Below, in pieces: positions 1-64,000 of a DNA stretch of 64,000 nt (within the stretch, counting starts at the first letter, position 1; every line of letters begins with the position of its first letter). The DNA is taken from positions 4,543,628 to 4,607,627 of the forward strand of contig NZ_CP116619.1 of the NCBI RefSeq assembly GCF_030409055.1, in the 5' to 3' direction. This DNA comes from Trichocoleus desertorum NBK24 (GTDB taxonomy: Bacteria; Cyanobacteriota; Cyanobacteriia; FACHB-46). Made by a program: the position numbers and the translations under genes. The notes beneath the pieces are model-generated. The model was given only the letters and a program-made list of their open reading frames with translations, searched no databases and had not been told where the DNA came from.

Positions 1-2
1 CG

Positions 3-731
3 ATCGCCGCCTACTTGGCTGGTTTTAACGAAATTTTGGTGCTGATTTTGCTAGGTATCGCAGTGATGCTGGTGAAAAATTGGCCTCTTAAAGGACAAAG
101 TACTGGGGCCTTTTTATTTCCGCTTCCAAAAATTTTGGCCCAGATCGGTACCCCTACAGCAGCCGTTACTTCTATCTCATCAGCATCAATCCCATCGGTG
201 AATTGGGTCAGCGTCTTTCTATTCTTTCTCAAGATTGGCTCTGTGCTTTACGGCAGTGGTTATGTATTGCTGGCATTTCTGCAAAGGGATTTGGTTGAGC
301 GTCACCAGTGGTTGACCTCTCAGCAACTTTTAGATGCCATTGCCATTGGTCAGATTACACCGGGGCCAGTGTTCACTACGGCTACGTTCATTGGCTATCT
401 GCTGGCAGGAAATTCTGGGGCGATCGCTGGAACTATCGGCATTTTCTTACCCGCTTTCGTGCTGGTGTGGGTTATTAATCCTTGGGTACCTAAGTTGAGG
501 CAATCCCTCTGGGCCAGTGGATTTCTGGATGGGGTGAATGCGGCGTCGCTGGGATTGATGGCGGGAGTGACCTATACCTTAGGACGAGCCGCACTGATGG
601 ATTGGTTGACCGTGATTGTGGCAATTTTGAGTGCGATCGCGCTGTACCGCTTCAAACTCAACGCTGCCTGGTTGGTACTAGGAGGAGGGGCGATCGGATT
701 TGTCTCCCAGCAATTGGGCTTTCTCCAGTGA
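3..731 (+). CDS. chrA: ChrA-type chromate transporter, C-terminal part (5' end outside window)
   Basis: The reading frame is open to the left edge, so the gene begins upstream and only about 243 residues are visible. ChrA (CHR family) proteins are inner-membrane carriers that export chromate. This part matches the second CHR half: a membrane segment with FFLKIGSVLYGSGYVLLAFL, then the family hallmark QITPGPVFTTATFIGYLLAG, then several hydrophobic helices ending in GAIGFVSQQLG. The linker before the second half is low in hydrophobicity (about residues 30-60 of the visible part). A CDF metal transporter gene follows 93 bp downstream on the same strand, so this may be a small metal/oxyanion export locus. 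The substrate is inferred from the family; cyanobacterial homologues have not always been shown to move chromate. Confidence 0.85.
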   Translation: MAAYLAGFNEILVLILLGIAVMLVKNWPLKGQSTGAFLFPLPKILAQIGTPTAAVTSISSASIPSVNWVSVFLFFLKIGSVLYGSGYVLLAFLQRDLVERHQWLTSQQLLDAIAIGQITPGPVFTTATFIGYLLAGNSGAIAGTIGIFLPAFVLVWVINPWVPKLRQSLWASGFLDGVNAASLGLMAGVTYTLGRAALMDWLTVIVAILSAIALYRFKLNAAWLVLGGGAIGFVSQQLGFLQ

Positions 732-824
732 GCAATACTGATGAGAAATACTGAGACTGAGAGATACTGAGACCGACGGAGATGGAATTTATGCAACTGA
801 GTAGAATCATTCACTGATGGATCA

Positions 825-1793
825 ATGAATTGTGATAGCCTTTGGGCTATGGCTGAGGCATACAGTCGCCGTCGGGCGATCCATCAAGTTTTATTGGCTA
901 CTCTTTGGTTGACACTGCTAATTTTTGCAGTGAAGGTTTGGGCTGGCTGGGCAGCTAAATCTCTCAGTCTGCTAGCGGAATCGGTACATACCTTAATCGA
1001 TGGGTTTAGTACGCTTCTCAGCATCTTAGCGGTCACTTCGCCCTATCGCACCACGGGGCGGGAAGTGTGGGGGCATAGTCGCTTAGAATCTGGCGGTGCC
1101 CTCTTACTTGTAGCTCTGCTAGGATTTTCGAGCCTCAACTTGCTTGGTGCAGCCTTGCAGCAATTAGAAGCTTCGACTCGCAACGGTGCTTTGCCCTTTT
1201 CGGTCAGCATGAATCTGCCACTGATCCAGCTCTTAGGGGTTGCGATCGCCATTGGTATTTGTTTAGCTTTTTTCGAGCGCTATGAAGCGAGAGTCCTCGA
1301 AAGTGTGGCTCTACGACTCAATGCTAACCATATTTTGCAAGATGCTTGGCTGAGCGTTGTCGTCTTGATTGGCCTCGTGGGAGTTTGGCGCGGCTACGTT
1401 TGGCTCGATCCGTTACTGGCGATCGCGATGGTCTTTGCTGCCATCCAGAGTTGTTGGCGAGTGCTGAACTGGCAGCTACCTCTCTTAGTGCGGCAAGTGG
1501 CGATCGCCCCGGAAATTTTGGCGCAACTGGCACGGCAAGTTGAAGGGGTAACTCACTGCTACCGGATTGAGTCCCGTGGGATTGTCGGTCGGCAGGTATT
1601 TGTCGAAATGTACTTAGTGTTGCACCCCGAATTTACAGGAGCTGCCCGCGTCATTGCCGAACGAGTGGAGGGCGCGATTCGGGAACGCTATGGCCCCGTA
1701 CAAACCATTATTCATATAGACACGGATCAATCGTCGGCAGAAAATTCCCACAACTCACTCGGAACCAATCACACCCACGACAAACCCAGGTAA
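825..1793 (+). CDS. Cation diffusion facilitator (CDF) family transporter
   Basis: CDF proteins are proton-coupled exporters of divalent metals in the cytoplasmic membrane. At 322 residues with about six hydrophobic segments and a soluble C-terminal region this fits the family. The metal site is visible: HTLID (His55/Asp59) in helix 2 and HILQD (His169/Asp173) in helix 5, the HD-HD arrangement usually associated with Zn/Cd transport. The C-terminal domain (about residues 215-300, ending near IIHIDTD) is the cytoplasmic dimerisation fold. The ATG at 825 gives the longest form; an ATG at 849 (MAEAYSRR) is an equally good start and neither has a strong ribosome-binding site. The tail is His-rich (NSHNSLGTNHTHD), as in many CDF proteins. 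The gene lies between chrA and polA. Confidence 0.85.
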   Translation: MNCDSLWAMAEAYSRRRAIHQVLLATLWLTLLIFAVKVWAGWAAKSLSLLAESVHTLIDGFSTLLSILAVTSPYRTTGREVWGHSRLESGGALLLVALLGFSSLNLLGAALQQLEASTRNGALPFSVSMNLPLIQLLGVAIAIGICLAFFERYEARVLESVALRLNANHILQDAWLSVVVLIGLVGVWRGYVWLDPLLAIAMVFAAIQSCWRVLNWQLPLLVRQVAIAPEILAQLARQVEGVTHCYRIESRGIVGRQVFVEMYLVLHPEFTGAARVIAERVEGAIRERYGPVQTIIHIDTDQSSAENSHNSLGTNHTHDKPR

Positions 1794-1838
1794 AGACTAG
1801 CTCAGGTAAGAACTAGGTAAGGAGCGGAACTCGCTAGA

Positions 1839-4800
1839 ATGGGATCTATGGCTCAATCTACTTCTGCTCCTGTGTCTACTCACAATTCCCTACCAGAAAA
1901 GCACCCCAAGGTGATTTTGGTTGATGGTCACTCTTTAGCCTTTCGCTCGTATTTTGCCTTTGCTAAAGGGCGGGATGGGGGTCTACGCACCTCCACTGGC
2001 ATTCCCACCAGCGTGAGTTATGGTTTTCTCAAAGCCCTGCTAGAAGTGATGGAATCTGAGCAGCCAGACTATGTGGCGATCGCCTTTGACCTGAGTGCGC
2101 CCACATTTCGCCACGAAGCTGACGAAACCTACAAGGCAGGCCGCCCCGAAACGCCAGAAGATTTCAAGCCAGATCTGAAAAACCTGAAAGAACTGCTCCA
2201 CGCCCTCAACTTGCCCGTCGTCACAGCTTCGGGTTACGAAGCCGACGATGTGATTGGGACTTTGGCCCGACGCGCCAGTACAACTGGATATCCCGTCAAG
2301 ATTTTGAGTGGCGACCAAGACTTATTTCAACTAATTGACCTCAATCCAAATATTACAGTGCTGCATTTGGGCAACCCCTTTGCTCGCGGCAACACCGGGC
2401 ACCCAAATGAATTTGGTGCAGAACAAGTAAAAGCCAAATTGGGCGTTTTGCCTAGCCAAGTTGTTGATTACAAAGCCCTCTGTGGCGACTCCTCCGACAA
2501 CATTCCAGGGGTGAAAGGCATTGGCGCGAAAACAGCAGTGCAATTGCTCAGCACCTATGGCTCTCTAGAACAGATCTATGCCTCCTTAGATCAGATCAAA
2601 GGAGCCGTGAAGCAAAAGCTAGAAGCAGGGCGAGAAGAGGCGCGCCACTCGCAATGGATGGCCCAGATTCATCTGGATGTGCCTTTAGACATCAGCTTAG
2701 AAGACTGCCAGCTCAAGGGCTTCGATCGCGAAGCTGTGGTGTCATTACTGGAAAAACTAGAGTTTCAGTCTCTGCTGAAGAAAACCCTACAACTGCAAAA
2801 ACTCTTTGGCGGCGCAGGGTTCGATCTAGGGTCAGACAATGATGCTACCCCCGATTTCTCAGAAACCGATGGTGTCGCAGCGGCCTCAGCCAGCCAAGTA
2901 GGAACTGCCACCACTAAGCAATTTCTCAACGACTTTGAAGGTGAGGACTTAGCTTTTTTTAGTGCTGAAGAAACGGATGCCGCCCAGCAACAGAAGCATG
3001 GCCCTGCCCTGATTCAGCCCCAAATCATTCAATCGCCAGAGCAACTAGCCGAACTTGTGCAGCGGTTGCAAGCCTTAACCGATCCAACGACCCCAGTTGC
3101 TTGGGACACCGAAACCAGTGACCTGGAGCCACGAGATGCAGAGCTAGTGGGTATTGGCTGCTGCTGGGGAGCGGGCGAAAGTGACATGGCCTATCTGCCC
3201 GTAGGACACAAAACTGGCCCTAACTTAGACAAAGCTACGGTGATAGAAGCGCTACGACCCATATTGGAAAGCACCCAATACCCGAAAGCTCTACAAAATG
3301 CCAAGTTCGATCGCCTGGTGTTTCGCTGCCAAGGCATTGAGCTAGCAGGCGTGGTGTTTGATTCGATGCTAGCCAGTTATGTGCTTGATCCAGACAATAG
3401 CCACAACCTCACCGACTTAAGCCGTCGTTATTTGGGCATCACACCGCAAAGTTATACCGAACTCGTTCCCAAAGGCCAAACGATCGCGGATATTGATATT
3501 TCGAGTGTTGCCAACTACTGCGGCATGGACGTGTACACCACCTTCCACTTAGTCTCCAAGCTGAGAGACGAGTTAACACCTGTTCCAGAAATACACCGTT
3601 TGCTGCTAGAGATAGAACAGCCCTTAGAACCCGTCTTGGCGGAGATGGAATATTGTGGGGTCCGCATCGATCAGGAATATCTGCGGGAGTTCTCGCGATC
3701 GTTAGAAAAAGAGCTAGCTTTGATCGAGGCCAGAGCCTACGAAGCAGCGGGTGAGAAATTTAACCTTGGATCACCGAAGCAACTGAGTGAGCTGTTATTC
3801 GGCAAACTCAAGCTCGATCGCAAAAAATCCCGCAAAACTAAAACAGGCTACTCCACAGATGCCGCCACATTAGAAAAGTTGCAAGGTGATCACCCTGTCG
3901 TCGATGCCATGTTGGAGTCTCGGACTCTGTCTAAGCTCAAGTCTACCTATGTCGATGCGCTGCCTAATCTAGTGCGGCCCGATACACATCGAGTCCATAC
4001 CAACTTCAATCAAACGGGCACCACCACAGGCAGACTTTCTTCTTCCAATCCCAACCTGCAAAACATTCCGATTCGGACTGCCTTTAGTCGGCAAATTCGC
4101 AAAGCCTTTATTCCAGAGGAGGGGTGGCTCCTAGCAGCGGCTGATTACTCTCAAATTGAGTTACGGATTTTGGCCCACCTTAGCCAAGAACCTGTTCTAG
4201 TCGAAACCTATCGCAATAACGAGGATGTCCATACCCTCACCGCTCGGTTGTTGTTGGAAAAAGACACCATCAGCTCCGAAGAACGCCGCTTGGGTAAGAT
4301 CATCAATTTTGGCGTGATTTATGGCATGGGGGCGCAGCGGTTTGCTCGTGAGTCAGGCGTGAAAGCTTCAGAAGCCAAACTGTTTATCGATCGCTTTAAC
4401 CAACGCTATCCCAAAGTTTTTGCCTATTTGCAAACTATGCAACAACAGGCGATCGCGCGAGGCTATGTTGAAACCATTTTTGGTCGGCGGCGCTATTTCA
4501 ATTTTACGAATGACAGTTTGCTAAAGCTACGTGGTCGGAAGCCAGAGGAGATTGATCTCGATAGCTTGCGGCCTGGTCAATATGATGCAGGTTTATTGCG
4601 AGCTGCGGCCAACGCCCCGATTCAAGGCTCCAGTGCCGACATCATCAAGATCGCGATGGCAAAATTACATGAGATTCTCCGTTCTCATCAAGCAAACCTT
4701 TTACTTCAAGTTCATGACGAACTGATCTTTGAATTACCTCCAGAAGAATGGGAGTCACTAAAACCTCAAATTAAATCCACTATGGAAACTGCTGTTCAAC

Positions 4801-4859
4801 TCAGCGTGCCGCTCTTAGTAGAAATAAACGCAGGCAAAAACTGGATGGAAACCAAATAG
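1839..4859 (+). CDS. polA: DNA polymerase I
   Basis: Replication/repair polymerase of 1006 residues with all three domains. The N-terminal 5'-3' exonuclease (about residues 20-320) contains ILVDGHSLAFRSYFAF-like and GDSSDNIPGVKGIG segments. The 3'-5' proofreading domain looks active: DTET motif with Asp423/Glu425, NAKFD, and YCGMD (YxxxD). The polymerase domain has motif A DYSQIELRI (Asp769), motif B RRLGKIINFGVIYG and motif C QVHDELIF (His959-Asp960-Glu961). An acidic, low-similarity linker (about residues 330-395) joins the two nuclease domains, which makes the protein longer than E. coli Pol I. The ATG at 1839 is preceded by GGAG at 1821; an in-frame ATG at 1848 is possible. It looks intact. 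Confidence 0.97.
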   Translation: MGSMAQSTSAPVSTHNSLPEKHPKVILVDGHSLAFRSYFAFAKGRDGGLRTSTGIPTSVSYGFLKALLEVMESEQPDYVAIAFDLSAPTFRHEADETYKAGRPETPEDFKPDLKNLKELLHALNLPVVTASGYEADDVIGTLARRASTTGYPVKILSGDQDLFQLIDLNPNITVLHLGNPFARGNTGHPNEFGAEQVKAKLGVLPSQVVDYKALCGDSSDNIPGVKGIGAKTAVQLLSTYGSLEQIYASLDQIKGAVKQKLEAGREEARHSQWMAQIHLDVPLDISLEDCQLKGFDREAVVSLLEKLEFQSLLKKTLQLQKLFGGAGFDLGSDNDATPDFSETDGVAAASASQVGTATTKQFLNDFEGEDLAFFSAEETDAAQQQKHGPALIQPQIIQSPEQLAELVQRLQALTDPTTPVAWDTETSDLEPRDAELVGIGCCWGAGESDMAYLPVGHKTGPNLDKATVIEALRPILESTQYPKALQNAKFDRLVFRCQGIELAGVVFDSMLASYVLDPDNSHNLTDLSRRYLGITPQSYTELVPKGQTIADIDISSVANYCGMDVYTTFHLVSKLRDELTPVPEIHRLLLEIEQPLEPVLAEMEYCGVRIDQEYLREFSRSLEKELALIEARAYEAAGEKFNLGSPKQLSELLFGKLKLDRKKSRKTKTGYSTDAATLEKLQGDHPVVDAMLESRTLSKLKSTYVDALPNLVRPDTHRVHTNFNQTGTTTGRLSSSNPNLQNIPIRTAFSRQIRKAFIPEEGWLLAAADYSQIELRILAHLSQEPVLVETYRNNEDVHTLTARLLLEKDTISSEERRLGKIINFGVIYGMGAQRFARESGVKASEAKLFIDRFNQRYPKVFAYLQTMQQQAIARGYVETIFGRRRYFNFTNDSLLKLRGRKPEEIDLDSLRPGQYDAGLLRAAANAPIQGSSADIIKIAMAKLHEILRSHQANLLLQVHDELIFELPPEEWESLKPQIKSTMETAVQLSVPLLVEINAGKNWMETK

Positions 4860-4949
4860 CAAGTTAATTTGAGTTAGCAATTCCTCATTTCCTACCCAAG
4901 GAGCGTTAGCGTGGCCTTCCGGAAACCAATTACTACTTTGGGTGGCCTC

Positions 4950-5171
4950 ATGTGGTGGCAGAACATCAAGCAGGACATGTATTTCTTGATGCAAGAGCAC
5001 AAAGTTGGTTTACCAATGTGGCCTTATAAATATCGCATCCTGCTGCGGGAGAACAGAATGGAGATTGCTAACTCTAACGATCTTCAAGACATTGAGTTGG
5101 ATTGGGAATATTTACAGGTTCATGCAGTACCTCAACTGAATCAAAAAATTGTAATTGCTCAACTAGGTTGA
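4950..5171 (+). pseudogene. Small unrecognised ORF, 3' end displaced by IS66 insertion
   Basis: Not recognised as a known family. The ORF begins MWWQNIKQDMYFLMQEHK (ATG 4950; a GTG at 4911 lies inside a short palindromic repeat and is less likely) and is rich in aromatic and charged residues. Its last seven codons (from 5151) lie inside the left terminal repeat of the IS66 element. Joining the left flank to the sequence right of the element, with one 8-bp target copy removed, keeps the frame open to a TAG at about 6639 and gives a natural-looking tail (QLNHEILRVMKVTRN). That supports a real host gene whose C-terminus was replaced. Whether the shortened protein still works is unknown. Confidence 0.45.
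5151..5163 (+). repeat. IS66 left terminal inverted repeat
   Basis: GTAATTGCTCAAC; the perfect reverse complement lies at 6574-6586. The match extends one base outward into the flank. Confidence 0.9.
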
Positions 5172-5210
5172 CCTAAGCACGCCTTTGGTAGAAGATGATA
5201 AACTTTTGCC

Positions 5211-6578
5211 ATGAAGGAACTGCCCCCTCTCGCTGGACTGAGTCACGCAGAAAAGGATGCCCTGATTCAAGGGCTGTGGCAGGAGTTGCAAACGTTGCGC
5301 TCAGAGGTCGAAAAGCTGAAGCAAAAACGGGTCAAGAAAACCTCCCGTAATTCAAGTTTGCCTCCTTCTCAGGGCTTCAAGCCAAATCAGAGGAGGGCTC
5401 AGTCCCCTGCCCTCAATGGTGAGGAAACGGGAAGTCACCGTAACGGTGGGCGAGAATTGAGCCAACAACCGGATCAAGTCGTCGTTGCCCAAGCCAAGAG
5501 TTGTCCCCACTGTGGGGTCGAAGTGGAGCTATCAACACAACGCTTGAGCGGGACTTACGAACGCATTGAATTGCCGCCGATGACTCCTCACATCACCCGG
5601 GTTGAACGTTACGGTGGGACTTGCCAGTGTTGTCAGCAGGCGTATGAAGCGCCTGTTCCAGTCGGTTTGGAGCCAGGGTCTCCCTTTGGCACCAGTGTCG
5701 TGAGTTTAGTGACCTATCTCCGTTACAGCCATGCCATCAGCTATCAACGGCTGAGCCAGCTGATGAGTGAGCTTTACGGTCTCAGCCTGTCCGAAGGAGC
5801 GATTGCCAATCTCCTGCAACGGGTGCGCTCTCAGCTAGAAAACCCGGTGGCCAAGATTGTCGAACGTTTACGCAGTGCTCGTCTCGTCGGCAGTGATGAG
5901 ACGGGGGCACGAGTGAAGGGGACCAACCAGTGGGAATGGGTGTTTCAGAACGACCAGGTGTGTTTGCACGTGATTCGTCCCAGTCGTGGCAAAACGGTCA
6001 TTGATACCGTGATGGCGGGGCATCAACCACAGGTTTGGGTGTCTGATTTATTCAGTGCCCAGACCGCCCATCCGGCGCACGACTGGCAAGTGTGTCTAGC
6101 CCATCAACTGCGCGATTGTCAGTATGCCATGGATGCGGGTGATGAGTTGTTTGCGCCCCGGATGAAATGGCTGCTCCTCAAAGCCATTGCCCTGCAACGG
6201 CGACGACACACCCTGGCTGCCTCAACCGTTCAGCAGTATTGCTCTCGATTTCGCGGCTTACTGCGGGAGATCTTGAATCTGCAACCCAAATCGCTCGAGG
6301 GACAGCGGTTGCTCAAACGCTATCAGAAGATTCGGGCTCATCTGTTGCTGTTTTTGACGGATGAGACAATTCCGTCAACCAATAATGCCAGTGAGCAGGC
6401 GTTGCGCTGGAGCGTCGTCTTTCGCAAGGTGACGAACGGATTCCGCTCGGACTGGGGAGCGGAGCTATTCGCTCAGGTGCGATCGCTTGTCAACACTGCG
6501 AAGCGTCAGGGCATTGCTGCCTTTGATGCCATTTCCCGTGCCCTTACCTCACAGCAGACAGATTGGCTACTGGGTTGA
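5211..6578 (+). CDS. tnpC: IS66-family transposase TnpC
   Basis: DDE transposase of 455 residues. Order of parts: N-terminal coiled coil (about 15-45), a basic linker with SRNSSLPPSQGFKPN, a four-Cys zinc-binding segment (CPHCG ... CQCCQQ), then the catalytic core. Core signatures are visible: GSDETGARVKG (first Asp), WVSDLFSAQ followed by CLAHQLRD, and NNASEQALRWSVVFRKVTNGFRS with the Glu of SEQALR. No frameshift or internal stop is seen. The gene fills nearly the whole element and ends inside the right terminal repeat. Only the transposase is present, without the TnpA/TnpB accessory proteins of classical IS66. Confidence 0.95.
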   Translation: MKELPPLAGLSHAEKDALIQGLWQELQTLRSEVEKLKQKRVKKTSRNSSLPPSQGFKPNQRRAQSPALNGEETGSHRNGGRELSQQPDQVVVAQAKSCPHCGVEVELSTQRLSGTYERIELPPMTPHITRVERYGGTCQCCQQAYEAPVPVGLEPGSPFGTSVVSLVTYLRYSHAISYQRLSQLMSELYGLSLSEGAIANLLQRVRSQLENPVAKIVERLRSARLVGSDETGARVKGTNQWEWVFQNDQVCLHVIRPSRGKTVIDTVMAGHQPQVWVSDLFSAQTAHPAHDWQVCLAHQLRDCQYAMDAGDELFAPRMKWLLLKAIALQRRRHTLAASTVQQYCSRFRGLLREILNLQPKSLEGQRLLKRYQKIRAHLLLFLTDETIPSTNNASEQALRWSVVFRKVTNGFRSDWGAELFAQVRSLVNTAKRQGIAAFDAISRALTSQQTDWLLG

Positions 6579-6586
6579 GCAATTAC
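6574..6586 (-). repeat. IS66 right terminal inverted repeat
   Basis: GTTGAGCAATTAC, the reverse complement of the left end. The tnpC stop codon (TGA at 6576-6578) lies inside this repeat. Confidence 0.9.
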
Positions 6587-6665
6587 ATGAAATTTTAAGA
6601 GTGATGAAAGTCACAAGGAACCTCAGGGCATCTTGTGGGTAGAGAGTTCTTGTGATTTTGAACTT

Positions 6666-7547
6666 ATGACCATTCGTAGACGTTTCTTTCTTCAGGCTGG
6701 CGCAGGAATGCTACTGGCCTCAGCGGCTCATGGTTGTATTCAATCGCCACAAAGCGGCTCAACCCTCAAAGCCAGCAACACTTTATTGAACAAAATTAAG
6801 CAACAAGGACATTTATTAGTTGCCACTGAGGATGACTATCCTCCTTTCGAGTTTTTGGTTAACGAAAAGCCGATTGGTTTCGATCACGAGTTACTAGAAC
6901 AACTCAGAAAAACCGTTCCCTTCGAGATTCGTCAAGAAATTTTGCCTTGGCAGGGTATTCTTCCGGGAGTGGCTGACGGTACCTACGACTTAGCTCTGAC
7001 CGCAGTGGGTATTACCGACGATCGCGCCAAAACCTTAGATTTCACCATGCCGATCGCGGAATCGACCATTGCTTATATCAAACGCAAAGACGATCCGAAA
7101 ATTAAAGCGATCGCAGACCTCTCTGGCAAAGTTTTGGGAGTTCAGCAAGGCGGTGTTTCTCTGGCAGCTATCCCTGACCTAGAGGCCCAACTTAAACGAC
7201 AAGGCGGTACGCTAGGCCCAGTCAAGCAATATCGTGGCTTTGCAGAAGCTTATCAAGATCTGCTGAATCAGCGTCTAGATGCAGTCCTCAACAACATTGT
7301 TTCCCTCTCAGTGTTAGTTAGCGAAAAACCTGCCATTTTTGAGTTGGGTGAGCGGATCAGCCGCAAATCTTATGCAGCCTGGGCGGTCAAAAAAGGTAAT
7401 CAAGACCTACTCGACTTACTCAACCGTTTTCTCGGCGATCTTCGCACGCAAGGGGAGTTGAGACGACTCCAATCAAAGTGGTTCAAGATTACCTTTGAAG
7501 ATTTACCGACTCAACCCCTACTTCCCGGCGATCGCCCTCTGCTATAA
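6666..7547 (+). CDS. Extracellular solute-binding lipoprotein (amino-acid type, PBP2 fold)
   Basis: Periplasmic binding protein of the glutamine/polar amino acid family. The ATG at 6666 is chosen because it gives a clean export signal: twin-arginine-like RRRFFLQ followed by a hydrophobic stretch and a lipobox-like AHGC (Cys24). The longer TTG start at 6633 would put extra residues before it. The mature protein opens with the family pattern (GHLLVATEDDYPPFEFL, then PIGFDHELLEQL) and contains the second-lobe motif LDFTMPIAEST. No permease or ATPase gene is adjacent. Instead a histidine kinase with a periplasmic sensor domain starts 24 bp downstream, so this protein may present a ligand to the kinase rather than to a transporter. 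That role is an inference. Confidence 0.85.
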   Translation: MTIRRRFFLQAGAGMLLASAAHGCIQSPQSGSTLKASNTLLNKIKQQGHLLVATEDDYPPFEFLVNEKPIGFDHELLEQLRKTVPFEIRQEILPWQGILPGVADGTYDLALTAVGITDDRAKTLDFTMPIAESTIAYIKRKDDPKIKAIADLSGKVLGVQQGGVSLAAIPDLEAQLKRQGGTLGPVKQYRGFAEAYQDLLNQRLDAVLNNIVSLSVLVSEKPAIFELGERISRKSYAAWAVKKGNQDLLDLLNRFLGDLRTQGELRRLQSKWFKITFEDLPTQPLLPGDRPLL

Positions 7548-7571
7548 GCATTTTTCTGGTCGCCCCCTGAC

Positions 7572-9476
7572 ATGAAGATTTTTAGAAAGGAAGTTAAATC
7601 ACAGCGGCATCTCATGAACCTCCTAATTGGGGCGACAACCCTGATTGTTAGTTTAGGAGCTTATTACAGTTATCAACTCGTTCGCCGTGTGATGTTGGAG
7701 AGTTTGCAGCAAAATGCCTTTTTAGAAGTGGCGCACGGTGGGGACGATATTGATCGCTGGCTGGCAACCTTGAAAGTTCATGTGGAAACCCTAGCCAATA
7801 CCACCGTCGTGAAATCAATGGATTGGGCGATCGCGGAACCTTATCTGAAAACTGAAGTTTTGCGCTTTAGTGATGTTTATGCCATTGCGATCGCCCAGGC
7901 TGACGGTCAGCGCCAGGTGATCGGCGGTAAACCTGCAAATGTCAAAGATCGCGCGTACTTCCGAAAGGCAATGGCAGGACAGACCAATGTGAGCGATCCA
8001 CTGATCAGTCGAGCCGCCAAAGTTCCCACTATTTCAGTTGCGACTCCGATCCGACGAGGGTTTGATACAACCAGCCCTCCCGTTGGAGAAATTCATAATT
8101 TAGTACGGCTCGATCGCATTGCCCATGTGGTTGATAGCCTCCACTATGGCGACAATAGCTATGCCTTTGCGCTTGACTCAAAAGGCGAAATCATTGCGCA
8201 TCCCAACTCGGAGCTGCTGTTTACATCGGAGCAGCCATCTGCCAACCTGCTAGAGTCCTCGGACAAGAGCTTAGCTGCGATCGCCCAACAAATGGTAAGT
8301 CAGCAACAGGGAATCAAGCTATTGCCCATCAATGGCACCTGGAAATATGTCGCTTACCTCCCCCTCAAAGAAGCCGACTGGTCAGTGGCACTGGTGATTC
8401 CACGAGCCAATATTGAGTCCCAACTGCGATCGCTCGATATCATTGCCCTCGTAGTTTTGGGACTCGCTGGAACCATGATTGTTGTGCTCTGGCAAGTGCA
8501 AGCTCGCGAACAAGGCCAACTGAAAAAATCCAATGAACTGCTAGAACAACGAGTCGCCGAACGCACAGCTACACTCTCTACTACCCTGGAGCAACTTCAA
8601 CATTCACAGTTACGACTCGTGCAAAACGAAAAAATGTCGGCTCTAGGCAGTTTGGTAGCAGGCGTAGCTCATGAAATCAATAACCCTGTTAACTTCATCT
8701 CCGGCAACATTACTCATGCCAACGAGTATGCGCGAGACTTGCTCCAACTTCTTCAGCTTTATCAAAAACACTACCCTCGTCCGCACCCAGAGGTTAGCGA
8801 CTGTGCAGACACAATTGATATCGATTTTTTGGCTGAAGACCTGTTAAAAATCCTTGGCTCAATGCGAATGGGTGCCAACCGGATTCAGCAAATTGTTTTG
8901 TCGCTGAGAAATTTTTCTCGCCTCGACCAAGCAGAAGTTAAGCCTGTGGATATTCATGAAGGCATTGACAGCACACTATTAATTTTGCAACACCGCTTTA
9001 AAACCAATTCCGATCGGCCTGAAGTAGCTCTGATTAAGGAGTACGGCTCTCTTCCCCTAGCCGAATGTTATGCGGGGCAGCTAAATCAGGTGTTCATGAA
9101 CATCCTCAGCAATGCTCTCGATGCTTTGGAAGAGCGAGAGAACCAAAGCCACGCAGCAACTCTACAACAATCCCCTAGCACCATTTGGATTACTACTCAA
9201 CAGCAGGGCCGAGATCGCATTACAGTTTGCATCGCTGACAACGGTATAGGCATGTCTCCAGAAGTGCGGCAGCGAGTTTTTGATCCCTTCTTTACTACCA
9301 AATCTGTGGGCAAGGGTACAGGCATGGGCATGTCAATTAGCTTTCAGATCGTGACCGAGAAGCATCAAGGGCAAATTTGGTGCGAATCTCAATTGGACCA
9401 AGGCACTAAATTCTGGATTGAAATTCCGATCAAACAAACTGCTAATTTAGTCAGTCAAGGCGCTACGCAAACTTAG
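7572..9476 (+). CDS. Sensor histidine kinase with periplasmic Cache domain
   Basis: Membrane-bound sensor kinase of 634 residues. Layout: TM1 about 14-34, a periplasmic double-Cache-like domain (about 35-285; [20 protein letters not shown] and the later HPNSELLF are typical), TM2 about 288-308, a coiled coil ([16 protein letters not shown]), then the kinase core. The phosphoacceptor is His367 in [14 protein letters not shown]. The ATPase domain has the N-box ([14 protein letters not shown]), G1 (IADNGIGM), F-box (FDPFFTTK) and G2 ([10 protein letters not shown]). It is probably co-transcribed with the binding lipoprotein 24 bp upstream. No response regulator gene is adjacent. The gene overlaps the convergent cobS gene by 4 bp. 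Confidence 0.92.
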
Positions 9477-10222
9477 AGTCCGGCCAGTAAGCACAACAAG
9501 CCAGCTTCCGTCCACTCCACTACGGCTCCATAGGTATCACCCGTATGACCACCGAGCTTGTGGTTGAACCATGCGCCCGTTAGCCAAGCGATCGCCACAC
9601 CTCCCACAGCCATCCCCACAGCAACAGGCCATTGAGCTGAATTGAGCGCAATTTGCAATCCGCTAAGACCCAACAACAAAAATAAGCTAGGCACGATCTC
9701 CCAGAGCGAACGAATGGCTTCCTTGTGAAAGGCTCCTTTCCCCGTGGGTTTGAGGTAAGAGTAACGCGCGATCGCCACGAGTTGCCCCCAACGCCCCCAG
9801 CCTGCTGCCGCCATTAAAGCCAGCCATCGATCTCCTTCCAAGTCATTTAGAGCTGTGGTTTTGAGCAAGACCAGAGCGAGCGCCGCCATGACTCCAAAAG
9901 CTCCAGAGCGGCTATCCGTCATTACTTCTAAGCGGCGTTCTGGGTCTAAAACCGCCAAACCGTCTGCGGTGTCCATCGCTCCATCTAAGTGCAAGCCACC
10001 CGTCACAGCGATCCAAGTCACTACAATCAGGGCACTGCGAGTCAAAATGGGCATTGCGATCGCTTGTAATCCCGCATCCAGTAGACCTAACAGCCCCCCG
10101 AGGAGCAACCCTATGCAAGGCGCGAGACGAGCGACTCCTTGAAACTCTAAGGCCCAAGTTGGGGGGACGGGCAGACAGGTATAGAAGGCGATCGCCGCCG
10201 CTACTCTAGAACTAACTCCCAC
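9473..10222 (-). CDS. cobS: Adenosylcobinamide-GDP ribazoletransferase (cobalamin synthase)
   Basis: Membrane enzyme joining adenosylcobinamide-GDP to alpha-ribazole in a late step of cobalamin assembly. Length 249 residues is normal. Diagnostic segments: FYTCLPVP near the N-terminus, [15 protein letters not shown] (acidic metal-binding motif), [11 protein letters not shown], and the C-terminal HTGDTYGA. Several hydrophobic helices follow. The GTG start at 10222 has GGAG 8 nt upstream, and no ATG alternative precedes the conserved N-terminus. The 3' end overlaps the kinase gene by 4 bp, tail to tail. No B12 riboswitch-like sequence was seen upstream. Confidence 0.93.
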
Positions 10223-10779
10223 AACTACTCCATTTTATTAGCGCCACTACCCTGACGTTGATTCGCCCCGCTGACCAGTCTCGGTGGTTAGAAGGCAGTT
10301 TTCAGCCTTTTGACCGAACTCATACTTCCCTGAAACCAGCAAAATTAAGAAGAAGAATAGACTTTATGATGGCTTTAGGTTCCTCGCTCCAAGACCCCTT
10401 TTATGAGGTTGGCTCAGAAATCGAGTCTTTAGCTGGCCCCATCTTAGGTTGGAAACACTCAATAAATTTACTCAAGTGAACGATGGCGACCAACCACCCA
10501 AGAGGGTGTTGCTAAATCGGGTAAAATCAGCAGATTCACCCAAATTTTGTTAGTAGCGAACCGAAAATCTTGAGCTAAGATTGTCTCGTACCCAACCTTT
10601 TCCTGATCCAGCAGGCACCCTCTCAGGGGCTAGCTGTCCTGAAGTCGTCCCATTAGCGTATCTTTAGAACTTCTTCTAGCTTTGGTCGCCAAGTCCTTGG
10701 TCACTAAATTCTTAGCCGAGTTCTAGCATCAACTCTAATCCCTGCATCCCGCTATAAGGCCCATTTGAGGCTGTTTCCC
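10223..10779. other. 557-bp intergenic region between cobS and the conserved hypothetical gene
   Basis: Holds the divergent promoters of cobS and the 10780 gene and the candidate structured RNA at 10497-10627. A TTG-initiated 73-codon ORF (10258-10479) has no recognisable features. A possible -10 element TATAAG lies at 10752. Confidence 0.5.
10497..10627 (+). ncRNA. Candidate structured RNA or leader domain
   Basis: Two 12-nt arms (CCCAAGAGGGTG at 10497-10508 and CACCCTCTCAGG at 10616-10627) pair at 10 of 12 positions and enclose two smaller hairpins. One is 10519-10541 (GGGT/ACCC plus AATC/GATT, loop AGCA). The other is 10566-10582 (AATCTT/AAGATT, loop GAGCT). A closed domain with two internal hairpins is more order than expected in ordinary intergenic DNA, but covariation was not tested. 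It ends about 150 nt before the 10780 start codon. Confidence 0.3.
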
Positions 10780-11238
10780 ATGAGTCATGATCCCCTGTCT
10801 AGAGATATGAGGTTGCCAGCACCCTGCATTGTTGATACTGGCATCATTGTGAGTAAACAAGATATGCAGCGGCTGTTAGCTGACTTGGGCCGAGTTCGCT
10901 ATATCTATACTCAAGATGGCAATCTTCTCAGTGAAGGGGAAGGATGCGTACTAGAGGTTTTTGCCGATCCGCAACAGTCAACTCTCGTCGCCAATCACGC
11001 GCTGTATTTAAACGTTTATAGCTTTGACTACTTAGAGCTAAAAAAATCAGTTGAGCTACAACCTTGTTTTGATCTAATCCAAGATGCAAGACAACTCCGG
11101 TTGATTCCTGTCTCCAATCCTCTGCAAGATCAAACTACCCGAAACTTGAATGCAGCCGCCCTAGAAGCAGTTGTAGCTGAGGTGCTGTCTGCTAATTGGG
11201 ATGTCAGAATTGATGATGAAGAGAACTTTTCTTTTTAG
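10780..11238 (+). CDS. Conserved cyanobacterial hypothetical protein
   Basis: 152 residues, no named domain recognised. The ATG at 10780 (MSHDPLSRD) is preferred over the upstream TTG at 10765. The protein is soluble, acidic at its end (RIDDEENFSF) and has alternating hydrophobic pattern (RYIYTQDGNLLSEGEGCVLEV) suggesting a beta-rich N-terminal part. It lies 28 bp upstream of ldhA on the same strand, so the two are probably co-transcribed. I have the impression of similar proteins across cyanobacteria but cannot attach a function. The long upstream region with a possible structured leader may control both genes. Confidence 0.7.
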   Translation: MSHDPLSRDMRLPAPCIVDTGIIVSKQDMQRLLADLGRVRYIYTQDGNLLSEGEGCVLEVFADPQQSTLVANHALYLNVYSFDYLELKKSVELQPCFDLIQDARQLRLIPVSNPLQDQTTRNLNAAALEAVVAEVLSANWDVRIDDEENFSF

Positions 11239-11266
11239 ATTCATCGTTACGTCTGGGTTTTGATCG

Positions 11267-12256
11267 ATGAAGGTTGCGGTCTTCAGTAGCAAACCCTATG
11301 ACCGAACGTTTCTAGCAGCTGCCAACGCTCAACATGGTCATGAGCTGCATTTCTTTGAATCTCACTTAACCAGCCAGACTACAGTGCTAGCGGCTGGTTT
11401 TTCCGCAGTCTGCATTTTTATCAACGATTCTCTAGATGCCGAAGCGTTAGCTGCTTTATCTGAGCAGGGAGTCCGCTTGGTTGCCCTGCGGAGTGCAGGA
11501 TTTAACCATGTAGATATAGCAGCGGCGGAGAAGCTTGGCTTAACGGTGGTTCGCGTTCCTGCTTATTCTCCTCATGCGGTCGCTGAGCATACGGTTGCCC
11601 TGATTCTGACGCTGAACCGCAAGACTCATCGAGCTTATGCGCGTGTCCGAGAAAGCAACTTTTCTTTGGATGGGCTGCTGGGCTTTGATCTGCACGGTCG
11701 TACTGTTGGCATTGTGGGCACAGGTAAAATTGGGGCGATCGTGGCCCAAATTATGCATGGCTTTGGTTGTTGTTTACTCGCATACGATCGCGTTCCCAAT
11801 CCTGCTTGTGAGGCGATCGCGGTGGAATATATCTCATTGGCAGACTTACTCGCTGCCGCTGACATCATTACGCTACATGCCCCCCTCACCCCTGAGACTC
11901 ATCACCTCATTGACCCCGCAGCCATAGGCCAGATGAAGCCAGGAGTAATGCTGATTAATACTAGTCGGGGCGCTTTAGTCGATACCCAAGCGATTATTGG
12001 CGGCTTGAAGTCGGGTCAAATTGGTTACTTGGGCCTTGATGTTTACGAGCAAGAAGCCGACTTATTTTTCGAGGATTTGTCCAACACGGTGATCCAGGAT
12101 GATCTGTTTCAGCGATTGCTCACATTTCCGAATGTAATCATTACTGGACACCAAGCGTTTTTCACCGAAACTGCCTTAAAGAACATTGCCGAAACGACCT
12201 TGGCTAATCTTACAGACTTTGAACAAGGCCGTCCCTGTGCCAATCAAGTTACGTGA
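11267..12256 (+). CDS. ldhA: D-lactate dehydrogenase / 2-hydroxyacid dehydrogenase
   Basis: NAD-dependent reduction of pyruvate to D-lactate (fermentative), 329 residues. The nucleotide-binding motif [16 protein letters not shown] is near residue 147. The catalytic set of the D-2-hydroxyacid dehydrogenase family is visible: Arg in [10 protein letters not shown], Glu in [13 protein letters not shown], His in [12 protein letters not shown]. The QEADLFFED and HQAFFT wording is characteristic of D-LDH rather than phosphoglycerate dehydrogenase. In some cyanobacteria the enzyme prefers oxaloacetate or other 2-oxoacids, so the physiological substrate is uncertain. It follows the conserved hypothetical gene by 28 bp. 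Confidence 0.93.
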
Positions 12257-12523
12257 CTCAACAACCCAACCTAAGACAGATTCAGGGTAGAGGTTCTGAT
12301 TTTAGGCTTATGGGATGCTCTAACAAGCAGGTTAACTAGAAACTTTTCTTAACAAATTTTGAAGTTCTTGTTGTTAACTATCTTGCAATTTGTGAAGCTC
12401 TGCTTTAGTGTCAGATATGTTTGAGAACTAGCAAAAACAGTTCTTTAACTCTGCTACTGTCTAGCGTTAGTTAGAGCTTCCCAAAGCTACTATCACCCAG
12501 GTCGTCGTTCTTGAGATATTCGT

Positions 12524-12991
12524 ATGAATCCCGAACTAAAAACATCTGATTATATTGATTCCAGTGCCCCAGAGATGGTCGCTGACGTTGATGATATAGC
12601 AGAAATTGAGGTTACCACTGCTGAACCTGCTCCGCTTGTTGTACAGCCTCATCAGCAATCCCAGTCTTCCGAGCAATGGAGACAAATTGGTGAGCGTGTT
12701 TCTCACTATTTAGGACAGCTACCCGAACTGTTATCTGATTTCTTTAGTCAGTATCAGCGCCCTTTGATTACCTTGGGCCTTCTGTTTGGGGGCATTGTTA
12801 CTGTCAAGCTCACCCTAGCGATTCTAGACGCTATCAACGATATTCCTCTCCTAGCTCCTACTTTTGAGCTAGTCGGAATTGGTTACTCGGCTTGGTTTGT
12901 TTACAGATACCTATTGAAGGTTGAGAACCGCCAAGAGCTGTCTCAAGAAATTGATGCGCTGAAACAGCAAGTTATTGGTGCTCAGAAGTAA
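12524..12991 (+). CDS. curT: CAAD/CURT1-domain thylakoid membrane protein
   Basis: 155 residues. An acidic, poorly ordered N-terminal region (about 1-50), an amphipathic helix (WRQIGERVSHYLGQLPELL), two membrane helices (about 78-97 and 105-125) and a C-terminal coiled-coil helix (ENRQELSQEIDALKQQV) are the hallmarks of CAAD proteins. The founding plant and cyanobacterial members (CURT1/CurT) bend thylakoid margins. Length matches cyanobacterial CurT. The 267-bp upstream stretch is AT-rich and has no other ORF. A strong terminator follows at 13060. Confidence 0.88.
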   Translation: MNPELKTSDYIDSSAPEMVADVDDIAEIEVTTAEPAPLVVQPHQQSQSSEQWRQIGERVSHYLGQLPELLSDFFSQYQRPLITLGLLFGGIVTVKLTLAILDAINDIPLLAPTFELVGIGYSAWFVYRYLLKVENRQELSQEIDALKQQVIGAQK

Positions 12992-13059
12992 TTTATCTCG
13001 GCAGCACTGAGTTTAAGTGTTGCTGAGGCAAGCCCGGATTTGCCATCAATTTAGCTAAG

Positions 13060-13088
13060 AAGCCCACTATTAATCAGTGGGCTTTTTG
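13060..13088 (+). terminator. Rho-independent terminator after curT
   Basis: Perfect 9-bp stem AAGCCCACT / AGTGGGCTT with a 7-nt loop, followed by TTTTT. Confidence 0.85.
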
Positions 13089-13160
13089 ATAGAAACTAAA
13101 AACTTATTCTCAAGGTTAATTTCGGTTTTGCTGAACCCGAAGGCAGACCATAATCCCACC

Positions 13161-13598
13161 TTACGCTGCAACTACCTGACCTGAGTCGAGGAGCGATCGC
13201 GCTATTCCTAAGTTATAAGGTAATGGGCGAGGTGACGGATGATAGTCTCGTTCGTGAGGTGGGCCATGACGCAAGACAGCATTTACTAAAACGCAAGGCT
13301 CACTACTGAGGTTGATCGCTCCATGCAAGACACCGGGAGGAATGGTGACAACGCTGGGACTGCGATCGCTTAGGGGAATGTATTGATATTGCCGATTCTG
13401 GAGTACGACTAAAACGAAACTGCCTCGAACAACCAGAATCTGATCGGTTTGAAAACGATGGACAAAGAGATCGTCGATGGTTTGGGGTGGAATTTGTACC
13501 AGCATGGTTTCATCGCTAGATTGAGGCGTATAGAATTTGGCCATTCCCCCTTTGATCGCCTCAAGAGGTCGAATTTCGATTTTTTTAGTCAGTCCCAT
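13161..13598 (-). CDS. Cupin-fold protein
   Basis: 145 residues with a single cupin barrel. Visible features are VHRFQTDQILVVRGSFVLVV (motif 1-like) and TIPPGVLHGAINLS (motif 2-like, PxxxHG). These resemble sugar-epimerase/WxcM-like cupins, but the His/Glu metal set of cupin motif 1 is incomplete, so catalytic activity is uncertain. The protein starts MGLTKKIEIRPLEAI. A perfect 10-bp inverted repeat lies 6-44 bp upstream of its ATG and could be an operator. Nearest neighbours are curT (convergent) and pgi (same strand, 300 bp upstream). Confidence 0.72.
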   Translation of the reverse strand: MGLTKKIEIRPLEAIKGGMAKFYTPQSSDETMLVQIPPQTIDDLFVHRFQTDQILVVRGSFVLVVLQNRQYQYIPLSDRSPSVVTIPPGVLHGAINLSSEPCVLVNAVLRHGPPHERDYHPSPRPLPYNLGIARSLLDSGQVVAA

Positions 13599-13603
13599 AA
13601 GAA

Positions 13604-13642
13604 ATTACCTAACTGGTTGCTTAGGTTCCATTGTTAGGTAAT
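13604..13642 (-). promoter_or_regulatory. Inverted-repeat operator candidate upstream of the cupin gene
   Basis: ATTACCTAAC (13604-13613) and GTTAGGTAAT (13633-13642) form a perfect 10-bp inverted repeat with a 19-bp spacer, just 5' of the cupin start codon. Confidence 0.4.
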
Positions 13643-13734
13643 ACAAATTAAATATTTGTTATATATGCTTCAAATGAGCGCCATTTTGTGATATAAAGCT
13701 CAGTCTGGCTTGGGTGTGTTAGAGCTGAAGCCCT

Positions 13735-13863
13735 GCAATACTTCTCGGTTTAGAGATACAGCCCTAGAGATCCCCGTTAGTTCCCCGATTGAGGAGGAAA
13801 CTAGTTTGGTTTTAGCTGCCTTAAAAAGGGCTAGGAGATTGAGTCTTAGCCGAGAAGTATTGC
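13735..13863. repeat. Inverted-repeat-bounded 129-bp intergenic element
   Basis: GCAATACTTCTCGG at 13735-13748 and its exact complement at 13850-13863 bound a 129-bp segment between the cupin gene and pgi. Flanking bases extend the match imperfectly. It could be a small palindromic (MITE-like) element. Confidence 0.4.
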
Positions 13864-13903
13864 GAAGCCTTGCAGAAGGGTGGTTGAGGGTCTCGATAGT
13901 GGG

Positions 13904-15490
13904 TTATAGGGCTGAGATGGTGAGTTCGTTTAGATGAGTGGGATTGCCGTGGATGGCGACGCTGCGCTGGTTGGCGGCTAGGTGACGCACGATCTTATAA
14001 ATAGACTCAATTTGGTCGGGGGAACCTGCTTTCTCGGCGATCGCTGCTAAGGAGAGGGGTTGCCCAGATTCCTGTAAAGCTTTGACCACTTGTTTTTGCA
14101 GGTCGAGTACAGAGGCAGCAGCTTTTTTACCTGCCTCTACCCCTGGTTGGTGGTAGGCGTTGACGTTCACTAAAAAGCCGTAGAGACCCACAGCTCTTTC
14201 GTACAGGGCAATTAAGGCTCCGACGTTATAAGGGTCAACTTGCGGGATGGTGACGGTGATTGAGTCACGCTGATTTTCGTAAAGGGCGCGACGAGTGCCT
14301 TGCAGTAGACCGGAGAGATAGTCTCCAGAGGTAACTCCCGGTTCGACTTCTACTGATGGGCCTTGGCGATCGCGCAGCACTTCAATAAAGGTGACAAAAA
14401 AATTGGCGACGCCTTCCCGCAACTGTTGCACATAGGCGTGCTGATCGGTGGAGCCTTTGTTGCCATAAACGGCGATGCCTTGATGCACCACTTGGCCGTT
14501 GAGATCTTTTTCTTTACCCAGGGACTCCATGACTAACTGCTGGAGGTAGCGACTGAACAGCAGCAGGCTGTCTTTGTAGGGCAGCACTACCATGTCTTTT
14601 TCGCCCCGACCATTCCCGGCGTAGTACCACGCCAAGGCTAGGAGAGCGGCTGGATTGCTTTTGAAATCGGGAATACGAGTCGCAGCATCCATCTCTTTCG
14701 CACCCTCTAGCATGGTGCGGATATCAATTCCTTGTAGGGCAGCGGGCAACAAACCTACGGCGGAAAGCTCGGAAGTGCGTCCTCCCACCCAGTCGTGCAT
14801 CGGGAAGGTAGCTAACCACTCTTCAGATTTAGCCAACTTGTCTAAGCTGCTATCTCGGCCTGTGATGGCGATCGCATACTGAGGAAAATTCAGTCCTTGA
14901 TTGCTGTAGGCTTTTTGCACTTCCAGCATGCCGTTGCGGGTTTCTGGGGTGCCACCGGACTTGGAAATTGTGATAACCAGGGTGCTAGAGAGGCGGTCTT
15001 TAAGTTGAGTTAGGACGCGATCGATGCCTGCGGGATCGGTGTTGTCAATAAAGTGAAGGTTGAGGGGCGGAAAATCTGGTGCTAGGGCGGCGGCAACAAA
15101 TTGTGGCCCTAAAGCTGAACCCCCAATTCCGATGGAAAGCACATCGGTGAACTTTTCGGTTTGGGGAGGACGAATGGCCCCACTATGAATTTTTTGGGTA
15201 AACGCTTCAATTTGCTCTAGCGTTTCCACAATGTCTTGCTTCAGTTCGGAGGTAGGAGCCAAATCGGGGTCACGGAGCCAATAGTGGCCGACCATCCGAT
15301 CCTCATCTGGGTTGGCGATCGCTCCTTTCTCTAGCTCTGCCATGTTCCGAAAGGCCCGCTCAAATTTGGGCTGGAGTGCTTCGACGAAGGCATCATCAAA
15401 CCGCATGCGGCTAATATCAAGATAAAATCCCAAGCCCTCGTGGTAGTAAAGCCAGTCTTGGTAACGTTGCCAAAGTGCAGCGGCATCCAT
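13904..15490 (-). CDS. pgi: Glucose-6-phosphate isomerase
   Basis: Interconverts glucose-6-phosphate and fructose-6-phosphate. 528 residues from the ATG at 15490; the GTG at 15505 is in frame but gives non-conserved extra residues. Key segments: [14 protein letters not shown] and [12 protein letters not shown] (phosphate binding), [34 protein letters not shown] and [13 protein letters not shown] near the catalytic Lys. A C-terminal extension of about 75 residues ([20 protein letters not shown]...) has a winged-helix-like pattern, usual in cyanobacterial Pgi and absent from E. coli Pgi. A toxin-antitoxin pair lies directly upstream on the same strand. Confidence 0.95.
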
Positions 15491-15561
15491 AAACAGTATT
15501 TCCACCTATTGTCTTTACCATTGATTAGTTTACCGATGGAGTTGGAGTCTGTCTGAGAACT

Positions 15562-15831
15562 CTAAACATTCGGTTTTGGAAGGATACGCAAAAACTTGAT
15601 AATTTGACCCGTAACTTCGATGCCAACAAAGTGGTGATCGAGAGTGAATCGATAGAAAATTGCTCTTGACCCCATTTGTCGAAGTTCGGGTAGGTCTTGT
15701 AGTTGTGTGAGCTGCAAAAACTCCACAAAGACAAATTGACATACCCGCTGATACACAGCTGGTTCTAAATCTTTTAAGTCTAAGAGAAACAACCTCTCGT
15801 AACGGATTTCCAACTTCAAAGGCTTTTGCAA
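15562..15831 (-). CDS. RelE/ParE-type toxin
   Basis: 89-residue basic protein in the RelE superfamily pattern: EIRYERLFLLDLKDLEP, a long helix, then a beta-rich end with GSRAIFYRFTLDHHFVGIEV and FLRILPKPNV. Members are ribosome-dependent mRNA endonucleases or gyrase poisons neutralised by the gene next door. The partner (15899-16096) is upstream on the same strand with a 67-bp gap, longer than the usual overlap. The pgi start lies about 70 bp downstream, so read-through from the pair into pgi is possible. Confidence 0.7.
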   Translation of the reverse strand: MQKPLKLEIRYERLFLLDLKDLEPAVYQRVCQFVFVEFLQLTQLQDLPELRQMGSRAIFYRFTLDHHFVGIEVTGQIIKFLRILPKPNV

Positions 15832-15898
15832 TCTATATTTCTAGCGGTAATTCGCGCATTTGGGTATAGCCGCAGCGCTGAATGAATTACGACGTTTT

Positions 15899-16096
15899 CT
15901 ATAACAACGGTAGCGATCGCAACGCTTCTTCATGCGTTAGCGTGTCACCTGGCTGTAAGGTTTGCTTCGATTCTTCGATCGCCCGAATCATATAAAAGTC
16001 GTAATAAAGTGCTTCTAGAACTGGCCATAGACTCTCTACCTCCTCATCGGACAATTGATCAATCAAGCGATGTACCCTACTTCTCAGAGGATTCAT
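15899..16096 (-). CDS. Antitoxin of RelE-type pair
   Basis: 65 residues from the ATG at 16096 (MNPLRSRVHRLIDQLSDEEV); the longer frame from 16168 lacks conserved-looking sequence. The N-terminal helix pattern followed by an acidic, extended C-terminus (ESKQTLQPGDTLTHEEALRSLPLL) fits small cyanobacterial antitoxins of the LSDEEV...LTHEEA type found beside RelE toxins. It binds and neutralises the toxin and probably represses its own promoter (family inference). Confidence 0.65.
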   Translation of the reverse strand: MNPLRSRVHRLIDQLSDEEVESLWPVLEALYYDFYMIRAIEESKQTLQPGDTLTHEEALRSLPLL

Positions 16097-16327
16097 ATTC
16101 CAAATCTGCTGTAGTAACCGTTTGGCCCGCGATCGCGCCGCTACTTTTACACCACAACAATACTGCATTGGCTGAGTTTGATTGCGAAACTATCTGGAGA
16201 GATGTTGCTTGTTCCCAACCCTGACGTCAGCTCAAAACCAACCCCGAAGCCAACAGGTGTTGCCAACAATTGTTGACTGAGGGCACCGAGATGATGCAGA
16301 TTGCTTAATGCAGCGATCGCACAAGTC

Positions 16328-16810
16328 ATGAATATTCGCATTGGCAACGGTTACGACATTCACCGCTTGATAGAAGGACGCTCCCTAATTTTGGGTGGTA
16401 TGAACATTCCCCACGAACTCGGCTTATTGGGTCATAGTGATGCAGATGTGCTAACCCACGCCATTATGGATGCCATGCTGGGAGCGCTGAGTCTGGGCGA
16501 CATTGGCCTTTACTTTCCCCCATCCGATCCAAAGTGGGCAGGGGCTGACAGCCTCAAGTTGTTAGAGCAAGTACACCAGTTAATCCGAAACGAAGGTTGG
16601 CAAATTGGCAACATTGACTCTGTGGTTGTGGCGGAGCGGCCCAAACTCAAGCCCCACATCTCAGCCATGCGCGATCGCCTTGCCACCGTTCTAGAACTCA
16701 ATCCCAACCAAGTGGGCATCAAAGCCACAACCAACGAGCAGCTAGGCCCAGAAGGTCGGGAAGAAGGGATTTCCGCTCATGCAGTCGTCCTATTGCAGCA
16801 AGCAATCTAG
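16328..16810 (+). CDS. ispF: 2-C-methyl-D-erythritol 2,4-cyclodiphosphate synthase
   Basis: Fifth enzyme of the MEP isoprenoid pathway, feeding carotenoid, phytol and quinone synthesis. 160 residues, the usual length. The ATG at 16328 gives the family start [13 protein letters not shown]; a TTG at 16301 is rejected. Zn ligands Asp10, His12 and His44 are present ([15 protein letters not shown]), as are the substrate motifs [13 protein letters not shown] and [14 protein letters not shown]. The last codons and stop are part of a 21-bp tandem duplication (16791-16836). Confidence 0.95.
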
Positions 16811-16836
16811 CGAGTTATTGCAGTAAGCAATCTAGC
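16791..16836 (+). repeat. Tandem duplication over the ispF stop codon
   Basis: TATTGCAGCAAGCAATCTAGC (16791-16811) is repeated at 16816-16836 with one mismatch and a 25-bp period. The duplicate lies just after the stop codon. Confidence 0.8.
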
Positions 16837-16872
16837 AGGTAGAATCGAGGCAACCGAGCCACCCCTTTAAAC

Positions 16873-17286
16873 ATGTTCGATCCGTTGCGCCGCTTAAAAT
16901 TTTTACCTTGGCGATCGCTAGCTTTACTGACCCTTGCGACCTTCGTGATTGTGGCAGTGATAGAAGTGATATTAGGGCTAGGCTACACCCAAGTGAGTGT
17001 CGTTCGAGCCGTGTTGAATCCCCTGTTTGGCGCACCCTGGGTGGTGCTGACCCTTCTAGCGGCTGGATTTGGGATTGGAGTGTTAGCGGTTTTCCTCCTA
17101 GAAACTAGGTGGCCCCAGGTATCGATCAATGCTGGTGTATTGTGGGCACTGGTGCTGTGCTTGATTTTGGGGGCAGTCATCCGATCGCTAATGCCATTAC
17201 CAGTCATCTTGGTAAGTCCTAGTCAAACTCAGTTTATGGGTTTCCTGGTGGGAATATTTTGGCGAGGCCGTCCCTATTGGCACTAA
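16873..17286 (+). CDS. Small integral membrane protein, function unknown
   Basis: 137 residues with about four hydrophobic helices: about 16-36 (ALLTLATFVIVAVIEVILGL), 54-78, 85-103 and 108-126. A short basic N-terminus (MFDPLRRLKFLPWR) predicts cytoplasmic orientation by the positive-inside rule. The middle contains GFGIGVLAVFLLETRWPQ. No known family recognised; likely a conserved cyanobacterial membrane protein. It starts 62 bp after ispF and could be in the same transcript. Confidence 0.65.
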   Translation: MFDPLRRLKFLPWRSLALLTLATFVIVAVIEVILGLGYTQVSVVRAVLNPLFGAPWVVLTLLAAGFGIGVLAVFLLETRWPQVSINAGVLWALVLCLILGAVIRSLMPLPVILVSPSQTQFMGFLVGIFWRGRPYWH

Positions 17287-17408
17287 AGCACTCACAGCCT
17301 CACTTAGATTGCCGCGATTGCCACCGAAAAAACTGACTTTTAGCTTCACTTGCCTACGTCCGAGGAATTGAGATCTATGATGGCAAAGAAGCTTGATGTT
17401 CGTGCAAC

Positions 17409-19190
17409 ATGTTCTCTGCCGCTTTTTTGACTCTACCGCTGCGTCGTTTGGGTTTAGTTGCTTTGGTCGCGACTGTGGCGATCGCTCTGAGTGCCTGCAA
17501 TCCTACCAACTTTAAAACTGAAGCCGCCCAGGTGCCTCAGCTAGTGGTTAGCACCCTCAGCGACCCCAAAACCTTCAACTACCCCCTCAACCAAGAGGCT
17601 CCTAACGTTTTCACCTACATTTACGAAGGGTTGATCACGGAAAACGGCTACAGCGAAATTGAGCCAGCGTTGGCAGAATCTTGGGAGATTTCGGAGGATA
17701 AGCGGCGGATTGTCTTTACCCTACGCGACGGCTTGAAGTGGTCAGATGGAGCACCTCTAACAGCAGACGACGTCACGTTTACTTATAACGACATCTACTT
17801 CAACGAAAAAATTCCTACTGATACTAGGGACGTTTTGCGAATTGGTGAAAGTGGAGCTTTGCCGACTGTCCGCAAACTTGACGATCGCCGGATTGAATTT
17901 ACGATACCAGAACCATTTGCGCCGTTTCTTCGCATCACTGGGCTACCCATTCTGCCTCGTCACGCCCTGATTGATTCTGTCAAAACCTTGGGTTCAGATG
18001 GTAATCCTAAGTTTTTGTCGCTCTGGGGCGTTGATACCGATCCCAGCAAGATTGTGGTCAATGGTCTTTATATGCTGGCAGGCTATGTCCCCAGTCAGCG
18101 AGTGATTTTCCAACGCAATCCTTACTACTGGCGTAGGGACGCTCAAGGCAACGCGCTGCCCTATATCGAACGCTTTATTTGGCAGATTGTTGAATCTACT
18201 GATACCTCGTTGCTGCAATTCCGTTCTGGTGGCTTGGACCTTTTAGGAGTTCAGCCCGAAAATTTCTCGCTGCTAAAGGGAGAAGAAAAACGCGGCAAAT
18301 TCGAGATTTACAATGGTGGTCCGGCGGCAGGTACCAATTTTCTTTCCTTTAATCTCAATAAAGCTCGGCAGGCGGATGGTCGTCCCATCGTAGACCCGAT
18401 TAAGTCCAAGTGGTTTAATACGCTGGCGTTTCGGCAGGCAGTTGCCTATGCGCTCGATCGCCAGACCATGATCAACAACACATTTCGGGGAATTGGGCAG
18501 CCGCAGAACTCTCCTATTTCCGTGCAAAGCCCCTACTATCTCTCACCGGAAGAGGGCTTGAAGGTTTATGATCACAACCCTGAAAAAGCGAAGCAGTTAT
18601 TGCTGGGAGCTGGGTTCAAATACAATGCCCAGGGCCAGTTGCAAGATGCGGATGGCAATCTGGTGCGTTTCACCTTAATTACCAATTCTGGTAACAAAAT
18701 CCGGGAGGCGATGGGGGCGCAAGTGAAGCAAGACCTCCAGAAAATTGGGATTCAAGTGGATTTCAATCCGATCAACTTCAACATCCTGGTTGAAAAACTT
18801 TCTACGACTAGAGATTGGGATGCCTATCTGCTGGGCTTAACTGGAGGCGTCGAACCCAACGATGGCGCAAATGTGTGGTTGAGCCGAGGCGGATTACACA
18901 GCTTTAATCAAGGCCCAACGCCGGGACAGCCTCCCATTCAGGGTTGGGAAGTAACAGAGTGGGAAAAGGAGATCGATCGCCTCTATATTCAGGGAGCGCA
19001 AGAGCTGGACGAAACCAAGCGTAAAGCTATCTATGCTAAGACGCAACAGATTACTCAAGAGCAGGTGCCTGTGATTTATCTGGTCAATCCGCTCTCTTTG
19101 TCAGCAGTGCGCGATCGCGTTGAAGGGGTGAAGTTTACAGCCTTAGGCGGTTCTCTCTGGAACATTTACGAACTCAAGCTCACTGAGTAA
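17409..19190 (+). CDS. Peptide/nickel-type ABC transporter substrate-binding lipoprotein (copy 1)
   Basis: Periplasmic binding protein of the DppA/OppA cluster, 593 residues. Lipoprotein signal: hydrophobic stretch then LSAC (Cys near residue 30). Family features: FNYPLNQEAPNVFTYIYEGL, LRDGLKWSDGAPLTADDVTFTY, FRQAVAYALDRQTMI and the C-terminal QVPVIYLVNP. The next gene encodes a close paralogue in the same orientation, so the two arose by tandem duplication. No DppB/C/D/F-type permease or ATPase gene is nearby; the transporter core must be elsewhere, or the proteins act with a distant system. The ligand is unknown. Confidence 0.9.
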   Translation: MFSAAFLTLPLRRLGLVALVATVAIALSACNPTNFKTEAAQVPQLVVSTLSDPKTFNYPLNQEAPNVFTYIYEGLITENGYSEIEPALAESWEISEDKRRIVFTLRDGLKWSDGAPLTADDVTFTYNDIYFNEKIPTDTRDVLRIGESGALPTVRKLDDRRIEFTIPEPFAPFLRITGLPILPRHALIDSVKTLGSDGNPKFLSLWGVDTDPSKIVVNGLYMLAGYVPSQRVIFQRNPYYWRRDAQGNALPYIERFIWQIVESTDTSLLQFRSGGLDLLGVQPENFSLLKGEEKRGKFEIYNGGPAAGTNFLSFNLNKARQADGRPIVDPIKSKWFNTLAFRQAVAYALDRQTMINNTFRGIGQPQNSPISVQSPYYLSPEEGLKVYDHNPEKAKQLLLGAGFKYNAQGQLQDADGNLVRFTLITNSGNKIREAMGAQVKQDLQKIGIQVDFNPINFNILVEKLSTTRDWDAYLLGLTGGVEPNDGANVWLSRGGLHSFNQGPTPGQPPIQGWEVTEWEKEIDRLYIQGAQELDETKRKAIYAKTQQITQEQVPVIYLVNPLSLSAVRDRVEGVKFTALGGSLWNIYELKLTE

Positions 19191-19269
19191 TTTGCCCAGA
19201 AGTAGCAATGATTCAGACACTAGCAACTCAGCGGTTTATGATGCGGAAAAGCTTTGCCACTCCGTCACC

Positions 19270-21105
19270 ATGACCGCTATTTCTTGTGCGATGAAATTGC
19301 TCCGTCGCTGGTTCTCTGTTCTGCTGGTACTGACTTTGGCGATCGCGCTGCTCTTCGGGTTAACGGGATGTCGCCCGACGGAGTTTCGCACTGCCGCAGC
19401 CCAAGTGCCGCAATTAGTTCTGACGGCGCTGAGTGATCCCAAAACGTTTAATCCTGTCTTTAACCAGGAGTTTCCTAACGTGTTTCTCTTTACCGAGGAG
19501 CACCTGTTACGTGAAAACGGAGTCACGGGTGAAGTAGAACCTGCTCTGGCAGAAGCCTGGAGCATTTCAGCCGATAAGCAGCGGATAGTTTTCAACCTCA
19601 GGCCAAATCTGCAATGGTCGGATGGGCAACCCCTAACTGCTGCCGATGTGGTCTTTACCTTTGACCAGGTGATCTTTAACCCAAAAATTCCGACGGATTA
19701 CGCCGATACCTTGCGGATTGGAGTGAGCCGAGCTTTCCCTCAGGTGCGCCAACTAGACGATCGCCGAGTGGAATTTATTTTGCCCGAACCGTTTGCGCCG
19801 TTGTTGCGATCGCTAGCTGGGCACGACGGTGCGCCGATTTTGCCCAAGCATGTTTTGGAGCGCTCAATCCAGACCGTTGGGTCAGATGGTAACCCTCAGT
19901 TCATCTCCACCTGGACGACTGCCACGAACCCAAAACAACTGGTTGTTAATGGCCCTTATCAAGTCGAAAGCTACGTTTCGGGACAGCGGATCGTGTTTCG
20001 CCGCAACCCCTACTACTGGCGGCGCGATTCCCAAGGTCAACCCCTACCTTACGTCGAGCGGATTGTTTGGCAATTTATTGAGAATACTGATACTCAACTG
20101 CTCCGATTCCGCTCTGGGGACTTGGATGTGATGGGGGATGTGCGTCCTCTGCGTCCAGAGTACTTTTCGCTGCTCAAGCGTGAAGAAAAACGAGGCAAAT
20201 TCAAGCTTTATAATGGTGGGCCTTGGTCTGGCACCACCTATCTCACCTTTAACTTGACGGAAGCGAGAGACAAGAATAATCGGCCTTTTGTTGATCCAAT
20301 TAGGTCTAAGTGGTTCAATACCTTGGCCTTTCGACAAGCGATCGCCCATGCTATCGATCGCCCCCGTATGAACAACAACCTGTTTCGCGGCATCAGCGAG
20401 TTACAGGATTCCCCCGTTTCCGTCCAAAGCCCTTACTACCTCTCACCCCAAGAAGGGCTCAAAACCTACGACTACAATCAGCAAAAAGCGAGACAGCTCT
20501 TGGAAGGCGCTGGCTTTAAGTACAACGCCCAAGGCCAACTACTCGATGCTGAAAGCCATCTAGTCCGCTTTACATTACTCACTAATGCCGAAAATCGACA
20601 GCGCGTGGCGATGGGAGCACAGATTAAGCAAGACCTCAGCGCCATTGGCATTCAAGTTGATTTCACCCCGATTAGCTTTAATACCTTGCTCGACAAAGTT
20701 TCTAGTTCACGGGATTGGGAAGCCCACATGATTGGCTTTACAGGCGGGATTGAACCCCACGGTGCCGCAAATCTCTGGATGAGTAGTGGCGGGTCGCACA
20801 GCTTGAATCTGAAGCAACAGCCAGGACAGCCGCCCATTCAAGGTTGGCAACCTAAAGATTGGGAGTTAGAAATCGATCGCCTGTATACCGCTGGAGCCAG
20901 AGAGCTAGATGAAACCAAACGTAAAGCAATTTATGGCGACTTTCAGCGGATTGTGCAAGAGCAGTTGCCCGTGATTTACCTGGTGAATGAGATTGCGATC
21001 GTAGCGGTACGCGATCGCGTCCAAGGGTTGAAGTATACAGGTTTACCGAGTTGGGGCTTATGGAATATTCCGGAACTTAAAATTGAAGACAATCAAGCTA
21101 ATTAA
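19270..21105 (+). CDS. Peptide/nickel-type ABC transporter substrate-binding lipoprotein (copy 2)
   Basis: Tandem paralogue of the preceding gene. The ATG at 19270 places the RR pair at the same distance from the start as in copy 1 (11 residues); an ATG at 19291 (MKLLRRWFS) is also possible, while the frame upstream to 19192 is not conserved. The lipobox is LTGC. Parallel blocks: LSDPKTFNPVFNQEFPNVFL, WSDGQPLTAADVVFTFDQ, FRQAIAHAIDRPRMN, QLPVIYLVNEI. Differences cluster around the ligand-cleft segments, so the copies may have different specificities. The stop is 11 bp before larB. Confidence 0.9.
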   Translation: MTAISCAMKLLRRWFSVLLVLTLAIALLFGLTGCRPTEFRTAAAQVPQLVLTALSDPKTFNPVFNQEFPNVFLFTEEHLLRENGVTGEVEPALAEAWSISADKQRIVFNLRPNLQWSDGQPLTAADVVFTFDQVIFNPKIPTDYADTLRIGVSRAFPQVRQLDDRRVEFILPEPFAPLLRSLAGHDGAPILPKHVLERSIQTVGSDGNPQFISTWTTATNPKQLVVNGPYQVESYVSGQRIVFRRNPYYWRRDSQGQPLPYVERIVWQFIENTDTQLLRFRSGDLDVMGDVRPLRPEYFSLLKREEKRGKFKLYNGGPWSGTTYLTFNLTEARDKNNRPFVDPIRSKWFNTLAFRQAIAHAIDRPRMNNNLFRGISELQDSPVSVQSPYYLSPQEGLKTYDYNQQKARQLLEGAGFKYNAQGQLLDAESHLVRFTLLTNAENRQRVAMGAQIKQDLSAIGIQVDFTPISFNTLLDKVSSSRDWEAHMIGFTGGIEPHGAANLWMSSGGSHSLNLKQQPGQPPIQGWQPKDWELEIDRLYTAGARELDETKRKAIYGDFQRIVQEQLPVIYLVNEIAIVAVRDRVQGLKYTGLPSWGLWNIPELKIEDNQAN

Positions 21106-21116
21106 CTCTGAATCCT

Positions 21117-21887
21117 GTGACTCAACCCGAAGCCATCCGTCTCCTCCTGCAAGCTGTAGCCCACGGTGAAGTCAGCCCTGACTCAGCCCTAGAAAAACTC
21201 AAGCACTTTGATTTTGAACCCGTTGAAGATTTTGCTCGTGTTGATCACCACCGTACCTTGCGCACAGGTTTTCCTGAGGTGATTTGGGGGCCTGGAAAAA
21301 CTCCAGAGCAGATCATTGAAATTATTAAAGTCATGCGCGATCGCAATCCAGTCGTCATGGCGACTCGGATCGAGCCTGAGGTGTTCGCTCAGCTACAAGC
21401 CCATATCCCAGAACTGCACTACTACGCCCTAGCCCGGATTTGTGCCTTGGTGCCTGCACACTTAGAACCTCGCCACTCCGGCACGATTGGCTTGCTTTCA
21501 GCAGGTACAGCCGATCTGTCTGTCGCCGAAGAAGCGGCCATCACTGCCGAACTGTCTGGTTTCCGAGTCAAGCGATTTTGGGATGTGGGGGTCGCTGGCA
21601 TTCACCGTTTACTGAGTAACCGTCAGGCGATCGCAGAAGCAGATGTGCTGATTGTGGTGGCAGGCATGGAAGGAGCCTTGCCCAGCGTTGTCGGCGGCTT
21701 AACTGACTGCCCAGTGATCGCAGTGCCCACCAGTATTGGCTATGGGGCAAGCTTCAATGGCTTAGCCGCCTTATTGACCATGCTCAACTCCTGTGCCGCT
21801 GGGATTGGGGTGGTGAATATTGACAACGGTTTTGGAGCCGCAGTTCTGGCAGGCCAAATCTTACGGACGGCTCAGAAGCTGCGATAA
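21117..21887 (+). CDS. larB: LarB-type nickel-pincer cofactor biosynthesis protein
   Basis: 256 residues starting with GTG at 21117. The C-terminal two thirds is a PurE/AIR-carboxylase-like fold (GTIGLLSAGTADLSVAEEAA, VLIVVAGMEGALPSVVGGL, PVIAVPTSIGYGASFNG), and the N-terminal region has the LarB pattern (FARVDHHRTLRTGFPEVIWGPGKTPEQI). LarB carboxylates and hydrolyses nicotinic acid adenine dinucleotide in the first step of the nickel-pincer nucleotide cofactor of lactate racemase. LarC and LarE genes are not in the window. A D-lactate dehydrogenase gene lies 9 kb upstream. Cyanobacteria often carry isolated larB genes, so the real role may differ. Confidence 0.88.
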   Translation: MTQPEAIRLLLQAVAHGEVSPDSALEKLKHFDFEPVEDFARVDHHRTLRTGFPEVIWGPGKTPEQIIEIIKVMRDRNPVVMATRIEPEVFAQLQAHIPELHYYALARICALVPAHLEPRHSGTIGLLSAGTADLSVAEEAAITAELSGFRVKRFWDVGVAGIHRLLSNRQAIAEADVLIVVAGMEGALPSVVGGLTDCPVIAVPTSIGYGASFNGLAALLTMLNSCAAGIGVVNIDNGFGAAVLAGQILRTAQKLR

Positions 21888-22020
21888 AGATCTGCGAGTA
21901 TACCTGGAACCCAGCAAAGGTTTGGTGAATTCTACAGTAGCTATTTCATCTTTTTGGCACGAGGGGCGCCACCATCTCAATCAGCCAATTTAGCTTCTGA
22001 GTTGCAATTCATCCCTGACA

Positions 22021-22548
22021 ATGGAAACGTCAATCGCAGATCTTTGGGTTCGTCAAGTGGCTGCTAGCGCGATCGCTGGGTACCAGAAACATCTCTCCCC
22101 TCACAAAGGCTTCTCCTGTGCCCATCGCCTGCTGCATAGGGGTGAGTCCTGCTCGCAATATGTGAAGCGGATGATTCTAGAGCAAGGCTTGTGGGCCGCT
22201 ATTCCAGCGATGCGATCGCGCTTTGCGGAGTGCAAGGTTGCCAACCAGGTTTTGCAAGCTCGGCGAACCCGCCACCTGCTACAAGCTCAAAGCAGAAGGA
22301 CGCGAGATGCAGACAAACCAGGCGATCGCGGCTCTCATTCGCCCGACTCCTGTTCTGGAGCAGATGAGTTGGTTTCTTGCCTTGACTGCGCTGAGCCTTG
22401 CTCAGAAATCGATTGCAACAGCTTCGATTGCAGCCTAGGAGAACAGGAAAACTGCGCTGACCTTGACTGCGGTTCTGGCTTAGACTGCTCTGGTTTAGAT
22501 TGCTCTAGTTGCGACTGTGGCAGTGGTGATTGCGGGAGTTGTGGCTAA
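22021..22548 (+). CDS. YidD-like protein with Cys-rich C-terminal tail
   Basis: 175 residues in two parts. The N-terminal part (about 15-75: IAGYQKHLSPHKGFSCAHRL, ESCSQYVKRMILEQG, then AIPAMRSRFAEC) matches the YidD/DUF37 membrane-insertion efficiency factor, including the paired Cys of the motif. The rest is unusual: after a basic, polar linker come about 66 residues with 14 cysteines, eight of them in Asp-Cys pairs (LDCSGLDCSSCDCGSGDC). This resembles a metallothionein-like or Fe-S/metal-binding tail. Typical YidD proteins are only 70-100 residues. Function of the tail is unknown. The gene stands alone between larB and cyanoP. Confidence 0.75.
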   Translation: METSIADLWVRQVAASAIAGYQKHLSPHKGFSCAHRLLHRGESCSQYVKRMILEQGLWAAIPAMRSRFAECKVANQVLQARRTRHLLQAQSRRTRDADKPGDRGSHSPDSCSGADELVSCLDCAEPCSEIDCNSFDCSLGEQENCADLDCGSGLDCSGLDCSSCDCGSGDCGSCG

Positions 22549-22687
22549 GCAATCATCAATCTGAGCAATCCTTCCTGCTGCCAAATTCCCTCCAAATGAG
22601 ACAATAAAGGCACAAAACCACGGCACCAGCGAGTTATTGGATTAGCTCCAGGCGTTGCTTGGTTAGTACATCGGGAAAGGAATCACA

Positions 22688-23230
22688 ATGCTGAGAAAAA
22701 TCGCAGCACTCTTGATTGTTTTATGTCTCAACCTCTCTGGTTGCACTGCTTCAGCCACCAGCGGCATGACCAGTTATATTGATAGTATTGATGGCTATCA
22801 GTTTTTGTATCCGCTTGGCTGGACCGAAGTAAAAGTCACCAACGGCCCGGATGTCGTGCTGCATGATTTGATCGAACCGACTGAAAATGTCAGCATTGTG
22901 ATCAATCCCGTCCCCAACCAAAAAAAACTAGAAGATTTAGGCAGTCCAGGTGAAGTTGGCTATCAGCTTTCCAAAAGTGCGATCGCTCCAGTAGGTTCTA
23001 ATCGCAAAGCTGAACTCGTTACCGCCGACTCCCGCGAGTTCAACGGCAAAACCTATTACACCTTGGAATATGCAGTTCAGCTTCCTAACAACCAACAACG
23101 CCACAATCTCGCTAGTGTAGTGGTGAGTAATGGGCGGCTCTACACGTTGAATGCTTCTACCACTGAGCAACGCTGGCCCAAAGTGCATCGTTTATTAACA
23201 AACGTTGTTAATTCTTTTTCAGTTAATTAA
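22688..23230 (+). CDS. psbP2: CyanoP (PsbP-like photosystem II assembly lipoprotein)
   Basis: 180 residues with a lipoprotein signal ending LSGC (Cys19). The mature protein has the PsbP fold pattern: [41 protein letters not shown], and the end [28 protein letters not shown]. CyanoP is a lumenal lipoprotein that assists early photosystem II assembly and, unlike plant PsbP, is not essential for oxygen evolution. The maf gene follows after 20 bp, a pairing I recall from other cyanobacteria. The symbol is a common label; cyanoP is used equally. Confidence 0.9.
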
Positions 23231-23250
23231 GTCCAGTTAGTGAAGGTTGG

Positions 23251-23856
23251 ATGGGTATCCCACAGTTTGTTTTAGCCTCCGCTTCTCCCGCTCGTCGGCG
23301 CTTGTTGCAAAACGCGGGCATTCAGCCGCTTGTCAGTCAGAGCAATTTCGACGAATCTCTGGTACAACTAACCAATCCAGCAGACTTAGTACAAACGCTG
23401 GCGCTGCGTAAAGCTGAAACCGTCACCCCTTACTTCACAGAAGCCCTGATTTTAGGATGCGACTCTGTTTTAGCCATTGATGGCGAAATTCATGGCAAAC
23501 CTGCTGATGCAGCCGATGCGATCGCCCGTTGGCAGCAAATGCGAGGCAAAGTCGGCGACTTATATACAGGCCACGCTCTGATTGACCTCACCCAAAATAA
23601 ATCTTTAGTGCGTTGCCGTGTGACTCGCGTCTACTTTGCCAATATCAGCGATCGCCAGATTGAGGCATACGTGGCGACAGGGGAGCCGTTAGGTTGTGCT
23701 GGCTGTTTTGCGCTAGAAGGTAAAGGTAGCGCCTTTGTCGAGAAACTAGAAGGCTGTCATACCAACGTTATCGGCTTGAGTATGCCCCTGCTCCGACAAA
23801 TGCTGAGCGATCTAGGCTACGACATTACTAACTTTTGGGGTAGGACTATTAGTTGA
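23251..23856 (+). CDS. maf: Maf-family nucleoside triphosphate pyrophosphatase
   Basis: 201 residues. Hydrolyses non-canonical or pyrimidine NTPs, and in bacteria is linked to septum formation. Motifs: [16 protein letters not shown] at the N-terminus, [25 protein letters not shown] (catalytic Asp), and the C-terminal [30 protein letters not shown] with TNVIGLSM. Start ATG at 23251, 20 bp after cyanoP, consistent with co-transcription. Confidence 0.93.
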
Positions 23857-24051
23857 TAGGTTAACCCAGTATTGTAACCAAAGGAGTATAAAGATTTCAA
23901 CAAAAACGGAGCATCTCTGACTAGACTGTAAATAGCAAGCAAATCCATGTGGTGGCCTGTCCTAGATCACATTGCCACAGCTCCATACCAGTTAAAGTTT
24001 GTATGAAGCTGGCTCGGAATCTTTTATTCCAGCAGTCATGAGTAAAGTCTG

Positions 24052-25182
24052 ATGGCTCCTTCATTAGCAGATCTATCTAATTTCCGCGCTAACATCCTGA
24101 ACCAAACGGCCCCAGGTCAACTTTGTGGTTCGGCTCAGTTGTTTCGCGATCGCTACAAAGTTTTGCGAGTTCTAGGTCGAGGTGGCTTTGGTGTCACTTT
24201 CCTAGCACGAGATGTCTCCCTGCCCTATCACCCGCTCTGTGTGATCAAGCAGCTATGCCCCAAAGTCAACGATCCTTTGACATTGGAGCGAGCCCGGAAG
24301 CGGTTTGAGCAGGAAGCCAAAACTCTGAGCAAATTAGGGAGCCATGCACAAATCCCTCAACTGTTGGACTATTTTGAGGCGGACGGCGAGTTTTACCTTG
24401 TGCAAGAGTACGTCCGTGGCTCTACTCTGACCCGTGAGATTCGGCGCTACGGTCCTCAGTCTGAAGCGGTGGTTAAGCGATTTTTGCTAGAGATGCTGCC
24501 GCTCCTGCGCTACATTCACAGCCATCGGGTGATTCATCGGGATATTAAGCCCCAAAACATTATTCGTTGCCGAGATGACGGTAGGCTGGTTCTGATTGAC
24601 TTTGGTGCTGTTAAGGAACAAATCGCACGATTAGAGGACACCAGTCAGCGAGCGCCTACTACCCATTTTATTGGTACTGTTGGTTTTGCTCCTCCAGAGC
24701 AGTTGTCCATGCGACCCGTCTTTGCTAGTGACCTCTACGCTCTGGGCGTTACTTGCGTGTATCTCCTCACAGGCAAGTCCCCCTTCGATTTTGACTACGA
24801 TCCCGCCACGGGAGAAATCGACTGGCAAGGGTCTGCCCAAGTTAGCGATCATTTTGCTCGCGTGCTCACCAAAATGTTGCACCATGCACCACGCGATCGC
24901 TATCAATCAGCCGATGCCTTGCTTCGGGCGCTCAATCTAGAGCCCTATCTCGATACCCTCTCCAATTGCATGATTGTGCAACCCCATCGCCCTGAACCGG
25001 AACATCCAAGTACTCATGGAGCGCGGGATGGATATCAGTCTCCCATTACCCGGACGGCGATCGCCATTCGAGAGTGGAGAGCAAAGTTACAAAACCGAGA
25101 TTTGATGAGGCGGAAACACCTAGTTCCTGTGGGTGCCGTTAGTACGCCTGCGCGCACTCAGTTTCGTCCTCAAGACACTTGA
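24052..25182 (+). CDS. Serine/threonine protein kinase
   Basis: Hanks-type kinase of 376 residues with the kinase domain at about 35-300. Catalytic elements are complete: glycine loop GRGGFGVTF, Lys66 (CVIKQL), HRDIKPQN with Asp164, and DFG with Asp183. The sequence after DFG (GAVKEQIARLE, GTVGFAPPEQL) is typical of cyanobacterial SpkB/SpkD-like kinases. The C-terminal 75 residues are basic and polar with no membrane helix, so the kinase is probably soluble. The target is unknown. A terminator-like hairpin follows at 25280. Confidence 0.93.
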   Translation: MAPSLADLSNFRANILNQTAPGQLCGSAQLFRDRYKVLRVLGRGGFGVTFLARDVSLPYHPLCVIKQLCPKVNDPLTLERARKRFEQEAKTLSKLGSHAQIPQLLDYFEADGEFYLVQEYVRGSTLTREIRRYGPQSEAVVKRFLLEMLPLLRYIHSHRVIHRDIKPQNIIRCRDDGRLVLIDFGAVKEQIARLEDTSQRAPTTHFIGTVGFAPPEQLSMRPVFASDLYALGVTCVYLLTGKSPFDFDYDPATGEIDWQGSAQVSDHFARVLTKMLHHAPRDRYQSADALLRALNLEPYLDTLSNCMIVQPHRPEPEHPSTHGARDGYQSPITRTAIAIREWRAKLQNRDLMRRKHLVPVGAVSTPARTQFRPQDT

Positions 25183-25279
25183 TGTCTTAGATGCATCCGG
25201 ATTCGTATGATGCCATGCACAAATCTTTGATCAGCATTTTGGATAAGTACTTCGGATGCCAGAGTTTTGTGGGAGCTAA

Positions 25280-25309
25280 TTGAACTTAGATTAAACTAAG
25301 TCAATTTTT
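25280..25309 (+). terminator. Terminator after the Ser/Thr kinase gene
   Basis: Stem TTGAACTTAG / CTAAGTCAA (one bulge), 6-nt loop, then TTTTT, about 100 bp past the stop. Confidence 0.6.
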
Positions 25310-25413
25310 AGATGAAGTTGACTCAGACTCCTTGATTTAGGCTTGGATATCTAGAAAACAGCAGTTATTCTGACTGTAAGGCTCTGTGTCCCTTCACTTT
25401 CTCGCGTAGTGCC

Positions 25414-26553
25414 ATGCCATTCTCGAAACAGCTTCCCGCTCCAGTGAGTCACCTAAAAGCCAGATTACGGGCTCTCAAGCGGCCTATGGTATGGGGACCT
25501 GGCATCATTCTGTTGCTGATTGTGTTTTTTACCCTAGAGTATTGGCTACATCCAGAGTGGTTTGACAACACCAGGAGCGCGACGAATGTAGAGGAGGGGT
25601 TTAACCCTTCAGTTTCCTTGGAAGACGGTGCCATTGGTGCAGACATCGACAGCTTGCCGTTGTTACTCAATCAGCTCAATGGAGTTGCGGCTGATGAAAC
25701 AGGAGATGCGGATCAGAAAAAAAACGACAAGACCGCTACAAAACCTAGCTTGTTTAGTGAACTGTTGAAGTCTCAGGAGCAAGCTACTAGTCCAAATGGC
25801 AACCTACCTAACAGCAATTCAGCGACGCCCCAATCATCCCCTAGCTCTTCCCTCCTCAGTGCTGGCAATGTCCCAGGTCAACCTTTAGTTGGTGCAACCC
25901 CTGAGTTGACAGGAATAGGTTCCTTCAGTCAGCCCTCCGCAGTTCCAAGTTCTTTGCTGCCTCAATCTGGGATCTCAACTTCAACTCCCAGCTTGAATCT
26001 CAATTCACCTAATGCTTCTAGCACCAATCCTTCGGCACCCGTCAGTGCCCTGCAAAGAGCGTTAGAACAGTCTCAAGCGCAAAATAACTCTACTGCTCCC
26101 TCAACCTCAGGCTCACCCACAGCCACTGAGCTAGGTAATAACGTTGCTGCGCCTATTTCAGCGACTCAGACCTATACTCAACCCGGTGCGATCGCGCCTG
26201 TAGGCAACAGCGGCATTAACTACAGTTCAACACCGGGTGTCAGCAGCGCACCTCCAAGCAATTCCTTCAACTATTTGACCCAACCGCAGCCAGGTAGCAA
26301 TGTACCTTCTGGCATTGAGCCTGTTGTGCCCACGGCTCCTGCAATTACCCCTGTGGTACCCAGTAGCAACCTAAACCCCAACTTCGGGCAGTCTTCCTTT
26401 CAGGGGCAAAACAACAACGGATTCAATAATTCCGGTTTTTCTGGCAATGCCGTCCAACCTAGCCAACTCAATCAGCAGCCTTTCTCGGTGCCTCGTCGGG
26501 TTCCGGGGCGCAACATTGGTGGAGGTCAGATTAATACCTTCTCCAATCCGTAA
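25414..26553 (+). CDS. Single-pass membrane protein with long Ser/Asn/Pro/Gln-rich region
   Basis: 379 residues, family not recognised. A basic N-terminus (HLKARLRALKRP) precedes one membrane helix (about 28-46, GPGIILLLIVFFTLEYWL). About 320 residues of low-complexity sequence follow, rich in Ser, Asn, Pro, Gln and Thr with few hydrophobic blocks (SGISTSTPSLNLNSPNASST), ending in VPRRVPGRNIGGGQ. The layout predicts an N-in protein with a flexible periplasmic or surface-exposed arm. It is flanked by a Ser/Thr kinase gene upstream and convergent icd. A strong hairpin terminator at 26576 closes the gene. Whether the tail is phosphorylated or wall-linked cannot be read from sequence. Confidence 0.7.
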   Translation: MPFSKQLPAPVSHLKARLRALKRPMVWGPGIILLLIVFFTLEYWLHPEWFDNTRSATNVEEGFNPSVSLEDGAIGADIDSLPLLLNQLNGVAADETGDADQKKNDKTATKPSLFSELLKSQEQATSPNGNLPNSNSATPQSSPSSSLLSAGNVPGQPLVGATPELTGIGSFSQPSAVPSSLLPQSGISTSTPSLNLNSPNASSTNPSAPVSALQRALEQSQAQNNSTAPSTSGSPTATELGNNVAAPISATQTYTQPGAIAPVGNSGINYSSTPGVSSAPPSNSFNYLTQPQPGSNVPSGIEPVVPTAPAITPVVPSSNLNPNFGQSSFQGQNNNGFNNSGFSGNAVQPSQLNQQPFSVPRRVPGRNIGGGQINTFSNP

Positions 26554-26575
26554 AAATTTTTAATCGGAATTTAGG

Positions 26576-26625
26576 AGCTAGGAGTCAGAATTTTATAGAG
26601 CTTCTGATTCCTAGCTTTGATTTTT
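26576..26625. terminator. Bidirectional terminator between convergent genes
   Basis: 15-nt arms AGCTAGGAGTCAGAA / TTCTGATTCCTAGCT pair at 14 of 15 positions around an 11-nt loop, with a T-rich tract on the right and an A-rich tract on the left. Confidence 0.75.
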
Positions 26626-26656
26626 GGCCTTTAGCTTCTCTCTACTGGCTCCTCTT

Positions 26657-28081
26657 CTAATCGTTGAAGTGTTTAATGATGGCTTCGGCAAATTCGGAAC
26701 ACTTTAGCGGTTCCACCGGAGGCTCCATCATACGAGCCAAATCGTAAGTCACTTCACTTTTGGAAATAGCAGCACCAAGTCCTTTCTTGATCAAGTCTGC
26801 TGCTTCCTGCCAGCCCATATATTCCAGCATCATCACGCCGGATAAAATTACAGATCCGGGATTAATGCGATCGAGTCCTGCATGCTTAGGAGCTGTGCCG
26901 TGAGTCGCTTCAAAGATGGCACAACTGTCGCCAATATTGGCTCCTGGCCCCATACCCAAGCCTCCGACGATCGCCGCTGCCGCATCAGATAAGTAATCTC
27001 CATTCAGGTTCATTGTCGTCAGAATTGAGTATTCATCAGGCCGAGTCTGAATCTGCTGGAAAATGCTGTCTGCAATGCGGTCATTGACCATGACTTTAGT
27101 TTTCCACTGGCCGTTGCCGTGAGTCGCCCCAATGCTATTGAGCACAGCTTCTACTTCTTGGCGAATCTGGGCTTGCTTTTCTTCCGTTAGAGCGTCGTAT
27201 CCCGGTTCAATCTGGCGAGCATTATCTTCTGTAGAAAGGTTGGGGTTGCTTGCTTTGTTGCCAAGAATCCAAGATTCGCGCTCTGTTACACACTCTTGGC
27301 GAAACTCAGTGGTCGCTAGCTCATAGCCCCAGTCGCGGAATGCGCCTTCGGTGTACTTCATGATGTTGCCTTTGTGCACCAAAGTCACCATTTGCTTGTT
27401 GGCTGGAAGTCGCAGCGCATGTTTAATGGCCCGTCGCACGAGACGCTGAGAGCCCGTCTTACTAATGGGCTTAATGCCAATTCCTGAATCTAAGGGAATT
27501 TGTTTGTTGCCGTGCTCTGGAGTTGCAGGAATTAGATCAGTATTGAGTAGCTTAATCAGGCGATCGCCTATTTCACTCCCTTGCCTCCACTCGATGCCGA
27601 GGTAAATATCTTCTGTATTCTCGCGATAGACAATGACATCCAGCTTTTCTGGGCTTTTGTGCGGTGAGGGGGTGCCTGGGTAGTACTTACAGGGACGCAC
27701 ACAAGCGTAAAGGTCATGAATTTGGCGCAAGGCCACGTTGAGCGAACGAATGCCACCGCCAACTGGAGTGGTCAGAGGGCCTTTAATGGCAACTCCATAC
27801 TCTTTAATGGCGTTTAAGGTGTCTTGGGGCAAATATTGGTAAGTACCGTACTTTTCGCAGGCTTCATCGCCAGCGTAGACCTTAAACCAGGCAATTTGAC
27901 GCTTGCCACCATAAGCTGCTTGCACGGCGGCATCAAATACTTTTTGAGCAGCAGGCCAAATATCAATCCCTGTTCCATCACCCCGAATAAACGGAATAAT
28001 TGGGTTGTCAGGAACAATCGGTTCTCCGTTCTCAAATGTGATGCGGCTTCCAGTTTCGGGGGGAGTAAGCTTTTCGTACAT
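26657..28081 (-). CDS. icd: NADP-dependent isocitrate dehydrogenase
   Basis: Converts isocitrate to 2-oxoglutarate, the main carbon skeleton for ammonium assimilation in cyanobacteria. 474 residues. Motifs: [17 protein letters not shown], the substrate loop [50 protein letters not shown] and the C-terminal [18 protein letters not shown]. The middle carries the extra segment between the conserved blocks ([19 protein letters not shown]...) that makes cyanobacterial ICDs about 50 residues longer than the E. coli enzyme. I looked for an NtcA site (GTA-N8-TAC) upstream, where one is known in other cyanobacteria, and did not find a clean match. Confidence 0.96.
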
Positions 28082-28510
28082 AACCTAACAACGGCTCCAG
28101 ATAACCACGCAGCAAAAGGGTCCAGGGGAATATGCTAAGCGATCGCGTGGGCAAAAAAACACTCAATCTGAACCAAGTTACTTTTGTTGGCTTGGCGACT
28201 AATGCCCCATATTTCTCTGGTAGGCTATCAGACTTACGCTCATTGCGGGTTAGTACAAATTAATTGAGTGCGTAAGTTTTTAGCTAATCAAAGATTTTTT
28301 TGTGTTGTCTAACCTTAAGAATGAGTAGCTACTAGGGAATTCTTACAACAGGAGTGGTGTGCTTAATCAAGTCGCTAAGGGGCAACAAAATGCAGATAGC
28401 AATCTTACCTGAGATTTCGCTGGAGCAATTTCCAGCAAACTGATATACAACCCAATGGGGAATGATTGAGTGCCTGTTAAGCTGTTTGTACTGCGTGCGT
28501 GAGAGCCTGG
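28082..28510. other. 429-bp region between icd and the response-regulator gene
   Basis: Divergent promoter region. It holds a hairpin (arms ACTTACGC at 28232-28239 and GCGTAAGT at 28270-28277) followed by TTTTT, which looks like a plus-strand terminator although no known plus-strand gene precedes it. A 43-codon plus-strand ORF (ATG 28132, stop 28261-28263) with an AGGGG-type ribosome-binding site ends inside this hairpin. Otherwise nothing recognised. Confidence 0.4.
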
Positions 28511-29167
28511 ATGAAAAGAATTTTAGTCGTCGATGACGATACTACTTTACGAATTGCTTTAACACGCTACCTCCAAAACCGTGGATACGTCGTTCAAGAT
28601 GCTGGCTCTGGAGTAGAGGGGCTGTCGTCTTTTGAGCAAAGTTCGCCGGATTTAGTGGTTTCTGATGTCATGATGCCAGAGATGGACGGCTTTGAGTTCT
28701 GCCGCCGCCTGCGAGCCATGCGCTCTGGTCAACTGGTTCCCTTTATTTTTCTGTCTAGTCGAGGTGAAGTTGAGGATCGCATCCAAGGGCATGATATTGG
28801 AGCAGACGACTACTTAATCAAACCGTTTGAACCTAGAGAGCTAGTCGCAAAAATTGAGGCTCAGCTAGAGCGATCGCGCCGCACTCATGCCGAAATTATT
28901 CGCTTAATTCAGCAGTCCAACGTTACTACTGAAGCCAGCCCCTCGCCCTTACCCCTTACCCCCGCTGAGGAAAAGGTGTTTTGGGAAGTGATTCAGGGCT
29001 ACACCAACAAGCAGATTGGCGATCGCTTATTTGTCAGTCCCCGCACTGTCCAAACTCACCTCAGCAATATCCTCAGTAAGCTCCAACTGGAAAACCGCTC
29101 TCAGTTAGTGCGCTTTGCCTTTGAAAGAGGCTACCATCCCCCCACCGAAGCCAAAGAAGCTGAGTAA
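28511..29167 (+). CDS. NarL/LuxR-family response regulator
   Basis: 218 residues from the ATG at 28511 (MKRILVVDDD); the GTG at 28499 is less likely. Receiver domain 1-120 with the acidic pocket near Asp8-10, phosphoacceptor Asp52 (VVSDVMMPEMDG) and Lys in YLIKPFEP. After a Pro-rich linker comes a LuxR-type HTH (LTPAEEKVFWEVIQGYTNKQIGDRLFVSPRTVQTHLSNIL). It is therefore a DNA-binding transcription factor activated by phosphorylation. No kinase gene is adjacent. It is organised like the Ycf29-type regulators of cyanobacteria and algal plastids, but exact orthology cannot be settled here. Confidence 0.92.
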   Translation: MKRILVVDDDTTLRIALTRYLQNRGYVVQDAGSGVEGLSSFEQSSPDLVVSDVMMPEMDGFEFCRRLRAMRSGQLVPFIFLSSRGEVEDRIQGHDIGADDYLIKPFEPRELVAKIEAQLERSRRTHAEIIRLIQQSNVTTEASPSPLPLTPAEEKVFWEVIQGYTNKQIGDRLFVSPRTVQTHLSNILSKLQLENRSQLVRFAFERGYHPPTEAKEAE

Positions 29168-29279
29168 CTTAGCTGAATCCAGGCTCAGCAGAGTTACGGA
29201 GTGATTTGTTGGTACGATAAGCAATGGGCGGAGCATCTCCGCAGGAACTTGAATTGACTGCTGAGCGCAAAGCTAACTG

Positions 29280-29774
29280 ATGATTCCTGGCGTTTACACT
29301 TTGACTGAACTACAGCAAGCGATTGCCGCAGCGCCAAACCAATGGCGACCCTTAGTGTTGACCAATGGCTGCTTCGACCTACTTCACGTCGGACACATTC
29401 GCTATCTTCAAACCGCAAAAACCCTGGGGCGATCGCTGGTAGTGGGTCTAAACAGTGACGAATCCGTGCAAGCCCTCAAGCCTCAGCCTCTAGGACAGCC
29501 TGCTCGCCCCATTGTTCCAGCCCCTCAGCGAGCCGAACTCCTAGCTGCCCTCAAGCCTGTAGATGCTGTTGTGGTCTTTGCCGAGAGCACTGCCGCTCCT
29601 CTAATTGCCGCTCTTGAGCCTGATGTCTACGTCAAGGGAGGAGACTACAAGCTAGAAACGCTACCTGAAGCTTCTACTGTGCAAGCTTGTGGGGGTCAAA
29701 TCGAATTCGTTGCCGTAGAAGTACCCACTTCCTCTACTGCCATCATTAATCAAATTTTGCAGTCCAGCGGATAA
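29280..29774 (+). CDS. HldE-type D-glycero-beta-D-manno-heptose 1-phosphate adenylyltransferase
   Basis: 164-residue nucleotidyltransferase matching the C-terminal (RfaE2) domain of HldE. The HxGH signature is in GCFDLLHVGHIRYLQTAK, with the downstream GLNSDESVQALK, RAELLAALKPVDAVVVF and VYVKGGDYKLETLPEAS, and the closing ST-rich VPTSSTAIINQIL. The kinase half of E. coli HldE is absent; stand-alone versions exist in many bacteria. It makes ADP-activated heptose for lipopolysaccharide in heptose-containing species; the sugar used here is uncertain. ATG at 29280. Confidence 0.88.
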   Translation: MIPGVYTLTELQQAIAAAPNQWRPLVLTNGCFDLLHVGHIRYLQTAKTLGRSLVVGLNSDESVQALKPQPLGQPARPIVPAPQRAELLAALKPVDAVVVFAESTAAPLIAALEPDVYVKGGDYKLETLPEASTVQACGGQIEFVAVEVPTSSTAIINQILQSSG

Positions 29775-29871
29775 AGTAACTTTGCTGAGACACAGCTACT
29801 CAGCGGCGATCGCGGTCCTTAAGATTTAATCTGATTTTTATCAGCCAGCGTTGGGCAAGAGCTTCCAGTCC

Positions 29872-30645
29872 ATGAATGAATTGCAGCAACTTGACATGAG
29901 CGGTTTTACTACTGATTCAAATCTTTCTTCTGCAACCCATACAGCGAGTCAACTAGACGACCTCCGGCTCAAGTTAAAGTCTGAGCTTCCTAAGGCTCAG
30001 TTGCAAGCCTTACAAGACAGCATTCAGGCAGGTGAAGCAGGGTTAGCCTTATTAATGGAATTTCTGCTAGAGCGTCGTGCTACAGTTGCAACCTTCATTG
30101 AAGGCACAGCTTATCAAGCGCTTTATGCTGCTAACTCCCCCAAAACTGTAGAATTTCTCCAAACCCATTTTCCTACAGGCCTTGTCCCTTTACGCTCAGA
30201 GCGCAACATCGACTACAGCGAACTGCAAAAACTGTTGGCCCAACAAGACCTAGAAGCAGCCGATCGCCTCACCTTACAAAAGCTCTGTGAATTAGCTGGC
30301 CCTGCCGCAGTTCAGCGCAAATGGGTTTACTTTACGGAAGTTTCTAGCTTACCAGTTACAGATCTACACACGATTAATAGTCTTTGGCTCGTGCATTCCG
30401 AAGGTAAATTTGGCTTTTCTGTACAACGAGAAATTTGGCTAAGTGTTGGCAAAGACTGGGACAAGCTTTGGCCCAAAATTGGTTGGAAATCAGCGAACAA
30501 CTGGACAAGATATCCCCAAGGGTTTACTTGGAACCTCAGCGCTCCAAAAGGCCATCTGCCGCTTTCTAACCAATTGCGAGGCGTGCGAGTGATGGCTGCT
30601 CTCTTGGCTCACCCAGCTTGGCTCCCTCCCTCAAATGCTCAATAG
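29872..30645 (+). CDS. gun4: GUN4-domain tetrapyrrole-binding regulator of Mg-chelatase
   Basis: 257 residues from the ATG at 29872 (MNELQQLDM); the TTG at 29851 is discounted. The N-terminal part (about 30-105) is a helical bundle as in Synechocystis Gun4. The GUN4 core (about 120-235) contains IDYSELQKLLAQQDLEAADRL, the porphyrin-binding segment, then WLVHSEGKFGFSVQREIW and a W-rich stretch (KLWPKIGWKSANNWTRYP). Gun4 binds protoporphyrin IX and Mg-protoporphyrin and stimulates Mg-chelatase (ChlH) at the entry to chlorophyll synthesis. The extra N-terminal helices indicate the long cyanobacterial form rather than a kinase fusion. Confidence 0.92.
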   Translation: MNELQQLDMSGFTTDSNLSSATHTASQLDDLRLKLKSELPKAQLQALQDSIQAGEAGLALLMEFLLERRATVATFIEGTAYQALYAANSPKTVEFLQTHFPTGLVPLRSERNIDYSELQKLLAQQDLEAADRLTLQKLCELAGPAAVQRKWVYFTEVSSLPVTDLHTINSLWLVHSEGKFGFSVQREIWLSVGKDWDKLWPKIGWKSANNWTRYPQGFTWNLSAPKGHLPLSNQLRGVRVMAALLAHPAWLPPSNAQ

Positions 30646-31319
30646 TTCCTCAATAGTTAATAGTGATTGAATCCAATTGTGCTTGCCATGAGTTGGAGAT
30701 CCCTCCACCCTTTCAATCCCTCTGATGGAAGTCTGCCAGGAGTTGAATATGCTCTTAATCAAAAAAAATGTATAACGAACCGGAGTTACTATAACCTATT
30801 GTTTGGCAGCATAATTTGATACTGCCAATTTTAGGAAATCTTTATTTTGTTCCGGGAATTTTACTGGCCCACCTGAAAACTGTAGTGTAGTGAGAGGTTG
30901 CAAATCTTGATTGTGCCTCTGCTTTATATCGCTCTGTTTCCAAAGATTGTTTCCGGGTCAATCAGTTCTCAACATGCTCTTAGTCTGTGTTTTAGTGTTT
31001 TTGCCGTTGGCATCAGTATATTCTCGGTTTTGTAGTTGCAGTTTGCGTCCTACGGCAGCTCAGAACTACCCGATTCAACGGAATGGAGAATGTTGATTGC
31101 ACTCTAGGTTTGGGCATAGTGAGGGCAGAAACACTAGCAATTTATACCAAGTGCACTTAAGGGCTTTAGTATTTGCCGATTAATCATAGATTTCATTAAT
31201 CTCTTGCTTCACCACGTTTGTCAGGCACAGAGTTAGGGAATTCTCTGTATAGTTGACTACCCTTGGTAAGAGCTAGATGAGTCACATGGTCAACAAGTAT
31301 GGGGGTAGGGGTTAAAATA
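30646..31319. other. 674-bp intergenic region after gun4
   Basis: AT-rich. A 7-bp perfect hairpin (TTGGCAG 30803-30809 / CTGCCAA 30822-30828) followed by TTTT is a weak terminator candidate for gun4. A TTG-initiated ORF at 30911-31096 has a hydrophobic stretch but no start signal or recognisable similarity. No RNA gene recognised. Confidence 0.4.
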
Positions 31320-32882
31320 ATGAACCCTGAAAACAGACTATTTTTTCATCACAATAGCTTGGCAAGCTCAGCTCGAGAACAGCAACGCTTATTAGCGTTA
31401 GTGGACTTGGGATTGCTAGAGGCAGAGAGTGTTCCAGTTTTTGAAGAGGCCACGCAAACCGCTGCCCTTTTCTTAGACATCCCTGTTTGCATTTTTGGCG
31501 TTATTGATCAAGATCGCCAATGGATTAAGTCAGCGGTAGGCTTGTCCAGGTTAGGTCTGATGAATGAGTTGGCAGCCTCTCGTCAGATGCTACGCAGTGA
31601 ATCTTTTTGTAGCAAGGTGATTGAGAGCCATCAAGTTCTAGCGATCAATGACACTAGTGCCGATCCAGAGTTCGCCGATAGCTTACTGTCACAACGCTAT
31701 CGCATTCGGGCTTACCTAGGCGTTCCCTTACTGGACTCAGTTGGTAATTGCCTTGGCACCCTGGCTGTGATGGATTTAGTCCCTCGTAACTTTACGAGCC
31801 GCGAGATTCAGTTCTTAGAACTCACGGCGCGTTGGAGCATGAGTGAATTTGAACGCAACCGTCTTGTCAAAGCCCAGCAAGCGATTCCTCTTCAGGGGCA
31901 ATCTCGCCTAGGCCCTGTTGAAGATGAGTTAGGTTATGAGGTCAATGCGGCTTCTACCAGTGCTCTTGCCATTTCGTTGGAGCAAGCTGCCCGGAATGTC
32001 AGTCAGGCAGAAAAGTTAGCATTAGCCCAGACACCTCTAAACAACCCAGTCAAAATTCAATTGTTGGCCCAACTCACTCAGGAACTACGCACTCCCTTAA
32101 CCTCGGTGATGGGAATGGCGAGTGTGTTGAATCGGGAGATCTATGGCCCGCTGACGAGCAAACAAAAAGAATATCTCAACATTGTTTATCAGAGTGGGCA
32201 GTATCTCCTCTCGCTAGTAAACGAAATTCTGGAGTTGGGGTCGTTAGACGATCGCGCCGAAACTCTCAACTTGGCATCTGTAGATATTGAGATGCTGTGC
32301 CAGCAAGCCATCAATACGCTGGAGCAAGCTGCATGTCGCCGGGAACAAGAAATTCGTCTGAGCATTGAGCCAGGTCCTCGCATCTGGTTACTAGACAAAA
32401 ATAAAGTTAGGCAGATTCTGTATCACTTAGTTTTCGGGCTTATCCAAGCATCGAGTGCCGGAAGCATTGTCCGCATTCATGTGTCTCGGAAGCAAAATCG
32501 GCTGAATATTGCCATTTGGGTTTCCCACCCTTGGCTAGGAGATAGCTTGCCTAACACAGAGCTTTATACCTATCCATCTCCTACTTCTGCCGAAACGAGT
32601 GGCTCTGAAACAGCGTATTCGGGCCATCAGGCTTGGAATAGTAGTGTAGAGAGTAATGGTTTGGCGATTAGCACTACGAGTAGCACGCTGACGACTGCGG
32701 AAGCTCCAGAACCCTCAGAATTTACTCAGGAAGCGGGTTCACGTGAAAGTCTAGGAGTGCTTTTGAGCCGTCAGTTGGCAGAGATGCATGGTGGGCAGAT
32801 CTCGATCCAGGGGGCACCGGAGGCGGGCTACCGCTATGTGGTCAGTTTGCCGCAAATGGCTGATATGGAAGAAGCACTCTAG
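31320..32882 (+). CDS. GAF-domain histidine-kinase-like protein lacking the phosphoacceptor His
   Basis: 520 residues from the ATG at 31320 (AGGGG upstream); an ATG at 31299 is also in frame. The N-terminal half is a GAF domain (about 30-180: DIPVCIFGVIDQDRQWIKSAVG, SFCSKVIESHQVLAINDTS, YLGVPLLDSVGNCLGTLAVMD). The second half aligns with HisKA/HATPase but is degenerate. The H-box reads LTQELRTPLTSVMG, with Gln254 in place of the His, and the N-box (RQILYHLVFGLIQ) has lost its Asn. The G1 motif is not recognisable, while a G2-like SLGVLLSRQLAEMHGG remains. It probably cannot autophosphorylate and may act as a sensory or scaffold protein. The sequence is otherwise intact, so this is not simple decay. 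Confidence 0.85.
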   Translation: MNPENRLFFHHNSLASSAREQQRLLALVDLGLLEAESVPVFEEATQTAALFLDIPVCIFGVIDQDRQWIKSAVGLSRLGLMNELAASRQMLRSESFCSKVIESHQVLAINDTSADPEFADSLLSQRYRIRAYLGVPLLDSVGNCLGTLAVMDLVPRNFTSREIQFLELTARWSMSEFERNRLVKAQQAIPLQGQSRLGPVEDELGYEVNAASTSALAISLEQAARNVSQAEKLALAQTPLNNPVKIQLLAQLTQELRTPLTSVMGMASVLNREIYGPLTSKQKEYLNIVYQSGQYLLSLVNEILELGSLDDRAETLNLASVDIEMLCQQAINTLEQAACRREQEIRLSIEPGPRIWLLDKNKVRQILYHLVFGLIQASSAGSIVRIHVSRKQNRLNIAIWVSHPWLGDSLPNTELYTYPSPTSAETSGSETAYSGHQAWNSSVESNGLAISTTSSTLTTAEAPEPSEFTQEAGSRESLGVLLSRQLAEMHGGQISIQGAPEAGYRYVVSLPQMADMEEAL

Positions 32883-32991
32883 TAATTGGGATTCTTCCGG
32901 AGCGAGCTTGCTGAGGGGTTGTTTTTAGGGATAATGGCAATGACCTTTGCGGTCGCTACAGCCGTTTCCCTTCGATCGCTTAAAACAGCCT

Positions 32992-34422
32992 ATGAACTTA
33001 GCATGGCAACAGCTGACTCTCGCCAATCTATCACTGGCTCAGTGGCGAGGTGCGAGCTATTTATATCGACTAGTCGGTCCATTACAAGCTTGGCGGCAGA
33101 GTAGCTGGCTGGTTCAATGGTCGGAACCCATTGGAGCTTTATTGTTGAGCTTGGTCTTTGGCCTTGCTCCGTTTGTCTCTAATGCTTTGCTCGGGGTGTT
33201 GTTAGTTGCCTGTTTTGGCTATTGGGCACTTCTAACCGTTTCGGATTCCTCTGAGTCAAAACTCAGCACTCCCATTCACTTATTAGTGCTTTTGTACTGG
33301 GGTGTTTCCACAGTTGCAACGGCTTTATCTCCGGTGAAGCAAGCAGCGATCGCTGGCTGGGGCAAGCTAACCCTTTATTTAGTGTTGTTTGCTTTGATGG
33401 CACGCATTCTGCGATCGCCACGACTTCGCTCTTGGGTGATTACGCTCTACTTACATGTCTCTCTGATTGTTAGTGTGTATGGCTTGCAGCAGTGGCGCTT
33501 GGGCACAACCGCTTTAGCCACTTGGGTTGATCCAGAATCACCCCTGGCTAAAACCACCCGTGTCTATAGCTATCTGGGAAATCCCAACCTACTAGCAGGA
33601 TATTTAGTTCCCGCTGTAGCTTTCAGTTTGGCAGCCTGCTTTGCTTGGCGACGGTGGCCCGCGAAGGCATTGGCTGTGACTATGACCCTAGTCAACACTA
33701 GCTGCTTAGTGCTGACCTTTAGTCGGGGTGGCTGGATTGGCTTACTCGCGGCTGTGTTTGGCTTGTTGATGCTGTTAACTTACTGGTGGAGTATTTACTT
33801 ACCTCGCTTCTGGCAAACTTTTCTGCTGCCAATGGTTTTAGGAGGAGTTGCAGGTTTCTTAGTGCTGGCGGTGTTGCTGGTAGAGCCATTGCGCGATCGC
33901 GTCACCAGCATCTTTGCAGGTCGAGGAGACAGCAGCAATAACTTCCGCATCAATGTTTGGGTTGGGGTGACTCGGATGATCCGGGATGCTCCTGATCATC
34001 GGCTGCTTCCCAACTACGTCTTGGGTGTTGGACCTGGCAATACTGTGTTTAACAAAATCTATCCCAACTACATGGTGTCGCCTCGCTACAGTGCCTTGAG
34101 TGCTTACTCGATTATTTTAGAAATTTTGGTAGAGACGGGAGTGGTGGGTCTGGCTTGTTTTGCTTGGCTCTTGTTAACCACGTTTACTCAAGGCTGGCTG
34201 CAACTGAAACGTCTAAGAAGCCTAGCGAACCGGGAAGGCCTTTGGCTAATGGCTGCGATCGCCAGCCTCTTGGGTATGTTGGTGCATGGTCTCGTTGATA
34301 CAGTGTGGTATCGGCCTCAAGTTAATACGCTTTGGTGGCTGATGATTGCGCTGATTGCTAGTTACTATGTGCCTCGACCTCGGATAGACAAACACTTAGC
34401 TACTGAGCAACTCAATACCTAA
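32992..34422 (+). CDS. ictB: IctB-family putative bicarbonate-related membrane protein
   Basis: 476 residues from the ATG at 32992 (MNLAWQQLTL), matching the start of known IctB proteins; the TTG at 32947 is not needed. About ten hydrophobic helices. Signature parts are PLQAWRQSSWLVQWSEPIGALLL at the N-terminus, VYSYLGNPNLLAGYLVPAV, LTFSRGGWIGLLAA, and the O-antigen-ligase-like loop GVGPGNTVFNKIYPNYM. IctB was isolated from a high-CO2-requiring Synechococcus mutant, but whether it transports bicarbonate itself is disputed since it belongs to the O-antigen ligase (Wzy_C) fold. Here it lies about 2 kb from cmpABCD, which supports a role in carbon acquisition. Confidence 0.9.
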   Translation: MNLAWQQLTLANLSLAQWRGASYLYRLVGPLQAWRQSSWLVQWSEPIGALLLSLVFGLAPFVSNALLGVLLVACFGYWALLTVSDSSESKLSTPIHLLVLLYWGVSTVATALSPVKQAAIAGWGKLTLYLVLFALMARILRSPRLRSWVITLYLHVSLIVSVYGLQQWRLGTTALATWVDPESPLAKTTRVYSYLGNPNLLAGYLVPAVAFSLAACFAWRRWPAKALAVTMTLVNTSCLVLTFSRGGWIGLLAAVFGLLMLLTYWWSIYLPRFWQTFLLPMVLGGVAGFLVLAVLLVEPLRDRVTSIFAGRGDSSNNFRINVWVGVTRMIRDAPDHRLLPNYVLGVGPGNTVFNKIYPNYMVSPRYSALSAYSIILEILVETGVVGLACFAWLLLTTFTQGWLQLKRLRSLANREGLWLMAAIASLLGMLVHGLVDTVWYRPQVNTLWWLMIALIASYYVPRPRIDKHLATEQLNT

Positions 34423-34433
34423 ACTAGCTGTGG

Positions 34434-34457
34434 GGGCGAACATGATTCGCCCTTGTT
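34434..34457. terminator. Hairpin after ictB
   Basis: Perfect 7-bp stem GGGCGAA (34434-34440) / TTCGCCC (34446-34452) with a 5-nt loop, followed by TTGTT, between convergent ictB and smpB. Confidence 0.6.
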
Positions 34458-34488
34458 AGTCTCGTTTTGGCTCCATCAAGCGCGATGG

Positions 34489-34956
34489 CTAATAACTTTT
34501 CATGGCCCGTTCCATGTCTCGTTTGTCGTCACGACGCTTCACATCTTCGCGTTTGTCGTGCAATTTCTTACCCTTGACTAGCGCCAGGTCAATCTTGACC
34601 CAACCACGCTTCAGATACATTTTTAGCGGCACTAAGGTTAATCCTTGTTGCTCCACTTTGCCAATCAGCTTGCGAATTTCTTCGCGATGCATCAATAGTT
34701 TGCGGGTGCGGCGGGGGTCGTGGTTAAACGCTTGGTTGGTGGTGGCGTGAGGAGAGATGTGGACATTCAGCAACAACACTTCTCCGTCGCGCACTAAAGC
34801 AAATCCATCTCGCAAATTGACTTGTCCCGCTCGAATCGCTTTGACCTCAGTGCCCCTCAGTTCAATACCCGTTTCATAGGTTTCTAAAATCTCGTACTGA
34901 TACCGAGCTTGACGGTTATCGCTAACAATTTTGAAACCTGTACTATCCTTACTCAT
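34489..34956 (-). CDS. smpB: SsrA-binding protein SmpB
   Basis: tmRNA partner in trans-translation that rescues stalled ribosomes. 155 residues, normal length. Diagnostic blocks: NRQARYQYEILETYETGIELRGTEVKAIR, NLRDGFALVRDGEVLLLNVHISP, RKLLMHREEIRKLIGKVEQQGLTLVPL and the basic tail LVKGKKLHDKREDVKRRD that reaches the decoding centre. No tmRNA gene was found in this window. Confidence 0.97.
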   Translation of the reverse strand: MSKDSTGFKIVSDNRQARYQYEILETYETGIELRGTEVKAIRAGQVNLRDGFALVRDGEVLLLNVHISPHATTNQAFNHDPRRTRKLLMHREEIRKLIGKVEQQGLTLVPLKMYLKRGWVKIDLALVKGKKLHDKREDVKRRDDKRDMERAMKSY

Positions 34957-34999
34957 AATTCACACAATTAAAAAATTAAAACTTTGCTGCTGCCAGCAA

Positions 35000-35266
35000 T
35001 TACTCCACTACAACTCGCCACTCGTAAAGCTGATAATCAACACAGCCATTTTGTACCAGTGGGTCTTGGGCCACGATCGCAGTTGCTTCATCCATTGACT
35101 CCGCCTTAAAGATCAGCATCCCTCCGCCTCGTTGTGCCCAGTAACCCGTTTTGGCTTCATGTCCTTTCTCGATCAGAGATTGAACATAAGCTTTGTGGGC
35201 TGGAACATATTTGTCAAAGGTTGGTTTATCAAGCAAACCTTTTTCAATTTTCACGAACCAGGGCAT
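35000..35266 (-). CDS. YciI-family protein
   Basis: 88 residues, a single YciI/YCII dimeric alpha+beta barrel domain. Family pattern: MPWFVKIEKG, RPAH-like VPAHKAYVQSLIEKGHEAKTG, GGGMLIFKAESMDEATAIVAQDPLVQNGCVDYQLYEWRVV. The function of YciI proteins is largely unknown; some are hydrolase-like or part of oxidoreductase systems. It sits 43 bp upstream of smpB on the same strand, so the two may be one transcript. The Asp of the QDP motif and His of PAH, proposed active residues of the family, are present. Confidence 0.88.
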   Translation of the reverse strand: MPWFVKIEKGLLDKPTFDKYVPAHKAYVQSLIEKGHEAKTGYWAQRGGGMLIFKAESMDEATAIVAQDPLVQNGCVDYQLYEWRVVVE

Positions 35267-35326
35267 GCACGTCTTCCTTACAACGGTGTATGAATTGTAG
35301 GTAGCCTATCTAGACTAGCTTGCGCT

Positions 35327-35911
35327 TTGAACCAGCAAAAACGTCGTTTCTTTATTGCATTAGTTCCACCGCAGCCGATCCAGGACTATGCGAATGAGAT
35401 TAAGCAGCACTTCGCCGAGCACTACGCCAGTCAAGCGGCTCAAAAATCTCCCCCTCATATCACGTTACAGGCTCCATTTGAATGGTCAATGGATGAAATT
35501 GACACGCTGAAGCGGAGTTTAAGGGAGTTTGCGATCGCTCAAACCTCTATCCCAATCTCATTATCCGGGTTTAGTGCCTTTGTGCCACGGGTGATTTACA
35601 TCAATGTTTCAATCACCCCTGCCTTGCTCGATCTGCACCAAGCCCTTTTAGCTCACATGGAAGCAGCACTCGGAGTAGTTGATGCAAAAGCAAAACAGCG
35701 CCCCTTTGCTCCCCATATGACGGTAGCGTTCCGGGACTTAACCAAGCAAAACTTCCGCGCCGCTTGGCCAGAGTTTCAAGATCGACCTGTGGAGTTGGAA
35801 TTCGTCGCCTCGCACTTGACTTTACTGCTCCATGATGGACATCGCTGGCACAGCTACGAAGACTTTCCCTTAGCCTATTCATCGACTTCTACCCATCTGC
35901 CAATGGATTAA
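35327..35911 (+). CDS. 2H phosphoesterase (2'-5' RNA ligase/LigT family)
   Basis: 194 residues starting with TTG at 35327; no ATG lies upstream of the conserved RRFFIALVPP. The two HxTx catalytic motifs are PHITLQAPF (about residue 45) and PHMTVAFRDL (about residue 128), both complete. Members hydrolyse 2',3'-cyclic phosphates or ligate 2'-5' RNA ends in vitro. The gene is divergent from yciI-smpB (60-bp gap) and precedes the cmp operon by 385 bp. Confidence 0.88.
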   Translation: MNQQKRRFFIALVPPQPIQDYANEIKQHFAEHYASQAAQKSPPHITLQAPFEWSMDEIDTLKRSLREFAIAQTSIPISLSGFSAFVPRVIYINVSITPALLDLHQALLAHMEAALGVVDAKAKQRPFAPHMTVAFRDLTKQNFRAAWPEFQDRPVELEFVASHLTLLLHDGHRWHSYEDFPLAYSSTSTHLPMD

Positions 35912-35951
35912 CCATTGATCCGACTGCTGCCAACGGACTCCATACCTCAGA

Positions 35952-35968
35952 TTTTATCATAGATAAAA
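35952..35968. promoter_or_regulatory. Candidate CmpR/LysR-type binding site upstream of cmpA
   Basis: Palindrome TTTTATC-ATA-GATAAAA (7-bp arms). It contains TTATCATAGATAA at 35954-35966, which fits the TTA-N7-TAA pattern I recall for CmpR. A 12-of-13 match on the opposite strand is found upstream of ndhF3. Confidence 0.55.
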
Positions 35969-36065
35969 ACCTATGCTTTAGATTAAAAACATTGTATTTT
36001 CTTTATGGAACTCTGAGCGTATTATCTTAACTATAGAGAAGTCCAATTCCCTTCCACAACACATT

Positions 36066-36099
36066 GCACAGTCCCAAATCGCAGGCTTTGGGGTTGTGC
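36066..36099 (+). promoter_or_regulatory. Hairpin in the cmp leader
   Basis: Arms GCACAGTCCCAAA (36066-36078) and TTTGGGGTTGTGC (36087-36099) pair at 11 of 13 positions, followed by TTTCC. Could be an attenuator, a processing site or the end of a short leader RNA. Confidence 0.35.
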
Positions 36100-36296
36100 T
36101 TTCCCTCCCAACTTTTACCTATTTCAGCGGCAGGAGTCCTTCAAACTGATGATTCGGCATTAGGTCTAGTCATCTGTTAACGAAACTCTGCTTCAGCTTA
36201 ATTGCATCTAGAGTCTCTTCGTCTCTAGGGGATTGATATTGGCGTTTTTTCTGGAACCGCTGAGCTATTCACCTGATGAGTTTCTAAGGATAGGAT

Positions 36297-37655
36297 ATGA
36301 GCCCGTTTGATCGTTCAGTTTCGCGTCGCAAGTTTTTGATCACTGCTGGAGCCTCTGCGGTGGGTTCTGTATTTCTTCACGGCTGTTTAGGAAATCCTCC
36401 CGATTCACTTACTAGGTCTCAAGCGGTACAACCTGTCTCAGCCGCTAACTTGAGCCCAGAGCAAAGGCCAGAAACTACCACGATTAAGCTGGGCTACATC
36501 CCTATTGTCGAGTCCGCCCCGCTGATCATTGCCAAAGAAAAAGGCTTTTTTGCTAGGCATGGCATGAGTGATGTGGTGCTCGATAAGCAGTCTTCTTGGG
36601 GCACCATGCGAGACAACACAGAAACGGGCTTCGAAGGCGGGGGGGTGCATGGAGGGCAATATCAGATGCCAATGCCTCACCTGATTTCGGAAGGAATCAT
36701 CACAAAGGGTAACAGAAAAATCCCGATGTACAACCTATTGCAACTCAATACGCATGGCAATGGGATTGCGATCGCGAATAAGTATCGAGATTTGGGGTTT
36801 GACTTAAATGCCACTCAGGCAAAGGGGTTAATCAGCAGGGAGAAGTCCGCAGGTTCTCAATTTGCAGCAGCACATACCTTTCCCCATGTAAACCAAGACT
36901 TCTGGATTCGCTACTGGTTCGCCGCAGGTGGAATTGATCCAGATAATGACATCAGTCTGCTACCTGTTCCCTCAGCCCAAACCGTCGCGAATATGAAGAC
37001 AGGTACGATGGGAGCCTTTAGTACTGGAGATCCTTGGCCTTACCGGATTGTGGCTGACAAAATTGGCTTCATGGCAGCTTTAACCGCAGAAATCTGGAAA
37101 GAACACCCGGAGGAATATCTGGCGATTCGGGCGGATTGGGTAGATAAACATCCCAAGGCTACCAAAGCGATTCTTAAAGCCGTCATGGAAGCCCAACAGT
37201 GGTGTGACGACTTCAACAATCGCCAAGAACTGTCTGAAATCTTAGCGGGTCGGCAATATTTCAACGTGCCCGTCAATGTCCTTCTCGATCCTTACATGGG
37301 CAAAATCGACATGGGCACAGGCCGCGTGATTGACGATCGCTCAATGGCTCCTCTGTACTGGAAAGGTGAAAAAGGCAGTGTTTCCTATCCTTTCAAGAGT
37401 CATGAACTGTGGTTCCTCACCGAGAGCGTGCGCTGGAACTTCTTACCTCCCGATACATTAGCAAGAGCTAAAACCATCATTGATGCAGTCAACCGAGAAG
37501 ACTTGTGGCGAGAGGCTGCTAAGGAATTAGGAGTTGCTGCTGCGGATATCCCTCAAGGTACTTCCCGTGGTGTGGAAACCTTCTTTGACGGCATCAAATT
37601 CGACCCAGAAAATCCCCAAGCCTATCTCGACAGCCTCCAGATTAAACGTGTGTAA
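36297..37655 (+). CDS. cmpA: Bicarbonate-binding lipoprotein of the BCT1 transporter
   Basis: 452 residues. High-affinity periplasmic bicarbonate-binding component of CmpABCD. Export signal: twin-arginine [18 protein letters not shown] followed by lipobox HGC (Cys30). It is assigned CmpA rather than nitrate-binding NrtA because it carries CmpA-type wording: [60 protein letters not shown] and [13 protein letters not shown]. Nrt proteins differ at these blocks. The context (CO2-uptake operon and ictB nearby, no nitrate genes) agrees. A good Shine-Dalgarno precedes the ATG at 36297. Confidence 0.93.
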
Positions 37656-37717
37656 GTAGATCATTTTAGTCCTGCTCCAAACCCTCAACCCTAAGCAACA
37701 CAAAGGAGAGTTTTCCA

Positions 37718-38545
37718 ATGACTATCAGTCTTAAAAGCCGCCGTCGTAGCTTTGATTTACTTGGTTCTGTTGGTAGCCTATTCAAGGCGATTAAGTCACC
37801 TGCGATCGCGATCGCCATCTTTTTAGTGATTTGGCAACTATTTAGCTGGCTACCTGGAGCTACACTTCCTGGCCCAATTCAGGTGGTGCAAGAGACTTGG
37901 ATTTTAATCATGTATCCTTTTTACGATCGCGGTGGCACCGATGTCGGCTTGTTCTGGCAGTTGCTGGCTAGCTTGAAACGGGTTGCTGTGGGCTTTACAG
38001 CTTCTGCTATTGTCGGTATCGCACTCGGTATCCTGATTGGAGTTAATACCGGGATCTACAAATCTCTTGACCCCCTCTTTCAGTTGTTACGCACCATTCC
38101 TCCCCTAGCTTGGTTGCCTCTCTCGCTTGCAGCCTTGCAGAAAAACGAACCTGCGGCTATTTTCGTTATCTTTATTACTTCTATTTGGCCGATTTTGATC
38201 AATACATCGGTAGGCGTTCGGCAAATCCCCCAAGACTACAACAACGTGGCTAGAGTGTTGCAACTCTCGAAACAGGAGTATTTCACCAGCATCCTGATTC
38301 CCTCTGCCTTACCCTACATTTTTACAGGCTTAAGAATTGGGATTGGTTTGTCCTGGTTGGCGATTATTGCGGCAGAAATGTTGGTCGGCGGTGTGGGGAT
38401 TGGCTTCTTCATCTGGGATTCCTGGAACGCCAATAAGATCAGCGAGATTATCCTGGCCTTGGTTTACATCGGTGTGGTTGGTCTCTTGTTGGACAAAGCA
38501 ATGGCCTATATCGAGACGTTGATTCTGCCTGCTGAGCAAAAGTAG
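37718..38545 (+). CDS. cmpB: Bicarbonate ABC transporter permease
   Basis: 275 residues, the BPD_transp_1 inner-membrane subunit of BCT1, with about six membrane helices. The EAA loop, which contacts the ATPases, is visible as NNVARVLQLSKQEYFTSILIPSALPYIFTGLRIG-like sequence near residue 175-205. N-terminal helix region AIAIAIFLVIWQLFSWLPG, then the LGILIGVNTGIYKSLDPLFQLLRTIPPLAWLPL stretch typical of the Nrt/Cmp/Ssu permeases. It starts 62 bp after cmpA with GGAG upstream. Confidence 0.94.
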   Translation: MTISLKSRRRSFDLLGSVGSLFKAIKSPAIAIAIFLVIWQLFSWLPGATLPGPIQVVQETWILIMYPFYDRGGTDVGLFWQLLASLKRVAVGFTASAIVGIALGILIGVNTGIYKSLDPLFQLLRTIPPLAWLPLSLAALQKNEPAAIFVIFITSIWPILINTSVGVRQIPQDYNNVARVLQLSKQEYFTSILIPSALPYIFTGLRIGIGLSWLAIIAAEMLVGGVGIGFFIWDSWNANKISEIILALVYIGVVGLLLDKAMAYIETLILPAEQK

Positions 38546-38665
38546 GGGCGATCGCTTCATTCCTTGTCATTCCTCGCGTTCCAAACTCACGCCCTTGCCA
38601 GTTCAGAGGATGCAGGCAGGCGTTGTCAACCTTACCTTCGATCAACCTTACCTTCGAGATGAACC

Positions 38666-40669
38666 ATGTCTACCTTTGTTGCCGTTGATCAAATTGATAA
38701 AGTCTTTCACCTGTCTGATGGTGGTGAATACATTGCCCTGAAAGGCATTGACTTGCAGATCCAAAAAGGAGAATTTGTCTCCCTGATTGGTCACTCTGGT
38801 TGTGGCAAATCTACACTCCTAAACATGGTGGCAGGGCTAGATCTGCCGACAGAAGGCATCGTGACACTAGAAGGGAAAAAGATTGCCCGACCTGGCCCCG
38901 ATCGCATGGTGGTGTTTCAGAACTACTCGCTATTGCCCTGGCGAACTGTGCGCGAAAACATTGCTCTGGCCGTGAATGCGGTGATGAAAGATTTACCCGT
39001 AAGTGAGCGCCGTTCCATTATCGAACAGCACATTGACATGGTGGGATTGCGACCCCACGCCGATAAGCCGCCCGCGATGTTATCCGGAGGCCAAAAACAG
39101 CGTGTCGCGATCGCCCGTGCCCTAGCAATTCGACCCAAACTGCTGTTACTAGATGAGCCTTTCGGAGCCTTAGATGCCCTGACGCGGGGTAACTTGCAAG
39201 AACAACTGATGAAAATCTGTGAGGAGAACCAAGTCACCGCGATTATGGTGACGCACGATGTGGATGAAGCGGTGCTGCTCTCCGACCGTATTGTCATGCT
39301 CACCAACGGGCCAGAATCCAAAATTGGGCAGATTTTAGAAGTAGATATTCCTCGGCCCCGCAAGCGCTTGGAAGTGGTAGAGCACCCAAGCTACTACAGC
39401 TTACGCAGTGAAATTATTTACTTCTTAAACCAACAAAAGCGAATTAAAAAGCTCCGGGCGCGAAAAATCACTGCGATCGCCCGTCATGGTCTAGAAAAAG
39501 TCAATTTGGAGATTGGTTTTGTACCGCTGACTGCTTGTGCACCTTTGGCGATCGCTAAAGAAAAAGGCTTTTTTGCCAAGCATGGGTTAGATGAAGTCAC
39601 CCTGGTGCGGGAAACCAGTTGGCGAGGTATTGTCGATGGCGTTGCTGGCGGATACCTAGATGCGGCGCAGATGCCATCAGGAATGCCGATGTGGTTAACG
39701 CTGGGAGGGCATGAGAATCGATCGCTTCCCACAGTGACTTCCCTCACCATGACCCGCAATGGCAATGCCATCACCCTAGCCAAGCGCTTTTATGAGGCAG
39801 GTGTATACACCCTCTCCGACTTCCGTCAATATCTCCATCGCACCTCGCAGCAGCGACACACAATGGGGATTGTCCATCCCTCTTCCATGCACAACCTGTT
39901 GTTGCGGTACTGGTTAGCTGCTGGAGGCATTGACCCAGATCAAGATGTCTCCCTCACCACAATTCCCCCCGCGCAAATGGTGGCAGACCTCCAGGCAGGG
40001 ACGATTGATGGCTATTGTGTGGGCGAACCTTGGAATATGCGTGCGACCGAAGAAGGCGCAGGCTTCGTCATTGCTACTGACCTGGAAATTTGGCTAGGGC
40101 ATCCAGGTAAAGTGCTGGGGGTACGGGAAGACTGGGCAGCCGCTTACCCCAATACCCACATTGCATTGGTCAAAGCCTTGCTCGAAGCAGGTCAATATTG
40201 TGCTGACCCCGCCAACGCCGAGGAAGTCCGTGAAATCCTGTCTCGCCGCGAGTATCTCAGCACGGATATGGCTTATATCCAGATTGAGGAGCATGACCCC
40301 ACTATCTGTGATCTGGATCACCCCATGCAAGAATATGCCCACCATCAGTTTTATGGGGAAGGGGTGATTAACCGTCCCAGTCGCACCGAACAGTTGTGGA
40401 TTATGACGCAGTTGGCCCGCTGGGGAGACACCCCGTTTCCACGTAATTGGGTGGAAATTTTGGAGCGAGTCTGCCGAGTTGGAGTCTTCAGCACAGCAGC
40501 TCGCGAACTAGGTCTGGAAGTGAACTACAACCGCACCCCGATTCAACTGTTTGATCAGGTGCCCTTTAACGCCGATGACCCGATCGCCTATCTCAACCAC
40601 TTGAAGATCAAACGCGCTTTCAGCGTTGCCGATGTCGCTGTGCAGCCCTCCACACGTACAGCTGCTTAG
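38666..40669 (+). CDS. cmpC: Bicarbonate ABC transporter ATPase fused to a CmpA-like domain
   Basis: 667 residues in two halves. The ABC ATPase (about 1-255) has Walker A GHSGCGKST (42-50), signature MLSGGQKQRVAIARAL and Walker B LLLLDEPFGALDALT. The C-terminal half (about 280-660) is a soluble CmpA/NrtA-like binding domain ([47 protein letters not shown]), which in NrtC/CmpC acts as a cytoplasmic regulatory sensor inhibiting or tuning transport. This fusion is specific to the Nrt/Cmp family. Complete and in frame. 120 bp separate it from cmpB. Confidence 0.95.
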   Translation: MSTFVAVDQIDKVFHLSDGGEYIALKGIDLQIQKGEFVSLIGHSGCGKSTLLNMVAGLDLPTEGIVTLEGKKIARPGPDRMVVFQNYSLLPWRTVRENIALAVNAVMKDLPVSERRSIIEQHIDMVGLRPHADKPPAMLSGGQKQRVAIARALAIRPKLLLLDEPFGALDALTRGNLQEQLMKICEENQVTAIMVTHDVDEAVLLSDRIVMLTNGPESKIGQILEVDIPRPRKRLEVVEHPSYYSLRSEIIYFLNQQKRIKKLRARKITAIARHGLEKVNLEIGFVPLTACAPLAIAKEKGFFAKHGLDEVTLVRETSWRGIVDGVAGGYLDAAQMPSGMPMWLTLGGHENRSLPTVTSLTMTRNGNAITLAKRFYEAGVYTLSDFRQYLHRTSQQRHTMGIVHPSSMHNLLLRYWLAAGGIDPDQDVSLTTIPPAQMVADLQAGTIDGYCVGEPWNMRATEEGAGFVIATDLEIWLGHPGKVLGVREDWAAAYPNTHIALVKALLEAGQYCADPANAEEVREILSRREYLSTDMAYIQIEEHDPTICDLDHPMQEYAHHQFYGEGVINRPSRTEQLWIMTQLARWGDTPFPRNWVEILERVCRVGVFSTAARELGLEVNYNRTPIQLFDQVPFNADDPIAYLNHLKIKRAFSVADVAVQPSTRTAA

Positions 40670-40685
40670 TCATTCGCCCCCCTAG

Positions 40686-40701
40686 CCCCCAATAGTGGGG
40701 G
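40686..40701. repeat. Hairpin between cmpC and cmpD
   Basis: CCCCCA/TGGGGG perfect stem with a 4-nt loop in the 84-bp gap. No T-run follows, so it is more likely an RNA-stabilising or processing stem than a terminator. Confidence 0.5.
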
Positions 40702-40753
40702 AACAGAACTTCCAACTACTCCTCACCCAAGACTAATAAGCTGAGATTTACCC

Positions 40754-41620
40754 ATGAATAATCGTCCCCTTGCTTACACCAATTCCGAGACCAGCAGCAC
40801 CAGACAACGCAGCGCGATCGCGACCTCTCCAGAACCGTTTCTTAGCATTCAAGATGTCTCCAAGGTCTACCCTACTGCTAATGGGCCTTATCCCGTTTTA
40901 CAAGGCGTGAACTTGACGGTGCAGCAGGGAGAGTTTATTTGTGTGATTGGTCACTCTGGCTGTGGCAAGTCTACCCTGCTCAACATGGTGTCTGGTTTCG
41001 CTACCCCCACCCGTGGCGAGGTACGGCTGCGATCGCAACCCATCACCCAACCTGGCCCCGATCGCATGGTCGTGTTTCAGAATTATGCGCTGTTGCCCTG
41101 GAAAACCGCCCTGGAAAACGTCTATATTGCCATTGACGCGGTACATAAGCAAAAGTCTAAAGCTGAGAAACTGGCGATCGCCCGTGACCACCTCGCCTTA
41201 GTGGGGTTGACAGAGGCGGCTGACAAAAAGCCCACCCAACTGTCTGGCGGGATGAAACAACGGGTGGCGATCGCCCGTGCTCTAGCGGTTCGGCCAGAGG
41301 TGTTGATTTTGGATGAACCCTTTGGCGCGTTGGACGCCATCACCAAGGAAGAACTCCAGGAAGAACTGCTAAAAATCTGGAATGACCACCGTTGTACGGT
41401 CTTGATGATCACCCACGATATTGATGAAGCGTTGTTTTTAGCAGATCGACTGGTGATGATGACCAACGGCCCCGCTGCTAATATTGGTGAGATCATGACC
41501 ATTCCCTTCCCTCGCCCCCGCGATCGCGCCCGGATTATGGAAGATCCGCACTACTACAAATTACGCAACCAAGCCCTTGATTTCCTCTACCACCGTTTCG
41601 CCCATGATGACGTTGGTTGA
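40754..41620 (+). CDS. cmpD: Bicarbonate ABC transporter ATPase
   Basis: 288 residues, the second nucleotide-binding subunit of BCT1, lacking the C-terminal sensor domain of CmpC. Walker A GHSGCGKST at about 66-74, Q-loop FQNYALLPWKTALENV, signature QLSGGMKQRVAIARAL, Walker B VLILDEPFGALDAIT, H-loop MITHDIDEAL. The N-terminal 30 residues are a polar extension (TNSETSSTRQRSAIAT). It ends the cmp operon; a small hydrophobic ORF follows at 41690 and DUF6671 at 41913. Confidence 0.95.
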   Translation: MNNRPLAYTNSETSSTRQRSAIATSPEPFLSIQDVSKVYPTANGPYPVLQGVNLTVQQGEFICVIGHSGCGKSTLLNMVSGFATPTRGEVRLRSQPITQPGPDRMVVFQNYALLPWKTALENVYIAIDAVHKQKSKAEKLAIARDHLALVGLTEAADKKPTQLSGGMKQRVAIARALAVRPEVLILDEPFGALDAITKEELQEELLKIWNDHRCTVLMITHDIDEALFLADRLVMMTNGPAANIGEIMTIPFPRPRDRARIMEDPHYYKLRNQALDFLYHRFAHDDVG

Positions 41621-41689
41621 GCTATTGCTTCCTAGGGTCTGTTTTTAACTTGTGCGCTGCTAACTCCTTGATTTTTGAGGTGTCTCGTC

Positions 41690-41836
41690 ATGGTTTCGGC
41701 AACTTCTAGCTTTCTCTTCATGCTCAACTGGGCCACGCAAGACTCGACTCCCACGCTCAACTTTGCCAGTTTTCTTTTCATTCTCACGAGCGCGATTGCC
41801 CTAGCGGCATTGCAAATAGCCCACAAACATTCCTAG
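41690..41836 (+). CDS. Possible 48-residue single-helix membrane protein
   Basis: Short ORF from ATG 41690 to TAG 41834-41836, below usual length cut-offs. The predicted peptide starts MVSATSSFLFMLNWATQD and has a hydrophobic segment (FASFLFILTSAIALAALQIA) ending in a basic tail (HKHS). It lies 69 bp after cmpD and before a GC-rich hairpin (41853-41875), so it could be the last cistron of the cmp transcript. No similarity recognised; the AGG seven bases upstream is a modest ribosome-binding site. It may be spurious. Confidence 0.35.
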   Translation: MVSATSSFLFMLNWATQDSTPTLNFASFLFILTSAIALAALQIAHKHS

Positions 41837-41852
41837 GAAACTAACGCCCCAG

Positions 41853-41875
41853 CCCCTTCTCTAGCCGGGAAGGGG
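41853..41875. terminator. GC-rich hairpin after the cmp gene cluster
   Basis: CCCCTTC (41853-41859) / GAAGGGG (41869-41875), 7-bp perfect stem, no clear T-run. Either a weak terminator or a repeat-type stem. Confidence 0.4.
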
Positions 41876-41912
41876 AAGTTATAAGAGTGGATGAGAACGC
41901 ATTTAAAGGCAA

Positions 41913-42776
41913 ATGTCAGAGACTTCTTTGTTTGGAAATCGGGTTGCTATCGTAGCAAACATGCATCACAAAGAACAGGTGATCGCCCCCATTCTAGAGT
42001 CAGAATTTGGCCTCAAAGTTTTTGTTCCTCCGAACTTAGATACCGATTGCTTCGGTACGTTTACCAGAGAGAAACTTCGTCCTGGAAACCAACTGGAAAC
42101 TGCTCGATTAAAAGCACTACACGCTTTATCACTGACGGGAGAAACGCTGGCGATCGCGAGTGAAGGAGCCTTTGGGCCGCACCCCCAAATTCCCTGGGTA
42201 TCCTGCGATCGCGAACTTGTTTTGTTGCTCGATCAACAGCAAGGAATTGAAATTATTGGAGAAACACTCTCCACAGAAACGAATTATGCTTCACAAACCA
42301 TTGCCAGCTACGCAGAAGCTCAAGCCTTCGCCGCCAAGGTAGGATTTCCGGCTCATGGATTAATTGTCATGAGCGATCGTGAGGCCAAAAACTCGCCAGC
42401 AGTTTTTAAGGGAATTCGGACAGCGGTGGGGCTTTATGAGGCAGTGACGCAAGCTTTGGCCCAGTCAGCCACAGGCCGTATCCACATTGAAACCGATATG
42501 CGGGCTATGTATAACCCCACTCGGATGCAGGCGATCGCTGCCGCTACCAAGGATTTGGTGAGAAACATTCGTCAGGTCTGCCCTCAATGTGGTTGTCCTG
42601 GGTTCGCCATCGTCGAAACCAGCCCTGGATTACCCTGCGGCCTCTGTCATTTGCCCACTCGGTTGACTCGCAGCGTTAGATATGAATGTCAAAAATGCTG
42701 TTATTGTCAAGAAGTTCTCTTTCCTAAGGGTCTGACAACTGCCGACCCCGCTCAATGTTTGTACTGCAATCCCTGA
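41913..42776 (+). CDS. DUF6671-family protein with C-terminal zinc ribbon
   Basis: 287 residues, function unknown. The N-terminal region (about 1-215) has a Rossmann-like alternation (RVAIVANMHHKEQVIAPIL) and repeated acidic and polar motifs (TDCFGTFTRE, IASEGAFGPHP, IMSDREAKNSPAVFKG, IHIETDMRAMYNPTRM). The invariant-looking Asp/Glu/Arg set suggests an enzyme. The C-terminal 70 residues contain about ten cysteines in CxxC pairs (CPQCGCPGF, CGLCHLPT, CQKCCYC, CLYC), a two-site zinc ribbon. It lies between cmpABCD and the CO2-uptake operon in the same orientation, which makes a link to carbon supply worth testing; nothing in the sequence proves it. Confidence 0.8.
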   Translation: MSETSLFGNRVAIVANMHHKEQVIAPILESEFGLKVFVPPNLDTDCFGTFTREKLRPGNQLETARLKALHALSLTGETLAIASEGAFGPHPQIPWVSCDRELVLLLDQQQGIEIIGETLSTETNYASQTIASYAEAQAFAAKVGFPAHGLIVMSDREAKNSPAVFKGIRTAVGLYEAVTQALAQSATGRIHIETDMRAMYNPTRMQAIAAATKDLVRNIRQVCPQCGCPGFAIVETSPGLPCGLCHLPTRLTRSVRYECQKCCYCQEVLFPKGLTTADPAQCLYCNP

Positions 42777-42855
42777 AGCCTGATGTAACCAACAGCTTTT
42801 AGATAAGCTTTTGTAGGCGATCGCGAATTTTACAACTTCAATAATAATCACTAAA

Positions 42856-42877
42856 ATCATAGATTTTTGTCTATGAT
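42856..42877. promoter_or_regulatory. Palindromic site upstream of ndhF3 (proximal to DUF6671)
   Basis: ATCATAGA (42856-42863) and TCTATGAT (42870-42877) form an 8-bp inverted repeat with a 6-bp spacer. TTGTCTATGATAA at 42867-42879 matches the cmpA-upstream site (opposite strand) at 12 of 13 positions. Confidence 0.55.
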
Positions 42878-42916
42878 AAATATTTGATATATTGATTTTT
42901 GTTTATATCTAAGTTA

Positions 42917-42935
42917 CTCTATGATGTTCATAGAG
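42917..42935. promoter_or_regulatory. Second palindromic site upstream of ndhF3
   Basis: CTCTATGA-TGT-TCATAGAG, perfect 8-bp arms with a 3-bp spacer, sharing the TCATAGA core of the first site, about 105 bp before the ndhF3 start codon. Confidence 0.5.
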
Positions 42936-43039
42936 CGAACTAGTTGATCGCTTTCAAGCCATCTTCAGGTGCCCCCTGAGCTTGCAAGCAGCCAACCCGC
43001 TCGTAACCCCTGTTTTTTAAACATAACTAATCAATTGCT

Positions 43040-44872
43040 ATGAGCCAGCTTCTCTTGCAGAGCGTCTGGTTGATTCCTTGCTATGCCTTAGTGGGCACGA
43101 TACTGGCAATTCCTTGGTCACCAGGATTGTTAGACCGCGTTGGCCCACGACCCGCAGGCTACCTCAACCTATTAATGACCAGTTTGGCGTTTGTCCATAG
43201 CCTTTTGGCCCTTCAGGCTATTGCGCAACAAGCACCCCAACAAATCCTTTTCCCTTGGCTCCAGGCAGCGGGCTTACAAGTAAATCTCACTTTCATGGTG
43301 TCTCCTGTAACCCTGGGCGCGATCGCGGTGGTTACTGGGCTGAATTTACTCACCCAACTCTATTCGATCGGCTATCTGGAGATGGATTGGGGCTGGGCTC
43401 GCTTTTTTGCCCTGATGGGCTTCTTTGAAGCGGGGGTATGCAGTCTAGCTCTTTGTAACTCTCTGTTTTTTAGTTATGTGTTTCTAGAATTGCTGACGCT
43501 AGCGACTTATCTTTTAGTCGGATTTTGGTTTGCGCAGCCATTAGTAGTGACTGGGGCTAGGGATGCCTTTTGGACGAAGCGTGTAGGCGATTTGATCCTT
43601 TTTATGGGTGTGCTTGCACTTTTCCCTTTAGCAGGTACCTGGAATTTTACAGAGCTAGAGACATGGGCTGCTACAGCTCAGCTGTCTCCATCCGCAGCTA
43701 CGCTTCTAGGCTTAGCTTTAATTGCAGGGCCACTGGGTAAATGCGCCCAGTTTCCCTTCCAACTCTGGCTCGACGAAGCGATGGAAGCTCCTATTCCTGC
43801 TTCGATCTTGCGGAACTCAGTGGTCGTTGGGGCAGGGGCTTATGTACTGATTAAACTGCAACCAGTTTTAGCGCTCTCTCCGGTAGCTTTGACTGCTTTG
43901 GTAGTCTTTGGAACTGCGACTGCTTTGGGAGCTTCCCTGATTGCGATCGCCCAAATCGATATCAAGCGCGCCTTGTCCTACTCGGTCAGTGCTTACATGG
44001 GCATGGTGTTTATTGCAGTTGGTACCCAACACCCTGAGGCAGCTCGGTTGTTGCTGTTAACTCAGTGTTGTGCTTTCGCCCTGCTGTTTATGAGTGCTGG
44101 GGCCGTGATTTGGAGTAATATCACCCAAGACGTGACCCAGTTAGGCGGTTTGTGGTCTCGACGACCCATTTCTGGTTTAGCCCTGCTGGTGGGGGCTGGT
44201 GGGCTAATTGCCCTGCCTCCCTTCGGCGGTTTTTGGGGACTATTACAGCTAGCCGATGCGTTATGGACAACCAAACCTTGGTTAGTCGGAGTCTTGTTAT
44301 TGGTGAATGGATTGACCGCTTTTAGTTTGATGCGCGTGTTTGGTTTAGTCTTTGGTGGCAAACCGACTCAAATGACGGAGCGATCGCCCGAAGTGCATTG
44401 GCCAATGGCTTTACCCATGTCTGTGTTGACTGTGTTCACGCTGTTGTTGCCCCTGGTGTTACAGCACTTCGATCTATTACCGAACTGGGCAGAATTGAAC
44501 AGGCAACTGGCTCCATTGCTTGTCTGGTCCACCGTCTTAGGTGTCAGTTTGGGTGGCGCAATTTATTTGGGCAATGCTTGGCCCAAACCAGTCAAGCTGT
44601 TCTGGCAACCCCTACAAGAGTTTTTGGCCCACGACTTTTACATTCAGCGGCTCTATCAACTCACAATTGTGAACTTGGTAAATTCCAGCGCTCGGTTGAC
44701 TGCTTGGTTCGATCGCCATGTTGTGGATGGTGCGGTGAATGCAGTAGGCTTTGTGACCTTGTTTAGTGGTCAAGCGTTGCGGTATACCGCGTCTGGTCAG
44801 TCGCAGTTATACGTTCTGTTGGTCATTTCCAGTTTGATTGCGATCGGATTTTTAGTTAGTTGGTCGTTCTAG
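43040..44872 (+). CDS. ndhF3: NDH-1 subunit F3 (CO2-uptake NDH-1MS)
   Basis: 610 residues, proton-pumping antiporter-like subunit of the inducible, high-affinity CO2-uptake form of NDH-1 in thylakoids. Many membrane helices. Conserved parts include VFLELLTLATYLLVGFWF, DAFWTKRVGDLILFMGV (NuoL-type Lys/Arg), LWLDEAMEAPIPASILRNSVVVGAG and the C-terminal DRHVVDGAVNAVG, which belongs to the lateral/transverse helix part. It is called F3 rather than F1 because the operon also encodes CupA and CupS. Palindromes at 42856-42935 mark its promoter region. A carbonic anhydrase gene starts 59 bp downstream. Confidence 0.93.
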   Translation: MSQLLLQSVWLIPCYALVGTILAIPWSPGLLDRVGPRPAGYLNLLMTSLAFVHSLLALQAIAQQAPQQILFPWLQAAGLQVNLTFMVSPVTLGAIAVVTGLNLLTQLYSIGYLEMDWGWARFFALMGFFEAGVCSLALCNSLFFSYVFLELLTLATYLLVGFWFAQPLVVTGARDAFWTKRVGDLILFMGVLALFPLAGTWNFTELETWAATAQLSPSAATLLGLALIAGPLGKCAQFPFQLWLDEAMEAPIPASILRNSVVVGAGAYVLIKLQPVLALSPVALTALVVFGTATALGASLIAIAQIDIKRALSYSVSAYMGMVFIAVGTQHPEAARLLLLTQCCAFALLFMSAGAVIWSNITQDVTQLGGLWSRRPISGLALLVGAGGLIALPPFGGFWGLLQLADALWTTKPWLVGVLLLVNGLTAFSLMRVFGLVFGGKPTQMTERSPEVHWPMALPMSVLTVFTLLLPLVLQHFDLLPNWAELNRQLAPLLVWSTVLGVSLGGAIYLGNAWPKPVKLFWQPLQEFLAHDFYIQRLYQLTIVNLVNSSARLTAWFDRHVVDGAVNAVGFVTLFSGQALRYTASGQSQLYVLLVISSLIAIGFLVSWSF

Positions 44873-44931
44873 ACCGCAGCATTTTTGGTTTCTTGTTGAC
44901 AGCATTTGTAGGCATAAAAGGATCAATCGTG

Positions 44932-45675
44932 ATGAGTGTTCGGAAACAGCTTTCCCGTCGAAACATGTTGAAGTTTGGTGCGGGAGCTTTGGGCAGTGGC
45001 GCGATCGCCGTTGGGTTGAGTGCCAAATCACAGGCAGCTCCACCAGCCGTGACCAAACCAGCCCCTACCACAGGCGCTGCCAAGGCAAAAGTTGCCAAGG
45101 ATGACCTCAGCCCGGAACAGGCGCTGAAACTCTTAATGGATGGCAACAAGCGCTTTGTGACTCGAAAGCTGGAACGGCCTCGTCAAGATTGGGCCAGAGT
45201 GCAGGAAGTTGCCAAAGACCAAACTCCCTTTGCAGCGGTCTTAAGCTGTGCTGATTCACGAATTCCCTCTGAGATTGTTTTTGACCAGGGATTTGGAGAT
45301 TTGTTTGTCTGCCGCGTTGCGGGCAATGTCGCAACCCCTGAGGAAATCGGCAGTTTGGAATTCGGGGCTGCGGTGCTGGGAACCAAAGTGATTATGGTAA
45401 TCGGTCACGAACGATGTGGAGCGGTAAAAGCCACGATCAAGGGGGCACAGGTGCCAGGACAAATTGGCAGCCTAATTGATGCGATTAAACCTGCTCTAAG
45501 TCGCACCAACAAGTTCACAGGTGATCCGCTGGCAAAGGCAGCGAAAGCCAATGTGTCGCTGCAAGTTGACAAGCTCAAGGCTTCCCCAGTACTAGCCGAT
45601 CTGATTGCATCAGGAAAACTGAAAGTAGTGGGTGCTTACTACGATTTGGATGCTGGAACGATCACGCTCGTTTAA
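44932..45675 (+). CDS. ecaB: Exported beta-carbonic anhydrase (EcaB-like)
   Basis: 247 residues from the ATG at 44932 (AAAGGA upstream); the longer frame from 44860 overlaps ndhF3 and is rejected. A Tat signal (SRRNMLKFGAGALGSGAIAVG) predicts export. The beta-CA zinc site is complete: Cys106 and the Asp108/Arg110 dyad in CADSR, His159 and Cys162 in GHERCGA. The mature enzyme starts near residue 40. It interconverts CO2 and bicarbonate. It lies between ndhF3 and ndhD3 in one operon (59-bp and 30-bp gaps), pointing to a role coupled to the NDH-1MS complex. The symbol is by resemblance to Synechocystis EcaB; orthology is not proven. Confidence 0.9.
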   Translation: MSVRKQLSRRNMLKFGAGALGSGAIAVGLSAKSQAAPPAVTKPAPTTGAAKAKVAKDDLSPEQALKLLMDGNKRFVTRKLERPRQDWARVQEVAKDQTPFAAVLSCADSRIPSEIVFDQGFGDLFVCRVAGNVATPEEIGSLEFGAAVLGTKVIMVIGHERCGAVKATIKGAQVPGQIGSLIDAIKPALSRTNKFTGDPLAKAAKANVSLQVDKLKASPVLADLIASGKLKVVGAYYDLDAGTITLV

Positions 45676-45705
45676 TTGGTTCATCTTGCTGGAGTAAATC
45701 GCGTC

Positions 45706-47232
45706 ATGCTCAGTACAATCATTTGGCTGCCTGTGTTGGGCGCTGCTTTAATCGGATTTTGGCCGCAAACCTGGAGTCCACAGCGATCGCATTTTGTGGC
45801 TTGGGCAATCGCGGGTTTAACTTTTCTCGCCGCAGTATTCTTGGCGATCAACTTCGACTTTCAAGCATCGGGGCTGCAATTTCAAGAACATATTAGTTGG
45901 ATCGCTCCCCTTGGTCTCGACTATCGCCTAGGAGTGGATGGGTTGTCGTTGCCGTTGGTGGTGCTGAATGGGTTCCTAATTTGGATCGCAATTCAAAGCA
46001 CCCCTAAGCAAGTGTCCCGCCCTCGACTGTTCTACTCACTAATCTTCTTGCTGAGTGCCGCAGTGGCGGGAGCTTTTCTCGCCCAGAACTTGCTGTTGTT
46101 CTTCTTGTTCTACGAGCTAGAGCTGATTCCCCTCTATTTACTAATCGTGATTTGGGGGGGCGATCGCCGAGGCTATGCAGCAACCAAGTTTCTGATTTAC
46201 CAAGCACTCTCCGGGATTGTCTTGTTGATTGGATTTCTGGCTTGGGCTTGGGCGAGTGGATCGAGCACCTTCACAGTGGAAGTAGAAGCGTTGGCTTCTT
46301 CCTTACCAATGGGACTGCAACTCATATTGCTCTCGATTCTGATTCTAGGCTTTGGGATCAAAATGCCCCTGGTACCCTTCCATACTTGGCTACCGGATGC
46401 CTATGTAGAAGCCTCCACGCCTGTTTCAATTTTGTTAGGCGGCATTGTTTCTAAACTGGGCACCTATGGCTTGATCCGATTTGGCCTTGCTTTGTTTCCC
46501 GATGCGTGGCATGTGGTAGCACCTTGGTTGGCTACTGCGGCTGTCGTTACCTCTTTGTATGGCGCTTTGGTGGCGATCGCTCAGACCGACATGAAGAAGA
46601 TGATCGCCTACAGCTCTGTCTCCCACCTCAGTTATGTGTTGCTGGCTAGTGCAGCTGCTACGGAACTGAGTCTCTTGGGTGCGGTTTGCCAGATGGTGGC
46701 TCACGGCTTGATCTTGGCACTCCTGTTCTATCTCGTGGGTGTGATTGAAGCCAAAACAGGTAGCCGCGATTTGGCTCAACTGCAAGGACTGTTAAACCCT
46801 AAGCGTGGATTGCCTTTAATCAGCGGAATTTTAATCTTGGGGACAATGGCGAGTGCTGGAATTCCTGGAATGGTCGGCTTTGTCGGTGAGTTTCTCAGCT
46901 TTCAAGGGAGCTACATCATGTTTCCGGCGCAAACGCTGCTTTGCCTAGCCAGTACTGGACTCACCTCAGTTTATTTTGTGCTTCTGATTAACCGAGCGTT
47001 GTTTGGTCGCTTAGAAGACAAGCTCAGCTACCTGCCTAAGGTGACTTGGGAAGAACAAATCCCGGCGATCGCTCTAATCGCTTTGATTGTTCTATTAGGG
47101 GTGCAACCGAATGCGCTTGTGAGATGGAGTCAAACCACTACCAATTCTCTCGTGGCAATGGTGGCTGAGCACAGCCCACAGCAGGTTGCTCTCACCCCGC
47201 ACTCCCCTCAATCCGAAATAGTGAACCCATAA
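45706..47232 (+). CDS. ndhD3: NDH-1 subunit D3 (CO2-uptake NDH-1MS)
   Basis: 508 residues from ATG 45706 (GGAG upstream); the TTG at 45676 immediately after the CA stop is not needed. NuoM-type antiporter-like subunit with about 14 helices: MLSTIIWLPVLGAALIGF, DYRLGVDGLSLPLVVLNGF, LLFFLFYELELIPLYLLIVIWGG (functional Glu), GFGIKMPLVPFHTWLPDAYVEASTPVSILL, IAQTDMKKMIAYSSVSHLSYVLL. Pairs with NdhF3 to form the CO2-uptake-specific membrane arm extension carrying CupA. Confidence 0.94.
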   Translation: MLSTIIWLPVLGAALIGFWPQTWSPQRSHFVAWAIAGLTFLAAVFLAINFDFQASGLQFQEHISWIAPLGLDYRLGVDGLSLPLVVLNGFLIWIAIQSTPKQVSRPRLFYSLIFLLSAAVAGAFLAQNLLLFFLFYELELIPLYLLIVIWGGDRRGYAATKFLIYQALSGIVLLIGFLAWAWASGSSTFTVEVEALASSLPMGLQLILLSILILGFGIKMPLVPFHTWLPDAYVEASTPVSILLGGIVSKLGTYGLIRFGLALFPDAWHVVAPWLATAAVVTSLYGALVAIAQTDMKKMIAYSSVSHLSYVLLASAAATELSLLGAVCQMVAHGLILALLFYLVGVIEAKTGSRDLAQLQGLLNPKRGLPLISGILILGTMASAGIPGMVGFVGEFLSFQGSYIMFPAQTLLCLASTGLTSVYFVLLINRALFGRLEDKLSYLPKVTWEEQIPAIALIALIVLLGVQPNALVRWSQTTTNSLVAMVAEHSPQQVALTPHSPQSEIVNP

Positions 47233-47336
47233 TGTCCTGAGCAATTTTCACGCCCTGAACATACGACGCGATCGCTTAGCCAGAGTTTCTTGAATCAATT
47301 CCTATCCCGTCCTATCCCGAAAAGGAGATCTGCAAC

Positions 47337-48623
47337 ATGACAACTGCAACTGCAACCCAGCTACCTCCTTCTACCCATGAATTTGCCGAGGTGATTCATC
47401 GGTTAGAAGCGGGTGGTGCCATGCTGCCTGACACGCCAGAAAACCTCATGCAAATTATCGGCATCTACAAAGCCTATGCGGTGCCGATGGATTTTTACTG
47501 GCGAGATCTCCTTTATATTGCTGAGCGAGTCTTCCTCAATCCCTTGCCCTTTTTCAAGTACTTCCTCCCTCAAGAATATTTAGATTTACATAACCACTAC
47601 GCCGGAGACGACGCAGATTTGCGGATTTGGCGAGGCGAAGCGACCGCCCATCCAGAACTGCTTGCATTCATGCAGAAGGGCGAAACCACCCAAATGCCCA
47701 AGCTGTTCCACCATTTGCTGCACGATCGCGTCAATATGGAGTTTGCCGAAGCTTGTATGCGAGCGATGTTGTGGCATCGGGGCATGGGTGGCAAGTTTGA
47801 CCCCTACCTCGACACTCCCGAATACAAAGCCGCTGCCGATCGCGCCATCAAGGCCTACTTCAAGGGCAATCCTGCGATGCTGGGCCTCTACAAGCTATTC
47901 CCAGAGATGTTTATTGAGCAGGTGCGGCAGTTGTCTTACTATGCCAACCTGGGATTGTTTTGGGAAGTCATGGCTCCCGTGTTCTTTGAGATGAGCGATC
48001 GCTACGATTGCGGGGAAATCACCACCGTTCCCGAAGCGATGAATTTCTTGGTGAATGGTATCTTTGCCGTCGCAGGCCGTCCCATTTACCACCACGTCTA
48101 CATCGACGGAGAGTGCTACGAAATCATCCCCAAATCCTGCGGATTTACCTGGCTCTACGAAGCTGCTCTCCCCTATGTGGAAGCCGTTTTCTATCGCACT
48201 GCTCCCTTCCGGGGCACCAAGTCCTACAACGCTCAAGCGGAGCAAGTTCCAGCCGAGCAGAAAGATTTCCACTATGGCATTCTTTACGCCGATGTCAATC
48301 CTGTCGGGACAGCAGGGATTCCTCCGACACTGCTGATGCAGGATATGTTGCACTTCTTGCCCCCCTACTTGGTGGACTATTACCAGCAACATTGCCGTGG
48401 CAAAGATGACATGCTGATTCAGCTAGGCGTGACTTTTCAGCGATCGATGTATTGCGTGACTTCAGCAGTCATTCAAGCACTCCGGACGGCGTTGCTTTAC
48501 CCCTTAGATGATCAAAATCCCAAGCATTTGCAAGCCAATCGAGAGTTCTTTGAAGCGCAGATCGATCGCTTTAAGCGTCCAGAAGCTCGCTTGCGGGATA
48601 TTCAGTCTCAATCTTATCGATAA
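47337..48623 (+). CDS. cupA: CO2 hydration protein CupA (ChpY)
   Basis: 428 residues, cytoplasmic-side protein on NdhF3/NdhD3 that converts CO2 to bicarbonate vectorially. Recognised by LPDTPENLMQIIGIYKAYAVPMDFYWRDLLYIAE, HHLLHDRVNMEFAEACMRAMLWHRGMGG (the His/Arg pair that in the known complex sits near the zinc), VNGIFAVAGRPIYHHVYI and YGILYADVNPVGTAGIPPTLLMQDMLHFLP. Length fits CupA. A strong AAGGAG precedes the ATG. The 104-bp gap from ndhD3 contains a small CCTATCCCG direct repeat. Confidence 0.95.
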   Translation: MTTATATQLPPSTHEFAEVIHRLEAGGAMLPDTPENLMQIIGIYKAYAVPMDFYWRDLLYIAERVFLNPLPFFKYFLPQEYLDLHNHYAGDDADLRIWRGEATAHPELLAFMQKGETTQMPKLFHHLLHDRVNMEFAEACMRAMLWHRGMGGKFDPYLDTPEYKAAADRAIKAYFKGNPAMLGLYKLFPEMFIEQVRQLSYYANLGLFWEVMAPVFFEMSDRYDCGEITTVPEAMNFLVNGIFAVAGRPIYHHVYIDGECYEIIPKSCGFTWLYEAALPYVEAVFYRTAPFRGTKSYNAQAEQVPAEQKDFHYGILYADVNPVGTAGIPPTLLMQDMLHFLPPYLVDYYQQHCRGKDDMLIQLGVTFQRSMYCVTSAVIQALRTALLYPLDDQNPKHLQANREFFEAQIDRFKRPEARLRDIQSQSYR

Positions 48624-48653
48624 ATAATCCTACACCCTGAAACCTCAAACACT

Positions 48654-49055
48654 ATGGCTGATATTGTTGATATTGCAGTGAGTGCAGGTTCCTTTAATAC
48701 TTTGGTAGCAGCAGTCCAAGCCGCAGGTTTAGTTGATACGCTGAAAGGCCCAGGCCCATTTACAGTCTTTGCGCCGAATGATGCCGCCTTTGCCAAACTG
48801 CCGCCCGGAACCATTCACACCTTGCTGCAAAATATTCCTCAATTGGCGCGGATTCTTACCTATCATGTCGTGTCGGGTAAATGGACTCAAGCTGACCTGG
48901 CAAAGGTAGACTCTCTCACCTCTGTAGAAGGTTCTCCCATCCGCCTGGATTTATCCGATGGCTTTGAGGTCAAAAATGCCACGGTGGTTGCTCCGGACAT
49001 TGAAGCCGATAATGGCGTTATTCACGTCATTGACAATGTGATTTTAATGGGCTGA
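48654..49055 (+). CDS. cupS: Fasciclin-domain subunit CupS
   Basis: 133 residues, one fasciclin (FAS1) domain: [56 protein letters not shown] and [13 protein letters not shown]. There is no signal peptide. CupS is the small soluble subunit at the tip of the NDH-1MS complex next to CupA. It starts 30 bp after cupA and is the last gene of the operon; an inverted repeat follows. Confidence 0.93.
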
Positions 49056-49066
49056 ATTAGTGTTGC

Positions 49067-49111
49067 AAGGGCGATCGCGCTAGGTTTGTATGAATTGCGA
49101 TCGCTCCCTTT
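49067..49111. terminator. Inverted repeat between convergent cupS and peptidase genes
   Basis: AAGGGCGATCGC (49067-49078) pairs with GCGATCGCTCCCTTT (49097-49111) apart from one bulged base. Probably a bidirectional terminator built from two HIP1 octamers. Confidence 0.55.
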
Positions 49112-49131
49112 GCCCTGACCTATACCTCAGC

Positions 49132-50100
49132 CTACTTATCTCGTCGAATTCGATTGATCTCTTTTTGCAGTTCCTCCAATTGCCGCCGCAACTCTTCTGC
49201 TTCGGCTTGAGGCGATTTTGCCGAAGTATTGACCGCTCCTGCCGCTTCAGCACGGGCATAATGACCTTGGCGAATCTGGCGGTATTCTTCTGAGCTGGCC
49301 CATTCGCGGATGTAACGAATGCGCTCAACTGGGAAAGGATGGCTGAGCATGGAGCCTTGAGAGCCGTTGCCGTTGTAGAGCAAAAACTTGTAGATCTGGT
49401 TCAAGCCATCTTGGTCTAGCTCTTGGTAGCTTTCCGATTGGCGGATAAATTCATTTAAGCTGCACTCTTGCAGATGCTTGCTGCTGCCACCCGCAATTTT
49501 CATCATGGTTTGCATAACTAACGTTAGGTCGTCGGTGGCGAGGAGTGCGGCGCGATCGGAAGTCAGTTCGGCTTTGCGTCGCCATTCGTAAAAGGCATAG
49601 ATTAAACCACTGCCAACGATGTTGCCTAAACCCATCGTCATTTCTCCGAGCGCTGCTACCATCTGAATGGCCCAATTCGCCATCTGGATCAAAGTAGTAT
49701 GACCGCATTTGATGTGGCCTAATTCATGAGCCAGCACAACTCGAATTTCAGCGTCGCTGAGTAAGTCCAACAGTCCTGTATGAAGGACAATATAAGGATG
49801 CTCTTCTCCCAAGGCGTAACTGTTAGCCAGAGGATTTTGCACCACAAACAGAGAAGGCTCTGGGTGAATGTCTAGGTCGCGGACACATTCGCGAAAAAGG
49901 TGATAGATCGAGGCGTACTGACGAGGGCCAACTTGAATGCTGTTGCCCATTAAATAAATCAGTTGGGGCCGTTCGTAGAGAAATTCCACAAATTTCCGAG
50001 CCACGAGATCGAAGCCAGGGACATTGCGTAGAGCTTGCTCGGCTTGGCGATCGAGGGGATGCCGAAATGCTTCACTCGAAATTCCTGGATAGGTAGGCAT
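49132..50100 (-). CDS. M48-family metallopeptidase
   Basis: 322 residues. Zinc site HELGH at 125-129 (VVLAHELGHIKCGH) with the downstream Glu in RRKAELTSDRAALLA, typical of M48 peptidases. The catalytic domain (about 55-265) is followed by a C-terminal coiled coil (AEAEELRRQLEELQKEINRIRRD). A hydrophobic segment follows HELGH (about 140-170), so it may associate with membranes, but no N-terminal signal is seen. It probably takes part in protein quality control (inference). Related cyanobacterial homologues are stand-alone genes; here it is convergent with cupS. Confidence 0.9.
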   Translation of the reverse strand: MPTYPGISSEAFRHPLDRQAEQALRNVPGFDLVARKFVEFLYERPQLIYLMGNSIQVGPRQYASIYHLFRECVRDLDIHPEPSLFVVQNPLANSYALGEEHPYIVLHTGLLDLLSDAEIRVVLAHELGHIKCGHTTLIQMANWAIQMVAALGEMTMGLGNIVGSGLIYAFYEWRRKAELTSDRAALLATDDLTLVMQTMMKIAGGSSKHLQECSLNEFIRQSESYQELDQDGLNQIYKFLLYNGNGSQGSMLSHPFPVERIRYIREWASSEEYRQIRQGHYARAEAAGAVNTSAKSPQAEAEELRRQLEELQKEINRIRRDK

Positions 50101-50291
50101 CGCAACACTCCTTAATGGTTGATCTCGAAAATCCAGTAGACTCCCAATACTTGTATAACAAGTCGGAGGCTGCTTTTGAGTGATTTCGGATTGCCAAGTT
50201 GGATCAAGGCGATCGCTTTTTGTAGCTTACGATTCTACACTGCTCGCGATCGCCCGGAATAATAGGGACAACTGCACTTCTTCAACTGCCT

Positions 50292-50516
50292 ATGAAGCCG
50301 TACCAAACGCTAGCGACGATGCTCTCCACCATCACCGGGCGCTTGACTGTCAGCAGTAGCCACAGACGTAGCGACTTCTCGGAAGCCAATCCGATGCTGC
50401 ATGCTCTGTTACTCGAACATCCGGAGTTGGAGCATCCAGAAATTCTGTTGACTCAGCTACCCAAAGAAGCTGCCTTTTCTTCTAGGACAGAAGAAGATTT
50501 GCTCTTGACTCGCTAG
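50292..50516 (+). CDS. Small hypothetical protein
   Basis: 74 residues from an ATG, no family recognised. The sequence is hydrophilic with a repeated short motif EHPELEHPEILL, basic N-terminus (RLTVSSSHRRSDFSEANPM) and acidic end (SSRTEEDLLLTR). A clear rho-independent terminator follows 80 bp downstream at 50595-50624 in the same orientation, which supports a real transcript. Confidence 0.5.
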   Translation: MKPYQTLATMLSTITGRLTVSSSHRRSDFSEANPMLHALLLEHPELEHPEILLTQLPKEAAFSSRTEEDLLLTR

Positions 50517-50594
50517 TTAGCAGTCTAAGTAGGGGCACTACTGCATTGGTCATAGACCAAATACCTGTTTCTCCGAAGCGCGATCTCACGTAGT

Positions 50595-50624
50595 TCTCCA
50601 GTCGTAAGGCTGGAGATTTTTTTG
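50595..50624 (+). terminator. Rho-independent terminator
   Basis: TCTCCAG (50595-50601) / CTGGAGA (50610-50616), 7-bp stem followed by seven T. Serves the 50292 gene. Confidence 0.85.
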
Positions 50625-50650
50625 TTTAACTAGCCTTTGATCTTTGTCCC

Positions 50651-50682
50651 AAAATTAAAAGCCCCAGTCAAAGACCGAGGCT
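50651..50682 (-). terminator. Terminator of the Psb34-like gene
   Basis: Arms AGCCCCAGTC (50660-50669) and GACCGAGGCT (50673-50682) pair at 8 of 10 positions; on the minus strand the stem is followed by TTTTAATTTT. Confidence 0.7.
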
Positions 50683-50721
50683 GGGAAGTTATATGTTAGC
50701 TAGCGCTTTTTATACAAGTTG

Positions 50722-50892
50722 TTAGCTAGCAGATAGGGCGACAAATATAGAAGTTGCGACCAAAAGAACGGCGATCGCGCCTTGGAATAGGTAACGCTGT
50801 TGTTGTTCTGGGGTGGGATATTCTGCGTAGTACATGGCAGGCTCAGCTGCGTAGTTGTTGAGAACGCCGTTTTCGTCGGTTGTGTAACGCAT
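50722..50892 (-). CDS. psb34: Psb34/Ssl1498-family photosystem II assembly peptide
   Basis: A 56-residue gene shorter than usual cut-offs. It has the family layout: conserved N-terminus MRYTTDENGVLNNYAAEP, a Pro-rich turn (YPTPEQQQRY) and one membrane helix (about 35-54, LFQGAIAVLLVATSIFVAL). Ssl1498/Psb34 binds photosystem II assembly intermediates and is thought to act late in assembly, possibly exchanging with HliA/HliB. The start ATG at 50892 is followed by a complete frame to TAA at 50722-50724, and a terminator lies downstream at 50651. A 10-bp direct repeat (GTTAGCTAGC) straddles the stop codon. Confidence 0.72.
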   Translation of the reverse strand: MRYTTDENGVLNNYAAEPAMYYAEYPTPEQQQRYLFQGAIAVLLVATSIFVALSAS

Positions 50893-51161
50893 GTCTTTTT
50901 CCCTTTGTTGCTTTATGTAAACTAATGTAACAGATTATTTACAAATTGCAACACTTTTCCAGTTTTCTGCTAGTCATTTTTCTGGGGGTAGCTATAAGCA
51001 TGGCTTAACTGTGCCTTCAACTCCCGACGGGCAGGCGATCGCGAGTTTAGGGAGAAGACCCACGCCAAAATAACCGTCACCCTAAAGGGTTCGGCTACGT
51101 TTACAAAGGCTGCCTACGCAGCCTCGAAGTTTCGAGTTACTAGAAATCGAGCAGTAACGAA

Positions 51162-52022
51162 TTACAAACTGTTAGTAGCAAATGTATTGCACTGGTCGGG
51201 GTCGCCACTCTGCACACCTCGACGGAACCACTCGACTCGTTGCGCTGAGCTGCCGTGGGTAAATGATTCAGGCACCACGTAACCTTTAGAGCGACTTTGG
51301 AGGCGATCGTCTCCAATACTACTCGCAGCAGTTAGGGCTTCTTCGATGTCACCTGTTTCTAAAACTTGGCGGGAACGATTGGCTTGGTTGGCCCAGACAC
51401 CTGCGAAGCAATCGGCCTGTAGCTCTAAACGGACGGAGAGTTCATTGGCTTCGGCTTTGCTGCTGGCTTGGCTTTGGAGCGATCGCACCTTATCGGAGAT
51501 GCCGAGTAAGTTCTGGACATGATGGCCTACCTCATGTGCCACGACATAAGCCTGAGCAAAGTCCCCAGGTGCGTCATAGCGGTTTTGCAGGTCTTCGTAG
51601 AAACTCAAGTCGATGTAAACTTTTTGGTCTCTAGGGCAATAAAACGGCCCGACTGCTGCTTCGGCATAACCACAAGCGGATTCCACTGCTCCCGAAAACA
51701 ACACGAGTGTAGGTTCGATGTAATCTTCGCCTGCCTGTTGGAAAATTTGGTTCCAGGTGTCTTCGGTGTCGGCAAGCACAACTGAGACGAAGTCGGCCAT
51801 TTGATCTTCAGCAGGAGAACTGGTGTTTTGGGTGGAGTTGGGGTAGGAGCGATCGCCGGAGGGGGCTGCTTGATCCAGAATGACGCTAGGATCACCACCT
51901 AAAAATGCGACTACCAGTGCCAAGAGTATTGAGCCAATACCGCCACCAACTAGGGGGGCAGAAACTCTAGAACCACGCCGATCTTCAACGTTTTCGCTTC
52001 TACGACCAAATTCCCAACGCAT
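51162..52022 (-). CDS. YpfJ-type neutral zinc metallopeptidase
   Basis: 286 residues. N-terminal basic segment with MRWEFGRRSENVEDRRG (family start), a membrane helix (about 26-43), a polar linker and a catalytic domain with HEVGH at 163-167 (AYVVAHEVGHHVQNLLG). Other signatures: YCPRDQKVYIDLSFYEDL, LRLELQADCFAGVWA, and the closing HGSSAQRVEWFRRG. Catalytic domain predicted in the periplasm. The substrate is unknown. A 269-bp upstream gap separates it from the Psb34-like gene and contains a GGCTGC/GCAGCC hairpin (51104-51119). Confidence 0.92.
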   Translation of the reverse strand: MRWEFGRRSENVEDRRGSRVSAPLVGGGIGSILLALVVAFLGGDPSVILDQAAPSGDRSYPNSTQNTSSPAEDQMADFVSVVLADTEDTWNQIFQQAGEDYIEPTLVLFSGAVESACGYAEAAVGPFYCPRDQKVYIDLSFYEDLQNRYDAPGDFAQAYVVAHEVGHHVQNLLGISDKVRSLQSQASSKAEANELSVRLELQADCFAGVWANQANRSRQVLETGDIEEALTAASSIGDDRLQSRSKGYVVPESFTHGSSAQRVEWFRRGVQSGDPDQCNTFATNSL

Positions 52023-52204
52023 GGCAGCTTTCCGAATGGCTTTATGGGTCTAGTTTGGCTTTCCTAGGCTAGCGATATCACCCTCTGTGGACTTAATCTA
52101 GAAGGAGCGTTCAATCTGCCAACCTATATAAACGGGCAGATTTATCCCTATTTATTCAGGCTGTTGCGACATTTGCGATCGCCTTTGGATGTGGCATTTT
52201 TTGA

Positions 52205-52283
52205 AGAACCGAACCCTTGGGGGCGCTTGCTCCCAAACCCCCGATGAGGGACGGCTGCGTTCCCCAGACCCCCTCCAGAAGGG
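52205..52283 (-). repeat. Interspersed intergenic repeat, copy 1
   Basis: On the minus strand this roughly 80-bp segment aligns with 61680-61757 (plus strand) at about 85% identity by eye. It is bounded by an AACCCTT / AAGGGTT inverted repeat and is G-rich on one strand. It lies in the 284-bp gap between the YpfJ-type gene and the broken glycosidase gene. Confidence 0.75.
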
Positions 52284-52306
52284 TTTTGTGGTATGCAGGT
52301 TCAGGA

Positions 52307-53281
52307 TTAAGGAGGCGTTTGCTTTTGAGGGATGGTGGGGCGATCGCTTTCTTTTGGCAGCACTAGCAAGACAGATTTGACGAGGCGTTGAATGGGATCT
52401 CCTTCGGTGTGAACTTTGCCGTACCAAGTTTTGCCTTGGTAATAAAAGGAGGAGGAACTGCCGCCGTCTAAGTTTATGGCCTGCTTTGCACCTAGAGTTT
52501 TCAGGAAGGTTGTGAGTTCAGTAAAGGTCATGCCTGAATCGGTAGGGGATTCTGACTTTTGCGCCACCATGACCCAAAGCACATCTCCTGTTTGGGTGAG
52601 GGCGATCGCGGTTCTGGCGTTGGGTTGATTGATGCCTAACGGATCTCGAATCACTTCTCCATTGACGGTATCCACAAATCCTTCTGGCTGTGCAGTCATC
52701 TCTGGGAGTAGGCGAGGGCCACCACCCACAGCATCGATTAGCTGGCAGTTGGCAGGGAGAGGCGCGTTGTGCGGAGCAATGTCATAGCGAAAAGTAGAAC
52801 CGCATTGATAGCGGCGAAACTCGGTGCGGTTAAAAATTTGGTTTAGGTAAGGAGATAGGTCTGGGTTGTTGACTAAGCGCTCGTTTAGTTTTGGATTGGC
52901 TGCTAATTTGCCTTCTAGGATCACCTAAGAAGTTGATTTCTGATTGGTTGGGTCAAAGAAGCCACCGTTGAGGACGGCGATCGCGCCATGCTGCTGGGCG
53001 AAGCTATCTAATGTATCAACACTTTCTGAGAGGGCAGGCACCACTGCAAATGAGCTTTGTGCTGAAATCAGCAAGGTATGGACAGTGCTATGAGCCAAAC
53101 TGTAGGTTTTATACTGCAATGGCAAATTGGGTTGCCCTTGAGATGAGACAGGTGACATAGTTGATGGCATGGATTCTGGGGTAGATGGGGTTCGAGCCAC
53201 TATCAGCAGGGCGATCGCCAAACTTCCTAACCCTGTTAGCACCCAACTCAGTCGCCACATCTTACTCACAAATGGTTGCAA
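52307..53281 (-). pseudogene. Phosphodiester glycosidase (DUF2233/NAGPA) gene with one in-frame stop
   Basis: Reading frame of 325 codons interrupted by a single TAG at 52925-52927. Upstream part: signal/membrane anchor (about 10-28) and the domain start with GAIAVLNGGFFDPTNQ. Downstream part: FRRYQCGSTFRYDIAP, AVGGGPRLLPEM, LGINQPNARTAIAL and NLDGGSSSSFYYQG, the catalytic-fold motifs. In homologues I would expect a Tyr at the stop position (STSYV...), so a TAC/TAT to TAG change is likely. A GTG directly follows the TAG (TAGGTG), so re-initiation could yield the C-terminal part. The rest of the frame is undamaged, which suggests a recent event, read-through, or a sequencing error. Confidence 0.85.
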
Positions 53282-53296
53282 ACCTTAGAATTTTAA

Positions 53297-53518
53297 CTAG
53301 TTACAGCCACAGAAGGATTCACAGAAGGATTTAGCAGTGCCGAAATCCAACAAGCCGTGATTTCTGCACTCTACCAGTCGCTGTATCTCAAACAGCCTTT
53401 GGATACTGCACTTCTCGTTCAAGCTATTCGCGGTATTATCCCACTCTCCGTCTCCCGACGCGAAGAACTATTGCAACGGAGAGCGATCGCCAAAGAACGT
53501 TTTATTAGCGTCAAGTAA
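53297..53518 (+). pseudogene. Orphan C-terminal fragment of an AAA+ ATPase (Ycf46-like)
   Basis: A 73-codon plus-strand frame with no start codon in context, ending at TAA 53516-53518. It reads like the lid end of an AAA+ protein: TEGFSSAEIQQAVISALYQ, LDTALLVQAIRGIIPLSVSRREEL, then RAIAKERFISVK. The FTGAEI-like motif and alpha-helical lid are typical of Ycf46/FtsH-type ATPases. The N-terminal ATPase core is absent. A short in-frame duplication (ACAGAAGGATT repeated at 53309-53331) sits at the fragment's beginning. It is therefore a remnant; parent family assigned by motif memory only. Confidence 0.5.
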
Positions 53519-53528
53519 ACTACTGCAA

Positions 53529-53789
53529 TTAAGCCACAGAGAGTTCGTAGTGCAATACTAACAACTCATCTGCCTGCAAGACAGCTATGAAATATTCACG
53601 TCCTTGTAGATCGGCAAATTCTACTAAATATTGGGTTTGCTCTACTTCTTCATACCTTTCAACAACTGTTCCAACCTGTCCAGGAGGTAGGCTGGCAATA
53701 GAGGCATAGCTAGGTTCAGCTAGAATGAGGCGATCGCTGGAAACGGGTCTAAGTGTAGCAACTGTATCTAAGAGAGTGGGAGTTTTCAT
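53529..53789 (-). CDS. DUF4926-domain protein
   Basis: 86 residues. DUF4926 pattern: LLDTVATLRPV, LPPGQVGTVVERYEEVEQTQYLVEFADLQGREYFIAVLQADELLVL, a small SH3-like beta barrel. The gene starts one base after the stop of the upstream DUF6883 gene on the same strand, so the two are translated as a pair. Function unknown; the partner's DUF6883 domain is also found in toxin-like contexts, which makes an immunity/antitoxin role possible but unproven. Confidence 0.72.
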   Translation of the reverse strand: MKTPTLLDTVATLRPVSSDRLILAEPSYASIASLPPGQVGTVVERYEEVEQTQYLVEFADLQGREYFIAVLQADELLVLHYELSVA

Positions 53790-53790
53790 A

Positions 53791-54120
53791 TTATTTAATA
53801 AATGCAGAAATTAAGCGTGGATTTGAATCTTTAGTTCTAATCTCCCAAATGGCACGCAGTTCAACTCCATTAGTATCCGGTACAGTCCAATCTACCTTAA
53901 ACACCTGACCGAATGCTGTAGCGTCTTGCTGAACAACTTCGCCTTCAATCGCTGCTATTTGAATCAATTCTCGCAAGAAGTCAGCATTACTTGCTGTAAT
54001 GTTCAACGCTGACTCGAAAACTCGTGCTTTGTGCTTACCAGAAGGATGGTCTATGTTCAGACAATAGCCGATAAGTTTCTGTATGGAAATTTCGGCTCGA
54101 TCGCCATTGGGTAATTTCAT
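53791..54120 (-). CDS. DUF6883-domain protein
   Basis: 109 residues, MKLPNGDRAEISIQKLIGYCLNIDHPSGKHKARVF (given here in part), then LNITASNADFLRELIQIAA and VFKVDWTVPDTNGVELRAIWEIR. The opening LPNG.....KL..YCLN..HP.GKHKA is the DUF6883 hallmark and resembles the C-terminal domain of some polymorphic toxins. It is complete as a stand-alone protein. It precedes the DUF4926 gene by one base. No catalytic assignment possible. Confidence 0.72.
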   Translation of the reverse strand: MKLPNGDRAEISIQKLIGYCLNIDHPSGKHKARVFESALNITASNADFLRELIQIAAIEGEVVQQDATAFGQVFKVDWTVPDTNGVELRAIWEIRTKDSNPRLISAFIK

Positions 54121-54150
54121 TGCGAACCCTAAGCCTTAGCCCATCAAATC

Positions 54151-54741
54151 CTAATTTTTACTTTCTGAGGGGGATTGTAGCAGCCTAAAGGATTGATGAA
54201 CTTGCTCAATCGTGGGCAATGCTTGAGGATTGCTAGCTCCGTAATAGCTGACTAATTCTCCAATTTGGCGATCGCCATAAGGGATATAACTGACAATGGC
54301 ATCAGTAAAACCAAATTTAGAGGTGGTTAGCCAACACCGCACTACTTTTTGCCCATTCACCGTCATCACTTCTTTTTTGATGATTCGACTCTTCTGATCC
54401 GCTTCAATTTCAGCTAGCAATTGTTCTACAGTTCCCGATCGTAGGGCTACACCTGTTCTAATGGCGGAGGGTAAGGCTTGGGCGGTGGCTTTTTCAGGTG
54501 GATAATTGGTAGCCACGATGTAAAACGGCATGCCACCATAACTATCGAGTGACCAGTCGTGGGGATATTGGAAGGAGAATAAGTTTCCCTCGACATGGGT
54601 TTTGAATTCTGGCGTTTGGGAACGCTGGTCTGGGCTGTTGCGGTTCGAGGAAAAGAACTGTTGCGACTCATCGCAAGCCGATAAGAAACCACAGCTCAAA
54701 ATTGCTACACTCGCGATCGCCCTCCACCACCAATGCCTCAT
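54151..54741 (-). CDS. Periplasmic lipoprotein with PsbP-like fold
   Basis: 196 residues. Signal peptide with lipobox LSAC (Cys23, SVAILSCGFLSACDES). The mature part has the pattern of PsbP/DUF1795-type proteins: LFSFQYPHDWSLDSYGGMPFYIVATNYPP, KKEVMTVNGQKVVRCWLTTS and a C-terminal helix (TIEQVHQSFRLL). Specific role unknown. It lies 30 bp upstream of the DUF6883 gene on the same strand and may share its transcript. Confidence 0.72.
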   Translation of the reverse strand: MRHWWWRAIASVAILSCGFLSACDESQQFFSSNRNSPDQRSQTPEFKTHVEGNLFSFQYPHDWSLDSYGGMPFYIVATNYPPEKATAQALPSAIRTGVALRSGTVEQLLAEIEADQKSRIIKKEVMTVNGQKVVRCWLTTSKFGFTDAIVSYIPYGDRQIGELVSYYGASNPQALPTIEQVHQSFRLLQSPSESKN

Positions 54742-54899
54742 TTCTGACTCTCCTAGCCCACACTCAAGTAAAACTATGTTTGACTACTCGGCTGGCGAGA
54801 TCAATTTCGCAAAGCTCTTTGTCACTAAGTTTTGAGGTTAATTTGAGAGGGCGATCGCCACCTCACTTTTTACACTTTTGAATAAAGGCCAGATCAGTC

Positions 54900-56348
54900 T
54901 TACAAATACTTTTTCAATAGTTGCCCTAATACCGAAATGCCTCGCTCGATTTCGGCTGGGGTAGAGGAGTAATTTAATCGCATAGCGGTGTAGCCCTTTT
55001 GGTCGGGGAAGAAGAGAGAGCCGCAGGACATCACGACTTTTTGAGCGATCGCTTCTTGGCGAATGGTCTCCATTGGTAGCTGGGATGGTAAATGCACCCA
55101 GAGAAACAGCCCACCATTGGGCACCGTCCAAGATGCTTCTTGAGGAAAATAGCGTTCTAGCGCTTGCAGCATGGCATTGCGGCTTTGCAGATTCTCGGTG
55201 CGGAGATGGTTGAGATGCCGCCGATAGTGACCAGAGGCTAGATACTCGCTGATGATCGCTTGGGAGACAGTAGAGACATGCAGATCGTTCAGCAACTTGC
55301 GCTCTACTAGGGGGCGATAATGCTTCCCAGTCACCACCATGTAGCCCACACGCAATCCGGGCATCAGTGTTTTAGAAAAGGTGCCGATGTAGGTGACTAA
55401 ATCATGGCGATCGATCGCTTTAATCGGAGCAGGGACAGGCTCAAAATTTAGCCCTTCATAGGCGTTATCTTCCAAAATGGGGCAGGCATATTGTTCTGCC
55501 AACTCTAATAATCGCTGCCGATGGGATTGGGAAGTCGTGATGCCAGTGGGATTGTGCAGCGTACTAATCGTGTAGATCAGCTTCGGGCGATGACTACCAA
55601 GATATTGTTCTAGCAGTTCTAAATTCATCCCGGTGGCTGTCATCGGGATGCCAATCACTCTCGCGCCCAAATTCTCTAGGACTGCGATCGCCCCATGATA
55701 GGTGGGACTCTCCACAATCACCCAATCTCCCGGTTGCACATAGTAGTGCATCACCAAGGACAGCCCTTGCTTCGAGCCGCTCGTGATAATAATGTTGTCT
55801 GTCGAGACTTGTAATCCCTGTTGCCACACCAGCATTTGGGCGATCTGTTTCCGCAGCACCAAGCGACCTTGAGGCAAATCATAATTGAATAAAGCTGTGT
55901 CTATATCTGCGATCGCGCGTCTAGCAATCCGCCGCAAATCTTCTGACTCTGGTGGTCGAGGGAAACCACAGCCCAAATTAATCACGCCCTTTTGGGTTTG
56001 CGCCAGCATCGAGTCCGCATAGACATCAAAAAAAGAGATGCTTCGTTGTTGCGGAATGATCACATCCTGCGCTGGGGCAAAGGTAGGTTCCGACTGTGGG
56101 GCAGGAATGGAGGAAGAGTTGACAAAATATCCTGCGCCTTGACGAGCAGACACTAAACCATCCGCCTCTAACACGCCATAAGCTTCAATCACTGTCAGCT
56201 TATTGACTTGAGCATTTTCAGCCAACCTCCGAATCGACGGCAGACGTTCTCCTGGCTGCATCGCTCCTGACTGAATCAGATGACTAATGCGATCGCGGAT
56301 TTGCAAATAAACAGGTTTTGGTGACTGTCGATCTAACGGAATTCTCAT
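54900..56348 (-). CDS. MocR-type transcriptional regulator (GntR HTH + aminotransferase fold)
   Basis: 482 residues from the ATG at 56348 (GGAG 7 nt upstream); a TTG at 56360 is also in frame. Residues about 1-75 are a GntR-type winged helix (PVYLQIRDRISHLIQSGAMQPGERLPSIRRLAE, LTVIEAYGVLEADGLVSARQGAGYFV). Residues about 125-480 are a class I aminotransferase-like PLP domain with the Lys in FSKTLMPGLRVGYMV. Such regulators (GabR, PdxR) bind repeated operators near their own promoters in response to PLP or its adducts. Repeated CTAGTACAGTTTT-type motifs occur in the upstream region. The target set is unknown; divergent genes encode a small protein and PhzF. Confidence 0.92.
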   Translation of the reverse strand: MRIPLDRQSPKPVYLQIRDRISHLIQSGAMQPGERLPSIRRLAENAQVNKLTVIEAYGVLEADGLVSARQGAGYFVNSSSIPAPQSEPTFAPAQDVIIPQQRSISFFDVYADSMLAQTQKGVINLGCGFPRPPESEDLRRIARRAIADIDTALFNYDLPQGRLVLRKQIAQMLVWQQGLQVSTDNIIITSGSKQGLSLVMHYYVQPGDWVIVESPTYHGAIAVLENLGARVIGIPMTATGMNLELLEQYLGSHRPKLIYTISTLHNPTGITTSQSHRQRLLELAEQYACPILEDNAYEGLNFEPVPAPIKAIDRHDLVTYIGTFSKTLMPGLRVGYMVVTGKHYRPLVERKLLNDLHVSTVSQAIISEYLASGHYRRHLNHLRTENLQSRNAMLQALERYFPQEASWTVPNGGLFLWVHLPSQLPMETIRQEAIAQKVVMSCGSLFFPDQKGYTAMRLNYSSTPAEIERGISVLGQLLKKYL

Positions 56349-56476
56349 CACTTGCTCCAATAACAGAAGCAGCAGTTAAAAATAATTTGAGCTGAAATTT
56401 ACTAACAGCTCTAATCAGAATTCAAGCATTACTAGCTGCTACAAAGTGAAATATATATGATTTTTTTCAAATCAAC

Positions 56477-56535
56477 CTAGTACAGTTTTGCTCAGTTTCT
56501 ACTAGAACAGTTTTTGGAATCGCACAACTGTATTA
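56477..56535. promoter_or_regulatory. Cluster of CTAGTACAGTTTT-type operator repeats
   Basis: Three copies: CTAGTACAGTTTT at 56477-56489, CTAGAACAGTTTT at 56502-56514 (25 bp centre-to-centre, direct), and the inverted AACTGTATTAG at 56525-56535. They lie 130-190 bp upstream of the MocR start codon. Confidence 0.5.
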
Positions 56536-56825
56536 GTTGCTATCTCTAAGCTTCAAGCTTTTCTGACAATCCTCACCCAAACCTAAATATTAAAAACCAG
56601 CTCAAAACTAGATCTTAGCTTACAGCTTAGTAGAGTCCAACTTTACTTTTACCCACATCCCCCAATTGCATGAATCTTCTGGACGAGGTGTGTCTTTAAC
56701 AATTCACTTAGCTTAGAAGAATTAGTTGCACTACAAATATTCGGATTTCTTTCCCTACTACGACCAATCAGAAACTACTCAAAACTACCCAAGCAATCGC
56801 TATATTTAGACAATTTTTAGGCTCA

Positions 56826-56838
56826 AAAACTGTACTAG
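56826..56838. promoter_or_regulatory. Distal inverted copy of the operator motif
   Basis: AAAACTGTACTAG, exact reverse complement of the 56477 copy, about 95 bp upstream of the divergent 56931 gene. Confidence 0.45.
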
Positions 56839-56930
56839 TCAAGTTGATTTGTTTTTGTACCTTTTCAGTTAAGCACCATACCCTTCAGAGTAATTAGTAA
56901 CAACTTAAATTACCTCTCGTGAGGTTCATC

Positions 56931-57155
56931 ATGAAAACCTTAAAATTTACTTCTCTAACCTCTCAAAGCCTCTCTAACCTGTGGCAATCGTTGAGGCGAG
57001 TGATTGCTCGTTATACAGAGATTCGAGTTTGGCAGAAAAGCGATCGCCAGGGAAATCTCTATTGGCATGGCTACAACCCCAGTAATGGCGACTATGTTTC
57101 CTTTGGCACAGAAGCAGAAATTCGCATGTGGATTGAAGAGCACTACTACAGATAG
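56931..57155 (+). CDS. Small conserved-looking Trp-rich protein
   Basis: 74 residues from the ATG at 56931; a GTG at 56919 (in GTGAGGTT) is in frame but GAGG around 56920 would serve as ribosome-binding site for the ATG. Contents: basic N-terminal helix (SLSNLWQSLRRVIARYTEIRVW), then QKSDRQGNLYWHGYNPSNGDYVSFGTEAEIRMWIEEHYY. The WxxY and GNLYWHGYNP pattern suggests a small beta-hairpin domain. No named family recalled. Divergent from the MocR gene, with a shared operator motif, and 64 bp before PhzF. Confidence 0.6.
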   Translation: MKTLKFTSLTSQSLSNLWQSLRRVIARYTEIRVWQKSDRQGNLYWHGYNPSNGDYVSFGTEAEIRMWIEEHYYR

Positions 57156-57219
57156 ACCCAGTTTTCCGATAGGCTCTTAAGTGTTGCTGAGTCATCCAGG
57201 CTAAGAAACTGGAACATTT

Positions 57220-58011
57220 ATGGGACTGACAATTACGCAGGTAGACGCATTTACCAATCAACCCTTTAGTGGCAACCCTGCCGCCGTTTGTGTTCTGCCT
57301 GAACCACGGGATGACCAATGGATGCAAAACGTTGCCAGAGAAATGAACTTATCGGAAACCGCTTTTCTGCTGCAACAGGAAGATGGCTTTAATCTCCGTT
57401 GGTTCACCCCTACCGTTGAAGTTGATCTGTGTGGTCATGCTACCCTAGCCAGCGCTCATGCGTTGTGGGAATTGGGATATCTAAAACCTGACCAAGAAGC
57501 AAAATTCCACACCCGCAGTGGACTCCTCACCGCCCAACGCCAAGGAGACTGGATTGTGCTCAACTTTCCCGCTCAGCCTGCCACCGCGATCGCGCCTCCA
57601 CCAGATCTAGATGCTGCTCTTGGTGTCACCAATCTCAACTATGTTGGCAGCAACCAAATTGATTACTTAGTGGAGCTAGAGTCAGAAGCAGTTATCCGCG
57701 ATCTTCAACCCAATCTGACTTTACTCAAAGCATTTTCTGTCCGAGGCATCATTGTCACTAGCCTACCTGATGCTGGAGAGTATGATTTTGTCTCCCGCTT
57801 CTTTGCGCCCCAATCGGGCATTGACGAAGATCCAGTCACAGGTTCTGCCCATTGCTGCCTTGGCCCCTATTGGCAAGAGCGCCTCAAAAAAGATGAACTC
57901 CTCGCCTATCAAGCTTCTCCCCGTGGCGGAGTACTGCGAGTGCATTGCCAAGACGATCGCGTTGCTATTGCTGGGCAAGCCGTCACTGTGTTGAGAGGGG
58001 AACTGATTTAG
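57220..58011 (+). CDS. PhzF-family isomerase
   Basis: 263 residues, two-domain diaminopimelate-epimerase-like fold. Signatures: ITQVDAFTNQPFSGNPAAVCVLP, MNLSETAFLLQQEDGFNLRWFTP (catalytic Glu in NLSETAF), VDLCGHATLASAH, RFFAPQSGIDEDPVTGSAHCCLGPYW. PhzF in phenazine producers isomerises dihydrohydroxyanthranilate, but most members (like this one, without other phenazine genes) have unknown substrates. Likely co-transcribed with the 56931 gene and regulated by the divergent MocR protein; that link is inferred from position only. Confidence 0.9.
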   Translation: MGLTITQVDAFTNQPFSGNPAAVCVLPEPRDDQWMQNVAREMNLSETAFLLQQEDGFNLRWFTPTVEVDLCGHATLASAHALWELGYLKPDQEAKFHTRSGLLTAQRQGDWIVLNFPAQPATAIAPPPDLDAALGVTNLNYVGSNQIDYLVELESEAVIRDLQPNLTLLKAFSVRGIIVTSLPDAGEYDFVSRFFAPQSGIDEDPVTGSAHCCLGPYWQERLKKDELLAYQASPRGGVLRVHCQDDRVAIAGQAVTVLRGELI

Positions 58012-58056
58012 TTGGAAGTGAGGAGTGAGGAGTCAAAGAAAAGAGAGGAGTCGTAA

Positions 58057-58737
58057 GTGGGTATCAAGCTGGAGACTATTGTGCCTTGGGGACGATCGCT
58101 GAGCGAGTACATCGCCATGTTCCGCCTTACCCCAGCAGATCTGAGCCGTCGAATCTTAGACTGTGGGGGTGGGCCTGCTAGCTTTAATGCGGAAATGACC
58201 CGCCAAGGCTACTCCGTCCTATCCTGCGATCCCATCTATCAATTCAGCACCGACGAGATCTCCCAGCGCATCCAGGAAACTTACCCCCAAATCATCAATG
58301 GCGTTACAGCCAACCAAGACAGCTATGTGTGGGATGCGATCGCCTCTCCCGAACAGCTAGGAGAAGCACGCATGGCTGCTATGAACCAATTTCTGCAAGA
58401 CTTCCTAGCAGGTTTCCAGGCAGGACGCTACCTCACCGCCGAGCTTCCCCAACTTCCCTTCAGCAACAAACAATTTGACCTAGCCCTCTGTTCCCACCTG
58501 TTATTTACCTACTCCGATCAACTCTCAACCGAATTTCACATCCAGGCGATCGCAGAACTTTGTCGAGTTGCCACCGAAATCCGCATCTTCCCGATTCTAG
58601 ACATTGCAGGCGAACTCTCACCCCACCTTCAACCTGTCCTTGATCACTTCCAGCAACAAGGCTACCAGCCAGAAATTCAACCCGTTCACTACGAATTCCA
58701 AAAAGGAGGCAACCAACTCCTAAAAATCAGCTCCTAG
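58057..58737 (+). CDS. SAM-dependent methyltransferase-like protein
   Basis: 226 residues, starting GTG 58057. Class I methyltransferase features are the glycine motif ILDCGGGPASFNAEM (motif I), VLSCDPIYQFS (acidic end of strand 2) and LALCSHLLFTY (motif IV-like). The remainder is helical, then a strand-rich end (IRIFPILD, QPVHYEFQKGG). The substrate is unknown. It begins 45 bp after the PhzF gene and runs in the same direction. Confidence 0.8.
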   Translation: MGIKLETIVPWGRSLSEYIAMFRLTPADLSRRILDCGGGPASFNAEMTRQGYSVLSCDPIYQFSTDEISQRIQETYPQIINGVTANQDSYVWDAIASPEQLGEARMAAMNQFLQDFLAGFQAGRYLTAELPQLPFSNKQFDLALCSHLLFTYSDQLSTEFHIQAIAELCRVATEIRIFPILDIAGELSPHLQPVLDHFQQQGYQPEIQPVHYEFQKGGNQLLKISS

Positions 58738-58934
58738 TTCTCTAGCAAGCTCGCCAATTTCCTAACTGGCACAATCCAGCCGAGGTTCAACCCTAGGATT
58801 ACCGTTGCGATCGCGGTGCCAAGTCCAGCCAATTGAGGTTCTGGATTAGGCACCACTCTCTGATTGTCACAAGCAAGATTTACTCAAGCTATAGAACTCC
58901 ACCAAGTTCAACGTGCATCAGCGAGGTAAATCTC

Positions 58935-59126
58935 ATGAATTTCAAGCAAACCGTTCTCAACCTTTTCTCTTGGCTCAAGTCCACTACAGAATCCAACTCA
59001 GAGCCGCTTACACCTGAATCTGAACCGGACGTTGCGCCCCAGGCTCCCGTTACTATGTCCTTCTATGCGGCTAGGCCCAAAACAAGAACGATTCCTGGAC
59101 GCCGCTCTCCCGCAGGTTCTCGTTAG
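58935..59126 (+). CDS. Small hypothetical protein
   Basis: 63 residues from the ATG at 58935, with GAGG seven bases upstream. Begins MNFKQTVLNLFSWLKSTTES (amphipathic helix), then an acidic Pro/Glu stretch and a basic end (RTIPGRRSPAGSR). A longer frame to 58833 exists without a convincing start. No family recognised. Confidence 0.45.
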   Translation: MNFKQTVLNLFSWLKSTTESNSEPLTPESEPDVAPQAPVTMSFYAARPKTRTIPGRRSPAGSR

Positions 59127-59281
59127 GCATCGCTCTTGATGAAAATATTGATTCCTTTGACGTAGCATGGGGCAATCGCAGTGTCGGCAAACCTAGATCA
59201 CCTCATTGCAACGTGATCACGTCCCTGTGAGAGAATCGCTTCACCATCTCACTCGTTTGCGCCAACGCTTAAATCCTTCGC

Positions 59282-59437
59282 TTAATCTTTTAGGGAGTCC
59301 AACAACTCTGTCAAAGCGGAAAAGGTATCTGGGTTGCCGATGATCAAATCACCATTCGCATCCATTGAGAAGTCTTCGCCAAACTCGAAGCCACTGCGAA
59401 TGAGAAAAAGTACTATATCAACCTTAAAGTCATCCAT
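59282..59437 (-). CDS. Possible small acidic protein
   Basis: 51 residues, ATG 59437, stop 59282-59284, shorter than the usual length cut-off. Sequence MDDFKVDIVLFLIRSGFEF at the start and NGDLIIGNPDTFSALTELLDSLKD at the end has normal amphipathic character and codon use. No ribosome-binding site is evident. No family recognised. Confidence 0.4.
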   Translation of the reverse strand: MDDFKVDIVLFLIRSGFEFGEDFSMDANGDLIIGNPDTFSALTELLDSLKD

Positions 59438-59974
59438 GATCTGTAGATGAAAGCCTATATCTGATCTAAGTAAAATTAATAGCTATAGCCACCCATCTAT
59501 AGGACTAATTCAGCTAGCTAAAGCTCTAACCTGCGAGTGTCGTTCTGGTAAAGTTGGCTTGAAAGGCTCAGCACTTGCTAGAGTAGATGCGTTAGATTAA
59601 TTACTTTATTTTTATATTTTTCAAGTAATTATACAGAAAAAAACTGGTCAACTTATTATTCTATTTCAGGGATTTAATCTCTTTGAAGCTATTGTAAAAT
59701 CGCCAATTTCTACATTTAGGGAACTTTAGAAACTGATATCCTTCAAATCTAAGGGGGCTTGAGAGCTATGCCTATGCTCGATTAAAGCCACTTTTATTCG
59801 TCAGAATGATGGTTTTTAATGGGCAAGCTTGATGTTAATTACAGCATCTACAAGTGTTGGTAAATAAGCCGATGCCATTAAAGTGAACAGTCTCGTCAGA
59901 TTGTTTCACCTTAATCCTCTTTACCTACTTCGGTAGTAAGCCCAACTCTGAGTGAGTCATTTGTGGAGATGTCG
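59438..59974. other. 537-bp AT-rich region upstream of the export gene
   Basis: No ORF of note. It probably holds the promoter of the Wza-type gene. A stem with a UUCG tetraloop (CTAC-TTCG-GTAG core, 59920-59940) lies 35 bp before its start codon. Confidence 0.4.
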
Positions 59975-61480
59975 ATGAATCGCCCAAGCTTAAATTTCCT
60001 AACTCGGTGGTATTTGCAATCGGCATTGGGCCGAAAACCACCAAAAGGCTTTCAACGGCAGATTGGAACTGCAAAACAATTGGTGTTATTGGTGCTGGTC
60101 GGATTGATTACTCTACCTGCCCCTGGGATGGCGCAGTTTACCCAGGCCGTTCCAAATCTACAGCCTAGTGCAGAAGCCACAGGAGACGCCGGATACATTC
60201 TGGGAGCGGGCGATCGCATTCGAGTCGATTTTTTTGAAGTCCCAGAGTATAGCGGTGAGTTTATCGTCTTGCCGAGTGGCACTGTAAACTTGCCTCAAGT
60301 TGGAGCTGTCTCGGTGCAAGGCCAAACCTTGAAGCAAGCGTCTAATAGCATTGGAGCCAAATTTGCGGCTTATTTAAGACAGCCTCTAGTCACAATTAGT
60401 TTGTTGGCTGCTCGACCGATCAAAGTTGCGATCGCGGGTGAAGTCAATCGTCCTGGTTCCTACACCACTAAGCCAGAAGCAGCAGCGACTGACATTGGCG
60501 CAACCTCAGTCACAAGAATGATTGAACTTGCAGGTGGCATTACTCAAGCTGCGGATGTGCGTCGGGTGCAAATCCGACGAGCTAGACCTGGCAATACTGG
60601 TGCTGCTGTGCTCAATGTCGATCTGTGGCAGCTCCTAAAAACAGGTGATGTCAATCAGGATGTTGCCTTGCGGGATGGCGATAGTATTTTCATTCCTGCG
60701 TCTGAAAGCATCAATTTAGATGAGGCATCTCAGTTAGCCGCCGCTAGTTTCTCCACCACTCAAACTCGTCCTCTCAAAGTTGCTATTGTGGGTCAAGTGA
60801 AGCGTCCTGGCCCCTACATTATTAGTGGTGCAACCGATAATGAGACTGGCGTCAACACCAACAATCAAGAAAAGATTCCCACGATTACGAAGGCGATTCA
60901 GGCAGCAGGTGGCATCACCCAAACGGCAGATATCCGTAACATTGAACTGCGTCGTCGGACTAATTCAGGACCTGCCCAAGTTACCAAAGTTGACTTCTGG
61001 CAACTTTTAGGAGGAGGTGATCTGCGCCAGGATCTGCCTTTGCAAGATGGCGACACGATTGTCATTCCTACTGCCACTACCCTCAGCGCTCAGGAAGCTA
61101 CAGAATTAGCTGCCGCCAGCTTCTCCCCAGATAAGATCACAGTCAACATTGTGGGTGAAGTGGTTAAACCAGGAGCCGTGGAAGTACCACCCAACACACC
61201 GTTGAATCAGGCAGTGTTGGCCGCAGGTGGCTTCAATAAGCGCCGCGCTAAGCAAAGTGCGGTGACTCTCATTCGTCTCAACCCTGATGGCACTGTATCG
61301 CAGCGAGTGATTGAGGTTAACCTGGCTCAAGGTTTGAGTGCACAGAATAACCCACCCCTGCGAAACAACGACACTGTGATCATTGGCAGATCTTCTCTAG
61401 CAGGATTTTCAGATACGGTGGGTAATATTCTTTCACCTCTCAGTGGCGTCTTTGGCCTCTTTAGACTGCTGGGGCTGTAA
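59975..61480 (+). CDS. Polysaccharide export outer-membrane-type protein (Wza-like, SLBB domains)
   Basis: 501 residues from ATG 59975 (GGAG six bases upstream); GTG 59963 and ATG 59969 are alternatives in the same frame. Signal peptide with hydrophobic LVLLVLVGLITLPAPGMAQ. The Poly_export domain has YILGAGDRIRVDFFEVPEYSGEFIVLPSGTVNLP (about 70-105). Three SLBB repeats follow (IAGEVNRPGSY, IVGQVKRPGPY, IVGEVVKPGAVEVPPNTPLNQAVLAAGGF), each with the GGITQ/AGGF turn. Expected to form the outer-membrane channel for exopolysaccharide. No Wzc/Wzx/Wzy genes are adjacent in this window. Confidence 0.92.
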   Translation: MNRPSLNFLTRWYLQSALGRKPPKGFQRQIGTAKQLVLLVLVGLITLPAPGMAQFTQAVPNLQPSAEATGDAGYILGAGDRIRVDFFEVPEYSGEFIVLPSGTVNLPQVGAVSVQGQTLKQASNSIGAKFAAYLRQPLVTISLLAARPIKVAIAGEVNRPGSYTTKPEAAATDIGATSVTRMIELAGGITQAADVRRVQIRRARPGNTGAAVLNVDLWQLLKTGDVNQDVALRDGDSIFIPASESINLDEASQLAAASFSTTQTRPLKVAIVGQVKRPGPYIISGATDNETGVNTNNQEKIPTITKAIQAAGGITQTADIRNIELRRRTNSGPAQVTKVDFWQLLGGGDLRQDLPLQDGDTIVIPTATTLSAQEATELAAASFSPDKITVNIVGEVVKPGAVEVPPNTPLNQAVLAAGGFNKRRAKQSAVTLIRLNPDGTVSQRVIEVNLAQGLSAQNNPPLRNNDTVIIGRSSLAGFSDTVGNILSPLSGVFGLFRLLGL

Positions 61481-61557
61481 CCATTTCCATCCTTAGCATC
61501 TCTTGACCTAGCGATCGCTTGCCATTACGATACAAGAAGTCATACCAACTTTGTCTT

Positions 61558-61641
61558 ATGCGTACCCAGCAGCGATCGCTACGCCATCCCTCTACCCTAC
61601 TCCTAGGGCTGGGACTGCTGCTGCGCCTGACGCACAAATAA
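61558..61641 (+). CDS. Leucine-rich mini-ORF (leader-peptide candidate)
   Basis: 27 codons, ATG to TAA, nine of them Leu, clustered near the end (STLLLGLGLLLRL). The Leu codons are mixed (CTA, CTC, CTG). The ORF is in the 5' region of leuA and is reminiscent of attenuation leader peptides. No clear terminator/antiterminator pair was found downstream, and the stretch could equally be a remnant of a membrane-anchor sequence. Confidence 0.3.
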   Translation: MRTQQRSLRHPSTLLLGLGLLLRLTHK

Positions 61642-61679
61642 TTCTGTGAGCTTAATCTAGTTTTTTCTCAATCTAACCA

Positions 61680-61757
61680 CCCTTCTGGAGGAGGTCTGGG
61701 AGACGCAACCGTCCCTCAGCGGGGGTTGGGGGCAAGTGCCTCTAAGGTTTTGGTTCT
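61680..61757 (+). repeat. Interspersed intergenic repeat, copy 2
   Basis: Plus-strand copy of the element at 52205-52283 (minus). Core CCCTTCTGGAGG ... GGTCTGGG ... CCGTCCCTCA ... CGGGGGTT is shared, with about 85% identity by eye. Confidence 0.75.
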
Positions 61758-61810
61758 ATAGTTTTAGAACATTTAGCTATCCATTGTCTTAACTTTACTG
61801 GAGATTTCTC

Positions 61811-61975
61811 ATGCGACTGCAACAAACATTTGAGGCATTACTGCGACTGCTAATGGGTTGTCAGGCTCGGACTGAGTGGCAACCTACATTGCAATCTGAC
61901 AACCCTAATCTTTTAATTACCAGCGCCGCAACACCTCATCCACCTCAGAAATTCAGGATTTGTCGATCATGTTGA
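61811..61975 (+). CDS. Upstream mini-ORF overlapping leuA start
   Basis: 54 codons, beginning [16 protein letters not shown] with five Leu among its first fourteen residues, and ending in a TGA that overlaps the leuA ATG by ATGTTGA. The overlap would allow translational coupling. No family recognised; the reading frame may be chance. Confidence 0.3.
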
Positions 61976-63633
61976 AACAGCCTGCTAATAAATATCGCTC
62001 CTTTCCTCCAGTGGCCTTACGCGATCGCACCTGGCCCGACAATATCATTACCCAACCTCCCATCTGGCTCAGCACCGACTTGCGCGATGGTAATCAAGCG
62101 CTGATCGAGCCGATGAACGGAGAGCAAAAATTACAGATATTCAATTTGCTGGTGCAGATTGGCTTCAAAGAAATCGAAGTTGCGTTTCCCTCCGCATCAC
62201 AAACTGACTTCGATTTTGTACGCCACCTGATCGAGCAAAACCTAATTCCCGATGATGTCACAATTCAAGTTTTGACCCCTGCCCGCGAAGCTTTGATCCG
62301 TTGCACTTTTGAGTCTCTACGCGGTGCTAAACGAGCGATCGTGCATCTCTACAATGCTACTGCTCCCGTTTTCCGTCGTGTTGTATTTGGACTCGATCGC
62401 CCTAGTACCATCGACCTCGCAGTCACCGCCGCACAACTTTTTAACGAACTTGCTGCTAAGGAACCCAACACCGATTGGCGCTTCCAATATTCGCCGGAGG
62501 TCTTCACCGCTACAGAATTAGACTTTGCCAAGGAGATCTGTAATGCGGTGTTAGAAGTTTGGCAACCCACGCCCGAACGCAAAGCTACTATCAATCTCCC
62601 TGCCACCGTGGAAGTGGCTACTCCCAACATCTTTGCCGACCAAGTCGAATGGATGCATCGTCATCTAACCATGCGAGACAGCGTGATTTTAAGTGTGCAT
62701 CCCCATAATGATCGCGGCTGTGCGATCGCGGCAGCAGAACTGGCCCAAATGGCAGGAGCCGATCGCGTGGAAGGTTGTTTGTTCGGCAATGGAGAGCGCA
62801 CCGGAAACGTAGATTTGGTGACGTTAGCGCTCAATCTCTATACTCAAGGCGTTGACCCAGGCTTGGACTTCTCCCAGATTAATCAAGTCGCCAGATTAGT
62901 AGAAGACTGTACGCAACTTCCGATCCATCCCCGCCATCCGTATGCGGGTGATTTAGTCTTCACAGCCTTTTCTGGCTCTCATCAAGACGCGATCAAAAAA
63001 GGATTAGCAGCACAGTCAGCAGATGACATTTGGGAAGTACCTTATCTCCCGCTAGATCCAGCCGATGTTGGACGCACATATGAATCTGTAATTCGAGTCA
63101 ACAGCCAATCTGGCAAAGGTGGCATCGCCTTCTTATTGGAGCGCGACTACAACTTAGTGTTGCCTCGGCGTTTACAGATCGAGTTCAGCCGTATTGTGCA
63201 GCAAGCTGTCGATACCCACGGCCAAGAGATGGCCGCCGCAGACCTCTGGAAACTATTTGAGCAGGAATATTTGCAAGTAGTTTCTCCCTTTAAATACCTT
63301 TCTCACCACCTCACAGAAGCGGATTCCCAGCAGAGAATCAGCGTGGTGTTGCAGATAGAGGGCCAACCCGTGACGCTACAAGGAACAGGCAACGGCCCGA
63401 TTGACGCATTTCTCCAGGCCTTGAATCTAGATATCCGAGTTGATCATTATGAAGAGCACTCCCTCAACCAAGGTAGTGATGCGGCGGCGATCGCCTATGT
63501 AGAAGTCACCAGCGATCGCATCTCCGGTTCATTGCATGGCGTTGGTATTCATCCCAACATCGTCACCGCATCCTTGTTAGCCATTCTCAGCGGCGTGAAT
63601 CGGATACTGACCCTGACTAAAACCAAGGTTTAA
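61969..63633 (+). CDS. leuA: 2-isopropylmalate synthase, long LeuA type
   Basis: First committed step of leucine synthesis (2-oxoisovalerate + acetyl-CoA to 2-isopropylmalate). 554 residues from ATG 61969 (AGGA nine bases upstream). The HMGL-like barrel has [17 protein letters not shown] (metal Asp), [31 protein letters not shown] and [15 protein letters not shown]. The C-terminal LeuA dimer domain (about 430-554) provides leucine feedback control. The N-terminus [23 protein letters not shown] places it in the longer TIGR00970 branch (typical of actinobacteria and many proteobacteria), whereas the LeuA usually seen in cyanobacteria is the shorter type. Confidence 0.94.
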
Positions 63634-63657
63634 GCGAGCCATACTGAACAAGCTCAC

Positions 63658-63708
63658 AGGCTAAAGTCTGGAGCTACACAAGCAACTTGTAGCCTCAGGC
63701 TTTAGCTT
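63658..63708. repeat. Long palindromic hairpin between convergent leuA and ABC gene
   Basis: Arms at 63658-63682 and 63686-63708 (CTTGTAGCCTCAGGCTTTAG on the right) pair with only a few mismatches around a CAA loop. Candidate bidirectional terminator or dispersed palindromic repeat. Confidence 0.6.
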
Positions 63709-63718
63709 GTAGACATTC

Positions 63719-64000
63719 TCAAAACTGAGCATTGCGATATTGCAGACGATATAACTTGGCAAACAGGCGATCGCGCTTAAGCAATTCTGCCATCGTTCCC
63801 TGCTCCGTCACCTGTCCATCTTCGATCACAATAATCTGATCCGCTTGCTCGATCGTAGAGAGACGATGGGCGATGACGATTAAAGTACAACGTTGGCTGA
63901 GAGCGTTGATAGCTTCCTGAATCAGATGTTCGGAGATACTGTCTAAGGCATTGGTCGCTTCATCCAGAATCAAGATTTCAGGGTTGCGGATAATCGCGCG
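63719..64000 (-). CDS. ABC exporter ATPase, C-terminal end (5' part outside window)
   Basis: The frame is open to the right edge; 93 codons are visible. Walker B region LILDEATNALDS, D-loop, H-loop IVIAHRLSTIEQADQIIVIEDGQVTEQGTM and a C-terminal helix (LLKRDRLFAKLYRLQY) are typical of type I exporters with fused membrane and ATPase domains (MsbA/HlyB-like). The sequence preceding LILDEA (RAIIRNPEI) continues the signature helix. Substrate unknown. Confidence 0.88.
   Translation of the reverse strand, partial: RAIIRNPEILILDEATNALDSISEHLIQEAINALSQRCTLIVIAHRLSTIEQADQIIVIEDGQVTEQGTMAELLKRDRLFAKLYRLQYRNAQF

Follow-up and report, generated by a model that had tools for sequence, protein, structure and literature searches.

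A predicted EcaB-type exported β-carbonic anhydrase gene inside the NDH-1S operon of cyanobacteria

Introduction

EcaB (Slr0051) of Synechocystis PCC 6803 is described as a thylakoid-associated β-carbonic anhydrase (CA) (Sun et al. 2019, as cited in PMC10096703, PMC9283085 and PMC11360081). One review presents the enzyme as mostly thylakoid-bound, more abundant at low Ci and interacting with CupA/B (PMC10096703), and another associates it with both NDH-1MS and NDH-1MS′ (PMC9283085). EcaB was first found in the periplasm, and PCC 6803 is stated to possess only one external CA gene (PMC11360081). The picture of a thylakoid-associated, NDH-1-linked enzyme, on which the original prediction for the present locus drew, is the one reported in these two reviews. 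Older data, noted in PMC9865033, conflict with it: in these, EcaB was periplasmic and considered inactive.

The genetic setting of the low-CO2 complex is also well described. The order ndhF3-ndhD3-cupA-cupS without a CA gene, given for model strains in the original prediction, agrees with the published operon (PMC11456788). Furthermore, a nonpolar channel leading from the luminal side to the zinc site of CupA has been proposed in NdhF3 (PMC6981117).

Here we analyse a stretch of 64,000 nucleotides (the window) from Trichocoleus desertorum NBK24, in which a CA gene lies between ndhF3 and ndhD3. No description of a CA inside the NDH-1S operon was found in the open-access papers searched; the study of CCM genes in Microcystis by Sandrini et al. 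2014 may show one. What seems new is an EcaB-family CA built into an otherwise known NDH-1S operon, and we are unsure of priority.

Organization of the locus

The CA gene and its neighbors are listed in Table 1. The gene occupies the predicted place between ndhF3 and ndhD3, on the same strand and with gaps of 59 and 30 bp, and the single strand and short gaps from ndhF3 to cupS fit membership of the operon. Its ATG is preceded at about 9 nucleotides by AAGGA, a ribosome-site-like sequence, and its stop codon ends at 45675. A longer frame, beginning with a TTG at 44860, is open as well, but the sister genome G025 has the ATG at 44932 in common. The mechanical reading frame of ndhD3 likewise starts at a TTG upstream of the ATG.

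Table 1. Features of the ndhF3-cupS region (window coordinates)
Feature	Position	Strand	Evidence
sigma-70-like promoter match, upstream of ndhF3	42829..42857	+	promoter scan, weak
ndhF3, NDH-1MS membrane subunit	43040..44872	+	TIGR01960 944 bits (cut-off 588.7), ORF list
operon β-carbonic anhydrase (CA), EcaB-type family, 247 aa	44932..45675	+	Pro_CA 134.7 bits (cut-off 25.7)
putative twin-arginine signal peptide, SRRNMLK, AxA at about residue 35, without lipobox	44932..45036	+	motif
ndhD3, ATG start	45706..47232	+	NDH_I_M 518.9 bits; homologues begin at same ATG
cupA (ChpY), CO2 hydration subunit	47337..48623	+	TIGR01964 774.8 bits (cut-off 293.7)
cupS, fasciclin-domain subunit	48654..49055	+	Pfam Fasciclin 134 bits; 3′ of cupA in many loci

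A scan of positions 41500-49500 for promoters and terminators, in which match numbers were no higher than in shuffles, returned no plus-strand promoter-like match in either gap flanking the CA; the sole match on that strand lies upstream of ndhF3. A weak hairpin at 44861-44876 overlaps the ndhF3 stop codon and counts against co-transcription. Upstream of ndhF3, no NdhR/CcmR operator (TCAATG-N10-ATCAAT, at most 3 mismatches) was detected, and matches to this pattern were fewer than expected by chance, which makes the result uninformative.

Directly upstream of the ndhF3 operon, a cmpABCD-type bicarbonate transporter operon (36297-41620) completes a Ci-uptake cluster. Its substrate-binding protein is closer to CmpA than to NrtA (594 bits to 2i48 vs 438 to NrtA). 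A DUF6671 protein is encoded between cmpD and ndhF3 (41913-42776), and homologues occur just upstream of ndhF3 at loci L035 and L089; it is a candidate for an uncharacterised CCM gene.

Catalytic site and export signal

The product is predicted with confidence to be a β-class carbonic anhydrase. The residues named in the original prediction (Cys106, Asp108/Arg110, His159 and Cys162) are all present and are invariant in 22 aligned operon CAs. They form the Cys-His-Cys zinc ligands and the Asp-Arg dyad of a CxDxR...HxxC pattern and align with those of Mycobacterium tuberculosis Rv3588c, the closest solved relative by sequence (E 2e-30). An AlphaFold model of moderate confidence (mean pLDDT 70.7) has 2a5v as its best PDB match (Foldseek E 1.7e-16).

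The N-terminus, MSVRKQLSRRNMLKFGAGALGSGAIAVGLSAKSQA, carries a twin-arginine motif followed by a hydrophobic stretch and an AxA-type site. This motif and layout fit the Tat signal proposed earlier, and a lipobox cysteine is absent from this N-terminus. Across genomes, the catalytic motifs and the arginine pair are found in 45/45 distinct operon CAs; 42 of the 45 fit a stricter twin-arginine motif, and the remaining three show SRR in the N-terminus. A lipobox was matched in none of the 45.

The genome encodes three β-CAs: the operon CA, CcaA (L238:1896-2669) and a second RR-type enzyme. CcaA was considered as the identity of the window CA and rejected, given an identity of about 25% over the aligned part and the export signal of the window CA. 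In genome G015 (L254:7042), ndhF3 is preceded on its own strand, at a distance of about 440 bp, by a CcaA-type CA.

Distribution of the arrangement

CA and NdhF3 were each searched in 390 genomes of the class. The ndhF3 region was then extracted from 120 genomes chosen by NdhF3 similarity alone, a sample ranked by closeness to the window NdhF3 and not random, and 118 of these could be judged. Excluding the window, 18 of the 118 carry an intact CA between ndhF3 and ndhD3. In 97, no CA match was obtained there at standard sensitivity (median gap 113 bp), which indicates that the CA is not essential to NDH-1MS. Three genomes retain CA remnants at this position (L061, L070 and L085), and a more sensitive scan of the 97 revealed two further CA tails (L073 and L108), giving five remnant genomes in total.

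Intact operon CAs occur in at least seven families (f1, f16, f19, f26, f31, f32 and f34); the table behind this count also holds the genome of the window and four others included for their CA. Because it recurs in at least seven families, the ndhF3-CA-ndhD3 order is far beyond chance. Carriers include Fischerella muscicola PCC 7414, Nostoc linckia FACHB-104, Calothrix membranacea, Anabaena sp. UHCC 0187, Microcystis aeruginosa LEGE 91341, Oscillatoria princeps, Laspinema and Chlorogloea. A search for CA genes near ndhF3, of the kind suggested with the original prediction, finds the same position conserved in many families. A one-off insertion, which would have undermined that prediction, does not describe these data, as both other sampled genomes of the window's genus also have the CA there. 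The gaps between ndhF3 and CA and between CA and ndhD3 reach several hundred bp in some genomes, so that, judged by spacing, co-transcription is not universal.

At L124:7451-8963, one of the 18 intact cases, a tandem pair of diverged CAs separates ndhF3 from ndhD3. In L069, L074, L084 and L138, ndhD3 is in several frames or pieces, reflecting frameshifts or assembly errors. CupA is divergent in L107, L112 and L143, being only about 70% identical to the window CupA vs roughly 77-90% in most others. Thermocoleostomius sinensis A174 (G192/L123), where ccaA1 expression is markedly higher at low CO2, has no CA between ndhF3 and ndhD3.

Relation to EcaB

Two Synechocystis genomes, assigned by their plasmids (100% matches), served for comparison: PCC 6714 (G390) and PCC 7338 (G217). 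A single RR-type CA was found in each, and we take it as EcaB since PCC 6803 is stated to have one external CA gene. In the CA tree, these orthologs form a clade (support 100/99) with operon CAs from Microcystis, from Hydrococcus and from G230, a genome placed in the Synechocystis genus; the clade also takes in two other non-operon rows. The window CA belongs to the same wider family and falls outside this 100/99 subclade, in a tree whose root is weak and in which EcaB is represented by the PCC 6714 and PCC 7338 orthologs. Sequence identity of the PCC 6714 ortholog is 48% with the window CA and 55% with the operon CA of Microcystis. These relationships support a place for the window CA in the wider EcaB family, in which it may or may not be an ortholog of EcaB itself.

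The placement of the gene varies within the Synechocystis genus: it lies in the ndhF3 operon in G230, beside sbtA-sbtB in G064 and by itself in G390 and G217, and it was not detected in G258. The original prediction held that an insertion into the operon would make the link between EcaB and NDH-1 genetic. The link is real and conserved, with a CA of the EcaB family, but for many lineages 'insertion' into a standard operon probably reverses the course of events, as CA remnants persist in at least five genomes that lack an intact gene.

Linkage to other Ci-uptake genes

The second RR-type β-CA of the genome lies directly 3′ of sbtA-sbtB on the same strand (L237:3831-5958; C1:5331330-5333457 in the genome's own coordinates). 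The sbtA-sbtB-CA order recurs in G025, G040 and G006, in Nodosilinea (L185, L198) and in Shackletoniella (L199). A CA adjoins an SbtA-like gene in MAGs labelled Gemmatimonadota (L232), Verrucomicrobiota (L229) and Actinomycetota (L209). In a Chamaesiphon MAG (L180:6001-6672), the CA is 95 bp downstream of a cupB-like gene, which ties the family to the other CO2-uptake complex. Lastly, a supercluster in G020 (L099) comprises an NDH-1MS′-type set, sbtA-sbtB, a CA, ndhF3-ndhD3-cupA and a second CA directly after cupA.

Selection and evolutionary history

In three genomes of the window's genus, dN/dS is 0.10-0.13 for the CA vs 0.05-0.07 for ndhF3, values indicative of purifying selection on the operon CA. 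Across 43 loci, the pairwise distances of the CA correlate with those of NdhF3 (r = 0.754), a value that none of 2000 permutations attained (maximum 0.322). This correlation fits common descent of the unit and by itself is not proof of contact.

The operon label requires 7 changes on the CA tree, whose root rests on the very long CcaA branch and is unreliable, and CA presence requires about 20 changes on the NdhF3 tree. The five genomes with CA remnants demonstrate losses in several lineages, and there is good support for an older arrangement from which the CA was repeatedly lost or relocated. Trees and remnants together are compatible with repeated loss, relocation and some recombination. An alternative origin, which would fit either functional model discussed below, is repeated gain of the CA at this position through homologous recombination of the neighboring ndh genes. 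In its favour, close relatives on the NdhF3 tree often differ in whether they have the CA, and the operon label needs 7 changes on the CA tree; against it, five genomes keep remnants in this position, which show loss, and the divergences of CA and NdhF3 agree. We consider multiple gain rather unlikely.

Since the root of the CA tree is weak, no claim is made that the arrangement is ancestral for all. A more speculative scheme, to which we attach a similarly low probability, would see the EcaB-type exported CA as an ancestral NDH-1MS accessory, acting where the NdhF3 gas channel opens to the lumen. Its gene would have been in the operon in early relatives and later lost or moved (as in Synechocystis). 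Sister CAs would serve SbtA and NDH-1MS′ likewise, each high-affinity Ci uptake system having an exported CA of its own.

Possible role of the operon carbonic anhydrase

The best explanation of the locus, which we hold to be somewhat probable, is that the gene encodes an exported β-CA of the EcaB family, member of an NDH-1S operon ndhF3-CA-ndhD3-cupA-cupS, which would serve NDH-1MS from the non-cytoplasmic face. Presumed co-transcription would tie production of the CA to that of the low-CO2 CO2-uptake complex. Exported in folded form by the Tat pathway, it would act on the non-cytoplasmic side and hold CO2 and bicarbonate in rapid equilibrium. A lumenal rather than periplasmic site may be envisaged, where the acidity of the thylakoid lumen would favour CO2 and set the direction of the reaction. 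CO2 could then pass through the proposed NdhF3 gas channel to the CupA zinc site and be released as bicarbonate in the cytoplasm, which would couple the CA functionally to CupA. The CA would in this way replenish CO2 at the channel mouth, especially at acid pH. The strict export signal of the operon CAs agrees with PMC6981117, where a cytoplasmic CA is reported to do harm when CO2 is low. Two points are less comfortable. The lumenal model needs a source of lumenal bicarbonate, which counts against it, and the reported contact between EcaB and CupA is topologically puzzling because CupA is cytoplasmic and a Tat product is not.

The Tat system of cyanobacteria serves both membranes, and this supports the main rival, a periplasmic CA sharing low-CO2 regulation. 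Such an enzyme would work at the cell surface, interconverting bicarbonate and CO2 so as to recapture CO2 that leaks out or to supply several uptake systems; it would make no direct contact with NDH-1MS, and the operon would provide only induction at low CO2. The original periplasmic finding of EcaB (PMC11360081) agrees with this, as do related CAs adjoining the bicarbonate transporter genes sbtA-sbtB and the cmpABCD operon upstream of the window operon, which suggests a general Ci-uptake role. Yet the bulk of EcaB is reported on thylakoids and linked to CupA/B, and the CA is placed specifically between two NDH-1MS membrane subunits and co-diverges with NdhF3. We judge the periplasmic reading possible, though unlikely. 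Alternatively, the locus might be merely tolerated or transcriptionally convenient, the CA having no functional tie to NDH-1MS. A passenger of this kind would account for the patchy distribution (about 20 changes on the NdhF3 tree), for the recurrent decay of the CA and for the fact that NDH-1MS works without it in most strains. It sits poorly with the conserved order and strand, with a catalytic site and export signal kept in 45/45 and with EcaB biochemistry; moreover, the repeated linkage of the family to sbtAB, cupB and cupA, together with cmpABCD, favours a general role in Ci uptake and makes a passenger less likely. We regard it as improbable.

An exported CA serving NDH-1MS, as preferred here, bears on where CO2 enters the complex (lumen or cytoplasm) and on the role of EcaB. 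Being operon-encoded and strictly exported, the CA would provide independent support, from genetics, for a CA partner outside the cytoplasm. Microcystis, Nostoc, Fischerella and Anabaena provide strains for direct tests of co-expression, location and knockouts, and close relatives with and without the operon CA constitute natural comparison pairs.

Comparison with known systems

Rv3588c (2a5v) is nearest to the window CA in sequence and fold; however, this M. tuberculosis enzyme has no link to a CO2-uptake complex and belongs to another organism and context. The carboxysomal β-CA CcaA is of the same enzyme class and shares the CxDxR and HxxC motifs, but lacks the export signal of the window CA and is encoded separately in the same genome. 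The genes around the window CA match the NDH-1S operon of NDH-1MS in identity, order and strand, the published model-strain operon being without the CA and the window operon with it. EcaB, finally, is like the window CA a Tat-type β-CA. A putative lipobox, absent from the window CA, forms part of the description of EcaB; it was matched in neither Synechocystis ortholog (PCC 6714, PCC 7338) and may therefore not truly define EcaB. Another difference is one of location in the genome: the EcaB orthologs of PCC 6714 and PCC 7338 are solitary, with no adjoining ndh or sbt gene, whereas the window CA resides inside the operon.
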